The notes below the pieces were generated by a model. The model was not told the origin of the DNA and did not search any database. It worked only from the letters and a program-made list of their open reading frames with translations. DNA of 64,000 nt from Morinoia aosen (lineage: Eukaryota > Arthropoda > Malacostraca > Amphipoda > Talitridae), in the NCBI GenBank assembly GCA_030386875.1, contig CM059560.1:28266183-28330182 (forward strand). Reading direction: 5' to 3'. Below, one piece after another: positions 1-64,000 of the stretch (position 1 is the first letter of the stretch; each line of letters starts with the position of its first letter). The position numbers and the translations under genes are program-made.

Positions 1-3000
1 TCAGCTATGCCCATCATGAAGGTTTATTTGAATGGTTTTTGTGGCAAAAACTTATTTGTCTCATTATATTCTTTCCCTCATTGCTTTTGGTATGGTAAAA
101 ATTTGTGATGAAGCAATCAGAGAAGTAATTAGAGTTGGAAAACAATGAGCGGTGTCCATGATCGATTGGTAACCAAGTAATAAGCGATAAGTAGTAGTAA
201 AAATTTAACCAAATGGGCTGTGGTAGGGAGAAAATGAATGTGTCTTGAAAATATCTGGATAAGCATTCATTAGTTTGAGAAATTTTCCTGATCGATAAAC
301 TTTGTTTATTGATTGGATGTTACCGTGCTTGGTGTAGTAGAATAATTTTACTTCTCAAAAGCCGAACAGTGCGTGTAAATCACCCATTGTTCCTTAGAAA
401 AAGGAATTTGAAACTTCATCGATTCAGACATTTTTATTTTATATCATCTTTGTGTTTTCTTTCGATCGTTCAATGTTGAATATTAAAATGTGAAATTTTG
501 CTGATATAACCATCATTTTTGTGTATCCAGTGGATTCATAGGAAGAGAATAGTACAATTGGAACCCGAGGAAGAAAAGTACTCATTTCCATTAGCAGCGT
601 AGATTCAGTTTTCGAAATTAGGTACTTAACAAATTTGGGTTTCCGCGTTTGACGATGAAAACAAACAATATTTGCATTAGTCTTGAGTTGCTTTCCATGT
701 CGATACCTCTAAATGCAATTGCACCAAGACTAAAGGGTCATGAGGGATGCTGACGCACAGCCACAGAATTTCTGAGCGCATGAGGGCCTCAAGAGAATGG
801 GTCTCTGCGAGAAAGCCTCTATGAAGTGAGTGAGTTCTTAAATCCCAGCACCCCAAAAAGCAAATCTGGCCGAGGCACAAAAGAATGGGTACAAAAAGTA
901 CCGGATCTTAAAATTAGAGAGCCTTGAAAGCTGGCTCTTCGAAAAGCAGAAGCCCCAAAAGCAGAGGCCTTCTGAGAGCAGCTGTGGGCCGATGGCGCAG
1001 GTCAGCTGTGATGGTCGCTCTGAGGCGGCCACGCCAACGTAATCCTGCCCGATTGAAACTGAAATGAAGTCGTAATTTTTTATGTAAGATCAGGAATGTT
1101 TTCATTGAGGAGCAAAAAGTTGGAGAAGGAATTTGAAATTTGTTTAATTCGAACGTTTGCTTTCGTTTGGAAGAATTAAAGAAACCTTCCCAGAGTAGCA
1201 GATGAATGTTCACCGAAGAACCTGTTTCGTGTTCTTGATATATTACGCGCATTAGCCGCTGACAGTAGAATTATATAAGAACAATGTCGAAATAAAACTT
1301 TCTATTTTTTCCTGTATCACACGCGCCAGCCGATACCCTATTTGGAGCGCATAATTACCCTCACAATGCCAGTCCTAAATGGTCAACATTCAAAGAACAC
1401 TTTTGTAGCTTTTCTGGTCCGTTAAATGACAATCTAAAGTTTGTGGGAAGCTTCATGGGGCATGGAAGAGGCCGATTTGCGAGCGAGAACACATCGTCAG
1501 TGCAGCAGGTTTTGCAATTCTTTCAGCAGGTTTTAGTCGTGGTTTGAAGGCCGTTTTCAGCATTGAAGTTCAGCCAAATTCATTTTACGAATGAAAGTTT
1601 CTGAAATGTAGTAAACAATGTGAAATGAGCTCTAAAAATCCAGTTTACCTATTTTTGTTTTTAGAAATTCATGGAAAACAGGACAGGATAGATTAATATT
1701 TTAGGGATGAATGTGATGTCGAAGTAATGTTTTTTTTTAATTTTCGGTAACACCTAATAGCATTCTAACATGCAGTACAAACTGAGCCAGATTTTCTATT
1801 TTACATTCAGTGTTCATTTGCAAAATGGTAATCAGACCATAAATGTATTGCGTTTGTTCGAAAACATGGCTCAAGGTTACATGTACATTTAATTTCGATT
1901 TATTAGAGCTGTACAGATTTACTTTGTTGAATGACCAGATCTAGCTAGATTTCGTGTTATATGAGTTTCAGCATCCACTATCTTCATAACTATATCACGT
2001 ATTTATCTTCAAAGATCCTATTTTATAGTCTGAGCATTAAATAACAAATGTAAAAGAATTAAAAAAATAGAATTCATTTTAACTCTAAGATCTATATTAA
2101 TAGCCTGAAAAACAGAAGGTTTTGTTAATCTGAGTAAACTGCTTCTAAAAATTGGTTATTTGATGACTAAATTCATCGTATCTAATCTTTATCGAGTACA
2201 TTTATCGAGAAATGTTATGCACCGGTGACGAGTTTTTGCATGCTCAAACAATCGGTGAGAAGAAATTTGGTAATGAAGACCATTGCTCATTAGCGAATAA
2301 CAACTGCTGTGGAAGCACTATATTGTAGATAAAAGAATTACGATAGAATTACGACCACAGGATCATATTTTCCACCACAATATTAGAAAAATACAGATAA
2401 CGCTTTATGTGTCATTAATACACCACCGTCAAATTTTGAATCCCCTATCTATTAAATTTTGAAGTTTCGCTGAAAAATCCCTTCGCTTCACATATGGAAA
2501 CTTGTGAAAGTATGGTATTTGGAAATTTATTCTCACTAAAGCAATTAGGCTATCAGTGAGCTGACCGAAATGCATCTGCGGTGTCAGTGCTATTTCCAAC
2601 CGAAGCAGGAGACCTGAACTACACAGTCCGATGTTCACATGGACTGTGTCAACGTGGTTTATTGTGTCGATGATAGCGGCTCTGATGTAGCTCACTGTGT
2701 AATGGCAACGTGCTCGCTCTCTCTGCTGCGCTCGACACAATAATTGTCGAGTGAATTCAATTCGAGGGAGCTGGAGGTATGGTTGTGCTACAGCTACATT
2801 ATTTTTCTGGCTATCGAAGAGTGAGTTTCTCGACGATATTTCGCGTTCTTGCAAGGTGTCGTTGTTTTGGTAGATGCTACAATTTCTCGACGGAAGACTG
2901 TTCTCTTTTTTAGACCGTTTAGAAATAGACTCAAATTGATTTAACTTGTGAGCGAATTTCAGATTATACCAAAAAATAAATTAAAATTCCCTTCATCCCC

Positions 3001-4144
3001 TGCCCGACGTGTTGGTATTCATGTATGATATCACGATGTGAAAGTTCGCAGAATCTCATAGATAGCGAGGTAGGAAGGTGAAATTAAAAAAATCATGGCA
3101 AGGGCTTGCATTTCTAAACAAGCACTTTTGGAAATATTTGTGTCACACTGAAAGGATATCTAGATTTTGATTCGGAAATATGACCTTATGTAATTCCATT
3201 GCCATTACGACTCAGAAAATAGTGTCGGTGTTTTTCATCGTTATTTCAACGTTGAAGTTTCCACATTGGCACAATTGAAGCTACTGCTTGTTGAGTTACC
3301 GGTATACATTCCAAATCTTTGATGTTTTTATTTTGACCTATCTTTTTGATTTATGTCTGACCATTCAGAAGCACTCAAAAGCACACCCAGACCAGCATTT
3401 TGAATGGTATGCAGTAGGTGGAATGAATTGCGTGGTAACACTTCAATTGCTGCTTAAATGAGGTTGTTAGGGACTGAACATACAAGGACTATATATATAT
3501 TGCACGAATCTTATTCATTATTTACTTTACAGAGTAAGGTTAACTTTGAAAACTTAAGAAGACCGATTGGAGCTATTATGTATTGGTCTCTAACTGTAGA
3601 ATGGGAGTGAAATGCATATGGGTGACGTGTTCTGTAAGGCTGAATGAAACACTTCATTGTTTGCACTGAATGAAAAACACTGAATGCTGACAGCGGCGAT
3701 AAATGCATTGCTGAAGGGAGGTACTTGCAACATACTGTAAGAGCGCTGGGAGCGATCGTCCTCGTAGGTATGTGCATTTATACATAAAAACTCAAAAGAC
3801 ATTCATCCTAAAGCTATATTTTAGTGACTTCATTATCTTGAGTATTACTCGTCGTACTTGTATTTCTTTTCTAGTATGAGCACTGAAGGTGTTATCTATG
3901 AATATTCTGGAATGGTTGCTGGTAAATAAGTTGAGATTAAGTTGCTTCGTATTTTTGCATCGGGATTGAGATTATCTTGCAATCGTCCAGATATTATAGT
4001 TTTAACTTGGACTCTGTGAGTAGCATGTAAAAAAGATGAGTCCTATAAAACGACTTCAATAAAATTGAATTAAATATTGTGTGTAAACGCCGTAGATTAT
4101 TAAGACGAATGTGAATAGCTCACACCAGAGACTTTAAATATCTT
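1..4144. other. AT-rich DNA without a recognisable gene
   Basis: No reading frame here has family motifs. The longest, on the minus strand at 2429-2854, starts at TTG and resembles nothing I know. A patch at about 720-1040 is visibly richer in G and C and repeats short words such as CCCCAAAA twice, but I see no exon or promoter signature. A short AT alternation lies near 3489-3500. Confidence 0.5.
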
Positions 4145-4172
4145 TTCACATCACATGTTGATGTGATGTGAA
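4145..4172. repeat. Perfect 12-bp inverted repeat, 4-nt loop
   Basis: The arms at 4145-4156 (TTCACATCACAT) and 4161-4172 are exact reverse complements around the loop GTTG. The surroundings hold no gene, so this is an isolated hairpin of unknown role. Confidence 0.8.
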
Positions 4173-7100
4173 TTGCATTGTGTGTGAATCATCTTAGTGT
4201 AATGCGGGCCTGACTATTGTTAATTACACTCGCAAAGTTTGGAGTTCACAAAATATTTTACAAGCAACTAAATCCCGTTGCCAAGAAGCGATGGTTAACC
4301 AATTTTCCTTTTTTTCTTCGAAATAGTTGATGTTATTCTTTGACATTAAAACTTCTGCGAAGACACCTTTTTTGTTTGACGAACTTAACTTCCAGTGAAC
4401 GATAGGCGAGGAGGAAAATATGCGACCCAAAGTTTGCAACTCGAAGAATGAAGAGCTAACTTTCAAACTGATCACATTGCCTCTAAGAAGTGAGCTTTGG
4501 GCATGGAGATTTTACGAACATTATAGCGGCTGCCCCCCAACAAGAAACTTTTGCTTTCACTGCAAACTTCTCGTCGCGACTTCCGTAAGAAAATGAATGG
4601 TCCTCTTAAGGTTAAACCAATTTTATGTACTCTACAACGTTTTAAACCTGTTTGTTGTTGTATGAAAAAACATTATGTTGAACGGTTCAAATGCACTTGT
4701 GAATTCACCTGAGTCAAGTTTGGAAGGTTTTTTTCACTATTTCCTGTTGGTTATTTCCTAGCCGGAAATCAAATGAAGCATGTGTAATCTGAAACAGACA
4801 ACCTTCAAAGAGTTATCTGGATTGAATTATTTCTATTTAGTATACGAACTCCCTTTCTAAGGATCATATGATCCTGGGCATGTTCTAGATAGAGAAAACG
4901 ACATACGTGGATTTTATGTGGGCTAATTTGCTTTTCAAAATCTTATTATGCTTAATTCTTTGGAAAAATTTTCTAAGGGTTTCCCAAAAATATTTTACAG
5001 TAACGGGGTAAATGTTTTTCAAATACCACCAAGAAAACGTTAAAAAAACGGGTTGTGTAGCTGACGTTTGAACGCGAGAAATTTTGCGACGAATTTAACC
5101 AACCTGAGTGCGAGTACAAAGTAATACAAATTACTTAATGCCCTTTTCCCAATATTAGTGAGAAATAAAATTTTCAAAAAGCATGAAAGGTCAGAAAATT
5201 TTAGTGATAGTATTGAGAGCTGAATCAGAACCACGAAAACGAGAAAGGCGACTCACATGAAAATCATATTCAATGAAAATTAATACAAGCTTATATGAAA
5301 TTATTTTAATGATTTAGTGCAATCATAAAACGTTTCCTTAAACAGTTTGAATCCTTATGAGTCAGTTTTTACAAAGTTGATTTGTTCTGGTAAAATACAC
5401 GCTTCAGCTCTATTACCAATATGAAAACAGATTGAGCAAAAAAATAGTATATTTTAGCTATATTATAAAATTACAATATTGGCACACAGGTGTCCCAGCA
5501 GACAGTTTAGTTCAAGTAAGCTGAGATCATTATGTCTCAGTAGACAGTCACGAACAATAGGGTTCAAACAATCTTGAATGTATATCTCCTTTACAGTATT
5601 GCAACAATAATTTTACTGTATAAAAAAATCTGAAAAACATTGAAAAAAATAAAAAAAAAATTGTATAAAACACTAGCAAAAATGACATCATCAATAGTAC
5701 CGGGTCAACTGGGCGCTATTGCTCTCTGACATTGTGCAATAGATAGCAGATAAGTGGCACGAATAGTTGCTGAACATGTAACTGTCTGTTTTGATGTAAC
5801 AGAACATGTTTCTGGGACATATGTAGCCATCTGGACTTTTAAAATATCTAGTGGGACACATGTCCCAGCAGATTCGAAAGGGTTAAAACAATATTCCAAC
5901 TCATGGTTAGCCATTCTTAATCAAATTAATGAATCTGTTCGTTTTATAAAAGATTTTGCTGACCTTCTGAAACTTCAGATCAGTCAGTCTGAAGCATGTG
6001 AATATGATCACTCTGTAAAATATATCGGGGACCGACTTCAACTTCATTTGGTGACCCTGAAGCAATTGAAGAGAGACTGAAGTACTGAGGTTAGAGCTCA
6101 TTCCCTAGACTTATTATAGATTGCATTAGTTCCAGGTAGCTTTTTTTCATATTACCTTTGTTAAATTTAATAAACATGATTCCCAAATTTGCCGCTTTGT
6201 TTTTACTCAAGATTCTGATAGATATTCGAATGAAGATGAAGGACTTCTGTAAAAAAGTCAGTGTTAGATCTTGTAAAATTACTCTGACACGTGTTAAAAT
6301 CCTTCACACAGTGCGGCGCTTTCATACAGGAGCCTTAAACCAACGGGAAGTTTTTGATACATTCTGCAGTAGCCTCATATTATGTCACATTTTTTTATCG
6401 TCGAGCAGTTTTTCGAATAACCGTTCACTTCACTAGAAAATATCTGAAAGATAGTATCCTCGTATTTGATTTTCATTGATTTCATCCTTCACGAGTACTC
6501 TCAAATACTCGTGGTTAGAGCATGTCAGTTAATAAAACATGTATTTTTTCAATGACTTTCCTTGCATCGAAAATAAAGCTTCAGATGAAGTTATTATATT
6601 TTTTCTTGAAATGCATATGAGTGCAATATTTTACATAGATAAGCTACATCAGTCGTATTTTTTAAAATCCGTTGCTTCTCACCTATAATTGGACGTTGGG
6701 ATACAGAACATCTTTATACGTAAACTGAGATGAATACTGTTCTTCATTCAATCAGCAACAAGACTTCCTGTCTGATTCTTTTTAAAAATCCATATTTACC
6801 AATGGTAAATTTGAAATGAAACTAAACATCCAAAATGCTCGTCTTTCTTTTCTTTTTGAGTCAAATCTCACATTTAGCGTTGGTATGTGGAAAGGTGCGC
6901 CGTACAATACAAAAATTCCATGATGTTCATCAAACTCTACCGAGCAGAGAGAGTGTGGTACATTCCAGAAATGCGTATTCAAAAAGTTATAGTTAACAAA
7001 AATAAAACTCGGATAATTAACTCTCATCAGCGGTTTGCCCTAGCAGGTTACTCTCATATTTGTGTCCTCAGAAGTGACTGCCTCTTGATGAGAGGATTGA

Positions 7101-8550
7101 TACTATTTTCCTCCTAACAATTAGTCTCACCATAACCTTATCCTAAACACAAACATATAGTCTCATTCTTCCCATCAAGTTTCCATGTGTTCGAACATTT
7201 CATCAATGTTTGGTAAATGGTCTTGGTATATATTCATATCAATCTAAAAAATTTTCGTCAGTGATGAAAAATATCTCCTTTCAGTCTAGTTAAATGTAAT
7301 TGAGGTGTGAATTGCATCACTGAAATTTTCCTATTAAGGGTAGCTGACTGCCAGCGAGACTTTTCTTTTTTTTTTAGCTAACATTCATTCTGTGTCTGCC
7401 ATGCGTGCGGGATAGACTCACTCTCGACTACGTTCTACTAAATCAATAACATCAAAAGTCTTAGCATTGGCCTCAAGATCTATGAGTGTGGCCAACCAGA
7501 GACTCAATTTTGGATTATGATAAAGGGTAGTAAAAGAAGGGTGTCATTTCTTTGACAAGACAAAATATTTCTCTTCCGTGCATCGGGTGAACGAAGCTGG
7601 TTTCGGTTCCTTCATTTCGATGATAGTTTCTACCTCGAAAAATCTGGCTCCAGTTTTTGTAGCCCAGCCGAGGCAGATGCTCAATCTGGAAGACTTAGCT
7701 CTAGATCAGAGTTGGCGAGATTGCAGCCGCTATTTGTGAACAGATCTCCAGTTCGTGCGCGAAATATTTCTGAAAAAAATATCATTCGGATAAATGTGGT
7801 GACTGTTGTTTTTACCTTCGTTTAGGTTCCGTGAAGATTTTTATTTGTGACACAGTTTTCATCAAATTAAAAAAGAACAAAACTCACACTGAATTGAATT
7901 TAATTTACATCTTCCTGTATTCCTTTCACTTTCATGGTGGCATTAAGTTCAGTTTCATGCAACAAAAGGTAAAAAAATAAGGATATAAGTCTGTTAGGAT
8001 TCATGGGTTGTAGGTGGGCCATTTCAGTTATCTAAGCCTTAACTTTTAAAGTCCCAGGCCGCACCATTGCGCTCATACGCTTCAGTCTAAACTTTTTTTC
8101 CTAACTCCCTCAATGCAGGTCTCTGTGGTCTGTAGGAAATAATTTACAAGGGCTAAACAAAAACCCCAAAAAATAGTTGAAAAAGAAGAATAGGACACGG
8201 AGGAAGAAGACGAAGTATCAAAAAAACGCCATGTACATACACTATTTTTCATCAATCCTGCATGATTGAGGCCTAAACTTGTGGAAAATATTTGAGGTCC
8301 TTGGCAGTTGGGTTTTCTTAGCCGTTTACCCAAACAGGGGAATTCCACATTAGTATGTTCGGAAGTCACTATCTCTTGATGGGCTTTGGTTGTTGTTTTC
8401 GTTTTCACAGTCTTCTTGATATTTTTACTCTCCAGTCCCAAGAGTAGTAGGTACTTTAAATTTATATTAAATCTATTGTACTTTCATTTGAAATAAGCTT
8501 CACTTTCTAAAATGAGAATTTAGAACTGTTTTTTACCCCAACCCTATATA
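4173..8550. other. AT-rich DNA without a recognisable gene
   Basis: No gene is supported. A 108-codon open stretch at 5754-6080 (+) begins right after a stop with GTG and has no internal methionine after the start. A 119-codon minus-strand stretch at 8082-8441 has no known motif. An A-rich run lies near 5640-5660 and a pyrimidine run near 7362-7376. Confidence 0.5.
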
Positions 8551-8692
8551 ACATGAATATGTATACAAAGGTTACGGCATTGTTGAGCGATTGTTTATAA
8601 ACAGACGCTCAACAATGACGTAACCTTTGTATAAATATTCATGTTATACAAAGGTTACGTCATTGTTAAGCGATTGTTTATGAACAGACGCG
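8551..8692. repeat. Foldback with an adjoining direct duplication
   Basis: The left arm 8551-8589 and right arm 8606-8644 are reverse complements with two or three mismatches around a 16-nt loop. Immediately after the right arm, 8645-8692 repeats 8562-8608 in direct orientation, including the former loop sequence. One ~47-bp word is therefore present forward, reverse and forward again. This layout suits template switching during replication or a foldback mobile element. No coding capacity is visible. Confidence 0.75.
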
Positions 8693-9454
8693 CAGGAGCG
8701 ATTCATGTTCTCACGCTGATCCCTTCAATTCTCCGTGTTTGTTTCAATACGCGAGGGCAAATACAGCAGAGGCGCTTCATTTCCGCGAGATTCTATCATG
8801 GCTGATCTCCACGCGAGCGAGCATCCGACGCTGCCACTCCATCTGACGCTCATGTGAACCATTCCCACGTGTTGTATAGAACAGCGGAGTGATGGCTTAT
8901 CATTATCCTTACGTGTTTTGTGTATCTTGGTGCAGTGAATAGTTGAATAATAACGTTATTTTGACGTAAGATTGGTAAATAACGCGTCTGATAGCTTCCG
9001 TTTCATGTATATGCAGAGTTTTTAAATTTAGCTTGTGATAATGCGGTCCTGTTATGTGATGGGAGGGAAGCACATCATAGAAACACAGCGATCAGCAACT
9101 TCACACTGCTTCCAGCACCTTCTTCACGTGTGCCAACATTTGGCCCCGTCCAACCGGAAACGAGTGGGATGTCGTATGTAAATATCCTTTTCGCTTTTTC
9201 TGTCATCTTATAATACAAAATGGTGTAATACATCAAGATCGAATAAAAATGCTCATGAACACACCACGGGAATTTTTTTGAAGTTTTCTTGGTTTCCTCG
9301 ACCCTTCGAAATGTTTTTGTGCAAATGATGGGGGCTAATCATAACCGGATACATGAAAATGTACCATTTTTCCACAATGAGAGCAGCAAAGGAGCATGGG
9401 GCAGCGAAACAGGGAACACGTCAAGAAACCCAATTTTGATAAGAAGTCCAGTTG
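8693..9454. other. Left flank of the Penelope-like insertion
   Basis: No gene is recognised. The first ~200 bases hold several CpG dinucleotides, unlike most of the window. A 20-codon frame starting ATGGCTGATC at about 8799 is too short to judge. This stretch and 14820 onward were probably contiguous before the insertion. Confidence 0.45.
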
Positions 9455-9464
9455 TCGTACCGTT
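9455..9464. repeat. Left target-site duplication of the PLE (10 bp)
   Basis: The word TCGTACCGTT directly precedes the inverted PLE copy and recurs at 14810-14819 right after the last base of the long PLE copy. Both copies are identical. The first T of the right copy could also belong to the element, so the duplication is 9 or 10 bp. It marks the whole 9465-14810 block as a single insertion. Confidence 0.8.
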
Positions 9465-9497
9465 TATCGGTAAGTTCTGCGTGCAACGCAATTTTAA
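9465..9497 (-). repeat. 33-bp PLE tail at the outer end of the inverted copy
   Basis: Read on the minus strand, this segment follows the 3' end of the PLE and is identical to 12071-12103, which sits between the left pseudo-LTR and the long copy. It is absent from the right terminus, where the element stops at 14810 and runs into the target duplication. An extension of about this size next to the pseudo-LTR is known from Drosophila virilis Penelope (from memory). Confidence 0.75.
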
Positions 9498-9563
9498 TAA
9501 AAACGAAAGGGCAAAACCCAGGCGACATATCATTTTTAAAAAATTGTACGTCAAAAATTAGAA

Positions 9564-9589
9564 TGTTTCGGGCCTAGACCCATCTTCAG
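9564..9589 (-). ncRNA. Candidate hammerhead-type ribozyme motif (inverted copy)
   Basis: On the minus strand the order is CTGAAGAT, a short hairpin GGGT-CTAG-GCCC, then GAAAC. CUGANGA and GAAA are the conserved hammerhead core boxes, and hammerhead motifs are known from PLEs. One extra U lies between the first box and the helix, so this would be a variant form. The base after GAAAC is A here but G in the other copies. No self-cleavage can be judged from sequence alone. Confidence 0.5.
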
Positions 9590-9753
9590 CTAAACAATCT
9601 GAAATGACAATAGTGAAAACATTAATAAACTAGATCCATCATTGACTAAAACAATCTGAAATGACAACATTGAAACCTTAACTAGAGAAACTGTTATCTC
9701 GACAGTGGCACACATGAGAATGAAAGAAAGTGACAGGAGGATGGGGAAAGGTT

Positions 9754-10349
9754 CTAACTAACTATGTGAAGAGGGTGAGCGCTCTGCATGTCATTAAGCT
9801 GAGGCTTTAATTTGTGGATGTAGAGGGACTCTAAAATTCTAAGTTTAACTGAATTACTGGAATAACCTAATATGGAAAAGTCTGATGCAGATATTGATGA
9901 ATTGCACTGAAACTCTGTGTGAGACCTAATTGAGGAATGGGAAGGATGGCAAAGGCGTGCACTTGTTCTATGACTTATTCCTGCGTGTTCCGACCGCCTT
10001 ACACGCAATGTGCGGCTCGTTGAGCCCACATATGCAGATGCACATTGTGCACAACTGTATTTATAAACAACGCAGGAGCGGAGACATTCAGGAAGTTTGT
10101 CTTTAAAATGAAAAAGTGACCCAATGGTGAACCTATTTACTAACAATACTTGAAAAGAAATTTGTGGAAAGAACGAAGACAGTAACATTAGTAATTCTTT
10201 TCTAAGGGTTTCAGATGATGATCCTATATAAGGGAAGGTTATAAACATTTTTTGTTTTTCTGCGGTAGAAACAGTTGGGCTGATATGGTATATATTATTG
10301 AGAAACCGATTTATATGATATTGAATTAGGCGTAAGGGGTAGCCATTGG
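9754..10349 (-). pseudogene. PLE GIY-YIG endonuclease fragment, inverted copy
   Basis: The minus-strand frame encodes the C-terminal endonuclease of the PLE. The conserved pieces are VYKYSC (GIY-equivalent), YVGST (YIG-equivalent), RRSEH and ILESLYIHKLKPQLN, ending at LHIVS and a stop. The enzyme would nick the target DNA for target-primed reverse transcription. The frame is open from the stop back to the deletion junction at 10349, where it is joined out of frame to RT sequence. The ATG at 10246-10248 is an internal methionine, not a real start. With no intact RT attached this is a remnant. Confidence 0.85.
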
Positions 10350-11171
10350 AAAATTAATAGCTGGATGCTTGGAGTTCAGATAATTCAAAAATAGTTGGGC
10401 ATGAGAAGCATGGCGAAATAGAAGAAAGCTGTCGTCAATATACCTCTGATAAAAAACCGGTCTAAACTCAGCTGGACAGTTATCTATTCATGATTTTTCA
10501 TGGTAGCACATAAATATGTTTGCAAAGGTTGGACCCAGAGGCATGCCCATACCTAAACCCTCAAGCTGCTTGTAAAGTTGTCCGTCGAACAAAAAAAAGG
10601 AATTCAAAACACAAAGCTCTAATAATGTAGAAAATAATGATCTAGTCATACCAAGCACAGTTGAAACGCTACTAGTGAAAAGGTGATTGAGACAGATATC
10701 TATTGTTTCTCTAACTGGCACATTTGTGAACAAATTTTCTACGTCGAAAGAAGCCATGAAATATTCACCAGAATTTTCAAAATGAGAAATTCGGTCAATG
10801 AAAGCATATGAACTCTCCACAGTCAAATTGCTAGTAGTAAAAGGTTTCAAAATCGGAATAACAAATTTAGAGAGTTGAAAGCAAGGAGCGTTATATGCGG
10901 CAAATATAGGGCGAAGTTGAAATTTGGTAGCAAAATCAGATTTATGGATTTTAGGTAGTCCATATAGTAAACCAGGGCCAGAACCTGTCACAAAAAGTGT
11001 CTTATAAATTTCATTGGAAATTATAGATAGTTTTTTCAGTTTACGTTAAAAATAATTTACTTTGTCCTCTACTTTCAAAGCATACCGATAAATTGGTTCC
11101 GTGAAGCGTTCAAATTTAGTACAATCGAATATGATGACCTTCATTTTTTCAAGATAAACAGACCTGTCAAG
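10350..11171 (-). pseudogene. PLE reverse transcriptase fragment, inverted copy
   Basis: The minus-strand translation carries the RT core: GLPKIHK, FDVENLFTNVP with the first catalytic Asp, GMGMPLGPTFAN and, past an in-frame TGA, YIDDSF with the catalytic Asp pair. Two stops interrupt it: a TAA just upstream of the RT core (near 11046) and the TGA near 10486. Both occur at the same codons in the long copy. The N-terminal part is missing through 5' truncation at 11171. The 249-bp deletion removes the sequence between the palm and the thumb/linker. It cannot make a working enzyme. Confidence 0.88.
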
Positions 11172-11182
11172 GTCTGCAGTTT

Positions 11183-11809
11183 TTGCATAATGAGTTAGAA
11201 TTTTTAACACGCTTTTTTTCCTCCAATGGCTACCCCTTACATCTAATTCAACATCATATAAATCGGTTTCTCAATAATATATACCATATCAGCCCAACTG
11301 TTTCTACCGCAGAAAAACAAAAAATGTTTATAACCTTCCCTTATATAGGATCATCATCTGAAACCCTTAGAAAAGAATTACTAATGTTACTGTCTTCGTT
11401 ATTTCCACAAATTTCTTTTCAAGTATTGTTAGTAAATAGGTTCACCATTGGGTCACTTTTTCATTTTAAAGACAAACTTCCTGAATGTCTCCGCTCCTGC
11501 CTTGTTTATAAATACAGTTGTGCACAATGTGCATCTGCATATGTGGGCTCAACGAGCCGCACATTGCGTGTAAGGCGGTCGGAACATGCAGGAATAAGTC
11601 ATAGAACAAGTGCACGCCTTTGCCATCCTTCCCATTCCTCAATTAGGTCTCACACAGAGTTTCAGTGCAATTCATCAATTTCTGCATCAGACTTTTCCAT
11701 ATTAGGTTATTCCAGTAATTCAGTTAAACTCAGAATTTTAGAGTCCCTCTACATCCACAAATTAAGCCTCAGCTTAATGACATGCAGAGCTCTCACCCTC
11801 TTCACATAG
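11183..11809 (+). pseudogene. PLE endonuclease-domain ORF of the left pseudo-LTR
   Basis: The 208-codon frame covers the linker (FFSSNGYPLHLIQ, NRFLNNIYHIS) and the GIY-YIG endonuclease (VYKYSC, YVGST, RRSEH, ILESLYIHKL). It starts abruptly because the copy is truncated; the first codon is TTG and there is no upstream ATG. Its five-T run keeps the linker in frame with the endonuclease, which the long copy has lost. Near the end, loss of one A shifts the frame after HKL, so the final ~17 residues differ from the other copies. The family's catalytic Glu in ILESL is still present. Confidence 0.85.
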
Positions 11810-11978
11810 TTAGTTAGAACCTTTCCCCATCCTCCTGTCACTTTCTTTCATTCTCATGTGTGCCACTGTCGAGATAACAGTTTCTCTAGTTTAGGTTTCA
11901 ATATCATTTCAGATTGTTTTAGTCAATGATGGATCTAGTTTATTAATGTTTTCACTATTGTCATTTCAGATTGTTTAG

Positions 11979-12004
11979 CTGAAGATGGGTCTAGGCCCGA
12001 AACG
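11979..12004 (+). ncRNA. Candidate hammerhead-type ribozyme motif (left pseudo-LTR)
   Basis: The sequence reads CTGAAGAT, hairpin GGGT-CTAG-GCCC, then GAAACG. The boxes match the hammerhead core pattern CUGANGA and GAAA apart from one extra U before helix II. Its place at the PLE 3' end, repeated in every copy and in a second PLE family at 25870, supports a conserved function. Confidence 0.55.
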
Positions 12005-12070
12005 TTCTAATTTTTGACATACAATTTTTTAAAAATGATATGTCGCATGGTTTTTGCCCTTTCGTTTTTG

Positions 12071-12103
12071 TTAAAATTGCGTTGCACGCAGAACTTACCG
12101 ATA
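12071..12103 (+). repeat. 33-bp PLE tail between left pseudo-LTR and long copy
   Basis: The 33 bases from TTAAAATTGC to CTTACCGATA match the outer end of the inverted copy (9465-9497, opposite strand) exactly and have no counterpart after the right pseudo-LTR. They mark the boundary between the partial and the long copy and may be the true 5' start of the element. Confidence 0.75.
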
Positions 12104-12187
12104 ATTGTTCGAAATAATTATGGCATTAACCACTATAAGGCTTTTAGAAAATGTGAAAGTGACAGAAGAAAGTGTGAAAAAGTATAA
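12104..12187 (+). promoter_or_regulatory. 5' leader of the long PLE copy
   Basis: About 85 bases lie between the 33-bp tail and the stop codon that opens the coding frame at 12188. They are present only once in the window, because the two other copies are 5'-truncated. No TATA-like box or splice pair is convincing. In Penelope the promoter lies in and around the pseudo-LTR, so any promoter would include the preceding copy. Confidence 0.4.
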
Positions 12188-14556
12188 CTTGATCTTGAAT
12201 TTCTTGTGAAGTGTAAAGTTTACAACGTCTGTCCGAAGTTTCTCAGATTCAAGTTGTATCGCCGGTCCCTGCAGTCAGCGCACTTTTATAAAGCATGGCA
12301 AGCCCAACTTTTAACATGTGAAATAAACATGAAGAAATCTTCTTTACGGCAGCTCACGCAAGCAGTGCAGGACTCGGAAAAATCTATTTGTAATCTCTTT
12401 AGTCCATTCATGCGTGCCTTGATATTTAGATATGTTCGTCTCGTTAGTAATAATTTTATTACTGTTACAAAACAAACCCACGAGAAGAAACTAAACAATT
12501 TAGGAATTGTTAACAATATCCAGCCATGCGATCCTAGTAAAGTGGTTTTTAACTCCAGTTCTACCAATCTAACTTCTCGACTGAAAACTTTGCTGGCATT
12601 TGGATTAGATTTTTGTCTGCCGGTACATAAACTCAACTATTACCAGTATTTTCTATCTTTCGAAAAGTTAGCCTATGACGTTAAGAATCAACCTATTTTT
12701 TCTGATTTTGATTTTAATGATTTCTGTGATCGATTGAAATGTTTAGCCAATAAGTTTTATTTCAATTTTAATTCATCAAAAGTTTTCTCAGCGGTCATTA
12801 CACCTGGTGATATCTCTGAATTGAGGAAGCTAGGTAAAAATGAGGAAATTATTGTGTGCAAGCCCGATAAAGGAAAAGGCGTTGTATTACTTGACAGGTC
12901 TGTTTATCTTGAAAAAATGAAGGTCATCATATTCGATTGTACTAAATTTGAACGCTTCACGGAACCAATTCATCGGTATGCTTTGAAAGTAGAGGACAAA
13001 GTAAATTATTTTTAACGTAAACTGAAAAAACTATCTGTAATTTCCGATGAAATTTATAAGACACTTTTTGTGACAGGTTCTGGCCCTGGTTTACTATATG
13101 GACTACCTAAAATCCATAAATCTGATTTTGCTACCAAATTTCAACTTCGCCCTATATTTGCCGCATATAACGCTCCATGCTTTCAACTCTCTAAATTTGT
13201 TATTCCGATTTTGAAACCTTTTACTACTAGCAATTTGACTGTGGAGAGTTCATATGCTTTCATTGACCGAATTTCTCATTTTGAAAATTCTGGTGAATAT
13301 TTCATGGCTTCTTTCGACGTAGAAAATTTGTTCACAAATGTGCCAGTTAGAGAAACAATAGATATCTGTCTCAATCACCTTTTCACTAGTAGCGTTTCAA
13401 CTGTGCTTGGTATGACTAGATCATTATTTTCTACATTATTAGAGCTTTGTGTTTTGAATTCCTTTTTTTTGTTCGACGGACAACTTTACAAGCAGCTTGA
13501 GGGTTTAGGTATGGGCATGCCTCTGGGTCCAACCTTTGCAAACATATTTATGTGCTACCATGAAAAATCATGAATAGATAACTGTCCAGCTGAGTTTAGA
13601 CCGGTTTTTTATCAGAGGTATATTGACGACAGCTTTCTTCTATTTCGCCATGCTTCTCATGCCCAACTATTTTTGAATTATCTGAACTCCAAGCATCCAG
13701 CTATTAATTTTACTATGGAAGGAGAAAAAGAAAACTCATTAGCATTTTTAGATATTTTATTGAAAAGACAGGGTCGAATACTCCAAACTTCAGTTTTTCG
13801 TAAATCGTCCTTTTCAGGATTAGGTTCGAGCTTTTTTAGCCATTGCTCTTTTCAATTTAAAATAAATAGCTTAAAAACCTTACTGTCCCGCGGGTATAAA
13901 ATTTGTTCTAATTACCAGTTTTGCATAATGAGTTAGAATTTTTAAAACGCTTTTTTTCCTCCAATGGCTACCCCTTACGCCTAATTCAATATCATATAAA
14001 TCGGTTTCTCAATAATATATACCATATCAGCCCAACTGTTTCTACCGCAGAAAAACAAAAAATGTTTATAACCTTCCCTTATATAGGATCATCATCTGAA
14101 ACCCTTAGAAAAGAATTACTAATGTTACTGTCTTCGTTCTTTCCACAAATTTCTTTTCAAGTATTGTTAGTAAATAGGTTCACCATTGGGTCACTTTTTC
14201 ATTTTAAAGACAAACTTCCTGAATGTCTCCGCTCCTGCCTTGTTTATAAATACAGTTGTGCACAATGTGCATCTGCATATGTGGGCTCAACGAGCCGCAC
14301 ATTGCGTGTAAGGCGGTCGGAACATGCAGGAATAAGTCATAGAACAAGTGCACGCCTTTGCCATCCTTCCCATTCCTCAATTAGGTCTTACACAGAGTTT
14401 CAGTGCAATTCATCAATTTCTGCATCAGACTTTTCCATATTAGGTTATTCCAGTAATTCAGTTAAACTTAGAATTTTAGAGTCCCCCTACATCCACAAAT
14501 TAAAGCCTCACCTTAATGACATGCAGAGCGCTCACCCTCTTCACATAGTTAGTTAG
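12188..14556 (+). pseudogene. PLE reverse transcriptase / GIY-YIG endonuclease, long copy
   Basis: One interrupted frame of about 790 codons, near the usual PLE length. It opens at 12188; the first ATG is at 12329. Order: N-terminal helical region; RT with GLPKIHK (13100-13120), FDVENLFTNVP (13313-13345), GLGMGMPLGPTFAN (13502-13543) and YIDD (13619-13630); a linker (FRKSSFSGLG, SNGYPLRLI); GIY-YIG endonuclease with VYKYSC (14242), YVGST (14278), RRSEH (14311) and catalytic-Glu region ILES (14472). The RT copies PLE RNA and the endonuclease opens the target. Three lesions: TAA at 13013 in place of a Leu-type codon, TGA at 13571, and a four-T run at 13919-13922 that shifts the frame where the left pseudo-LTR has five T. 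The first two are also in the inverted copy. Confidence 0.93.
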
Positions 14557-14641
14557 AACCTTTCCCCATCCTCCTGTCACTTTCTTTCATTCTCATGTGT
14601 GCCACTGTCGAGATAACAGTTTCTCTAGTTTAGGTTTAAAT

Positions 14642-14746
14642 ATTGTCATTTCAGATTGTTTTAGTCAATAATGGATCTAGTTTATTAATGTTTTCACTAT
14701 TGTCATTTCAGATTGTTTAGCTGAAGATGGGTCTAGGCCCGAAACG
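14642..14746 (+). repeat. Tandem 57-bp duplication in the PLE 3' UTR
   Basis: The word ATTGTCATTTCAGATTGTTT occurs at 14642-14661 and 14699-14718. Each copy is followed by related sequence: the second by the hammerhead-like CTGAAGATGGGTCTAG, the first by the decayed version GTCAATAATGGATCTAG. The same pair is present in the other two copies of the element. The ribozyme-like unit was therefore once tandem and the upstream unit has decayed. Confidence 0.7.
14721..14746 (+). ncRNA. Candidate hammerhead-type ribozyme motif (long copy 3' end)
   Basis: Boxes CTGAAGAT and GAAACG flank the hairpin GGGT-CTAG-GCCC, as in the left pseudo-LTR. The motif lies 64 bases before the right end of the element and after the endonuclease stop at 14554-14556. 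A short or absent helix III would make it one of the minimal PLE-type hammerheads. Confidence 0.55.
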
Positions 14747-14809
14747 TTCTAATTTTTGACATACAATTTTTTAAAAATGATATGTCGCCTGGTTTTTGCC
14801 CTTTCGTTT

Positions 14810-14819
14810 TCGTACCGTT
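14810..14819. repeat. Right target-site duplication of the PLE
   Basis: TCGTACCGTT is identical to 9455-9464 and follows the CTTTCGTTT end of the element. See the left copy for the one-base ambiguity at the boundary. Confidence 0.8.
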
Positions 14820-15205
14820 CAATTTAATTCTAATTCTAACTGTAGAGCCCTCACGTGATCTTGTCTCAGGTTTCTGCGCAGTGCTTAAATGTCTTGTGTA
14901 TTTTAAGCAGTTGGAGGGACTGTTTTCCAAGACACGTAGTACTTTCAGTGATGAGTTCTCTTGCAGATAGTACTCCAACTGATGTTTCAACCTAACTTCA
15001 TTATGAGATAAGAATTCAGTGTTTTTCAGATATACGTACGAGAACTAATTCTGTAAAAAGTCTTTCAAAGCTGAAAAACATGCTTTTCTTCCTGTGCTTG
15101 TATACTTACTGTTTAAGTTTAAGTTGACTGTCATCTGGTATCTGGATTTCAATCGTTAAAAGCACCGAATACCTTTTGCTGTAGCTTTCGTTCAGCCTTG
15201 ACGAG
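14820..15205. other. Right flank of the PLE insertion, no gene seen
   Basis: AT-rich sequence with no motif-bearing frame. It would join 9454 in the empty site. Confidence 0.5.
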
Positions 15206-15372
15206 TCAATGAAGCTCAACGCATAGTGTTTATTTTGCATATTCGCTCAGCAGAACTCCAAAGCATACTGTACATTTTACTTAGACAAATCAATGAAGCT
15301 TCAAAGCACCCTGAACATTTTGCCTCGCTGAGTCTGCGAAGCTCCAAATCACACTGTACACGCATTTCCTTG
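15206..15372. repeat. Four diverged ~42-bp tandem units
   Basis: Related units start at 15206, 15249, 15290 and 15333 and share the pattern GAAGCTYCAAAGCA-ACTGTACATTTTGC. Spacing is 41-43 bp. A diverged match to unit three (GTGAAGCTTCAAAGCAGCCC) lies at 41604-41623, so the word also occurs elsewhere in the window. Confidence 0.6.
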
Positions 15373-16451
15373 TTCACTGCTGAAATACCGGCAGGGAGCT
15401 GGTGAGTCGTCTTCAATTTACAGCCGGTGGGGAGTTGGCAAACACGGTCTTAAAGCGCTGGAGCAGCGTTGGTCATGCCATGGTTGAGGTTATAAGGACA
15501 TCCTCCGCAAACAATGGTACTGAACGATGTCTGAGCAGTTACTGACATCGACCGTGTCCTAGTGCCGCCATTGTGGGAAATTATAACTGAGTAGTCATTT
15601 GAAACCCTTGAAAGAGGGGCTCTTGGGTTACTTATAGTTCCTTCGTTTTTTTTGTAGTAGTGGTCAACAATTGAAGTCGTCTATAATTTGTATTCCATTC
15701 TCAGCCAAGACTCTTGTCTTTTATTTTTATTACGTTTGGTCTCATGGTGAATCTAACGCCATGAATTGTCTCCCATTAGCATTGGTCGTTCCCATTTCGA
15801 GAAAAGGTGATAATGAACATTACAAAATGCGATACAATTCTTTGATCTCTATAAGACTGCTTGATAGTAACTTTTGTCGTTAATTTAGCTCTGCACCATT
15901 CACATCAAGCAATAATTTCGATAATCATTCTGAGCTTTTAAGGGCATTTCAAATGAATTTGGGCATTAGTATTCAACAAGAAACGTATCCGTATTTTAAT
16001 CATTATAGCTCATGACAATCGTTTGACGATCGCTGTGAAATACCTGTTTGTCTTTAATTGAAAGACGTGATAGGGTGGTGTAAAGAAATCTGGGTCTGAG
16101 CTTAATAACAGTTTTTCATTTCACCAGACTGTCCTTGAGCTCATTATTTTAAAAGAGTTTTGTATGAGTGTTGGCATAATAAACCATCAATTTACTTATC
16201 TCATGTCTTATGTGTTTTTATGGCATTCTATCATGGGAGTAGCTCGGTACTTTAATTTCTATACTTCTATGCTTTTCAATACATTCTCATTCGACTAACA
16301 CACATAACATTATAACTTTTGAAACAGCTCTGGTCCATGAAAAAGAAAAGAAAGAAAAAATGTTTATTTCCAAGTTGCCACATGAGATACGAGTACATGC
16401 CAACATATTGGCTTTTAAAAGTTTCTTAATATCGGACATCCTAAAACAAAT
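15373..16451. other. No gene recognised; GC-richer patch 15380-15580
   Basis: Between 15380 and 15580 the sequence is richer in G and C and holds two related words, CCGGCAGGGAGCTGG and CCGGTGGGGAGTTGG. No coding frame extends through it. The rest is AT-rich and featureless to my reading. Confidence 0.45.
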
Positions 16452-16876
16452 GTTCCATACGAGGAGTACTAATTGACAAACCATCCGAGGTGTACAAGTA
16501 GATAAGCCATACGAGGTATAATAATAGACAAACTATACGAGGTGTACTAATAGACAAACTATCAGAGGTGTACAAATAGATAGACCATACGAGGCATATT
16601 AATTGACATAATATACGAGGCGTACTAATAGACAAACCATTCGTGGTGTGCTAATAGTCTAACAAAAGTTCTATACTAGGAGGACTAATTGACAAACCAT
16701 CCGAGGTGTACAAATAGATAAGCCATACGAGGCATAATAATAGGCAAACTATACGAGGTGTACTATTAGACAAGCTATCAGAGGTGTACAAATAGATAGT
16801 CCATACGAGGCATATTAATAGACAAAATATACGAGGCGTACTAGTAGACAAACCATACGTGGCGTGCCAATAGTCT
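16452..16876. repeat. 26-bp minisatellite in a 216-bp higher-order unit
   Basis: About 16 monomers of 26 bp, consensus near GAGGTGTACTAATAGACAAA followed by CCATAC. The monomers fall into two blocks, 16452-16667 and 16668-16876, and each monomer resembles the one at the same place in the other block more than its neighbours. The larger period is 216 bp (eight monomers plus eight bases). Both blocks end with the deviant monomer GTGGYGTGCYAATAGTCTA. The apparent minus-strand proteins across it with repeated LYTSD and SISTPR words are only read-through of the repeat. Confidence 0.9.
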
Positions 16877-18577
16877 ATCTCTGTCAAGGGTAGTTGAATG
16901 AGAAATGAAAAATACCATCTCTTGGATATTTTATATTCCAAGAGATTCCGGCATAGCGCCCCTAGTCTTCTTTTTCCTACTACGATAATTTCAACTAAGA
17001 ACATGAAAGTGGAATAATTTCTAAATTCTCTATAAATTTAGTTTTACATCTAGCGATTTAATTCAACACAAAGATCTTGCAAAAATGCATGCTAAGTTGC
17101 CTCTTTTCACAGCCCTAACACCAACGTTGTTGTAGGACTTCACGTAATTTACATACAAAGTCGTCAAGAAAATCAACCTGGAAAAAATCCCGATACAAGC
17201 CAGGGAAAAACAGTAAAGGCCAAGATGCAACAACTTACCCAGCATAGATTGTTGTGTACATTTAATTAATAGTAACACTTTGAATTGAACAAAATATTTG
17301 TCATCATTTTTTGAGAAAGTTGTGTACAATATATCGCAGCTAACATAAATTAATTAATTCCAACCTACAGCAACATATTCAGGTTAATTCATATTTTACG
17401 TTATTTTTCATTCTTTCATGTTCATACAAACAATTCCAAAACAAATACTTTGTAAGAACGCTAGAATTCTTTTAAAATTGTGCTTAGAATTTGAAGGAGA
17501 TGCCTGCGACATTTCCAATGTTTTTCTTATTGTAAAAACTAACGCGTTTCGATCATCTTGAATTTTTTGGTTCACCGTTGATCTTCAAAGAATATTCCAG
17601 CATGATTTAAATTGATGTTCATCCCCTTAAGTGAAGCCTTTCCGACTTCATAAAATACTTTGAACTTTCTTACGAGCTTCGAAGGATATTTCATTGAATT
17701 TTGGAAAAAAAACAAGCGTAGCAAACTCGTGTTGATCCGACTAGGAAACCACTTCTCTGTAAAGTGCTACGTGCCCCAAAAATGCTGCGACTTTTCCTTT
17801 TGAAGTGAGCTCCAGTGACTGCCAGCGCTTGAGGCCCTATACATCGAGACGCTTTCTTTTAATGCCCAGCGTTCCCTGGAACGTTCATGGTGCCATTTTT
17901 CGACAAACTAATTTGAAATTAAGAGCATTCCAAGCCCCACCAAGGGAAGATAGAAGAAATTTGTAGAAGGGATAGCAGCTCTTTTCTCGCGAAATTTTGC
18001 GAGTCACATTTGCTTTCATGGAAAAAGGAAGCGTGATTCTACTGATTTACTTCCGCAGAAGTTAGACAGGAGGCAAGCCACTTGGTCAGGGAAAACAACG
18101 TTGTTCCTGGAAGTCGTGCACGGCCAATTAAAAACTGCTCTTAAGGCCTGAATTTGAGGAAACGAATTTTTACTCGTCGAGGATGAGCGCAAAAATGAAA
18201 ACGATGCGTATGCGATCGCTGTTTAATTAACGAGTTCCTGAGCACATGTACCTATTGAATTTTAAGTTCATGATGAATGGAGAGCTTGTGTAGAAAGTAA
18301 AGACCAATTTCTGATCATGGTCTAATTTTAACAATGTTGCAATTACACCAATTACGCCAATTTAGATGCATCTGTAATTATGGCTGTCTACCCGTGTGGT
18401 GCAGCTGCAATCACGGAGGCTTCTTGGTGCTGAAAATATTTCTTAATCAAGGAACGATTAATTTTCCTTCAAGGTAATTTTTCAAAACTAATTTTAATTT
18501 ATTTTGTTTTTAGCGTTTAATGACGAACTCTACTTTTGGTTTTACCCTATTTTTCCCCAACCAAAAATTTGAAGTAT
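16877..18577. other. No gene recognised
   Basis: AT-rich sequence with scattered short open frames, none with motifs. The longest on the minus strand (17063-17329) looks hydrophobic but has no family likeness. Nothing repetitive was noticed. Confidence 0.45.
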
Positions 18578-18598
18578 GGGAGGGAGGGGAGGGGGAGG
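18578..18598 (+). other. G-quadruplex motif
   Basis: Four G-runs of 3, 3, 4 and 5, each separated by a single A, then another GG. This meets the standard G3+N1-7 pattern with the shortest possible loops. C-runs lie about 20 bases upstream (CCCTATTTTTCCCC). No gene is visible next to it. Confidence 0.8.
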
Positions 18599-18780
18599 TG
18601 GTATTTCATCGTGTCACACCTCACCTATGCTGTTTCTTCACGGCGCGACGTTGCTATGTCATCTTCTATGTCTCTTTATTACTGTATAATGATTTCAAGG
18701 GTCCTAGCTGACCCCACAAATAAAAATAAAGAAAAATTGAGATTGTTTATGTTTCAATGTTTTGTCTTTTTTGGGAGGTT

Positions 18781-19108
18781 CGGATTGTGGGGTTTCAAAA
18801 GGTATCTCCTCCAACAGTTTTTGAGCAACAGTAATGATATGGGTATCACTAAATGCGGAAAGACTTGGGCATTACAGGATGTTATATGGCGATTCGAAAT
18901 TCCTTCCAGTCAAAAATTGTGACGTCACATGTACGAAATTTGACGAAAAAAGTATGATCTGGAATTTTTTTTATTTCAAAGTACGAATTTGGAGAATGCC
19001 ATTTAACATCCGTAATGCCTAAGTCTTTCTGCATTCAGTGATACCCATATCATTCCTGTAGCTCAAAAACTGTCGGAGGAGATGCATTTTGAATCCTCCA
19101 CAATTCCG
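18781..19108. mobile_element. Foldback / MITE-like inverted repeat element
   Basis: The arms at 18781-18890 and 18998-19108 are reverse complements at roughly 85% by eye, sharing for example GATATGGGTATCACT and TTTTTGAGC. The middle is about 107 bp and non-coding. The outer ends (CGGATTGTGG versus CGGAATTGTGG on the other strand) agree, then similarity stops. No convincing target duplication flanks them, so it may be old or a locally formed foldback. It lies 160 bp upstream of the transposase pseudogene, but no link is shown. Confidence 0.7.
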
Positions 19109-19293
19109 TTTTCTATGAATAATTCGATTTCTATAAAAAAATCACATTTTTAATTGATGACAAACGTTTTTTATTTGTATTTTACATCTGTATACCAAAT
19201 TTCATTACTCTTGGTTCAATAAAAAAAATTTCCATAAGTAGGGAAGAGCGCTATTTTATTGGTCCATTGTTAAATGCACGTCGAGCAGTAACC

Positions 19294-20358
19294 ATGGAAC
19301 ACTTCACGAATGTAGAACTTGCTGACATGCATTTCATGAACACAGCTGCAGCAAGAAATGCTTTACTTGCTTCACAGTTGTACAAAGAACGCTACCCTAA
19401 TTGTGAGGTTCCTGGACAAAGGTTCTTCACCAACTTACACAGAAGATTGCGTGAAAATGGAAGCTTCAGGATAAACACAGGAAACAGGGCGTCCACGCAA
19501 CGATCACCTAGGACGAATCATTCAACATTTAAAACAAATCCTCGTGATAGTACACGCTATGCTGCTCAACATTTAGGCATTTCAAGTCATGTTACTGTAT
19601 GGCGAGAATTCCACTGTCAAAACTTACACCCATATCATTTTCATTGTGTGCAAAGTTTGCGTCTTACAGATCATGATCCTCGCATGCATTATGTTCAGTG
19701 GTTTTTGCGAAAAGAAACAAATGATGTCGGTTTTCCGAAGAGAATTCTGTTCACTGATGAAGCACTTTTCATTCGTTGTGGTGTATTGAATACGCACAAT
19801 TCTCACCATTGGGCAGTCAATAATCCTCACAAAGTTCGTGTTCATCAACATCAACATCGCTTCAGCGCAACGTTTGGGCAGAAATTGTACAATATGATTT
19901 AATCAGTCCATATTTGATGCCTTCACCTCTCACTGGTCCGGCATACAGAATTTTTCATCATTAAGTTTTGCCTGCATTATGAGAAGATGTCTCTCTGATC
20001 ATACGTAGATGAATGTTGTATAAACATGATGGAGCACCAGCACATTATTTCCTTGGATGACGAGAGGTTTTAGATGAACAGTTTCCCAATAGGTGGATTG
20101 GCAGAGACGGCCCAGTGACATGGCCTCCTCGCTCACCAGACATGATATACGACTTGATTTCTTCCTGTGGGGGCGATGAAGAAGCTGGTGTATGCTACCC
20201 TTGTGGATTCAGAGCAAGATCTGGTTGCCCGCGTAGTTGATGCTGCAGCACAAATAGCTGACAAACCTAATGTTCTCCCATCTGTACGGCAGTCAGTTCA
20301 TGACAGAAATGAAAAGTGCATTGAAGTTCACGGTAGGCACTTTGAACACCTCTTGTAG
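19294..20358 (+). pseudogene. DUF4817-type IS630/Tc1/mariner transposase, decayed
   Basis: From the ATG at 19294 the frame reads an N-terminal DUF4817-like helix-turn-helix (MEHFTNVELADMHFMN, LYKERYPNCEVPGQRFFTNL), then the start of a DDE domain with the first acidic motif ILFTDEALFIRCG (near 19745). It continues past a stop at 19900 with HDGAPAHY (second acidic motif, near 20019) and WPPRSPDM (third region, near 20125), and ends with RHFEHLL at 20358. Breaks: a frame change near 19895, a TAA and three TGA codons between 19960 and 20060, and two small indels around 20145-20175. The enzyme class cuts and pastes DNA at TA sites. Length (about 350 codons) matches the family. Clearly inactive. 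Confidence 0.88.
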
Positions 20359-20677
20359 CAACATTAAAATTTATCATTTATGCTTGATAATTTTTTTCCT
20401 ACAAAAGACTTGAAAAATCATTCATTAAAATGATCTAAATTAGTATGATTGGGTAATCAATGACACAAAGTCTCGTGAATAAAGTAATTTTATTTCTTAA
20501 CTAAGTCACCTACAACCTAACTTCGTTGGCAGCCGGTGTGTGAGCGCTAAATATTTAAGATCTTAGAACTTTTTAACTTGGAATTACTCGAAAACAGTGG
20601 AGTCTTAAGATTTTTTGTACTCATAGAAATCGCTTTGTTATGCTATTTTCTGTATCCAGTTTAATTTTTTACCTCTT
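20359..20677 (+). other. 3' untranslated part of the transposase element
   Basis: Non-coding AT-rich sequence between the transposase stop and the putative right terminus. AATAAAG at about 20478 could be a polyadenylation signal. Confidence 0.4.
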
Positions 20678-20695
20678 GTTCTGGAACACCGTGTA
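20678..20695 (-). repeat. Putative right terminus of the DUF4817 element
   Basis: Read inward on the minus strand it begins TACACGGTGTTCCAG, which has the TACA-plus-GGTGTTCC form common at Tc1/mariner-type ends and includes the TA target. I found no matching left end upstream of 19294, so the left TIR is lost or too diverged. Confidence 0.45.
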
Positions 20696-22506
20696 TGTTG
20701 CGGAGTCTAAGTTTTCATTCAAAATGTCTTTCAACTAAACTCCTTTTGAACGGTCACGTGCAACAACGTAACATTTCCTGAACTGTGCTTTTACAACTGT
20801 GTTAACACAGCCTGGGCTTCAGGTCAATCAAAAGTTCCTTACATGCACTTGAGAAGCGCTTGGATCACGTAAGAAAATCAAAGGCAGCTCACTGCCTCGG
20901 CTGCACATAACGGTGAAATTCAAAATTTCATGTGATTATTCCTTCCAAGAAACAAAGAAAAATTTTAGTAATATCCTTTTGTTCACTAACTTGGCCCCAA
21001 TCGAGCATATTTCCTCGAGAATTATGTTTCAGTTTTAGATATGTTGGAGAGTTTTTTCATCACATTTTAGTTTAGGATGGCCTAGATTTTTCTGCATGAA
21101 AAGACTGTAATTTTTGTTCGAGTTACATTTACTGTACGCTTGCTTAATTTTACAGCAGCTCAGCTATCGACTAATGGCTGCTTGGTGCGAAACAAATTTT
21201 CTAGTGAAATGTGAGAATGAAAAGGAAATGGCGCAACAAAAATGTAGAGTCTTATGGAGCGAATTTGTGAAAATCCATTTTAATATTTTTGTTACCCTGA
21301 TGCTCTTCAACTTATCCAGTATGTCAATGTTCGTGATTGACAAAAATTAATCCCCAATTGAAGAAATTTTTTATCGCATAAAAATCAATTTATGAACAGT
21401 CGGGTTAAGTATCGTATTGACAATATGCTTCAAATAATTTGGTGCAGCTTAGATCCCGAATAATCTTAAAATTCTGAACGTATCAGCCGTATCTAGCAAC
21501 GGCATTCCAATGTAAAGTTAAATAGAAAACAGTTAACATTTGTTTAATAATAGTTAATTTTTTTAAAGCCTAAATATTTATAGCTCATTGTAAAGTTGTG
21601 TCAAAAATATATGATTCATTTCGCCGAAAAGTGTTTCGATGAGCAAATGAAATGAAGTATATGTGACCACTAGTTGGTATTTTGAGTCAAAGAAAATAAC
21701 TTTCAGAGTTGATTTCAGCTTCACCTTTCGAAGAGAATATGTTATCGGAAAATTAGCGATAAATAAATAAATTCCGGCTAATACGGAGACTGTTCAATCT
21801 GAGTGCCTTGCATACGTCACAACTCAATTATCGTTACAATCATCATCCGGCTAATTCGAGACGTTCATGAGTGGCTTAACATTTATTTCAGAACACGTTC
21901 GATGTTATTTGAGAAAAGGTTAACGTCAACCATCGGAGTGAAATCGTAAGGATTAACTTATTCGTGAAGAGCTGGAAGGAATGCTGAGATGCTCGTTAGT
22001 CGATACAGAAATACGGGCTTTCATTGGACTCCTCAACATGTGCATCATTTGTTGCTCAGAAGCTGCTCTGAGGGCCCTATAGACCACCACTGAGTGATCA
22101 CTTTTGAAAATCCTATTAATGGCGCACAATACACGTAATTAATTGAGTCAAGCTACATAAGATTTAGAGAAATACCCTTGCAGTCTCGGACCGCCTCTGC
22201 CAACTGAGATGATATCAGTAGTAAGTAAATTGTATTGTGGTTTACGAGTGGGAGTATTAGCGGCTTTTTCTCTGTGAAGAGGACAGCAAAGATTATGAAT
22301 AGTTGTATATTGGACTCGTGTAAAGGAATTTTCCGACATTCAGAAAGCGTTTTCTTTTGAATAACCAATTAAGAAACAGTACAGGCGTAGCATTTGCTTC
22401 AACAGTGCTTCATTGAAGGGATTGGAACCTCCATTCGAGGTTTATGAGGTTTGAATGATATATCTTAAAAAAAATTACGAGACGTTCGAGATCAGTTCAG
22501 ATGCTA
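20696..22506. other. No gene recognised
   Basis: AT-rich sequence. A 78-codon plus-strand frame at 21114-21350 has no motif. A small hairpin CTCAGA...TCTGAG lies near 22055-22075. Confidence 0.45.
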
Positions 22507-22538
22507 GCAGGATTTGGAGCGCATGCTCCAAATCCTGC
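22507..22538. repeat. Perfect 14-bp hairpin heading a minisatellite
   Basis: The arm GCAGGATTTGGAGC is followed by GCAT and its exact reverse complement. The word TTTGGAGC recurs at 22778-22785, inserted between the last two minisatellite units, so the hairpin sequence and the array are linked in origin. Confidence 0.85.
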
Positions 22539-22549
22539 TTAACCAAGTT

Positions 22550-22796
22550 ACCGGTACGAACATAAGCTACCGGTACCAACATAAGCTACCGGTACGAAAA
22601 TAAGCTACCGGTACGAACATAAACTACCGGTACGAACATAAGCTACCGGTACGAACATAAGCTACTGGTACGAACATAAGCTACCGGTACGAACATAAAC
22701 TACCGGTACGAACATAAGCTACCGGTACGAACATAAGCTACAGGTACGAACATAAGCTACCGGTACGAACGTAAGGTTTGGAGCTACCGGTACAAA
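22550..22796. repeat. 19-bp minisatellite, 13 units
   Basis: Twelve head-to-tail units of 19 bp with consensus ACCGGTACGAACATAAGCT run from 22550, and a thirteenth starts at 22786 after an 8-bp insertion. Each joint forms the 8-bp palindrome TACCGGTA. Unit differences are single substitutions, for example GCT to ACT in units 4 and 8. Units 4-7 and 8-11 follow a similar pattern, hinting at duplication in blocks of four. Confidence 0.92.
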
Positions 22797-25531
22797 CACG
22801 ATGAAACTAATTGTGTGGTGTACAGAACAAATAGACATCAGAAGGAGGTAGATTTTATATCTGAACAGCGTTCAAAATTGCAGCTGCGTTGATTTCTCTA
22901 AGACTTTTCCTCTGAATAAATTTTCGATTTACCTCTCTTTGATTTTACAAACCATGTGATCGCAATTAGTTTTTTTAGGTCATTGCAAGCAAAGTGTGAT
23001 AAAAAATTCCATTCTAAACTATCATCAATCGTTTTTTAAAGGAAGAATTATTCGTTTGTACGATATCTAGTTTGCGCAATGACTCCCAATCCCCATTTAG
23101 TTAGTCTACGCGCACTTATATTGATGTACTCACTGATATATAACAATAGCTAATAGTTGGACGAGTAAAAGGCATTGACTGACTTTAAGGTGAACTTTCT
23201 CCAGTCGCTAGAGAAAACACAGGAATAACATAATATGTTCTCATACTCTGACACCGACGCCGAAGAAGACATCGCTTCAAAGAGAGATGTACACGTCACG
23301 AAAGTCGTTTTCAATGCGTTTGTTGTGTAGGAATTCTAAGGCAATAGCAGATTCTTAGACATGTTTCTTGTATAACATTTCCGTTTTGCAGTGTAAGCAC
23401 CTAACGCTTGGTAAGGACCTAACCCTTGGGCTATTTGAGTTCGTCACTGAAATACGAAAAAAGAAACAATGCGGCTGAAAAGTTGATAGCATCTTGCTAT
23501 GTTTGGGTACACACCAATGCATAAATTCGAAATTTATTCTGCAGAGAAGTAATTCGTTTCAATTTATGTTGAGCTTACTCCTTGATTAGAAATAAAGATG
23601 CTACTGGAGAACCAAATTCAATTTGATGTAAGACTAACATGTGAACGGACGTTTTTATGTTGCTGAAACGATCCCACTTGAAACGAGAAAAGTAATTAAA
23701 TATTAATGGGGAGTGATAGATCGTATCTTCAAGATGTCTATCTTCAAGAAGTAAATTTTTGCCTCCACTCTGACTGACGTTCAAGACGAGCGCAAGAGTT
23801 CAACATCGCTGCCAATGATATGCGCGACTTGGACTACAGACTGGGATTTTGCTCTGCACAACTCACGGTGGAAGGAGGGCTCTGCATTCCGTACATTTCC
23901 CGTCTGCAGAAAATCGTCCAATTACCAAACATTTTATAAAGCATTTTCCGATGTCGGACGTACGTTTTTAGCACGTATATTGCTCTCTTGCTTTTTTGCA
24001 TTTGGAGCGAATAAATCTTATGAAATATTCATTAATGGTTTCTTACCCCCTAAGAGAGACTGTCTCTCACAAATAGCAGATGCACTCAAGAATTTTTCGT
24101 CGTAGTTGAAGTAGGATTCCGCTGAAAATTATTGGCCAATCCTTCTTGTGAATCTTGAGGTCATGAACAAACTTTTGGTACGAAACGAAGAAATGACGAC
24201 GGCATGCAGTGGAGCTCGGAAAACATGAGTCGATGTAAAGAGGAAAGTAATTTAACCACACGTGAAATGACCTAAATATGGCGTTGTAAAATTATGACTA
24301 TTGATGTCGATTTACGACCCTTAAGAAAGTAATTTACATTTTTCTCTCTAGTGAATATACGGTTTTTGTTGTGCTAATTTTGAAAATATAGTTTTTGCGT
24401 ATCTATTTCTGATTTTTTATTGGAGGCTTTTCAAATTGCAATGATTACATTCAAAATTAGGAAATTTATGTCAATTTTCATGTATTTCTCTGCAAAAAAT
24501 TGATAAAGACATGTCGCACACCGCAAGTCAGCACTTAGAACGAATATTCTTTCGAAGAACATTTGGAGTATAGTTCCGTAAAATTTTTCTCCAAACTCAG
24601 CCCGCACGTTATGACTTGAGAGGTTCCTTGTGTGGACTCAACGCGAGGTCTGTGCTTCAATGTGCTTCTTTCTTTTTCAGTGAGCGCAGCAGAAGGCAGC
24701 AGTTCACATGACAGCTGAAGACTGCGGCCACTGGGGGGAATACAAGCAGACACAGCTATCATTGAGGGTGCATATAGTTATGAAACGATTCTTTATTACT
24801 TAAATAGTTACGTCAATTACCTTGGTCAAAGGCCAAATCATGCAATGAAAGTTCATGTTTGCGGCAGATAGGTATAGAGGAAAATACTCACTGGTACTGG
24901 ATTAATAAATTAAATTTAAGCAGGATTAAAAAGACTAAGGTTTATTTCCTACTGTTATACTGAGGTTCCAGGGTTAATATAATTCTCCGTTAAAAACGTT
25001 CCTTATTTCAGGTTTTCGCTCATTGACCGATCTACTCTGAAATTAACAACCCGTACCGGAGGTCTGAAAAGTGATGATTAAAAAAATGCAATGCTAGATT
25101 ATTGTTGTCAGCGACATGACGTCAAATCTCGAGTGCTATACCGTTCCTCAACGCTCCTGCTCTCAGCACAACCAGTGAGAATTCTAAATAATGTACACTT
25201 GAATCCATTGCGATCCGTTCAAGCTTGTCATTGACTCCCTTTGAGCTTCATTCAGTGCTTGAGATGTTCTGATCTAATGGACGTGAATCCATCTTCAAAC
25301 AAGAGTACTTTCATGAGTCATGCAGAACTCCACTAGGCCGTTAAGATATGCTAATACCTGCATATTTTCCCTTCGGCAATTTGAAGGAAAAGGGGAATAC
25401 TGTTTTATTGAAACGGTGGGCAAAGGCAAGTGAGTGTTAGTTTATTTTGGCAGTATTAAAAAAAAAGAGTCAATGTAGGAGTTCCACATCGAGACGAAAG
25501 AAATACGTGCTGATCGTAACATCTTTAATAA
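22797..25531. other. No gene recognised
   Basis: A 96-codon plus-strand frame at 23815-24105 and a 75-codon minus-strand frame at 24535-24762 have no family motif. Short words repeat near 23396-23430 (GTAAGCACCTAACGCTTGG, GTAAGGACCTAACCCTTGG). Confidence 0.45.
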
Positions 25532-25566
25532 GGCAATCCTTTTTGCCTAAAATATTAGGATTGCCC
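25532..25566. repeat. 9-bp inverted repeat at the 5' edge of a PLE fragment
   Basis: GGCAATCCT at 25532-25540 and AGGATTGCC at 25558-25566 are exact reverse complements. The right arm lies inside the first recognisable PLE codons, so the left arm may be a snap-back copy made at 5' truncation. Confidence 0.65.
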
Positions 25567-25799
25567 AACACCGTGGAGTCAGCTACCGTAGCGGAAGACC
25601 TCTGACCCAACCGCCTCATCCATCTATCCGCCTTCACAGCGAGCAGTGTTGTGACCGAATAGCAGAGGAAAATTTTTCGATTTTACGCACAGCATCAAAT
25701 AATTTAGATTTGCGTATTTTAGAATCTCTTTTTATCTCTAAAGAAAAGCCAGAACTCAATAGCGCAAATAGTTCTTACTCATTGCAAATTTACTTGTAG
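25554..25799 (+). pseudogene. GIY-YIG endonuclease fragment of a second PLE
   Basis: An 81-codon open frame, with no start codon, ends at the TAG 25797-25799. It aligns by eye with the C-terminal half of the endonuclease at 14300-14556: QHRGVSYRSGRPL matches SEHAGISHRTSARL, PHPSIRLHSE matches the HSSIRS region, FSILRTASNNLDLRILES matches FSILGYSSNSVKLRILES, and KEKPELN matches KLKPQLN. The catalytic-Glu segment RILESLFI is intact. Only the end of the gene is present; the GIY and YIG motifs and all of the RT are missing. Sequence divergence shows it is a different PLE family from the one at 9465. Confidence 0.85.
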
Positions 25800-25960
25800 A
25801 TTTTATATGCCCATGTATTTTGTTTAGAAAGGCTGATTTTGTTCTTATTTTATCTTTGCAGACTTTTAACTGAAGATGGAGCTGGTCTCCGAAACGTTTT
25901 ATAGAACTGACTTAGTGTTAAATTTATAGTTCGTGTGAAATCTTCATTAAACATGATTTC
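25800..25960 (+). mobile_element. 3' UTR of the second PLE fragment
   Basis: The untranslated end follows the endonuclease stop, contains the ribozyme-like motif at 25870 and fades into unique sequence somewhere between 25920 and 25985. No target duplication was found. Confidence 0.6.
25870..25896 (+). ncRNA. Candidate hammerhead-type ribozyme motif (second PLE)
   Basis: The order CTGAAGAT, hairpin GGAG-CTGGT-CTCC, GAAACG repeats the layout of the 9.5-14.8 kb element. The boxes are identical but both sides of the helix differ (GGAG/CTCC versus GGGT/GCCC), keeping pairing. Such compensatory change between two families argues for a conserved RNA fold. Confidence 0.55.
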
Positions 25961-28900
25961 AATACGTGGTGCATTCTTCGTTTTTAAATTCCTAATGATC
26001 ATTCGCCTTAAGAAAAGTAACTTTCCTGACTTTAATAAGGCCTGTCGTAAAGACGCGAGAATTGGTTAAAAAATTTGATAGCAATTTTAGACTTGATAGA
26101 TTGTGAGAAGCAGCTTCGTACCGCCATTTATTTGCCATTTACTCTTCACAGGTTCACAATGCAAAGAAATGAATTAGTGAAGCATATAATTTGATTTACA
26201 GCACCTCTCAAATACCGTGTGTTTTTATTTTTAAGCTGTTTCTGCATCGTGTTCACAAAAATGGACTAATTTTCAAATCAGCTACTCAGTTGACATAAAT
26301 AAAACAACAAGAATTCATCTCCAGTAATCTAAGTGCCTCGAAATCCTGCATGATCTGAAAAATTCTAACATGAAGTTCAATTTTCATATGCTGAAGTCAT
26401 GCTCAATTTTGGGTTAAATATGATAAACTTGAGCGAAACGAAATCAAACCATTTCATCGCAGACACTTTAGCAGCTGAAAATGCGATATCGAAATTGAAT
26501 TTACGCCCAGCAACTAATCACAAATTGAGCTGAGCTCCTTGGATGGAATTTTCATCACTTTTTTATGTAGTTAAGGGCACGTATAAAAAAGGCGATAAGT
26601 TCAGAATTCAATGAACGAAGCTCTAACTTTCAGCTGATGACACTGCATCCAAGAAGGGAGTTTTATGAGCTTCTACAAGATCTTTTATGAACAGTACCTC
26701 GACAACTTCTAAACTTAAGGTGCTCTTCTGAGAAAGTTCGTGTCTCGGCCCTCAAGTAATCTTGGAGTTCTGATTCTGTTAAAAGTGATCGACCCAGAAA
26801 GTAGCAGAAAAGATCCAATGCATGAGGGAAGTTGTGAAATGAGAGCGAAATTATTCATCTTACATGCTAATTTCGGCCATTACCGTGTATGGCAACACGC
26901 TTTTATATTTACAGCAAAACAATTACGGTTCAATTTAAAATGTTCGATAAATACAAATTTAAACTGGTACTAGGAAGGAAAAAATAGAGCTTCCCATGAT
27001 ATTTTTCTAGTGTTAAATTTTAAGGCTGAGGTTAAAACATATCGTTTCATACATGATTTTAAAATTAATTTAGAACTCAAAAATTCAGTCGTTAAAATAG
27101 CTGGTAAAAAATTGTCCCAAAACCCTTCAGTTTACCGAGGGGTGAAAGTCTTTTGCTTTTTTAGAAGCCCATGTGCAACATTGTAAGCTGAGATATTTAG
27201 CAGAGTTTAACATCATATTTCACGCAATTCTGAAACGTTGACCGAAAGCTGCGAGACATTTAATTGGGTGTATCCTTCTGGTATTTATCAGAATTTGAAG
27301 GCTTCTTTATACATGATTTTGTCCACAATTGAGAGGAAGAAAACATGAATTGAGTGAAAACACAATGAAAAGTAAACAAATAGATTGATTTTTCACTAAC
27401 TAGTGAATAGTTGATTTCAGACACTTCTGATAAAAGTGGGGTGAAAATCAATTAGTTCATCCAACACCATGCTATACTTTCGCCAGTTATCAAGATATTT
27501 GATGTCTTTACCCACCCAGACTTCGATACTACACATCACGCCAATTTGAGTCAGTACATTGAAAGTCAGATAATTTTCAGTAGGTGTAATGTTAAAGTTT
27601 GTTAATTGTCGATGTTACATCGACTATTTTCAAACAACAATTTTTCCCATTCATGGGAAACGAAATATTTATTGGAAGCAAACTTAAGAACGATACAACT
27701 AAATCATTCAGTCTTCACTAATAACGAGTGAGTTATTGACTGTAAGTTCTATTGAAAGATTTCACTTTAAAATTACCCAGCTTAATCGAGTACCTTCTCC
27801 AACTTGGACAGGTTGATAAGTTTTTTTTGAGAACTGATACTAGTAATGAACTTTTATACCCCATTTCATTTAATTCTAAAGGGGTCTCCGAAAACAAAAA
27901 ATTCAACTACCCTTTGCGTTTTTCAAGTGAAATAACAATTTTCAAATACATAACTTGCATCATCGACGCTGCAAAGTAATTCTAAATAATCTATAAAAAG
28001 TAATTGTCAACTATGTGATGGTGTGAAGCTCCTTCCCACCACCTATAAAGCCTCCTAATTTTGCTTTGAGTCCAAAAATTTAACCTTATTTTACATTTCC
28101 AGTTATGCCTGTTCAAATACAGTTATGAGAAAAGTTTGTCCCGCCTTGACAGCGAAGCAAGAACAACCTGCTTCAGATTCGACTGCCGCACGAGACGCAT
28201 GCCCAAGTGCGGTGATAGTTCAATTCTACTGATTTGTGGACAAATTTCATCTTCCAAACACACTTGTCTGGCGTTTGCAGCGTAAAAACTCCACGTGTGC
28301 AACCTATCCATGGCGCAAATCTTGAGCTTCGGTTGAGAACAGCGTGAAGTTGAGAACAACCGCAACGAAACTAAATTGCAAATACTTTCACCATGAAAAG
28401 AAAGCAGACGTAGAGCCTAGGCATGAGGAATGACGATGATATGATTGTTGCCAGCCCCGTTTCCTCTCTGACGAGCAAACGAAAAGAAAACTTTTCCAGA
28501 GCGATGATTGCTCTCGAGAGGGGAGAGCAAATTGACCAAGTCCTTCCATAGTTGAGAGTTATAAAAGCTGACCTTAGATAAAATTCGTCTCAATGTACGC
28601 TCAAAGTGCTCTTTGTTTCTATCAGCGTTTACAGTACATTTCGTAATCCCAGTCGGGTGAATTAGCTTGGAAATTTTTTTTTCGACTTTAAAACATCACA
28701 CCGCAATAGAAACATAACATCAATAATAGAAAGCACTACGTTGATAGGCTCAAATAGCAGCTTTATCTGATGTATCATACTACGAGTACAACAATCTCTG
28801 AAAAATCATAATTATTATATATAACTAATCAAAATTAAATGCCCATATTCTACTGTCATATTCACGAGACCTTATGTACGGTAAAATATTTCGAAGAAAA

Positions 28901-30160
28901 TTATGAGAAATTTACTTTCTGTGTTCTAGTGGTCAGGCAAAACTTTCTACCTTTGCATACCACAACCTATGTGAATATAGTGTGATGAATGAGATGATAT
29001 CTTTTGTAACCATAATATAACCAAAATGGTTAGAATATAGGAGTAAGTACGAGGTTAATTGTGATACAACAGACCAAAACACATATTAGTCATCAGAAGC
29101 AGATTCCAAATCTAAAAGCTATTCTAAAAGTTCATCTCTCACTCTAAGAACCAAACAAGAAATTGTTGATTAAAAGCAGAAATGAAAATCATATACTTAA
29201 AAATCTTGTAACACAGCAATATATGCGAGAAATGAACTCCGCTGATAATTTTTCAGGACTGTTTGGAGAACTAACAAAATTTGCCATTTCGGCAAGGAAA
29301 AGTATCAATATTTATTTCATGGCGAATATTTAGTTAAACCCATCCCTATGCATATTATTCTTAAAACTGTCTCCTAATTTGATAGAGATGCAAGAAAAAT
29401 CAGCTGCACAATCAGCTACTACACTGAATATCATCGCCGCGAGCCAGAGGGCTGCAGTAGTTCTTATCGTTTCTGACTTTATTCCGGTTTTTCCTTGTTT
29501 TTTATTTTACTTTCATTTTGTCAAACATACGAGTCTCGGAACTGCATCATGAACCTACATCAGGTACAACTAAAGAAAATAATATTGCATGCATCATTGT
29601 AATTCATTAAGTATTAAGAAATTTATATGGCTTGCACCATGACTCAAATCGATCTATTGTAATTTCCGTGAATGTGCTGATGAGCGAATACTTGTAATTT
29701 ATCTCAATGGTCATGTGGAAAATGACTGCCGATATTGATCTCTGATTGAGAACGAGAAAAATGAGCTAAGGCATCAAGTCGGACGACTAATAATGGTTTA
29801 AACTTTTACTGAGGAAAAGAGGGCTTGCCAGTTCATAATTTTTTCAATCTTTTTGTTGCCACAAAGCACTTGAGCACGATTGAGGAAACATACAAAAAAT
29901 ACAATCCGTTTCGAAGCGCCGTCGAATGTTGCAAAAAGTTTTACTTTGGCGTTGAAGCCAAGGATAAGTGCGACTTTCTAAAGATTTAAGCAAGACTTGT
30001 CAATCCACTTAGAAAATTGGATACTTATAAAATTTATGAGTAAAATGACATTGATATTATAAAATCAGTCCCAGGAAAACTATTTCGGTTAAATATTCTC
30101 TCCTCATGATACGCTGAGCTTTCAGCGTTTACGTAAATTGAAAAATGATTTCAAGCAAAA
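25961..30160. other. No gene recognised
   Basis: AT-rich sequence with only short motif-less frames. Nothing repetitive was noticed apart from short AT runs near 28810-28830. Confidence 0.45.
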
Positions 30161-30162
30161 TA

Positions 30163-30298
30163 TGCAGGGTGAATGGCACTTTGTTGAGCGAACTTCAATA
30201 TAAGGTTGAGACCGTTGAAATAAACACTTTTTGTTCAACAACTGTGTGGACAGAAATATTTTATTAAAGAGATACAAGGACTTGAAATTTGAAACTTA
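30163..30298 (+). repeat. Left TIR of the Tc1/mariner derivative
   Basis: Pairs with 30813-30946 on the opposite strand at an estimated 80-85%; both share the exact word ATAAACACTTTTTGTTCAA except for one base. It ends near GAAACTTA. Confidence 0.88.
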
Positions 30299-30446
30299 GT
30301 TGAAAAAATTTGCACTTCGAGAGTGGCCTCGAAATGAAAGGTAAAAGTTAGGAAATAATTTTCGTAATGAACACAAGAAACATAATAACAGCCTTAATTA
30401 TTACGACGACAAGAAACAGATTTTTAAACTTGGTTGGGGTGTTTAA

Positions 30447-30722
30447 AAAAGATGTTCTAAAAGAGGTCATGGCGGCCTTATCACTTGGCCACCAAGGTCT
30501 CCTGATATTACGCCCTCAGATTTCTTCTTCTGGAGACATTTTAAGAGTTTAGTGTACGAAACACCGATTCATTCCGAAAAAGGCCTCATCGATAGAATTA
30601 CTGTGGCATCCTCTAGAATTCGTGAAACTCCTGGTGTCTTCGATCGCATCCGGCAATCATTGCATCGGCGTTTGAACTCCTGCATCGCATCAGATGGGCG
30701 TCATATTGAACATCTTTTGTAA
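30447..30722 (+). pseudogene. C-terminal transposase fragment (DDE, IS630/Tc1-like)
   Basis: A 91-codon open frame without ATG, bounded upstream by TAA at 30444. It carries TWPPRSPDITPSDFFFW, the third catalytic segment of the DDE domain, then HFKSLVYETPIHSE, GVFDRIRQSLHRRLNSC and the ending GRHIEHLL. The ending matches that of the transposase at 20358 (GRHFEHLL), so the two belong to related families. The frame has no stops, hence this copy decayed by deletion more than by point mutation. The first two catalytic acidic residues are missing. Confidence 0.88.
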
Positions 30723-30812
30723 ATACCTAACCCGATTTAAAAATTTATGACTTGTGATCATAATAATTAAGACTGCTATACTTTTTATTTTGTTCATGAT
30801 AAATCTGTTCAA

Positions 30813-30946
30813 TAAGTTTCAAATTCCAAGTTCTTGTATCTTTTTAACGAAACATTTTTGACCACACTGTTATTGAACAAAAAGTGTTTATCTCAAGTCT
30901 CAACGTTATGTTAAAGTTTGTTCAACAAGATGCCGGCCATCCTGTA
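30813..30946 (-). repeat. Right TIR of the Tc1/mariner derivative
   Basis: Reverse complement of the left TIR, starting at TAAGTTTC and ending CCATCCTGTA before the flanking TA. A few indels separate the two arms. Confidence 0.88.
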
Positions 30947-30948
30947 TA

Positions 30949-32948
30949 TAGACACATGTTAATACAGCATTTTTGGACAACGAATGTGCGTTAAAGTTGT
31001 GTACGATGGAGTTTTGTTTTGAAATATATACTGGGATGTTCAAATTTTCTTATCTTGGCTGCCGATCAGTTTATTGAAATTCACAGAGGTTTTCATTGCC
31101 GGTTTTTCTGGTAGGTACTTTATTTTTTTTTTCTTATTGTTGACGAAAGATTGGTTCGCAGCCAAAGGAAACAAAGCTTTTGCGTGTATAAAAGGCACGG
31201 TTTAAATTTAGAGAAAGTGTACTGTCACAAATTAGGTCTTCATTAACTACTCATGGGAACGATTTTCTACTCGTCGTGCATATAAGTGGTTTTATGAAAC
31301 GGCATGTTTTGCCCGGCGTTATTTTTCCATAAAATATAAGTTTTAGAATAAGTTTTCATTCTTTTTGTACAGTTATTATTTAACATCATTGGTTCCTACC
31401 GCTTCGGTTATTGGGTGATATTTTCGTTTTCAGAAAAACAGAAACTGTAGGCAACAAGCGCCGAACACGCAATAGTTAGTTACATTATAATTTGTAAGGA
31501 AAATATTTTTGCACGATAATTACGTATTATTACATATTCCCGAATCCAGTAAATCTAAGAAGCTGATCACACTCATTTATTGATATTGAGAGCCATTATC
31601 CCAAGTTATCTTAGTAACCAGTCTAGGCAATTTCTAATATCCTCCACTTGGTTTATTTTATTAGGCATGTTGTGCAAGTACTTAATCTTTTCCTCATCAG
31701 TGTAATAAGTAAATTTTCCTCTTAAATAATAATGAAACTCAGTTTGTTGCTTGCTTGCTTGGTCTGACCGTTCCTGCACCCGCCTAGTAAAAATGATATT
31801 CAACTCCTGGGTAATATTGTACATTTCTGTTTTTTTTTGCTAAAATTCATTTGTATTTATCGATATTAATTCCGCTCATTTGTTATAAAATATTACATAG
31901 AGAAACTGAAAGAAAACAGCAAACGCATTCAAACCATTTATTCAAAATGAATTTTCATTGATGAATTATACTGTAGCTTCAAACCTGAAAATAATGTCGA
32001 AATGTATGCCTGCATAGACGGAGGTTTCAATCATCCATTTTTCGACTACGATTTCCTCGCGTCGCCAAATATTGCAATAAAACCTAGAACGACCCATAAT
32101 ACCAACTTTGAGTGCCAGAATGGCGTCTCTCTACGCAATCGGGACTCAACTCAAAGTAATTCAAACAAAAGTAAGAGCTCTTCGATATCAAGAGAAACAC
32201 TCAAGACACTTCTTGGTTCAAACTCCATCCTCAGACGGATGATTGTAGAAGTTTTCGTTACAGCTTATTCGGGGTCTGGGGAAAGGTTTTATCCACAGGA
32301 AAACAATTAATAATAACTAACATGCATTAGCATAATCTAAGCGCGTTTGGAAGTTTTCCAGTGAGGGACTGTATCTTGAACTCAAAGGTAAAAACTATAT
32401 TCTCGGTTGAATATTTGAAGACTGAGGATCGGGCGCTTTATTTTCAACTTTACCTCTGATTGCATCTAGACCACGCTCCTACATTATATTCAAAATGTGG
32501 GTGAAAGGATAAAGCTGTCAAAAATTAGTAAGCCTGGAGTGTTATTTTGTTACTAAGTTATGCGATTAAATTCAAAGTACAGTATTTGCTTCTCTGACCT
32601 AACAATGAATGTTAGAGTACGTGAAAATGAGTGAACTGAAAAGTTTTCTTTAGTTAATGAAATACAGAGTATCAGCAAGAACTTTCTTAAAACATTCTCA
32701 GTGAAAATCATGAATTCAATCACAATGATGACCAAGAATGACGGACAATATCGTACCTCAAAATGAGAACAGGCTCTTTCGGAATGAAGTTCGGACTCTC
32801 TTCTGAGAAGCGAATCAAAATTTACGTTGCTTCCTGGTACTTACAGCGTATGTGTTTGAAATCGATAAAACTAATCAAAGTCATAGCAAACACGCTCCGA
32901 GAACGGAGCAATTATGGAAGAATATGTTTCTTACTGTCTTCTTAATTC
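30949..32948. other. No gene recognised
   Basis: A 102-codon plus-strand frame at 32002-32310 starts with ATG and is serine-rich in its middle, but has no family likeness and no neighbouring exon signals I can defend. Confidence 0.4.
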
Positions 32949-33008
32949 TTTTTATTGTGTTGATTTTTATTGTGTTGATCATTTTGCACTCGATCATTTT
33001 TCACTCGA
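32949..33008. repeat. Two adjoining 15-bp tandem duplications
   Basis: TTTTTATTGTGTTGA occurs at 32949-32963 and 32964-32978 (exact). TCATTTTGCACTCGA follows at 32979-32993 and again at 32994-33008 with one change. The two words look distantly related, so this may be one four-unit 15-bp array. Confidence 0.85.
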
Positions 33009-36000
33009 CCTCTTCACTCTTTTGAAAAACCTTCAAAGTTGTTGTCTGGTACAGTGCACAAATTCGCAATGTTAATGACGCTGCAAGGGAGAACTCCATC
33101 GCGAGCTGAAAATCAATGATATAAAGAAGGCAAGCGTGAAGCACTATTTAGAATCATTCAAATTTGCAATTGAAGGCAGGTTATCAATAATTAAAAAATG
33201 CTTCAGTAAAAATGAGTTCGGAACGAAGTAAAGACGAATTTTCAGAAAGTTCATGAACCATATTGCATTTTTCCAATTTTTACTGAAGTACCAACTTTTT
33301 ACAAACCGATTCAGTCAATAATAATTTCCCTCCATAGTTGAATGCTTGCTGAGATTTACCTAACTGCTAATGTATAATTTCCTGACAGCAAAATTGGCTC
33401 CTTCGCACTGGCTCACATCATCTTGAACAATACAGATCTAATATTCCTTTCCCTTTAGAAAGATGAAAGTGCAATATTTATCATTACTGATGACAAGGGT
33501 GTACGGAATCGCTGTTTATGCTTCTAACGAGGCTTACTGTCGAGCGGACAAACAAAAAACAGAATATTTGATCATGACCATATTTTTAATTAGCAAAGCG
33601 TGCAAGGACGTTGGAACTCAATTGAAAGAGCCTTTCACTTTCAAGTGAATGTGACTGGAGATGGCGTCGCAATGGTACTTTATATAACGGGTCCATGGTG
33701 AGTGTCAAGGTTCATAACAATAACTGTAAAGTCGGAGAACAAATTTTTCAATTGGAAACTACGGATTTATGTGGCAAAAATTAAAAACTCTTTGGACCAC
33801 TAGGAGAATTTGGACCACTATATATAGGTGCATCTATCGGAAAAAATTGCTTTTCATGTCCTCTTCATCATTTTCATGTTCAAGTGTTCTAGCAACAGAT
33901 CGATACGAACGATCCTACATTGACAGCGCTGAGCTTCAATTATAATTATTTGTCATGCGAGTCTAATATCGAACTGGTATCGATCATTTCAATAACTAAA
34001 CATGCGAGGTGGGGAAAATTGTGGTGTTGGGACAAAGTATTCTGAAGTTCAAGTTATAACATTCTTGATACAACATAAAATGCTATACAGATCTCCTCAT
34101 TATAAAATTCAAACACATTCCCAACAACCGACCGCCAAATCACAACTTCGGTTCGCTTGCAACCGTTTGATTAGTAAGTATTCTAGAATTGTGTGAATTT
34201 ACATTAAATTACTTTCCTTTTATTCTAAATTTTTCATTATCAGTTTGCTTAAGTCACTTATGAACATTTTTCACACTCAAACTTGTATCCTATGTTGAAC
34301 GCTGAGAGCAAGTTATCTCTATTCCAAAACGTTTCTCTATATCGTGATGTTTGCAAACGTACTCAATAATTATCGCTCATTCAGATCCCGTGCTAATTTT
34401 TCGTTTTTAGCGTATATATATCCTGAAAATTCTATTTCTATGCAGTCTACTCTTTTCATTTCTAACCAGATATAACCTGATGACCAACCCACATTGAGGC
34501 CATTCCATTTTGCTGATGAAGTAAATCGAATAACTCCGTACTCTTTCTCCTTTCGGTTCCCAAAATTAAAATTTCGCGACCGCCTCCGTTTTATGACGTT
34601 CGTTTTATGGCGCGTACTCAGCGTAATGCAGGGCAATAGCGTCATAACTATCAGGAAACCTCGCCCATACCCGCAAAATAAAGGCGGCATTAAGTCTGTC
34701 CTTGTTCGCATCTTGACTACAGGCTCGGCGCGGCAGAATTTCAGCTGCCAGGCGCACTGGGCGCACTCATGAAAAATCTCCTCGCTTACCTTCCCTCATT
34801 CAAAATACATTAATTGAATTTGGGCGTCGTGGTGTCTTCGGTAAGGGCGGTCCCACGCTGTAGTTTAGTTAAATCCAGGCAGTTAAAGAATAAATCATCA
34901 AGTGCTGATACGAGACTTGGAATACTAAGTGCTGAAGCTTGTGTTTTCTTTCGCTTTACATGACTTGGGAGACTAACAAAGAAACTGAAAGTTAACGAAT
35001 GGTACACTGACGGAGTAAATTATATATAATTCACGAGAATAAATTGGTTCCCCACTTGTTTTGGATTGACCGAACAGTAATTTCATTAAATAATTGCATG
35101 GTAGACATAAATCCTGCTATACTGGTAATGAATCTCTCCAAATTAAATTAAATTTACGCTGAAACAGTACTATAAATAACAATTGTACCATGGTACAAAA
35201 TAATCTTCCTTTTGAAAACGCTCTACACGTTGAAGTGAAAACGCCTGTCGGACTAGCTGCAATGATCTTCATGATGAATTTAAATTGCAAAGGAAACCAA
35301 AGACGTTCAATTAAGTTCGTTAAATATGTTGGGTACACTTTTGCCTAGAAAAAGCTGACACTGCTTGAGAGAAATATTGAAGGGACAATTACAAAAAGAC
35401 GAACGACATTATGTCTGCTGACAGACGTTTCATTACATAAGTGAAATTTTTCAAAATCACTTCATTTTATTCATTCATCACAAGTATCAAGCTTTATATT
35501 TTCTCAACAAATTAGTTCTATATCATCAGAACCTGCAGAAAAAAACAGTACAAAGATGAAGATCTACTTATTACTACGTATTTTTTTTAAAGAGCTTCAC
35601 TTGACAAAGTTAGAAAGCGCCTCAGAAATAGTAAGCGCCTCAACCGTATTTTACAGAGTATGCTGTGAAAATTTCAGGACATTGCAATCCCGATTTATCC
35701 CACTGATAGTTTGGAACGACCGAAAATTTCAAGGGACTATGAAAAAATGTCGTTGCAATCATTGCCGTCGCCTGAAAATGAGCCGCTTCGAGCTTCAGCG
35801 CACATGCCGGATGGAGACCAGCCCGTCTGTTCATTTTTCCGGGGCTAATTAAAAGCTGTAAAACAAGGCCTTTTCCTCATGGAGAGAATAACTGAAGAAA
35901 ACAACACAGCTGGAACACAAAGGCCAGAGAAAGACTGCTTGTTTTAATTACAGCTGTAGACTTGACGGATTTTTTAGCGTGCTACGTAATCAGAACACGG

Positions 36001-37455
36001 GGTGATCTTTTGCTTCATTCTTTTCCATCTATAATGATCTTTAGCCACAGTGGCTGCAGTAATTTGGAGAAAAGGATGTAGCGATGGTAATTGCGCTCCT
36101 GAAAACTTACAGTCCCATCATCGTTTTTAATGAGTCGTAGTTTTCTTTCTATCAATTCAAATGCTCAACTTTGTATGAGATGGAAGTTAATAATATTTTT
36201 CACAAAAAAAGGAATAGCTTCTTCCTAGTGCAAGTGCTGCGGTCATATCGAAGCCCGAGTATTTTGGCTACTTATACTAACATGCCTCCTTCTGTTGTAC
36301 TGAGAGCTATGTAATCTCGCATGCTCAGTGATCTAACACCACCAAAGAGAATCAAATTTCATGTTCAAATTTGAAACCCAATTGGAAAATTTATGAAAAA
36401 ACACAAATGTTTGAAAAGTTTCACGATATTCGATATTCATTTATCGAAAAATGATTAGTACATCACCTTCTAGTAATTTGGTTCAAAATAAAATGGAGTT
36501 ATCGAGAAATCATCATAGCTGCTTTTTACCAGAATTTTGCTATCGATCTAAGTACAATGATGATATGCTAATATAAAAATTCTCTGTATTCCTGCATATG
36601 TCCTTTGAGCTTAGATCAAACTAATCATTCTTTCGATAGTATTTAACCTGATACAGGCAGAACGTACTGAAAGTGCATGATTATAGTCTGATTTGAAAGC
36701 CTCCGTCCATTGATTATATATAATTATATGACTTGCAATGGTCGCTACCTTACCGCAAAAATCAACGATCGGCAATCAGCAAAATGCCTTTTTTGCGCTG
36801 GAAAAGTAATTTTGTTGAGAAGTTGAATTCACAAGAAAATTCGAGACGAGAAATATTAACATCCTACTCATCATTAAAAAAATTACCCACTCTCCATTGA
36901 GATTATTTTAGTTACACAGATTGATACATTTTTGTAACTGCTTGCCTGCAGAAGGAAGTATACATTATACGAACTTGACACGAACTTATCATTTCATACG
37001 AACAAATGCAGACGCACATTTTAGTCCAATAAATTTTGTAAAGCATAGAATACAAGCAGTGAGCCATTGGTCTCTGGAGATAACAAAGAAAATTGAGTTA
37101 CGAGCGTGGGCCCAGGTGCCTCAAAAGGAAGTTTTCCCTTGTGAGATTATTATTGAAACATAATTTTTCTAGCTTTGACAAGCTTGCACTAAATTAATGG
37201 AAGTTGTAATCTTTTACAGCAAACTATTTTATCAGTGTATTTCATACTAAATGGCACACGATATAAATGACTATAGTCGCCCGAAGCTCAACTGATCAAC
37301 GAAAACTTCTTCCTAAGACTAGTATACAACTGCATACTCTGAAAATTGTTTTGATTGGGCGCAGTGGAGAAAGTAGTTCTGTATTTAATGACTTACTATA
37401 CAAAGAAGCAATACGTGTGTGTAATATTTCTTACTACCTTCACTTATACATTGAA
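33009..37455. other. No gene recognised
   Basis: A somewhat GC-richer patch at 34490-34790 has overlapping open frames on both strands (92 and 113 codons) without known motifs. The word TTTGGACCACTA repeats at 33791 and 33810. Confidence 0.4.
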
Positions 37456-37539
37456 GAACGTACATACACGAACGTACGTGCTTGAACGTACACACACGAA
37501 AGTACGTGCACGAACGTACATACAAGAACGTACATACAA
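37456..37539. repeat. 14-bp minisatellite, six units
   Basis: Six head-to-tail units of GAACGTACATACAC type. Units 1, 3, 5 and 6 end TACACA/CACACA-like while units 2 and 4 end GTGCTT/GTGCAC, suggesting a 28-bp dimer stage. Each unit contains a CGTAC core. Confidence 0.88.
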
Positions 37540-40500
37540 TGAGCAGATCGCCGAACTATTCGTCCGTGTAACCTATGTCAAGAGCTTTGAACTAGGTCAC
37601 CCCCACTTCAAACTTTTTAAAATTAATTAGGTACGGATTTTCTGCAGACATTATCAGCTGAAGGCTTCAGACTTCCAGCCAGTTTCAAGAGCCAACTCTT
37701 TCATTTTATTGACAAAGTGCAGTTAAGGTTAGTAGGTTTCTAGTTATCACTGTGTCTATCATTATCGTTGACATATTTGTTTAATTGTTATCCAAGGGCT
37801 GCTATCCTTTTAAAGAACCTATATTCATGTTGAAGTAAAAATGACTATCGGATTAGCTGCATATTCTTCACGGTGAATGTATTTTTCATTATTTACTGGG
37901 TTTGCCTGAAATGTATTCTATACTGATCGTATATCGGGATTTTTTAATTGAATCGACGCACTCTTTTAAAAAAAGGTAAGCTTAAGTCGGGTAGTAGAAA
38001 AGAATATGTGCATTGTTTCTAAAATTAATAAAGAATTTAAATCAAATTCTTAGTATAAGGTTCTCTCTGCACCAATATATCTGTTCTGAACTAAATTTGT
38101 GCCATTCATGAATATTTTTGAATCACATATGTGCGTAAATTTTACGTAGCCACAATACAACTGTTAGAAACATTATTCCTTCTTAGAAAACAACTGTGCA
38201 CTGGAGAAAATTTGATTTCCAAGCTGACACGTGACTGTCAACATCTTCTGTAGCATTCATAATTCAATTTGGAATTTGAATTTATTTCACCACCAATTTT
38301 ACAGTACAGTCTAAATAGCAAGATATAGCATGAAAAACAAAATCTAGTACCATTTTTTCCCCCCAAAAATAGGAAAAAATCGATTTTAGGAGCTGAAGCC
38401 TTGCATCTATTCTAGTAATTTTTCCTGGAATCCATGAAATCACTATCAGCCATATTTTTTACTGGTAGACAATTTGAGGTTTCTTGATGATTAGAATGAT
38501 GAAGACAGAATTATTTCTAGTGGAATATTCAGTCAAATAGGCAACAAGATATCGATTATTATTTTGCACTTGATTTTCTCAACGTCTACGTTGGATAGGA
38601 AGAAAATGGTTTGCTGCAAATGTATCTGTGATCAACTCTATCAGCGGAACCAGTTTCATACGTAGAGCATCCTAACATAGTTTTAGTAGTATTAAATATC
38701 TAGTGAAACTGGATGGTCGAATGATATTATACTATCTTGCTCAAATTGATAGAGAAAATGGGTTTTAGGACTAAAACATAAATCCATTTTTTTCAAATAT
38801 TATTGAAATCGTTCGTTGAATTGAAACGTGCCCTAAGGAAACTCGCATAGGTAACTGGACTTGTGTTAACTCAACTTTTTTTTGAACGGGTAAAACACTC
38901 ACTTATATTTGAATTCATCCCGTTTTCCAATTTGAAGAATCAATTTCTCGAAACCCATTTCTGTCATCAACGACGTTGGTATGAGGATCTTCATTGTTTT
39001 AAATAGAAAACCTGAGCGCCTTGATGGACTACATTGTCTTTGGCGTTTTCTCGTGAGCACAAACTCATGAGGCGTCATCTAAATACCTGAAGTTCTACAA
39101 TAAACAGTCTCTTGGAACATAATTGGCTATCAGGTGCTCAAACTTCGAGAAAATCAGTCCTCTTTATCTTTCAAAACCTTTCCCTTGAACTAAAATAGGC
39201 CACTCTTTGCAGTGATTGGACCAAACTTCCGAGTTGGAGACAAGAATTGGTCAGGCGTGGAGCAAATGAGGCAGGGAGCAGTCACACTTGCGGAACACCG
39301 GAGTCCAATCAGTAGACCTTGAAGAAACAAGAAAAATCCATTTTAACACACACTAGTAAAAGAAGTTATTTTTTGTTGAAATCGATCACGTACAAAAAAA
39401 ATTACTTCTTTGGTGTAGTTCTGCATATAAAAATGAATGAGTGGGTAAATGAGTTACTTAGCAACTAAGGTTTTGAATCGAGACCTACATAAATAATTCA
39501 AGGGATAACCATACAATGCGCTCGGAAGTGTCCCCACATGAGACCGGGGATGACAATGAAATTTTTCACTTCTTTTTCCAATCACGTTTATTCGAAACAA
39601 TGGTATCCGATTCGGAAAATTCAGAACTGAATTTCTCAATGTTTACCGTATTTAAATCCACGAAAAAACTCACATCAAAATATTTATTTCTGGATGACAA
39701 AACTGATTCAGGTCAAAAATATTTATTTCCTCCTATGATGCAGGAAATTTTTTCCACACAACCAAAATAAAGTATTAAAGCTTGCCCAAATTAACTATGC
39801 TTCACAAGCAGCAGTTGAGCTGCGAATTATTATCTTTCCATAACTAACACATGAGCACAATGAACAGTGACATTTTCCTGAGATTTTTGATGGACAAATA
39901 AATTTTGGTTTAAAGGAAACTGTTGTCAGAAAGTATATTACCAGCTGTGCGGTGAACAAGAAAAACACACATATGTTTTGACAAGAGTCAATTTGAAAGC
40001 ATCGTCTGTTAAAGTCATGGGCTTTGCTGCAATTGCTTCCTTTAAATCCTGTAACTAGATACTGTAAAATATTTACAATGCGAAAATAGTAAATCGGGTA
40101 TCAAGAAGACTTGTGCTCAATAATGTGCCATAATCATATTGATGTATATTTGTTCAACATTTCTTTAAATTTGGTCTGCCGTCGAGATGTCTTGTGAAAC
40201 CGTAAAAAGTTGCGTTAGCCAACCTCAGAGCTGCGGAACCGATATCTGATTGCTGTTCACTGCACATTTCTTGATTACTCAGCACCTCACAGTCTTCAAT
40301 GACCGGTACGCTCCTTTCTGCTCCTTTTTACGTGTCTCGAAGCGTCTGCCTTTCAATCATCTCATCGATTTTTTTATTTTAAGTAGTACCTTGTGTTGTG
40401 ATATTAGTTTTACTTCAGTGCCCGACATTTTGTGTAACTGTCACTTTGTGCCCGAGCCTGAGCGACTGCAGATCGTGCAGTATTTTAACTATCTCAGATT

Positions 40501-40807
40501 AGATTATTGGTTAGTTTAAGCCTCCATATTCGCAACATAGGCGAGCCAGAGAGAGAGAGGAAGGGAGAAGGCGCCATTTAGTATGGAGTTAAGGGAACAC
40601 GGAATCTATGCAGACAGGGCCCAGAAACAGTAAGATAAGAAAGAAGTTCATGAAACAAGACCAAAGCTGAAGAAGAAAGTAGTAGGTACTGAGAAAGCAG
40701 GAGGGCAGTGAACCGAAAAAAGATGGTTCTTAACATAACAAAAGCATTTTATTTTAACAAAAAGAAGGTCTACCTAACTCTCAGCTCGGGCCCTAACATT
40801 TGCCCCC
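37540..40807. other. No gene recognised
   Basis: Short frames only, such as 89 codons at 40250-40519 (+), without recognisable motifs. An AG-rich tract (AGAGAGAGAGAG) lies at about 40549-40561. Confidence 0.4.
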
Positions 40808-40841
40808 TATTGTATCTATGGTAATTCCCATAGATACAATA
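40808..40841. repeat. Perfect 14-bp hairpin
   Basis: TATTGTATCTATGG at 40808-40821 and its exact reverse complement at 40828-40841 enclose TAATTC. There is no gene upstream for which it could be a terminator. Confidence 0.85.
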
Positions 40842-41055
40842 TTTGTATCCGCCTTAAGGGGTATTTAAACAATTAATGGAACAATTTTACTATGGCAAAT
40901 CTTAGTACTTATCGTGAGCACTCTTTTTCTTACTTAAATGTTGTTTCTATATGAAGTTCCTAAAGTTTCATTACGCTATAGCTTGTTCCACGAGCAATAA
41001 ATGAACTAACGTTCTACACGGCACAGTACACTTCTCTTTCACTAACTTTATAGTA

Positions 41056-41159
41056 GTACAAATAGCTAATTTAAACGTGTTTAAATTAGCTTTTGTACAG
41101 ACCAAACTCGTTGAACAAGTTGAAATGCAAATACAGACCAAACACGTTGAAATGCACAC
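41056..41159. repeat. 20-bp inverted repeat followed by a direct duplication
   Basis: The arms GTACAAATAGCTAATTTAAAC and its near-complement (one base missing) at 41056-41098 meet around GT. Directly after, ACAGACCAAACTCGTTGAA at 41097 is repeated as ACAGACCAAACACGTTGAA at 41133. As at 8551, a foldback sits beside a direct repeat. Confidence 0.75.
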
Positions 41160-41856
41160 ATTAGTTACAAAGCGTAGAGTCGAGTTACAGTCTCGGTATT
41201 GCCTGAATACTCTTTAGAAATCAGCTTCAACTTTATAGAAACAATACGCTTGCTTCCTCCGTAATTATAAATAACTTGTTTACACTCTAACGAACTCAGA
41301 CAAGAAGGCAAGTAACATATGACTGAAATTTGTCAAATGCTTTAATAATTAGAGCGAAATTCTACTGAAATTTGGAATTTCGTCCATGCATGGTTGCTTA
41401 GTGGTGAACCGTGCACCTCTATAGCAGCTTGATTACAGGCCCATATCGCTGCGCCATGCGATGGGTACGCGCGTGATCGGAGTCATCTCATTTTTGGTTG
41501 TTCTGACCCGTTATCTTCTTCGTGACTTTCCTATTATTGACGAGCAGATGAAACACGCGTTTTTTTCGAAATTCCGAGTGGAGTATTTTCTTTTTGGCAG
41601 CCAGTGAAGCTTCAAAGCAGCCCAAACAAGGTATTCAGCTGTATGATTATTTTCGTTCTGCTTCATCTCTTTCACAAGGGAGTATGTAATCAGTTTTGAT
41701 ACTTTTTACCCATGAATATGCGTATTTACATTTAAACAAACATCATTACTTGAGTGAGACCTTGAATTGAGTTTTTCGAAAGACTTTATGTTCATTAAAG
41801 AATTAATTGATTACTAGTTACCGGTTCAACCCGAGTATCGGTTTGTCCGACTTGCC
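41160..41856. other. No gene recognised
   Basis: A word resembling a pol III A box (TTGCTTAGTGG) lies near 41394-41404, but no good B box follows at the right distance. A diverged copy of the 15290 repeat unit is at 41602-41630. Confidence 0.35.
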
Positions 41857-41974
41857 TAAAAATAAAAAAACAATAAAAAAAATAAAATTAAAAAAATAAA
41901 AAAAATAAAAAAAATAAAGAAAAAAAATAAAAAAAAAATAAAAAAAATGAAAAAAAATAAATAAATAAATAAAT
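41857..41974 (+). repeat. A-rich low-complexity tract ending in AAAT repeats
   Basis: About 118 bases of almost only A and T, mostly AAAAAAT variants with a final (AAAT)n. It could be the expanded tail of a retroposed sequence, though no body was identified. Confidence 0.85.
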
Positions 41975-43595
41975 AGTTTTCTGCAAATATAGACACCAGT
42001 GGCTTCAATTTAATACCTCACTTGACCATATACACTCAGCCAATTTTCTAAACAGACTCGGACAAATTTCGAGTTACTGAATTAAGAATATAGATATTTA
42101 AACTTGAAAGAACTGTTCTCGTCAGTTATGCTTATATCAGACGCTCCACCCGATGGCGATCATAGATGTTTGTGCGGAAACAGACGAATTCTTTTTCTAA
42201 CAAAACACAAGTTTCAAAACCACTCTTTCGATAAATTTTCATTAATAAATTTCTATATTGCACTACCCACAAGCAATGCCAAAAGAATATTACTTTCCTC
42301 CTAGATCCCACTTTAATACAAATGTTCAGATGACTCACGTTCCTTAAATTGTGCACCAAAGCAAGAATTTAGGCAGCGGTATGAAGAATTCTTCGGCTGA
42401 TAATTTCCCAAGTTGAAGCATATTAAGTAAACATCGAGCTCGTATTACTGATGAGTGTTGCGAAACAATGCGTGCTCATTCGTGAGCTGTGCATACTTCC
42501 ATGAACACGTAGCCTGCAAAATGTTGTATAAATAATTTTCTTGGATTTTGTAATCAAAGCGCGACTTGCTAGCTCGCATCTAATCAAGTCATGATTTTCA
42601 CTAAGGCTGAACGACGGATTTACATTCGTACGTTGAAGGAGATGGTCAGATTTTTTTCCCACGGAAAAGACGGCAGGCGCAACTGATCGATCAGATCAAC
42701 ATGCCAGCAGGCAGGTATGAAAATGCTTGCAATGAAACAGAAATGCTAGTACACAAGGTAGGAGACTTTCATTTAAAAAGGATGTGAATACTCTTAAGTT
42801 TAATTTTTATTCCTGATTTTGTTCGGCTTTACGGAGTTTTACGAATTCTGTAGTACCTTTCATGACTTGTGAATGCTAAATCATGATGAATTGTGTTCGA
42901 TTTTATTCGTTAGAGCTGCACACTGATGAAATACTGTTCTTAACGCACAACACTCAAATAAATTTACGTGTTAATACTGTTTGTTAGAAGGGAAAAGTAA
43001 ACTTCAAACAAGTATTTCATTTTTACGGAATGTATCTTTCATCAAACAACAAAAGCACGTCGAGGACTCTAAACTTCGCAGTCCTCCGAAACGCCGTTAG
43101 GCTGCTTCGAAAAGCACGTTCCGCCATAACTTTCTTCTTCGTCACTATGCTTTCGATCCTCAGAGCTATTTGATCATACATCGCCCCGAGAGGCGCCTGC
43201 AACTGCTCGGAAATTGCGGGCTCTTACGAGATTACCTCTTTTTGCTGCGAGACGAAACACACAGCACGTCTTGCCACGTCTTTTCCTTGACAGATGCGCT
43301 GGAGACAATCGTTGCAATGCAGGTTTAGAAACGTGGATTCGTTGTGGAATGGTAGGAGAAATTTTTGTGTTTTGTCAGTTTCGTGTAGTTTCACGTTCTT
43401 ATTATTGGTATTATCGGTACGCTGTCGAGAACAAGTAGCGTACCAGCACAATCGAGTTTCTAAGATTAGTAGATAAGTGCTTTCTCGAACAGTAGCTGAA
43501 CAGAATGGAACAGCGAAGACTCTTAAAAGCGTTTGAACACAAGGGAGAGATAAACGTGAAATGCAAGAAGTCACGAAATGCAGAGCTTGTATTTC
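41975..43595. other. No gene recognised
   Basis: Overlapping short frames on both strands near 43214-43574 (up to 116 codons) carry no known motif. Confidence 0.4.
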
Positions 43596-43863
43596 ATTCT
43601 ACGCAGCCATTTAAAAAATGGTCCGTGTTTTTTTTCTGGCCATCGCGCAGAGTTAGAGTAATAAAATGTAGAGTAACGTTTGTTCATTTATTGTGTTTGG
43701 AACGACCTATCGTAATGAAAATTTAGGAACTTCATCTAGAAACAATATTTAAATAAGAAAAAGAGTGCTCACAATGAAAACGGAGCTTCTATTGGCCAAA
43801 ATAATCCGGCCATCTCCGCGTATTGTATTCTACGCAGCCATTTAAAATATGGTCCGTTTTTTT
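43596..43863. repeat. Pair of ~37-bp direct repeats 231 bp apart
   Basis: ATTCTACGCAGCCATTTAAA then AAATGGTCCGT and a T run at 43596-43634 recurs at 43827-43863 with two or three differences. The DNA between is non-coding. It may be the direct ends of a small unrecognised element or a local duplication. Confidence 0.7.
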
Positions 43864-44612
43864 GAGGTAATCTACAACATCATGGAATATTTGTTTCAAA
43901 TTTGTTTCAAATAATATACTGTATTCTTTTAAATACTGAAGAGAACATGAATAGCGTTTTGATATAGAAAGAGTGTTCATTTCAGAGTGAGAACTTCCAC
44001 AGTAGAACTCCATTTCTTAAGACTTCATTGTATATTTTCTGGCAGTCCATCTCTTATAAGCCCCCGAAGATCTGTTCAATGACAAAAGCTACAAAAAGTT
44101 TGAATTATGCACATTTAAGTTAACTGTTGGCTCACTCTCCTCGCTCTACACGTGATAAGTTTGAAAACGCTTGCAGAGCCTCGAGTTCACTGCCGCCTGT
44201 GTGACACCCGTGGCCGAGCAGCCACTCGGGCCATCACCTGACTAGTTGGTAGCAGCGGACACTGAATGAGGGGCAGTACCTTCTGTCTAGAATAGCTTCA
44301 TTGGTTTTGATTGTGGACAGTGTTTGATAAAAATTCATGGCGAATTCGATTTTCTTCGATAATTTAAATTTATGCGAGGCTACAGAGAACGTTGACGTTT
44401 TTCATGGAATTAAAATCATTAGGCAGATATGGACAAAATTACTGAGTTAAAACGTTTTTTTAGAAGTTGGGATTATCTGTAGCATGAACAATATCCTTCC
44501 CTGTAGGTATTATAATGAACTATTCAGGTTAGATAAATAAAGTAAGTAAACAGAGAGTTATGAGAACTAAATAAACAAGAAATTACGAGAATTTATTCCT
44601 ACGTTATTTATG
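43864..44612. other. No gene recognised
   Basis: A GC-richer stretch at 44150-44290 contains GGCCGAGCAGCCACTCGGGCC-like inverted words but no frame of note. Confidence 0.4.
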
Positions 44613-44639
44613 AAAATAACGTTCTAAGAACGTTATTTT
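44613..44639. repeat. 27-bp near-perfect palindrome
   Basis: AAAATAACGTTCT and its exact reverse complement face each other around a single A. The half-word ACGTTATTTATG just before it (44601) repeats part of the arm. Confidence 0.85.
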
Positions 44640-46225
44640 TTAAAATTGACAGCAGCGCACGCACACAATGATTACGTTTTGGTTGCCGACTTTTCAAGAA
44701 ATACTTTCGGCATATGTGGATCTCCCGGACAGTTGCATTGCTTCACATTTCAGTTCCAGTGGATTTGATCGTGTAAAGATTTCACAATAGAATTTAAAAT
44801 AACACGAATACTTGGTAGGTGAAGAGATCCCTTTGTTCGTTCACAACTCATTCATAAACTCATTCATAGACCACAATTCAGCATTTCTATTCAGAAATCT
44901 TTAATTTTTCTCAATAAATCATGCAATCATTGTTTGTCACTTGTGATTGAGAAGTCCTTAACCAAAAAAAATAATATGAATTATTTTCCCAAGGTTTTCC
45001 CCATATTGCTTGAAAAGAGAGAGATTAATCGTTCAGGATAATTAGAATTTTTTGAAAGTTTCAGGAAAGGATGAGGCGCTGAGCGCAGATTTGAGGCAGT
45101 CTCGTATAATGAGGGTCCACGGTGAGACCGTTGACGGCAAATTGAGCGTAAGCCCACCTAATCTAAATGAGGGTCATCATCTATTCAAGACCATGAAAAT
45201 TAAATCTCTCTTGCCTATTTTCCCCGGTTTTGGAAACAACGCCGAAATCTAGCGAATAGAGTTCACTCTGCCCAGGCTACGAACGACTTAGATTGCTAAG
45301 GAGTGCCACTGCAGTGGGAACGTTTTTATGAAGAACTAGGTCAGCCCTCATAGATTCATCCATTTTTAATTTCAAATTAATACATATTAGGGATTGTTTC
45401 ATAAACAGTAACATTATTCTGCATAACCTAAGAGTTGTGAATAATTTTAGTTGTAGACGTAACTAAAATATTGGGAGTAATCCCCGTAGAGTTTTGTCAA
45501 TAATTCGTCCAATTTGCTCTGTGAGTGTTTCTTTGAAATATACTCGTGGCAAAAAGGTTAAGCAAGCAACTTTAAAATTTCTCAGAAAACATCAAAATTA
45601 AACTCTACGCATTGTGCGTCACAATTCATGGTTCACAGTCCCGAAGATCGTAGAAATTGGAGTAGAAACATTAACGTGCACCTTAGATTAAACTTGCGAA
45701 TTCTTGCCTATCTACTTTTTTAATTGCTCAACGTGAATAATTCGCATACTACTCGCATATAATTTTAAATTATTTGAATTGTATGTGCTCTGTTTTTTAG
45801 ATCATTTTACAAACGGCATCCACGACAATGATTTACTGAAACTTGAAAAATTATTTCCAAACGTGATTTTGAACTGTTTTCTACTTATTAAAGATCATAA
45901 AATATAAAACTAAAGTGAAACCTCCATAAACATTTTATAATAACGAGTGCACACGGCCTGTCAAAAAAATGACAGGATTAGATATAGGACCAACTGAGCT
46001 TCAACATGGCTTTCCCATGTTTTCCCATGCTATTCTATGGCTTTCCAATACTTTCCCAAATCTCAACCGCTGATATCCTATTCAACCTAATCTAACCTAC
46101 CCATACAAGTTATATTCATTCCGACTCCCAATCTGCTGGGTTAAGGCACCGAAAATTGTGGAGTTGATGAAGCTTGTATCACAGATACGCTCATCTCACA
46201 CTGCAGGCTGGTGGGTGTGACTACA
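44640..46225. other. No gene; short imperfect repeats near 46007-46055
   Basis: Variants of ATGGCTTTCCCAT occur four times between 46007 and 46055. Two TAACCTA-like words near 46085 recall the arthropod telomere repeat but are too few to call. Confidence 0.4.
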
Positions 46226-46249
46226 GACGGACGGACGGACGGACGGACG
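46226..46249. repeat. ACGG microsatellite
   Basis: Almost six exact tandem units of ACGG. Confidence 0.95.
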
Positions 46250-49200
46250 CGGCTCCTTTTATAATAATGATTTAACGCAAGTAGGTGCGCATACTCGGCT
46301 TCATCATCAGTATTACACTCATTCAATGTTTTAAGTAGGTTTGGGAGATTTATTTACGCCCCGCTATGGGATAATGTCATCTTCCGAGTAATTTTCTATG
46401 AGGAGAAATAGGAACAAAAAATGTCAGTTGCCAGGTAGCTTTATATTTCCATTCGTTTTCATAGCAAATGCTTTAATCATGAACAGTAAAATAATATGGT
46501 GTCAGTTTAGTGAATCATACTAAACTGTCGCTCGTGTTAGTCAGTGAAATTAGAAGTCACGAATTTTACAATCGTAAAATACCCTCGAAGGAAGGTTTAT
46601 AACGTTAATAATTATTGCTCATATCGCGGTTTGAAAATATGGATTTAATAAACCTAATTCTAACTATTTCAATACAAATTAAGGTCATTTCATGTGAGCG
46701 GAGGAGCACTATGAAGTAATTGACAATTGCATATTCATCTATGATCTAACTTTATGACGATGACTTTTCGTAACAAAATTTTTTCCCCGCTATTCGCGAT
46801 TCTCCTTCTAGTCATTTACTGTATAGAAATTATTGAGAATTTGAATATAAGTTAGTGTGAAGTCTACAACCTTTTAATAAAAAAATACGTAAATAATGCT
46901 CTAGTGCCATTTTTCCCTCAGAGTTCCGTAAAATTTGTTTAAAATTGACGTCAAACCTGAAGACTACGTAGATATTGTGTGAACTTTTTACCTGCTACCG
47001 CGCCGTGCAATAAATTCAAATGAGGCAATAATGTAATAAACTTTCACTACGTTGATGGTTCATTGCTTATGTAACTGCACTGATTGTCTCCAATTGGCTG
47101 TTTTTATTTCTATGTGTAAGTTCTTGGGTCATGCGCAACATTGTTTCAGTAAGTGTGTTGAACACAAATAGCAAGCAGCGTTGAGCATAAATCGTGCCAA
47201 GATTTGCATATGAGTATACCTAAATTACTCTGGTCGTATATACTCACTTTATTTCAAGTATGAGTGCAGCCGACCTGCTCTTCCCAAGTTTTTAAAGAAT
47301 TGGCTCAGCTCCCGGTAGGTTACAAAATGTCAATGTGAAGAATTTATTTAAATTTACTTTTCTTCCGCGAATTTACAGTCTGAAGGTTGAGATTTTTACG
47401 CTCGGTGGAGTCCTGGATGGATACAGTGAAATTACTGTCAGGTTTAGGTTTCGGTCAAACACACTGCCGGCGAAGCAGCACTCACTTCCCACCATCAATC
47501 AGAACTCACGTCAAATTATGCTCGAGGCGCTCCATGGGAGATTGGGGAAAAAGAAGGAAAATGTTCAGCAATTGCTTTTTACAAGCTCAAAAACGCTGGA
47601 AATTAGGAAATCAGTGCTGCGTTGTAAAGAATCTAGGCGCTTACTTGCTATGGAGAAGTAGGGAGAGAAGTTTTCGGTATTTTTTAGCGGGTGGGCATGA
47701 TTGTTTCATTCCAAAGACCATATTAAAAATCAATTTTTAAATGCAATAAAATGCTCTGACTGACGGAATGTGTAGATAAAGAACAAACAATTTGCATTAC
47801 GATCTTCTCAAATTGAGAACATTGACTAAGAATTCGAGATCCAAAATTTGTCCAACGTTCTAGACGTCATACATTTCGGATTCCTCGCTTACGAGAAATT
47901 CGTATCCCTCATCTCCGTATACCTCATTCTTAGTCCAAACATACGAGCGCATTTTTGAAAAAAATAAAAGATAGTTGCATTTAGGAATTCGGTATTCTGA
48001 CTCGCTAATGTTTAGTTCCTCTTTTAAAGTTGCTTAGCAGCCACTGAATTTACAAGGCTAAAGCTACCTTGAGCACACTGTCATTTTCGTCTTTTGTTTT
48101 CCATACAATACTGGGAGAAATCACACTATGCAAAACCCCATATATGCACAGCAATTTGGTTTTATTTTTTGATCATTCAGGCGATTTCTGGTTCTTCAAG
48201 CCTACAGGTTCGAGGTGTGGGGTTTATCCAAATGTTTGTCGAAAGTTGATGGGATATAAATATTTTCCGCTGAAAAGAAAGGAAAACAAACAGTTTAGTC
48301 GATCATTTAATCTTCAAACTTTGTCTGAATCTTAGTGACTGTAATAGTCTTCTAATCCAAATGAATTGAAATTCTCCGCTTGCTAGAAACACAACTCTTT
48401 TATAGATCAAAAACTTTATATTCAAACACAATTATATTTTAAAACCCTAAAAATATTTGAATACGTATGAAAACGATAATTTTGGCAGTAATCAGATCAA
48501 AATATGTATATGATGAAAAATAATGTTGAATTATTTGATAAAATAACCTGCATATTTACCAAGTGAAAATGACGCTACTTTCCTTGACCCAAGAGAACAA
48601 ACCAGGGTAGATCTTCAATGCTGACCTTTTACAACGTAAACTCAAGTCAAGATTTTTAGTACTTTATAGGGAGCTTAACAGTCACCGTTACAGAATTATG
48701 TGATTATTTCAGTGACTTCTTACAAGGAGAAATGAGAGACGAGGAATGGAATTATGCGCCTAGTTTTACTCTTCAAATATAAGTGATCTGTAGTTGAATT
48801 TTTTTTTATACATAAAGTGGCTAATTTGTCTAGGGTTTGCGGTTGTCAAACGCCGGCCATGTGATTTTGTTCCAGGATTAAAACTCAAAATAATATTCGA
48901 TTTCATGCAAAGACTTCAGAAGATATTCTTTATTGACCATTTGAAATCAATTCGTCAATCAACATCGTATCTGGAATAAAGCAATGTTCACATGCTTAAC
49001 ATGCTCTAGCGTGCTATCATGTTATTGATGCTGCAGTGTTAAAAAATAAAAGTACCGAATGTGCCCGAAGTACACATTGTGCAAGAACCTGACAGAAATT
49101 TGTTTTTGATCATTTATAAGGTGCCATCAAATATTTTTACTAACAGAATTTTGTAACTTTGAACTTTGACGCATAAATCTTTGAAAAAGTTGAATATTTG

Positions 49201-52200
49201 TTTTCGGAAGCACAGGCTGCCTCTCCGAAATGACTATCGTTGCCTCGGCTTAGCAATTCAGGTCAGGAATAATTGTCCGTTCTAGACAAACTTTACGGAG
49301 AGTTTCAGTTTAAGCAGCGACGTTACAGCGGCTGTTGGAGCTCAGAGGCTGTCGTAGAGAAAATTTTGGGTATATTCCACACTTGTAGTTGAGGATGGTG
49401 CTTCTGAGTTCATGGTCATTACTTTGGAGTGGAACACACAGAATATCAGGAGACAATTTTAAAACTGTTTTCAGTCTGAATAGTTGAAGTGATGAATTCT
49501 GATGATTTCATCCTTAAGGGCCTGGCTGGGAGAGATTTAACAAACGATGTATGATTTTATCTCTGCCAAGAGCAATCCGGAACTAACTACTCAAGAATTT
49601 TTAAGTTCTTACTAAAAGATCTGAAAAAACACGAGTGGATTCTCTACAAGAATTTAAAATGCTTGAATTATTACTCCTGAATTGCACATGGTGCAGATAA
49701 ACATGTGCATCGCTCCTGAAATTCATCGTAATCAGGCCTTGAATGGATGTTTTTATGGTAGGATCGAGAGTTAAATTGATTAGACGAAAATAATTATCAA
49801 ACAATACGCTCTCGTAATTCCTCCAATTGATGCAATCGTCATTGACAACCTTTTATTGAAGAGCTAAAGAATTGAGTAGAGCAATACAATGGTTTAACTC
49901 TCTCATGTGCTTGTAACTCTCCCAGTTGTTGATGATCAAGTATTTCTCATTTCGAGCAAAGAAAACAAAATTACTGAAAATGTTTGAACAATCATCGTTT
50001 TTATTTATGCCCCACAACCTCATTTTTTTGTGCCGTTCGATCATGAGACCACGCGTATACTCGCTATTCTTAAAACTATTCTTTTGAAGAAAAAACGGTT
50101 GAACATCGATTGATAATTTCTCTTGCCTATGATACAGCATCTGATGCTCTCCCTGTTGATTTTAGGTTTTGAGTAATGATTAGTTTTACAACTATCAAAA
50201 ATATACATGAGACGTATAATAACTAGTTTTCAAAACAAATTAAAATATTGTTGGTGTCATGTTTTAATTCAGGCACCTTTCGGAATTGTTGATAAATGAC
50301 TAATCTTTTTTAGTTATCGTGGTGATTTGCAGCTCATTAGCGTATTTAACGAAATGAGCAATCAACTTACTGTTGTTGTTGGGTGATGTTGTGCAGACAA
50401 TACTATATGAGAGACTGGCATGTCAATGGATGATCTAAGATCTACGGCTCTTCCCTTACATCTGGTCGACACATTTGGAACTACCAAACACCCTGGAATT
50501 TCTGGTACCCGTCTTTCCTGCCACAGTCGTCTAGCCAAAAATTAGCTCTGACACAAGCAGGTCAATGCCGAATTTTTTCAGTGAAATGAATGAACAAAAG
50601 GAAACATGAGGAACGTCGTCAAAAAAATTATAGATTAATACGCGTCGCCATCCACGATGCGAAGACACCAATAACTTGCAGACCTTGCAGTAAACGACCT
50701 ACGGTAAAGGTCGTCCTGGATGTGGCTAAGGAGCGGCAGATCACTGAAGGCAACGTGATGTTAGACGTGAAACTCTTTACTGTTGTTACTAAGTTCACCT
50801 GCCTATGAAGCATTGCACCAACGGAGTTCCATGGAGACTGAGCAGAGAAGGGTACACTGAGACAGACAATAATTGGACGTTATGTATTGTAAGTATTTTA
50901 AAAATAAACTTGTATTTATCAAACCATAATAATTTTTTTCAATTTATTTTCTCTTAGGAAGCGGTGAAATCCTTCTAACAGTGAACAAGAACTTGTTTTA
51001 ATAAAGACCCGCCACGAGGTACAATGCCTGAGCATGAACTTTGTTATGTAAAACCAAGCAATTCAAATTTCATGACACTACTGAAAAGTTTTGAGGAGAA
51101 GGTCTGTTATAATTATTTCAAATGAAGTGTACAAAAACTTAATGCTAATTAAAATTAATGACATTCGAATCATTGCAGGACCCACTCTCAACTCGGAAAC
51201 GAAGTTCACGGTCCTAGCAAATTCATATAAAAAACATAACTTTTCGTCTGTCTGTGTTCTATTGTGTTTTGTTTCGATGAGATATTTTCAGACATATTTC
51301 CAGATTAACAATTTACCGTTAAATCTCTAACTTATAGGAAAAGCTACTTATCTTCAATGATTTTAGCTCGCTTCACAAAAATGTTCCCTAGGTCAGAGTA
51401 CAGAAGAATAGGTTTTCTAAATTTGCATGACTCCGACTCTGATATCTGAAGGCTTTCAATTATGTTTCACACAAGACGACGATCGTCATCAAAATGCCTT
51501 ATTTGCTCATGAAGCCTGAAGAGAAGCATTCTCAAAACATCGCTCACAATATCATTTAGGCGAGTCAATTCCTCAGCGCTTTGACAATAATTATTAACTA
51601 ATGTTTTTCTAAGGAATTAAATCAAGGAATTGGAATAAAAAGTTAAATAAAATCACAAAGGACATGGGTTGAACAGGCCTAATTAACATCCATAACTCAA
51701 ATAAAAGAATGACCTGCTGCTCTAGGTATTTACGCACCGGAGTAATGAGATGATTAGTTTTCTTCGTATGGCAGACAGAGGTTAATTAGTGCCAATCACT
51801 CACCGTAAAATTACTGTTGTGCACTTTACTGCAATTATCGTAATTTTTACACTCACCATACACCAATAAGAATCAGTTTTCAGCTATTGACAGTTTCAAA
51901 ATAACTGTATTTTTTCTGACAATTTGGCTGGTGACCTGACGGCCGACTAGTTTTAGTGCTAAAATACTTGATAAGCCACGCTGCCCTTAAGGGTTTGTTC
52001 TAGCACAGGAACAAAGATTTTATTTATTTTTTCTTAATTTGCGTAGTCAAAATATTACAGTATTGGAAATTTGATGCCAGTTTTGAAGTTTACTTTGTAC
52101 ATCTCAGCGAGTACACAATTATTGCAAGAGTTGAGGTGTTGTAACAGTTAATGTAGAATTGACCAAACAAATGCTATTCACTGCTGTCAGTAACATTCCA

Positions 52201-55200
52201 CATTTCCCGCATTGCATCAAATTCAAGCTTCACTTACAACAGTTACTATTCTGACTAATATGCTGAGTTTGGTATTTTTTTGGTTGCGTTATCATTTGGG
52301 TTTCTTGTGAGCTAGAGTTTTTCTACGTAAAAAAGTCACTTCCCGGAGTTGTGAAAAAAACCCCAAGGTTCAGTTCAAATTGTATCAAATAATCTTTCTT
52401 CCCACCAACGGCCTTCTCGGAGATCGTTTATTACATCACTAACTGATTTGACTCTTTATCTGCAGTTCAAGGTAGCGTCCTCACAGTATATTTCACTGGA
52501 ATTTGGAACTGAGGTATGTGTGCGTATGTGTTTGTATTTCCTTGACATGTGTAATCTGCGACACATGGGAGCCCTCACCCTGCGATATCCTTTCTGCGTG
52601 CTTCAATTGTGTTCCATTAGCGCTACCACCACCAACATCACGGTCATTTGTACAAGTCGTTGCGCCATATCTCTCAGCCGTCTCACTAATTTGTCCAGTG
52701 AGGCCTGCATTTCTTCAAGAGACCCAACAAATTGCCCGTTCATAAGTCTTCTCTACTATCATCTATTTTTCCTTCAAAGTATTATTTGCTTGTGCTCACG
52801 ACACGTCTTTTTATGTGTTGAGGTTCTGATAATATTGAGAATATTAGCTCGTATCTGAACAATTACTCTGATTTTGGAAATTCTTTGCATGCTCTTCATG
52901 ACATTTGTTCAAATTTTCACACTCAATCGTAAAATCCTAAATACTCATATTTTTCTCACAGTGCTGTTAAGTTCGATTTTAATCTTTTAAGCCAACGCTA
53001 TTGTGCTCGCTTCCTTTGGAGGTAACAATGTTTGCGATTTGAGTTAATAATCCAATCTCCTATGATCTGCCCACAGTCATTACGCATCGATCAAGTTTGC
53101 CGCCTCATTCGGTCTTGAAAACACTGCGCTCACACACCGCGCTCAACGACAGAAGCACCTCTCTTAGCGTTACTCGTGCATGTGAGTTCACATTTTTTTC
53201 ACTTTAAACTTGACATTAATTAGGGGACAATTACGAAGGCTAATTGATCGAAAAAAAAGCTTATTTAAATGGGTTCACAGAAACTGCTTTGGGTTACCAC
53301 AGGAGTATATTTAACGCGCATGAATGACCATAAATTCTTTTCTGAAAACTTGCACTCAACATATCCACAAGTTAATTTTTTCAAGTGAACTTTTGAATTG
53401 GGAAATAATAACGTGTCCAGTATATTACAAGACTTTGAGGTTATACTTGTACCATGAATTGAGTTGAATAAATCCCTCATATAAGTTTGAACCCCTGATA
53501 AAAGTTGGGAAGAAAATTACTTTTATTATTATTATAGTCCTAGTTTACCCCTCACACAAATAAAACCATCGAACAGTTCCCTTGGTTCTCTAATGAAGGA
53601 TAAAAAATTTAAATTGTAAATAAAATTGCGTTGATTTGAATGTTTGAAGAGGTGAATGAATTATTAATTTACACACTGCAATGGAAGTGCGTTTTCGGGT
53701 TGTTCTGCGCGTGTTCGGATATATGTTTGAGAAGTAAGGCCTACGTGAATCATTTGAGTGTACAGCTAATTTGCTTTTAGCTGTCGATGTTGAAACAACT
53801 TTTATATCAACTGAAGGTATTTTTCACATTGAGCAAAGGATAGGGGGAACGTACACGTTAAAAGTGCTAGTAGTTTTTGGATATGAAGTTATATTGTTTC
53901 AAGTCAACAATTGTTTGCACATATCGCCAAGATACGTTTTATCGAGCATATCTGCATGAATTGCTTAGTGTTTCTGTTGCTTGTAAACGTAGGGCACCAC
54001 AATTCTTGGCTGAATACTCGACCTGGAGCATCGTAAGTTCTCCTCGGCGAGGCAACGCAATATTGGAGCAGTTCCGTATTTTTACATGTCATCTCGTTGA
54101 GTCGGAGTTAAATGGAAAAAACGGCGCTCGAGCTTCCGTTTAGAATTTATTAGAATAGCAGGATATCTGAGAGGAAGAATTTCAGTTATTCGACGTGAAC
54201 TGGATTATTGTCTTCCAGCCGGAATAGCAGATCTGAACGATAAGCAAAACAATTAAGCTTGAATTGCGTGCGCTGTTCTTGTTTCAATATATTTCGTGCA
54301 TTGTCTGAGCTCGTTTGTGCGTAAAAATTGATTAAAAGTTTAAGCAAAGCCATTCTGTTGCCTGCTCGTTATTCTGCTGACTATTCTGCAGTTTACAACG
54401 CCTTGGCAGAAGTCAAATGGATAGTTTCTTCGCAAAACAACAGTGAATCTTTGGATTTAAAATACGGCTCTCGTGAGACTTGCTGAGCTCAAGGTATATT
54501 TGTATATATAAATGTTAAAGCCGGTCTGGTTTTTGCACTGAGGTACACATCTTATACTGTAAATAATGGTAACTAACATTCACTTGCTGTGCTTAAATAT
54601 TGAACCATATTTATTCAAAAATTAAACCTTGACCGAACTCATTTCAAACGGAATGTTTTATCACTAGCTGACCATGTCGGTTCATAGCCCAGCTTTTGCA
54701 TCGAGTTTGCTGTAACGAAGCTGCATGTGCCCTGTTGTTATGCGTAGGTGCTCACCTCTAAATTTACTTTTTATCTTTCCCATCACATGAGTGCATTTAT
54801 TTTATGAGAGTCAAAATACCTGGAACAATCATTTTGTTGCGTTGAAGACTTCTTTTGATTTAAAAATTACAAGCGCAACCGTAATTAACTATATGCTTCA
54901 CGTAAAATTCTATTAAAAGTATAAGGGTTTTCCCTAGCTCACAGTTTACCAGTAATGGACGCTGGCGAACTGTGCCACCAGTCTCAAGCGTTTTTTTATA
55001 TTTTTCCTTTTTTATCTTAAGTTATTCTAACAGAGGTGGAACTTTTTTAATTTTGCGTCACGGTTGAGCCTAAAGCGGTTAGGCCAACTTATACTTTATC
55101 TTATGATTTGTTTTTGATGCTTGTTCACTGTCACATATCTTGTGGAGAAGAAGAAGAACGAGTAAAAAATAAGTTTAATCGACTTTCTTGCATTCGAGAG

Positions 55201-57427
55201 TAAGGTGTGGTGCCAAAAAACAGAGCCTGTCGTTGGCAAGATAGACCTGCTATTCGTTAATCGATGCGGCCTCTTTCTTGCCTTAAAATTGTTTTTCCTA
55301 ACGTTGGTAATTAAAGATGAAAGACCATGAATGGGCTGTCTCCACTACTTTACTTTGAAGCTGAGGGTGATTGGTAACCAACAGCATGGGACTTGAGAAG
55401 CCGCCAAATAATGGGCTACTCGACTCATTGCTTGGTCATGTCCTATTCTAATCCAAAGTGAAGGAACAATTCACATTCATTTCCAAACACAGCCAGAACA
55501 GCACAACGGAAAGGTTATCCGAGGTAGCTCATGGGATACTGTCTCTGAGGCACAACGTGCCAACGCTGAAAATGTGGAAGATGCGTACACGTCGAGCCAT
55601 TCTAATAACCGTGTTCACACTCAGTCGCGCTCTAGTGAGACAGGGACCGAAGTAAATCTTGTCGCCAGGGTCACAGTTTCGCTGAACATGTTGACGGTCG
55701 CTAATTAGATCGTGTGACCCAAAGTGGGTCTGGTCGAGCTCTGGAAACCAGGGACGAAATCTCAGGGTTTCTTTTGCCATGTTCCACTGATGCGTGTTTG
55801 TCTTGATTTCGTATTTGATGAATGGAAATATAATTTCTCATCAACGAGTAAATTCAATTGCGTTGCTTCGTTGGCGAAGCTCCGTTCGTTGTCGAATACA
55901 AAAATTGAGGATATATTTTGGCTTCTTTTTCATTATTTGTCTGCTGTTTTTTTTAGGTTAGACGCAAGAAAATTAAAAACCATGAGGAATTGTAAAGTTG
56001 TCACTCCCCTAACCAACTTTGAACTTAGCAACGGCTATTTACTTATCTTGAGTTCGATGTTTGTACATTTCCCGATAATTGCGAAGTTTAGTTTGAAGTA
56101 CTGGTAATGGCTTCTCAGTTTTTGCAGCAAATTTACTTTGTTGTAAAAATAGACTACAAAATCAATAAGACATTTTATTTGGAATAAATTTCAAAATGTT
56201 AACTGTTTTTATTCCAACGATGCACACTTCCTGATCTAGAAATCTGGTGATGACAACAATTCAAGACATTTGATTTTAAATTGATACTAATACAAAAGAA
56301 AACTAGTGAAAAAATGACTTTTAGAATTCATCTTTTCTATCTCTTAGTTTAATATAAGGAATAATGGAAAGTAATAGTGACTGTAGGAAGTCTCTCAAGC
56401 ACTAACTGCAGCTATAACTTAGTCAAATGATTAAACGTTAAATGAATGAGAAGCAATTTCTTCCCAGTAGTAATTGGTGATAAATCTTAAATGATGAAAT
56501 AAGACATTCACGAAAAGCCAAGGTATTAACTACCATAGGATGACACAGTTTCATCTCCATTCCATAGTTCTTGTTTGCCTACGAACAAAAGTTTATTATA
56601 TGACACCATGGCTGGGGTTCACAGGGGTGTCTATCAGAATCAAAAGAGCTTTGGAAAAATTAAACCTTTTAAGGGGAATGCCGGCTACATTGAGTAAATT
56701 TTGCATGAAATTAATATAATGTTCAGTTAAATAATGCAAATATGAATAACAATTTACTCTGTGTTCCGATTCCCCAAAAATAGTAAAAAATATTTATCAC
56801 TTGCTTCTTTTAAATTGAATGAAATATTTAAAATCAAATCATAGTATTACCAATTACATTATTTTAAGTTACAAGATCGAAATAGGTTCGTAGTTTTTAT
56901 GTGTAATCATATCTCCGAATGAAAACAGGGTTACAACCCATTTTGGTTTGAAACTCAGGGAATGCACCTTCTTTTTTCGTTTCCCATTTGATTTTGATTT
57001 AAATTCGATCACAGAAATTTACTGTGCTTGTCTCCAAATTATTTTCATCATTCAAAACAAGATTTAAAAAAGTATGTTGAAGCTGTGTAGATAGACCTTG
57101 TTCATGAACCAACGTTAATCATGCGTTCATACGTCAACATGCTAAAGTAAAATCATCTTAATGTGACGCAGGAACAATTTTGAAATTTCATCCTTCCCTC
57201 AGAACATGGTTCCCTCATGTCACTCTCTTTGGGAAACTAACGCAATACTTCCTAACGTTGAAATAACGTTGAAGTTATAATTTGAAGAGGTGTGGGCAAT
57301 TCCACAACTTCATTTTTATTCAGAGTTTTATTTTTATTAGTAATCGACAAGGAACAAAAGTCGTACAAGTTTTAATATTTTATTACTAAGCCGTACAAGG
57401 TAGTTTTTACCTTAAGGCTTTAGAAAG
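46250..57427. other. Long stretch without a recognisable gene
   Basis: Frames of up to 136 codons occur (47335-47740, 50590-50813, 52448-52858, 55458-56107), several starting at TTG or GTG. None shows a domain, signal peptide with cleavage site, or paralogous copy that I recognise. No tandem repeat of note was found. Confidence 0.4.
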
Positions 57428-57445
57428 CGGACACATCTGTGTCCG
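57428..57445. repeat. 8-bp inverted repeat with 2-nt spacer
   Basis: CGGACACA-TC-TGTGTCCG. It stands at the start of a region (57480-58720) that is noticeably A- and C-rich on the plus strand. Confidence 0.8.
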
Positions 57446-58235
57446 TAAATGGTTTATGTTCAAGTTTTTAAGATTAAGTTTCAAAGTTCAAAGTTGCAAT
57501 AGTGTGCGACGGTCGCTCAAAGACAGTAGGAAGGATGCTTCGCAACGTCAAGGCACGGAAAAAGCAACCGAGCGGCATCTCAGCAGGGAAGAGCAAGGTG
57601 TGCTTAACAGAAACGTTGCCGCCAGAGCGTGAAGCCAGGGCAAGAGGCCACATGCCGACCTGGAGCGAAAAATTAACAAGGTAAGTTCAGACTGACGACC
57701 AAGAACAAAGGTATTACTGTAAAAACAAAGGTTCAGGATTTCAATATAGACAGCACACCTAAACGCACCCGCAAGGCCTAGACGAAGTTGCACGTTAGAG
57801 GTGAGGAGGACGAGACGCTGGACTGAAGAAAGAAAACTGCCCGTGGAGTGCCCCCAGTGTCAATGGCACGGAACGTAGAAATCATACTGAAGACAAACAA
57901 AACTAAGTTTAACGAACGGTACAACCGAAATTACGAACAATAAGAGCAAATAAAAACAAACAAATTCAGAATCAATAAGAACAAACTAGACCAGCAACAA
58001 CTCACTCAAGTTTATTGCCACACTTGGTGGGTATTATACCACTTTTAGAAGAAAGTTAGGATATTCAGAGGAAAACAGTCAAAGGGAGGTGTTCAGGTTA
58101 AGGACAGAAAGAATAGTTAAAGGTTTCAATTTGTTGAAAGTCATAGGCCCAGAAGAAATGAATTATAAAACAGCTCAAGGATGAGTAGTAGCGCATCCAA
58201 GTATTAGGAGCTGAATTTAAAGAATTTAGGTTCAC
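57446..58235. other. A/C-rich stretch, no gene recognised
   Basis: A 60-codon plus-strand frame at 57502-57684 is rich in Lys and Arg (VKARKKQPSG, PPEREARARGH) but lacks family signs. The plus strand here has many more A and C than T and G, unlike its surroundings. Confidence 0.4.
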
Positions 58236-58363
58236 TGAGATATGAGCAAAGCTCAATCTCTAATAAATTACAGCGAGATGCCGTTCAATTTAAATTGAAT
58301 GAGATATGAGCAAAGCTCAATCTCTAATAGTTGCAGCAAGCTGCCGTTCTTTCAATTCAATAT
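58236..58363. repeat. 64-bp tandem duplication
   Basis: TGAGATATGAGCAAAGCTCA plus ATCTCTAATA occurs at 58236 and 58300. The trailing halves (CAGCGAGATGCCGTTC and CAGCAAGCTGCCGTTC) are diverged. Each unit contains the palindrome TGAGCAAAGCTCA. Confidence 0.85.
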
Positions 58364-61300
58364 TTCAAGTTCAATGTTTAAAACCCTGAACACCTTTAAG
58401 AGATTTAAATAAACCCAAAAATAAGCGAAATCTGAATAACAGCCACAGTCACGCAAACGTAAAAATAGTTGAAACACAGAAGCAGCAAGAAATTAAGGAT
58501 ACTTAGGTATTGTGACAAATTAGAGGGTTGACACCGGCAGGACGACCACAACGCAGCAACAGACCAGCGCTCATCTTAAATCCTAACTAAAAACTGGAAA
58601 ACTCCACCGACATTACTTCCCACTGACTGCAAACGACCGAAAACAACGGAAAGAAGCAAAGCGACTCGCCCAACTTCACGCCACGGTTCCGACTGACGAG
58701 TGCACCTCGCGAGCATGTGGGAGATTTTCCCACAGAGGGAACTGTTAATCTTTACCACTGCTAACTTCCGGTTGAAAAAATTTTTTGAGAAGCAAACAAC
58801 TTTCTTTCCCAATATAAAGCGTGTCATTATCGCGACAGTTCTTTTTCTTTACATTTATTGCACCTTTGATCTACCTGAATCTCGTTGGATATTAGGTTGA
58901 AACAAAAAATATTATATTAATTCAGCAGTAGTAATAAGGTAGTCTGATACCTAATTAAGTTAGAAAATAATTTTAAAATTGAAATCAATGTTAGATTGAT
59001 AGTTTTTTTAAAAATCTAATATGAACCTGACAGCAATTAGAATTGTGCTAATGATATCTTTTTTGCGTTAAGGCGAATTCATCCAACCTTGAGAGTGAAG
59101 CTTAAAATTTTTTATTTTAACTAGTATTATGGCAGTTTTGTTATATTATTTTTACTTTACTCCTGGCTACATATCAACGGTGGAAGTTACAGGTGGAAGT
59201 TATTGACATTATTAACAATAATTATTTTAATGTGCCTGATTCTTCAAACTTCACTTCAACGAGGACTCGCTAGGCATTTAGAATCATTAAAAGGGTAGAT
59301 AAAACAATAATCGCGGTTTCTGAAAAAGATCTAAATCGAATTGATTCTGTTAACAAAGGATCTCGCTCAAGATCAATTTGAATCTTTTCAGGATTGTTTA
59401 TGTATGACACGTTTGCAGTGCTGTTATCTCTAAAAATCACCTCACTTATGTAATTTTTTTACATTTTCTCTTAACCACAACCTGTAAAAATGGTAAAAAT
59501 TATTTCATGCCATTTCAATAAATAACTTTATTTTTCAGTTGGCTAAATTTCTTCATCAGCTATTATCAAGAAAGACAAAAGCTAGTTTTTCTTCGTGCTT
59601 CGTACGAAACTTCTTTCATTTTGGTTGTAGCGAATCGGACGTCACATTTCTGGGCAACAACACTGGCGCGACAATACTAGTAGGACAAATTTATGTTTTT
59701 CCTCTCCAGTTAATATAAATCAGTGAACTTGGAGTAATTGGCAAGAAACTTTGGAAAAAGCTCTCGGACATCGTTGGCCCAGCAGGGCAAGAGAGACAGC
59801 TTCGAATTAGATTAATAAGAAGAAGGGTTTTCGGACTCACTGGAAAAAACACTGAGACTCTTGGGCGCCTGGGAAGCCAAAAGACGACGATGATAGACGC
59901 TTAGTTTTTACAATGCTCTAGAATTGCAAGGAAGATCACATAAGACTGTTTTCGGGACGAAAAAAATCGGATGTGCGCATGAACAATGCTACTCTGGAGT
60001 TGAAGGCGTTTACTTAGTCGTTCTTCTATGTCTCAAGCGTAACCTATAAAATAACATTCGGTTTCTGAACGTAATTGCTGATGTCTATGGACCAGTTCTT
60101 GCGCGTTTCATGCAGATGAACTTTTGTACCCACTTGCAGGTACGGAAATAAATATTGAGGAAAAGATACTGAAATCTCTTTTTTCCATTTTATTCCTAAA
60201 TTGATTGATAAATTTTTCTCACTCTCGGTGGCAGCTTAATATATTACGAGCTTCTCGTAAAAAGCAGTGGAAAATATTTTTATTGAACTTGCCAAAGTGA
60301 CGCCCAGTTAAAAATATCTTCGGCTAAATTCTGCGTGGATGCTGTGCGATAGCGGCTCAAACTTTAGGCAACATAAATGAACGTTTTCTAAAGTGTGTTC
60401 AGTCCGCGCGCTGAATGCCTAGTAAAATTAAGAAATATTCCTTCTGTTTTAAAAACGTTGTTTAATCTACAAGCGTTTAGCATTTAATAACGGCTGTTGG
60501 CTTATTTTCGTCAACGCTCCGTGGGCTGACCACGAGTTGGTGAGTGGTCAGAACTTTTGCAATTAGGTTTCTCAAGAAATAAGACAAGTGGCCCATATCA
60601 CTCTTCTGCTGATATTGGAAGAGGTAGACGTATTTACTTTCTCGGGGCAGAAAAGAACTTGCGTCATTTTTGGTACTGGTGGCTACCTAAAGGAGACTAT
60701 CTACGTCTGTATTTATAAAAGCATCAAGATGCTAGCATTAAGATTTTGAGATAGAAAAAACATTCAAGTTTTTCAAGTTTTCACTACATTATAGTCGTGA
60801 AATCGTGCGTTTTTTACACTGACTTATTTATTAGTAAAACTAATTATCATCATCGATAGATGAGGTTCTGCTGCTGGCATCCATCAGGAACAAATACTGT
60901 ACAATTAGTTACAGGATTACAAGAGCAAATGATGGCTATCTCACGGTGGCTTTATGAGGCGTTAGAGCCAGAACGATTAAACTCATGACCGATTCTGCAC
61001 CTCATTAGGCTCATGAACCGCTGCTTTCCTCTATTGAAATTAAAATTAGAGCGCACTTATTACATCCGTGCTAGCAGCTAGATTCCTTGTTAAGAACAAT
61101 AAGTGACATAGAAAGTATTCCTTAGCACTATTTCGGTTTCACCATACCTAGAGTGACGCTATTTCGAGCTTTCGGCTCACTGATACCCCTCCCTTAGCCT
61201 TATTGTTATTAGCATCGTGTGGCAACGGCAACATTCCAATGGGCCACTGCGGTGATTGATGAGCTTCCTGGCAAAGGAGATTCTGCCTGGAACAAGGGTA

Positions 61301-61530
61301 TTGAATGCAGTTTCCAATTGTAAGGGAATTTAATTGCCGTTCCGCTCAAGATGTGATTAGGTCTTAGACACACCATTAAGATATCAAGGTTCTATGGATC
61401 TATGGTATCATTTTATTTGTTTGATTTTATGAATGCCAACTCTTCAGTCATAGTTGGTTGTGGTGATCAAGGTATTACTGTTTTTGGTTGTTCTACAAAC
61501 TGCGTGATAAATTCGCAATATAATGGCAGG
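58364..61530. other. No gene recognised
   Basis: The first ~350 bases continue the A/C-rich composition; the rest is AT-rich. No motif-bearing frame. Confidence 0.4.
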
Positions 61531-61771
61531 TTCTAGATCAGTAGTTTTTCACCTGGGTTCGATCGAACCCTAGGGGTTCGGTGAGTTGAACCCCTTGGTT
61601 CGGTATGGTACACTGTGTGCACTTATGCAGTATATAGTTATATCCATATGTTTTGCAATTGAAAAAAAGGGACGTTTCATTTTTCCAACTACGAAGGGCT
61701 CGATGAATGCATGTATGGAACTTGTGGGATTCAGTACCTCTAACATGGTTAAGAACCTCACTGTTCTAGAT
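61531..61771. mobile_element. hAT-type MITE (225 bp) with 8-bp target duplication
   Basis: The element runs from 61539 to 61763 and is flanked by the identical 8-mer TTCTAGAT at 61531-61538 and 61764-61771. Its left end reads CAGTAGTTTTTCACCTGGG and its right end, on the other strand, CAGTGAGGTTCTTAACCATG. CAGTG-type ends with 8-bp duplications are the hallmark of hAT transposons. Near the left end the 16-bp perfect palindrome GGGTTCGATCGAACCC (61555-61570) and GGGGTTC/GAACCCC pairs form subterminal inverted words, also typical. The 74-codon frame across it is incidental. It carries no transposase and needs an autonomous hAT element. Confidence 0.85.
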
Positions 61772-64000
61772 CATCAGCAGAAAAAGTTATTCCTTTTGAC
61801 TGAAATTTGAACAACTGTAATAAACGTACCTATGGCACGACGTTTGATTTTCTAAAGAATAAATAAATAACAAGAATGAATATTGAAGCTTTCATTATAA
61901 TTCAGCTCATTTTATTATTTTAGAATACGTTTTCGGAAATGAAAAAAATATCACCAGTAACGAATTAAAAAAATTGCGTTAAATTGGTCGCGTTGGTAGT
62001 ATTTATAGCATTTTTCGATATTCAAGTGTTAGATATGGATAAAAAGATCGAATTACTCTATAAAAGGCATTGCTTGCAAGAAAAGTCTACGAAACGAAAT
62101 GAGAATGAAACAGATATCTCTGAGCTCAAATTTCATTCCTAATTAGCCCTAGGTTATTTCGAAACTTCTGAGCTAGCTTTTGGTATCAATTTTTGTTTCA
62201 CCGTTTACTTGACACCATAGTAATTCTTGAGTAGCATTATTCAAAGTTACAGAGCATACTAGTAAATGGAATGATGGATATTTCAAAACGACGTGAAGCT
62301 CTTAGAGAAATCACAATATTCAATACATAGTAGCTATTGGTAATGTCAATGTGCGTAAATTTTGTAAAAGTTTCATCACTTTCATGCACATTTTAGCTCA
62401 ACTGTGATCCGAACCTCATTTATTCGAAAACGCTGTCTAAGTATAATGAACGTGTTCGTTTAGTATGGCATCGAGGCACTTCTGATCTTAACTCAACAGG
62501 AAGTTTTTCAAAGAAGAGAAAGTGGAAAGATCAATGGAAAAATTTCAACGATATTGAAAATTTGGCTAATTTTTTGTCACAGAAAACAAGCTGAGGCTCG
62601 TGTAATTCGCGTAAAAACTGAGGTGAAAACTACAAATTCCTTTTAGGTGGGAAAATAGTAGAACGATTAATTAGTAAAAATGAAAAGTTTCAAGTACTTT
62701 TGGACCTTGAAAATTTTGTTCTACGTTGCAAATAGCATCTTAGAACAATTTTTTCCTAAGATCCTTGAACAGTTACAAAAGTAAGGTGCATCAGACTTTA
62801 CAGTAAATATTTTTTAGCAAAGTAGTTGGTGGGCGATATTGTGACATTTTGGAATAAAAATCACACATTTTACAGTGACACTGCTTATAGCTTTCATTGT
62901 TTGTCATGAGGCTTCAGATGGACGTCATATACATGCGTAGGCAAGAAAATAAACATTGCATTGATTCGTGCTATCAATTTTTACACCAGAATTCACGGGA
63001 TAAACTGCACTCAGACTAATATTTCCAAGAGGCACAGCTTTGTTGCAGTACGTTAGGGAGAGCACCTCCTCAGAGATCCATATCGCAGTCATTGAACTTA
63101 ACAGTCATACTGCGGCGTCTCGGCTGACGAATCGCTTCACTCAGAGGGCGATATCGAGGTCCGCCGATGGAGGGTCATCAGTCTGATGGATAGAGGAGCT
63201 TTGTCGCTGTTAGAGAGAATCGTTCGCGGACGGCGATGATGCACTTCTGGCGTCCCATAGCAAACGAGCTCAGAATGATTCTCTGCTCATTAAACAATGA
63301 TTTAAGAACAAAATTCGCTGGGGTTCCATGCAGTTTCAAAGTAAAATTAACCATTATTGGCCTGAAAAATGCTGGTGACAACTTTTAATGACTTATATCA
63401 TATTTTCAATCTCTTGTCCTCCCTCATAGCTATTGTGGAAAATTTAATCTCAACGTACTATATGTCGTGCTTTTCGTTCGAACGATGATTTCCATAACAT
63501 AAGAGATGCATATTTCCATTACGCGCTATATTGCAGGGCATAAAAAGTACGTTTTGATACATAAGAATCCATTTCAGGGAAAATTGAGTTTTATTTATTT
63601 GTCACTGGTGCTGGTAAACATGGATACAAAATACTTCCAGTGAATTTTCAGTTTTCCCCGACGGATAATTCAAATTCATGGAGCTGAACGATGTTTTACG
63701 CTGGACCATGATGCATGCCATGTAACTCATTGACCTCTTGAATCCGCACCAAAACAAAGTCTTGAACCGAGTCATATATACACAGCATGAAGAAAATCTT
63801 TGAACCAATTTCCATTATATTGTTTTTGCCACATAGGTCACTGAATATTAAAAAGTGTTTACTTTTTTATTCTTTCATGTATGTTAGCATTATTGTAAAC
63901 TTTCAGCACGGTAGTACAATAGGTCATAACGTTGCAGTAGTGATTCTAATGATCAGTAAATGATTTTATAAATGATCTTAACTTCTGATCTTGACTTTGT
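61772..64000. other. No gene recognised
   Basis: AT-rich sequence with a slightly GC-richer patch at 63060-63270. No motif-bearing frame and no repeat noticed. Confidence 0.4.

Follow-up and report, generated by a model that had tools for sequence, protein, structure and literature searches.

It has remained unsettled how Penelope elements integrate: one account sets out self-priming on antisense RNA (PMC3846280), another target priming that begins at internal sites (PMC11167929). Penelope of Drosophila virilis, as cited in both reports, has a pseudo-LTR (pLTR), inverted partial copies and a tail, and the arrangement dealt with here is already in print for Pen2a_Av, a Penelope of Adineta vaga (PMC3846280). 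For the enzyme of Poseidon from Anolis carolinensis (PAc), the account in PMC11167929 has both strands cleaved and extended in vitro and reverse transcription beginning at two adjacent internal sites that bound the tail; the starts are given there as alike on both strands and as having no homology to the cleaved DNA. In LINE-1 twin priming, too, one target-site duplication encloses a segment in inverted and a segment in direct orientation (PMC2837659).

Here we describe a Penelope-like insertion from Morinoia aosen, found in a window of 64 kb (the whole stretch of DNA analysed), together with its relatives in the same 1.99-Gb genome. An earlier note had taken the combination of a pseudo-LTR and an inverted partial copy at this locus as the arrangement known from Penelope, which the published description of Pen2a_Av bears out (PMC3846280); because that arrangement is in print, the locus by itself is less remarkable than the note held. 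Pen2a_Av is described as a single copy, however, whereas the Morinoia element forms a large family that can be counted, and its inverted copy, unlike that of Pen2a_Av, extends far into the ORF (PMC3846280). The Drosophila virilis Penelope, as described in print, shares the pLTR, inverted partial copies and tail. What is added to the known is a family-wide rule for the outer ends of such insertions: the sister insertions suggest that each cut strand would start RNA copying at a different one of two neighbouring sites, here called A and B.

The segments of the window insertion were delimited by repeat finding and blastn, as follows.

9455..9464, no strand: left target-site duplication, TCGTACCGTT
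9465..11171, minus strand: inverted 5'-truncated copy, its outer end an A end (repeat finding, blastn)
9465..9499, minus strand: 'tail' of the site A class, which the inverted copy has at its outer end and the right end of the long copy lacks
10343..10350, minus strand: deletion joint in the inverted copy, 8 bp matching both sides, with long-copy 13719-13959 gone
11172..11176, no strand: filler at the head-to-head junction (5 bp when read by eye, 9 bp going by the blastn ends)
11177..12067, plus strand: direct 5'-truncated copy, the pseudo-LTR (blastn 11181-12067, first bases by eye)
12068..14809, plus strand: long copy, one repeat unit of ~2.74 kb with a broken coding frame, its right end a B end
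14810..14819, no strand: right target-site duplication, TCGTACCGTT, an exact match

The 10-mer occurs exactly twice in the 64 kb, at these two places, against a shuffle mean of 0.04. The inverted copy, which has an internal deletion of ~240 bp, is the reverse complement of long-copy 12890-13718 (99.3%) and 13960-14809 (98.5%); at its outer end an extra 32 bp match 12073-12104, and this end lies ~36 nt beyond the right end of the long copy in the element-downstream direction (q204 versus q168). The two copies stand head to head like two cDNAs, 3' ends facing the target, one with an A end and one with a B end; both begin at the 3' end, most of the inverted copy has its counterpart in the long one, and the 5' ends of the two arms are unrelated (unit 818 and unit 1847). 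The filler and its neighbour can be read as a short snap-back, CAGACC..GGTCTG, which may be how the filler arose. Repeat finding, blastn and the exact 10-mer matches uphold the layout of three segments within identical 10-bp repeats put forward in the earlier note, as do the mutual alignments, in which the direct copy is 98.1% alike to 13919-14809. By blastn, the direct copy is continuous with the long copy without a break, as it also is, by coordinates, at C9 and C15, and the idea of the pseudo-LTR as a separate segment has to be given up. The description 'complete' fits the anatomy but not the coding frame. As far as one genome can show, 9455-14819 is a single Penelope-like element insertion with inverted and direct copies.

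Two coding features bear on the class of the element.

13070..13573, plus strand: reverse transcriptase fragment (Pfam RVT_1, E=6.5e-6, 26.4 bits, below the curated cut-off of 29.6)
13921..14556, plus strand: C-terminal open reading frame with a motif that we take to be GIY-YIG-endonuclease-like

A homologous uninterrupted frame, L003:348-2135, matches RVT_1 above the cut-off (41.8 bits, E=1.3e-10). For GIY-YIG, Pfam showed no match to the C-terminal frame, and a PDB sequence search with a limit of E=1 likewise found none. The Penelope-like traits found are the RVT_1 domain, the pseudo-LTR partial tandem (seen also at L020 and, by coordinates, at C9 and C15), the inverted partial copy, the 10-bp duplication and the tail with its end classes, and within this one genome they sustain the assignment to Penelope made earlier. 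Jointly with the two-strand priming set out below, we regard it as quite probable that this is a canonical Penelope-like element with a putative endonuclease (EN+).

Further features are as follows.

11979..12006, plus strand: core (CUGAAGA, stem II, GAAACGUU) that is presumably a hammerhead-ribozyme-like motif, from the sequence letters
12070..12075, plus strand: site B, putative reverse-transcription start without the tail (27 B ends of the microhomology set at q163-176, window 12062-12075)
12078..12090, plus strand: small hairpin TGCGT-TGC-ACGCA between sites A and B, from the fold
12098..12106, plus strand: site A, putative reverse-transcription start with the tail (25 A ends of the microhomology set at q194-218, 20 of them at q199-207)
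14721-14748, plus strand, and ~9562-9589, minus strand: further copies of the hammerhead-like core, the minus-strand one with a change

In the minimum-energy fold of the core, stems I and II are paired, yet the fold does not surpass that of shuffles, and Rfam showed no hammerhead even with the limit raised to E=5. In thermodynamic terms the hairpin is ordinary (z-score -0.36). The two classes of end lie ~30-36 nt apart, A with the tail and B without it. PAc is described as having tandem units and a hammerhead motif upstream of its two adjacent start sites (PMC11167929); the Morinoia element has tandem units and, upstream of its two putative start sites, a candidate hammerhead-like motif.

Relatives were gathered with queries that each gave 619 to 1161 candidates, of which the best 40 were scored. 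An A end was paired with a B end in 33 of the 34 head-to-head insertions in which both outer ends could be classified, the remaining one being B/B. The tail-free query supplied 22 insertions with both outer ends seen (21 A/B and the B/B), and tail-bearing queries supplied 12 more, every one A/B, three of them classed by coordinates only. For the first 31 insertions, random A/B pairing has P=7e-8. The lone exception, L010, is A/B by its raw blastn end and B/B once the duplication is placed, and as B/B it counts against the A-plus-B rule; end coordinates were set by hand for seven insertions (L010, L014, L032, L039, L047, L056 and L058), and only L010 changes class relative to raw blastn. The count leaves out L033/L034 (one insertion present in two copies, judging by the flanks, with the inverted outer end lost), C21:79.47 Mb and C20:11.76 Mb (L070/L071; one outer end truncated in each), L060/L061 (copy apparently interrupted), L005, L013 and L012/L020 (inverted partner unseen or odd), insertions without an inverted copy, and places where the query fell short of the 3' ends. 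Dual priming is not universal, since in ten insertions (L006, L007, L009, L021, L035, L037, L044, L062/63, L064/65 and L072/73) the inverted copy is absent from at least 1.3 kb beyond the 5' end.

Both kinds of end also share more microhomology with the target than with shuffled targets. Microhomology with the target averages 2.16 nt at A ends (n=25; shuffled 0.52) and 2.26 nt at B ends (n=27; shuffled 0.74), and none of 2000 shuffles was as high for either, in a test that omits eight of 60 ends with unaligned boundary bases (four A, four B). Among the omitted ends, the B end of L008/L016 is at q156, outside the main B cluster. Of 30 head-to-head insertions, 26 had a common substring of at least 10 bp at the two target edges and four did not; the chance level was computed for 20 pairs only, over narrower stretches. 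The occurrence of A and B once each in 33 of 34 pairs, with short target microhomology at both ends, is unlike what PMC11167929 reports for PAc. Two further regularities were considered and found no support. The longer copy did not always go with one start site (of 30 pairs, 12 had the longer copy at A and 15, the B/B case among them, at B; in 2 the copies were equal and one pair was not comparable). Nor did target complementarity predict which strand takes A (27 insertions: observed better in 10, swapped better in 11, ties in 6); swapping A and B leaves the complementarity no worse.

That all three segments were laid down in one event, as the earlier note proposed, is supported within this one genome by the single 10-bp duplication around them, by recurrence of the compound architecture, by coordinates, at C9:29.56 Mb and C15:3.83 Mb, and by ten variants common to the inverted and long copies of the window and found in none of the other copies compared. 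Exclusive variants are shared at 2.07 per kb within insertions and 0.053 per kb between them, and two of the ten variants are premature stops, missing from 12 and 30 other segments. Minority variants common to these two copies fall in the ORF part in 12 of 13 cases and in the 3' part in one; the direct copy lacks this sole 3'-part variant (unit position 1908), which suggests that its template was another unit of a tandem RNA. Thirteen of 22 own pairs have no exclusive shared variant, and no third locus with shared ORF variants was found among the best 40 scored of a longer candidate list. Gene conversion between the arms could also yield shared variants.

Serial insertion, in which the segments would come from separate events with one element landing within or beside another, can draw on the 3' parts, where the window segments differ mutually by 1.5-1.8% and some copies elsewhere by only 0.9%; by closeness there, the long copy has its own partners at ranks 11-14, the direct copy at 13 and 22, and the inverted copy at 3 and 12. 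Against it stand the enclosing duplication, the continuous element sequence across the direct-long junction, the recurrence at C9 and C15 by coordinates and the ten exclusive variants, and we rate it as a very slim chance; three separate insertions are rejected because one duplication surrounds all and the architecture recurs by coordinates. Self-priming would have an antisense transcript fold back and prime its own copying, the product then being inserted. Palindromes at inverted junctions led to this proposal for the Penelope elements of Adineta (PMC3846280), and the window junction also resembles a small snap-back, but arms made by a fold-back should presumably match. Here the arms have unrelated 5' ends and different 3' ends, and both kinds of 3' end show microhomology to the target, so that self-priming appears improbable; the simple fold-back of one cDNA is rejected because the arm ends are unrelated and A differs from B.

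In LINE-1 twin priming, the two segments derive from different parts of the RNA, with a second primer annealing inside the one transcript, so that the 5' part ends up inverted and the 3' part direct. Although its published hallmark is a truncated segment that lies inverted within target-site duplications (PMC2837659), both cDNAs here begin at the 3' end, at the fixed sites A and B, and their overlap rules out the strict form; we consider this the least probable reading. Independent double priming, with each strand taking A or B by chance from two uncoupled RNAs, would account for the dual-strand anatomy, and the single B/B case means that A plus B is not absolute; the mixed pairs, by their number and by the P value for the first 31, make it highly unlikely.

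We think it quite likely that this insertion arose when both strands of the target primed reverse transcription of a multi-unit RNA, the one from site A and the other from site B. The endonuclease would cut both target strands ~10 bp apart, and the 3' ends so freed would each pair over a few bases with sense RNA of the same kind, one primer at A and the other at B, the sites that flank the hairpin just downstream of the hammerhead-like motif. From the top strand the inverted copy would be made, and from the bottom strand the long copy and then, by continuing into the 3' part of the unit that precedes it in the tandem RNA, the pseudo-LTR; end joining would then unite the inner ends, leaving a short filler between them. 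The template probably had a broken coding frame already, and the enzyme would therefore have been supplied in trans by another copy. From the strictness of the A-plus-B pairing we suspect that loading of the two primers is coupled, perhaps through a dimer of the enzyme on a single RNA. We are evenly divided on a stronger proposal, that A and B form one paired platform around the hairpin and not alternative starts, with the tail not optional, the enzyme probably a dimer on one RNA, and one strand at each site in every dual-primed insertion. If so, a single loading step would always yield the inverted copy and the tail-less copy together, as obligate twins.

Premature stops common to both copies of an insertion would point to the mobilisation of broken RNAs in trans. 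If every dual-primed insertion starts once at A and once at B, this provides a sharp prediction for cell-free assays, and the genomic record would favour two-strand target priming on sense RNA as the way in which Penelope elements integrate.

The insertion is bounded by a 10-bp target duplication, TCGTACCGTT, whose only occurrences in the window are those at 9455-9464 and 14810-14819 (expected number, 0.04); this confirms the earlier note's identical repeats around all segments. Within these edges lie the following features, where A ends are copy 3' ends with a tail of ~36 nt and B ends lack it.

Features of the Penelope-like insertion
~9465-11171, inverted orientation: inverted copy, inside the 10-mer pair
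11172-11176: filler between the head-to-head copies, 5 bp by eye (9 bp by blastn ends)
~11177-12067, direct orientation: direct 5'-truncated copy
11979-12006 and 14721-14748: hammerhead-like core
12078-12090: small hairpin between the B and A end classes
right end at 14809, direct orientation: long copy

All three segments named in the earlier note (inverted, direct truncated and long) are present, but the direct copy is not separate: the junction at 12068-12107 is unbroken, so that direct and long copies form a single continuous stretch of ~1.3 repeat units, the unit being ~2.74 kb. The inverted copy matches 12890-13718 and 13960-14809 of the long copy, lacks the ~240 bp between them, and has its outer end ~36 nt beyond the long copy's right end (q204 vs q168 on the mapping query, with q1 at 11900). 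The locus itself is an arrangement of an already known kind, published for Pen2a_Av of Adineta vaga (PMC3846280).

The window also contains a small palindromic cluster of 50-bp units directly left of the insertion (8547-8694), tandem arrays at 16367-16954 (period 26 bp) and 22507-22829 (period 19 bp), and inverted repeat pairs of 81-85 bp with 85-89% complementarity at 18791-19096, 30215-30896 and 40898-43788, possibly DNA transposon ends.

The frame at 13070-13573 matched Pfam RVT_1 with E=6.5e-6, below the curated score cut-off, and the uninterrupted 596-codon frame of a sister locus (L003:348-2135) matched it with 1.3e-10, above the cut-off. A motif in the C-terminal frame is taken by us to be a putative Penelope-type GIY-YIG endonuclease; Pfam reported no GIY-YIG in that frame. 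The presumed hammerhead-like core (CUGAAGA, stem II, GAAACGUU) has a minimum-energy fold that is compatible, yet no better than shuffles, and Rfam reported no hammerhead. The stretch before the core, at 9592-9684 and 11904-11976, is itself doubled, with 36-bp repeats of 83% identity spaced 57 bp apart; it may be what is left of a second ribozyme.

In the genome, the window corresponds to G000:C5:28266183-28330182. A tail-free query (13919-14809) had 931 candidates there, of which 40 were scored, yielding 54 matches. When the unit was mapped on these loci, many 5'-truncated copies proved to be paired head to head, their 3' ends facing outwards on both sides. The 3' ends of the family form two classes, and those used in the microhomology comparison lie at q163-176 for B (n=27) and q194-218 for A (n=25). 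Ten insertions had no inverted copy in the at least 1.3 kb examined past the 5' end; their 3' ends were A or B, and at least two (L035, L044) had a target duplication.

Several other loci were unusual. At C2:74.403 Mb (L012:2390-3037), tail and flank recur inverted ~580 bp beyond the A end, and appear duplicated as a palindrome. At C2:74.392-74.403 Mb (L020 and L012), ~6 kb interrupts a long tandem Penelope element at unit position 1037-1041 with a 5-bp duplication (by coordinates), seemingly what an LTR retrotransposon would leave, and at C24:86.116-86.120 Mb (L060) a copy is seemingly split by ~3.8 kb of other sequence (unit positions ~1330/1345). L033/L034 and L035/L040 each represent one insertion, its flanks included, seen twice on one chromosome, 0.3-1.1 Mb apart, with further look-alike pairs, by score only, at C6:2.23/2.40 Mb and C1:21.5/22.2 Mb; segmental duplication or assembly doubling is possible.

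With boundaries placed by the target duplication, 29 of 30 pairs had one A and one B end, the single exception (L010) being B/B. An additional pair at C20:15.89 Mb (L069/L076) was A/B, as were three at C21:16.93 Mb, C21:61.89 Mb and C21:62.12 Mb, classed by coordinates only, the tailed end of the last of which might continue into another unit; the overall count, these three included, is 33/34. Pairs reached by the tail-free query were A/B in 21 of 22 cases, so the rule is not produced by tail-bearing searches. For 31 pairs, P=7e-8 if their 30 A and 32 B ends had been combined at random. The pairing is independent of which copy is longer (A in 12 of 30 pairs, B in 15 including the B/B case, equal in 2, not comparable in 1).

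Variants exclusive to a segment pair numbered 2.07 per kb within insertions vs 0.053 between insertions (at least one in 9 of 22 own pairs and 55 of 1404 other pairs). The window's inverted and long copies have ten in common, two being premature stops (13013-13015 and 13571-13573) carried by both and seen in 0/12 and 0/30 other segments, respectively, with one further segment gapped at the first stop. This fits one template for both copies that was already broken, and hence mobilised in trans. Against a single broken template counts the distribution of their shared minority variants, of which 12 of 13 fall in the ORF part and a single one in the 3' part of the unit, and the same picture could arise by gene conversion between the arms; no third locus carrying the shared variants was found among the 40 scored candidates. 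Mutual comparison of the three segments, the check that the earlier note proposed for its single event, gives the ten variants exclusive to inverted and long copies; in their 3' parts the segments are 1.5-1.8% apart, some copies elsewhere being closer. The direct copy does not carry the variant at unit position 1908, the only one that inverted and long copies share in the 3' part; this one site suggests that its template was the preceding unit in a tandem RNA.

Target edges were joined by a common substring of at least 10 bp in 26/30 pairs, while right ends of other insertions gave means of 4.7-6.5 and a largest value of 12 (20 pairs, narrower stretches). Past the last unambiguous base, template and target matched over 2.16 nt at A ends (n=25) vs 0.52 shuffled and 2.26 nt at B ends (n=27) vs 0.74, the highest values over 2000 target shuffles being 1.32 and 1.37; swapping A and B edges did not lower the complementarity (27 insertions). 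The inner joints of the 30 pairs (overlap of 1-7 bp in 13, flush in 2, filler of 1-38 bp in 15) are as end joining would leave them.

The mechanism favoured by these data is dual target-primed reverse transcription on sense RNA, in which both target strands would be nicked ~10 bp apart and each freed 3' end would prime at site A or B. Self-priming on antisense RNA (PMC3846280) does not readily explain why A and B ends differ, why the arms are unequal, or why target microhomology is present at both ends. For dual priming there is a cell-free precedent in an Anolis element (PMC11167929), where both strands are cut and extended and two neighbouring internal start sites delimit the tail; no difference in start site between the strands was seen there, whereas the Morinoia aosen family has one A and one B per pair. 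This count was not found in the accessible parts of PMC11167929, PMC3846280, PMC11722881 and PMC12910113, a partial coverage of the literature from which we do not claim its absence from print. One A and one B end per pair suggests that, in this family, the loading of the two primers may be coupled.
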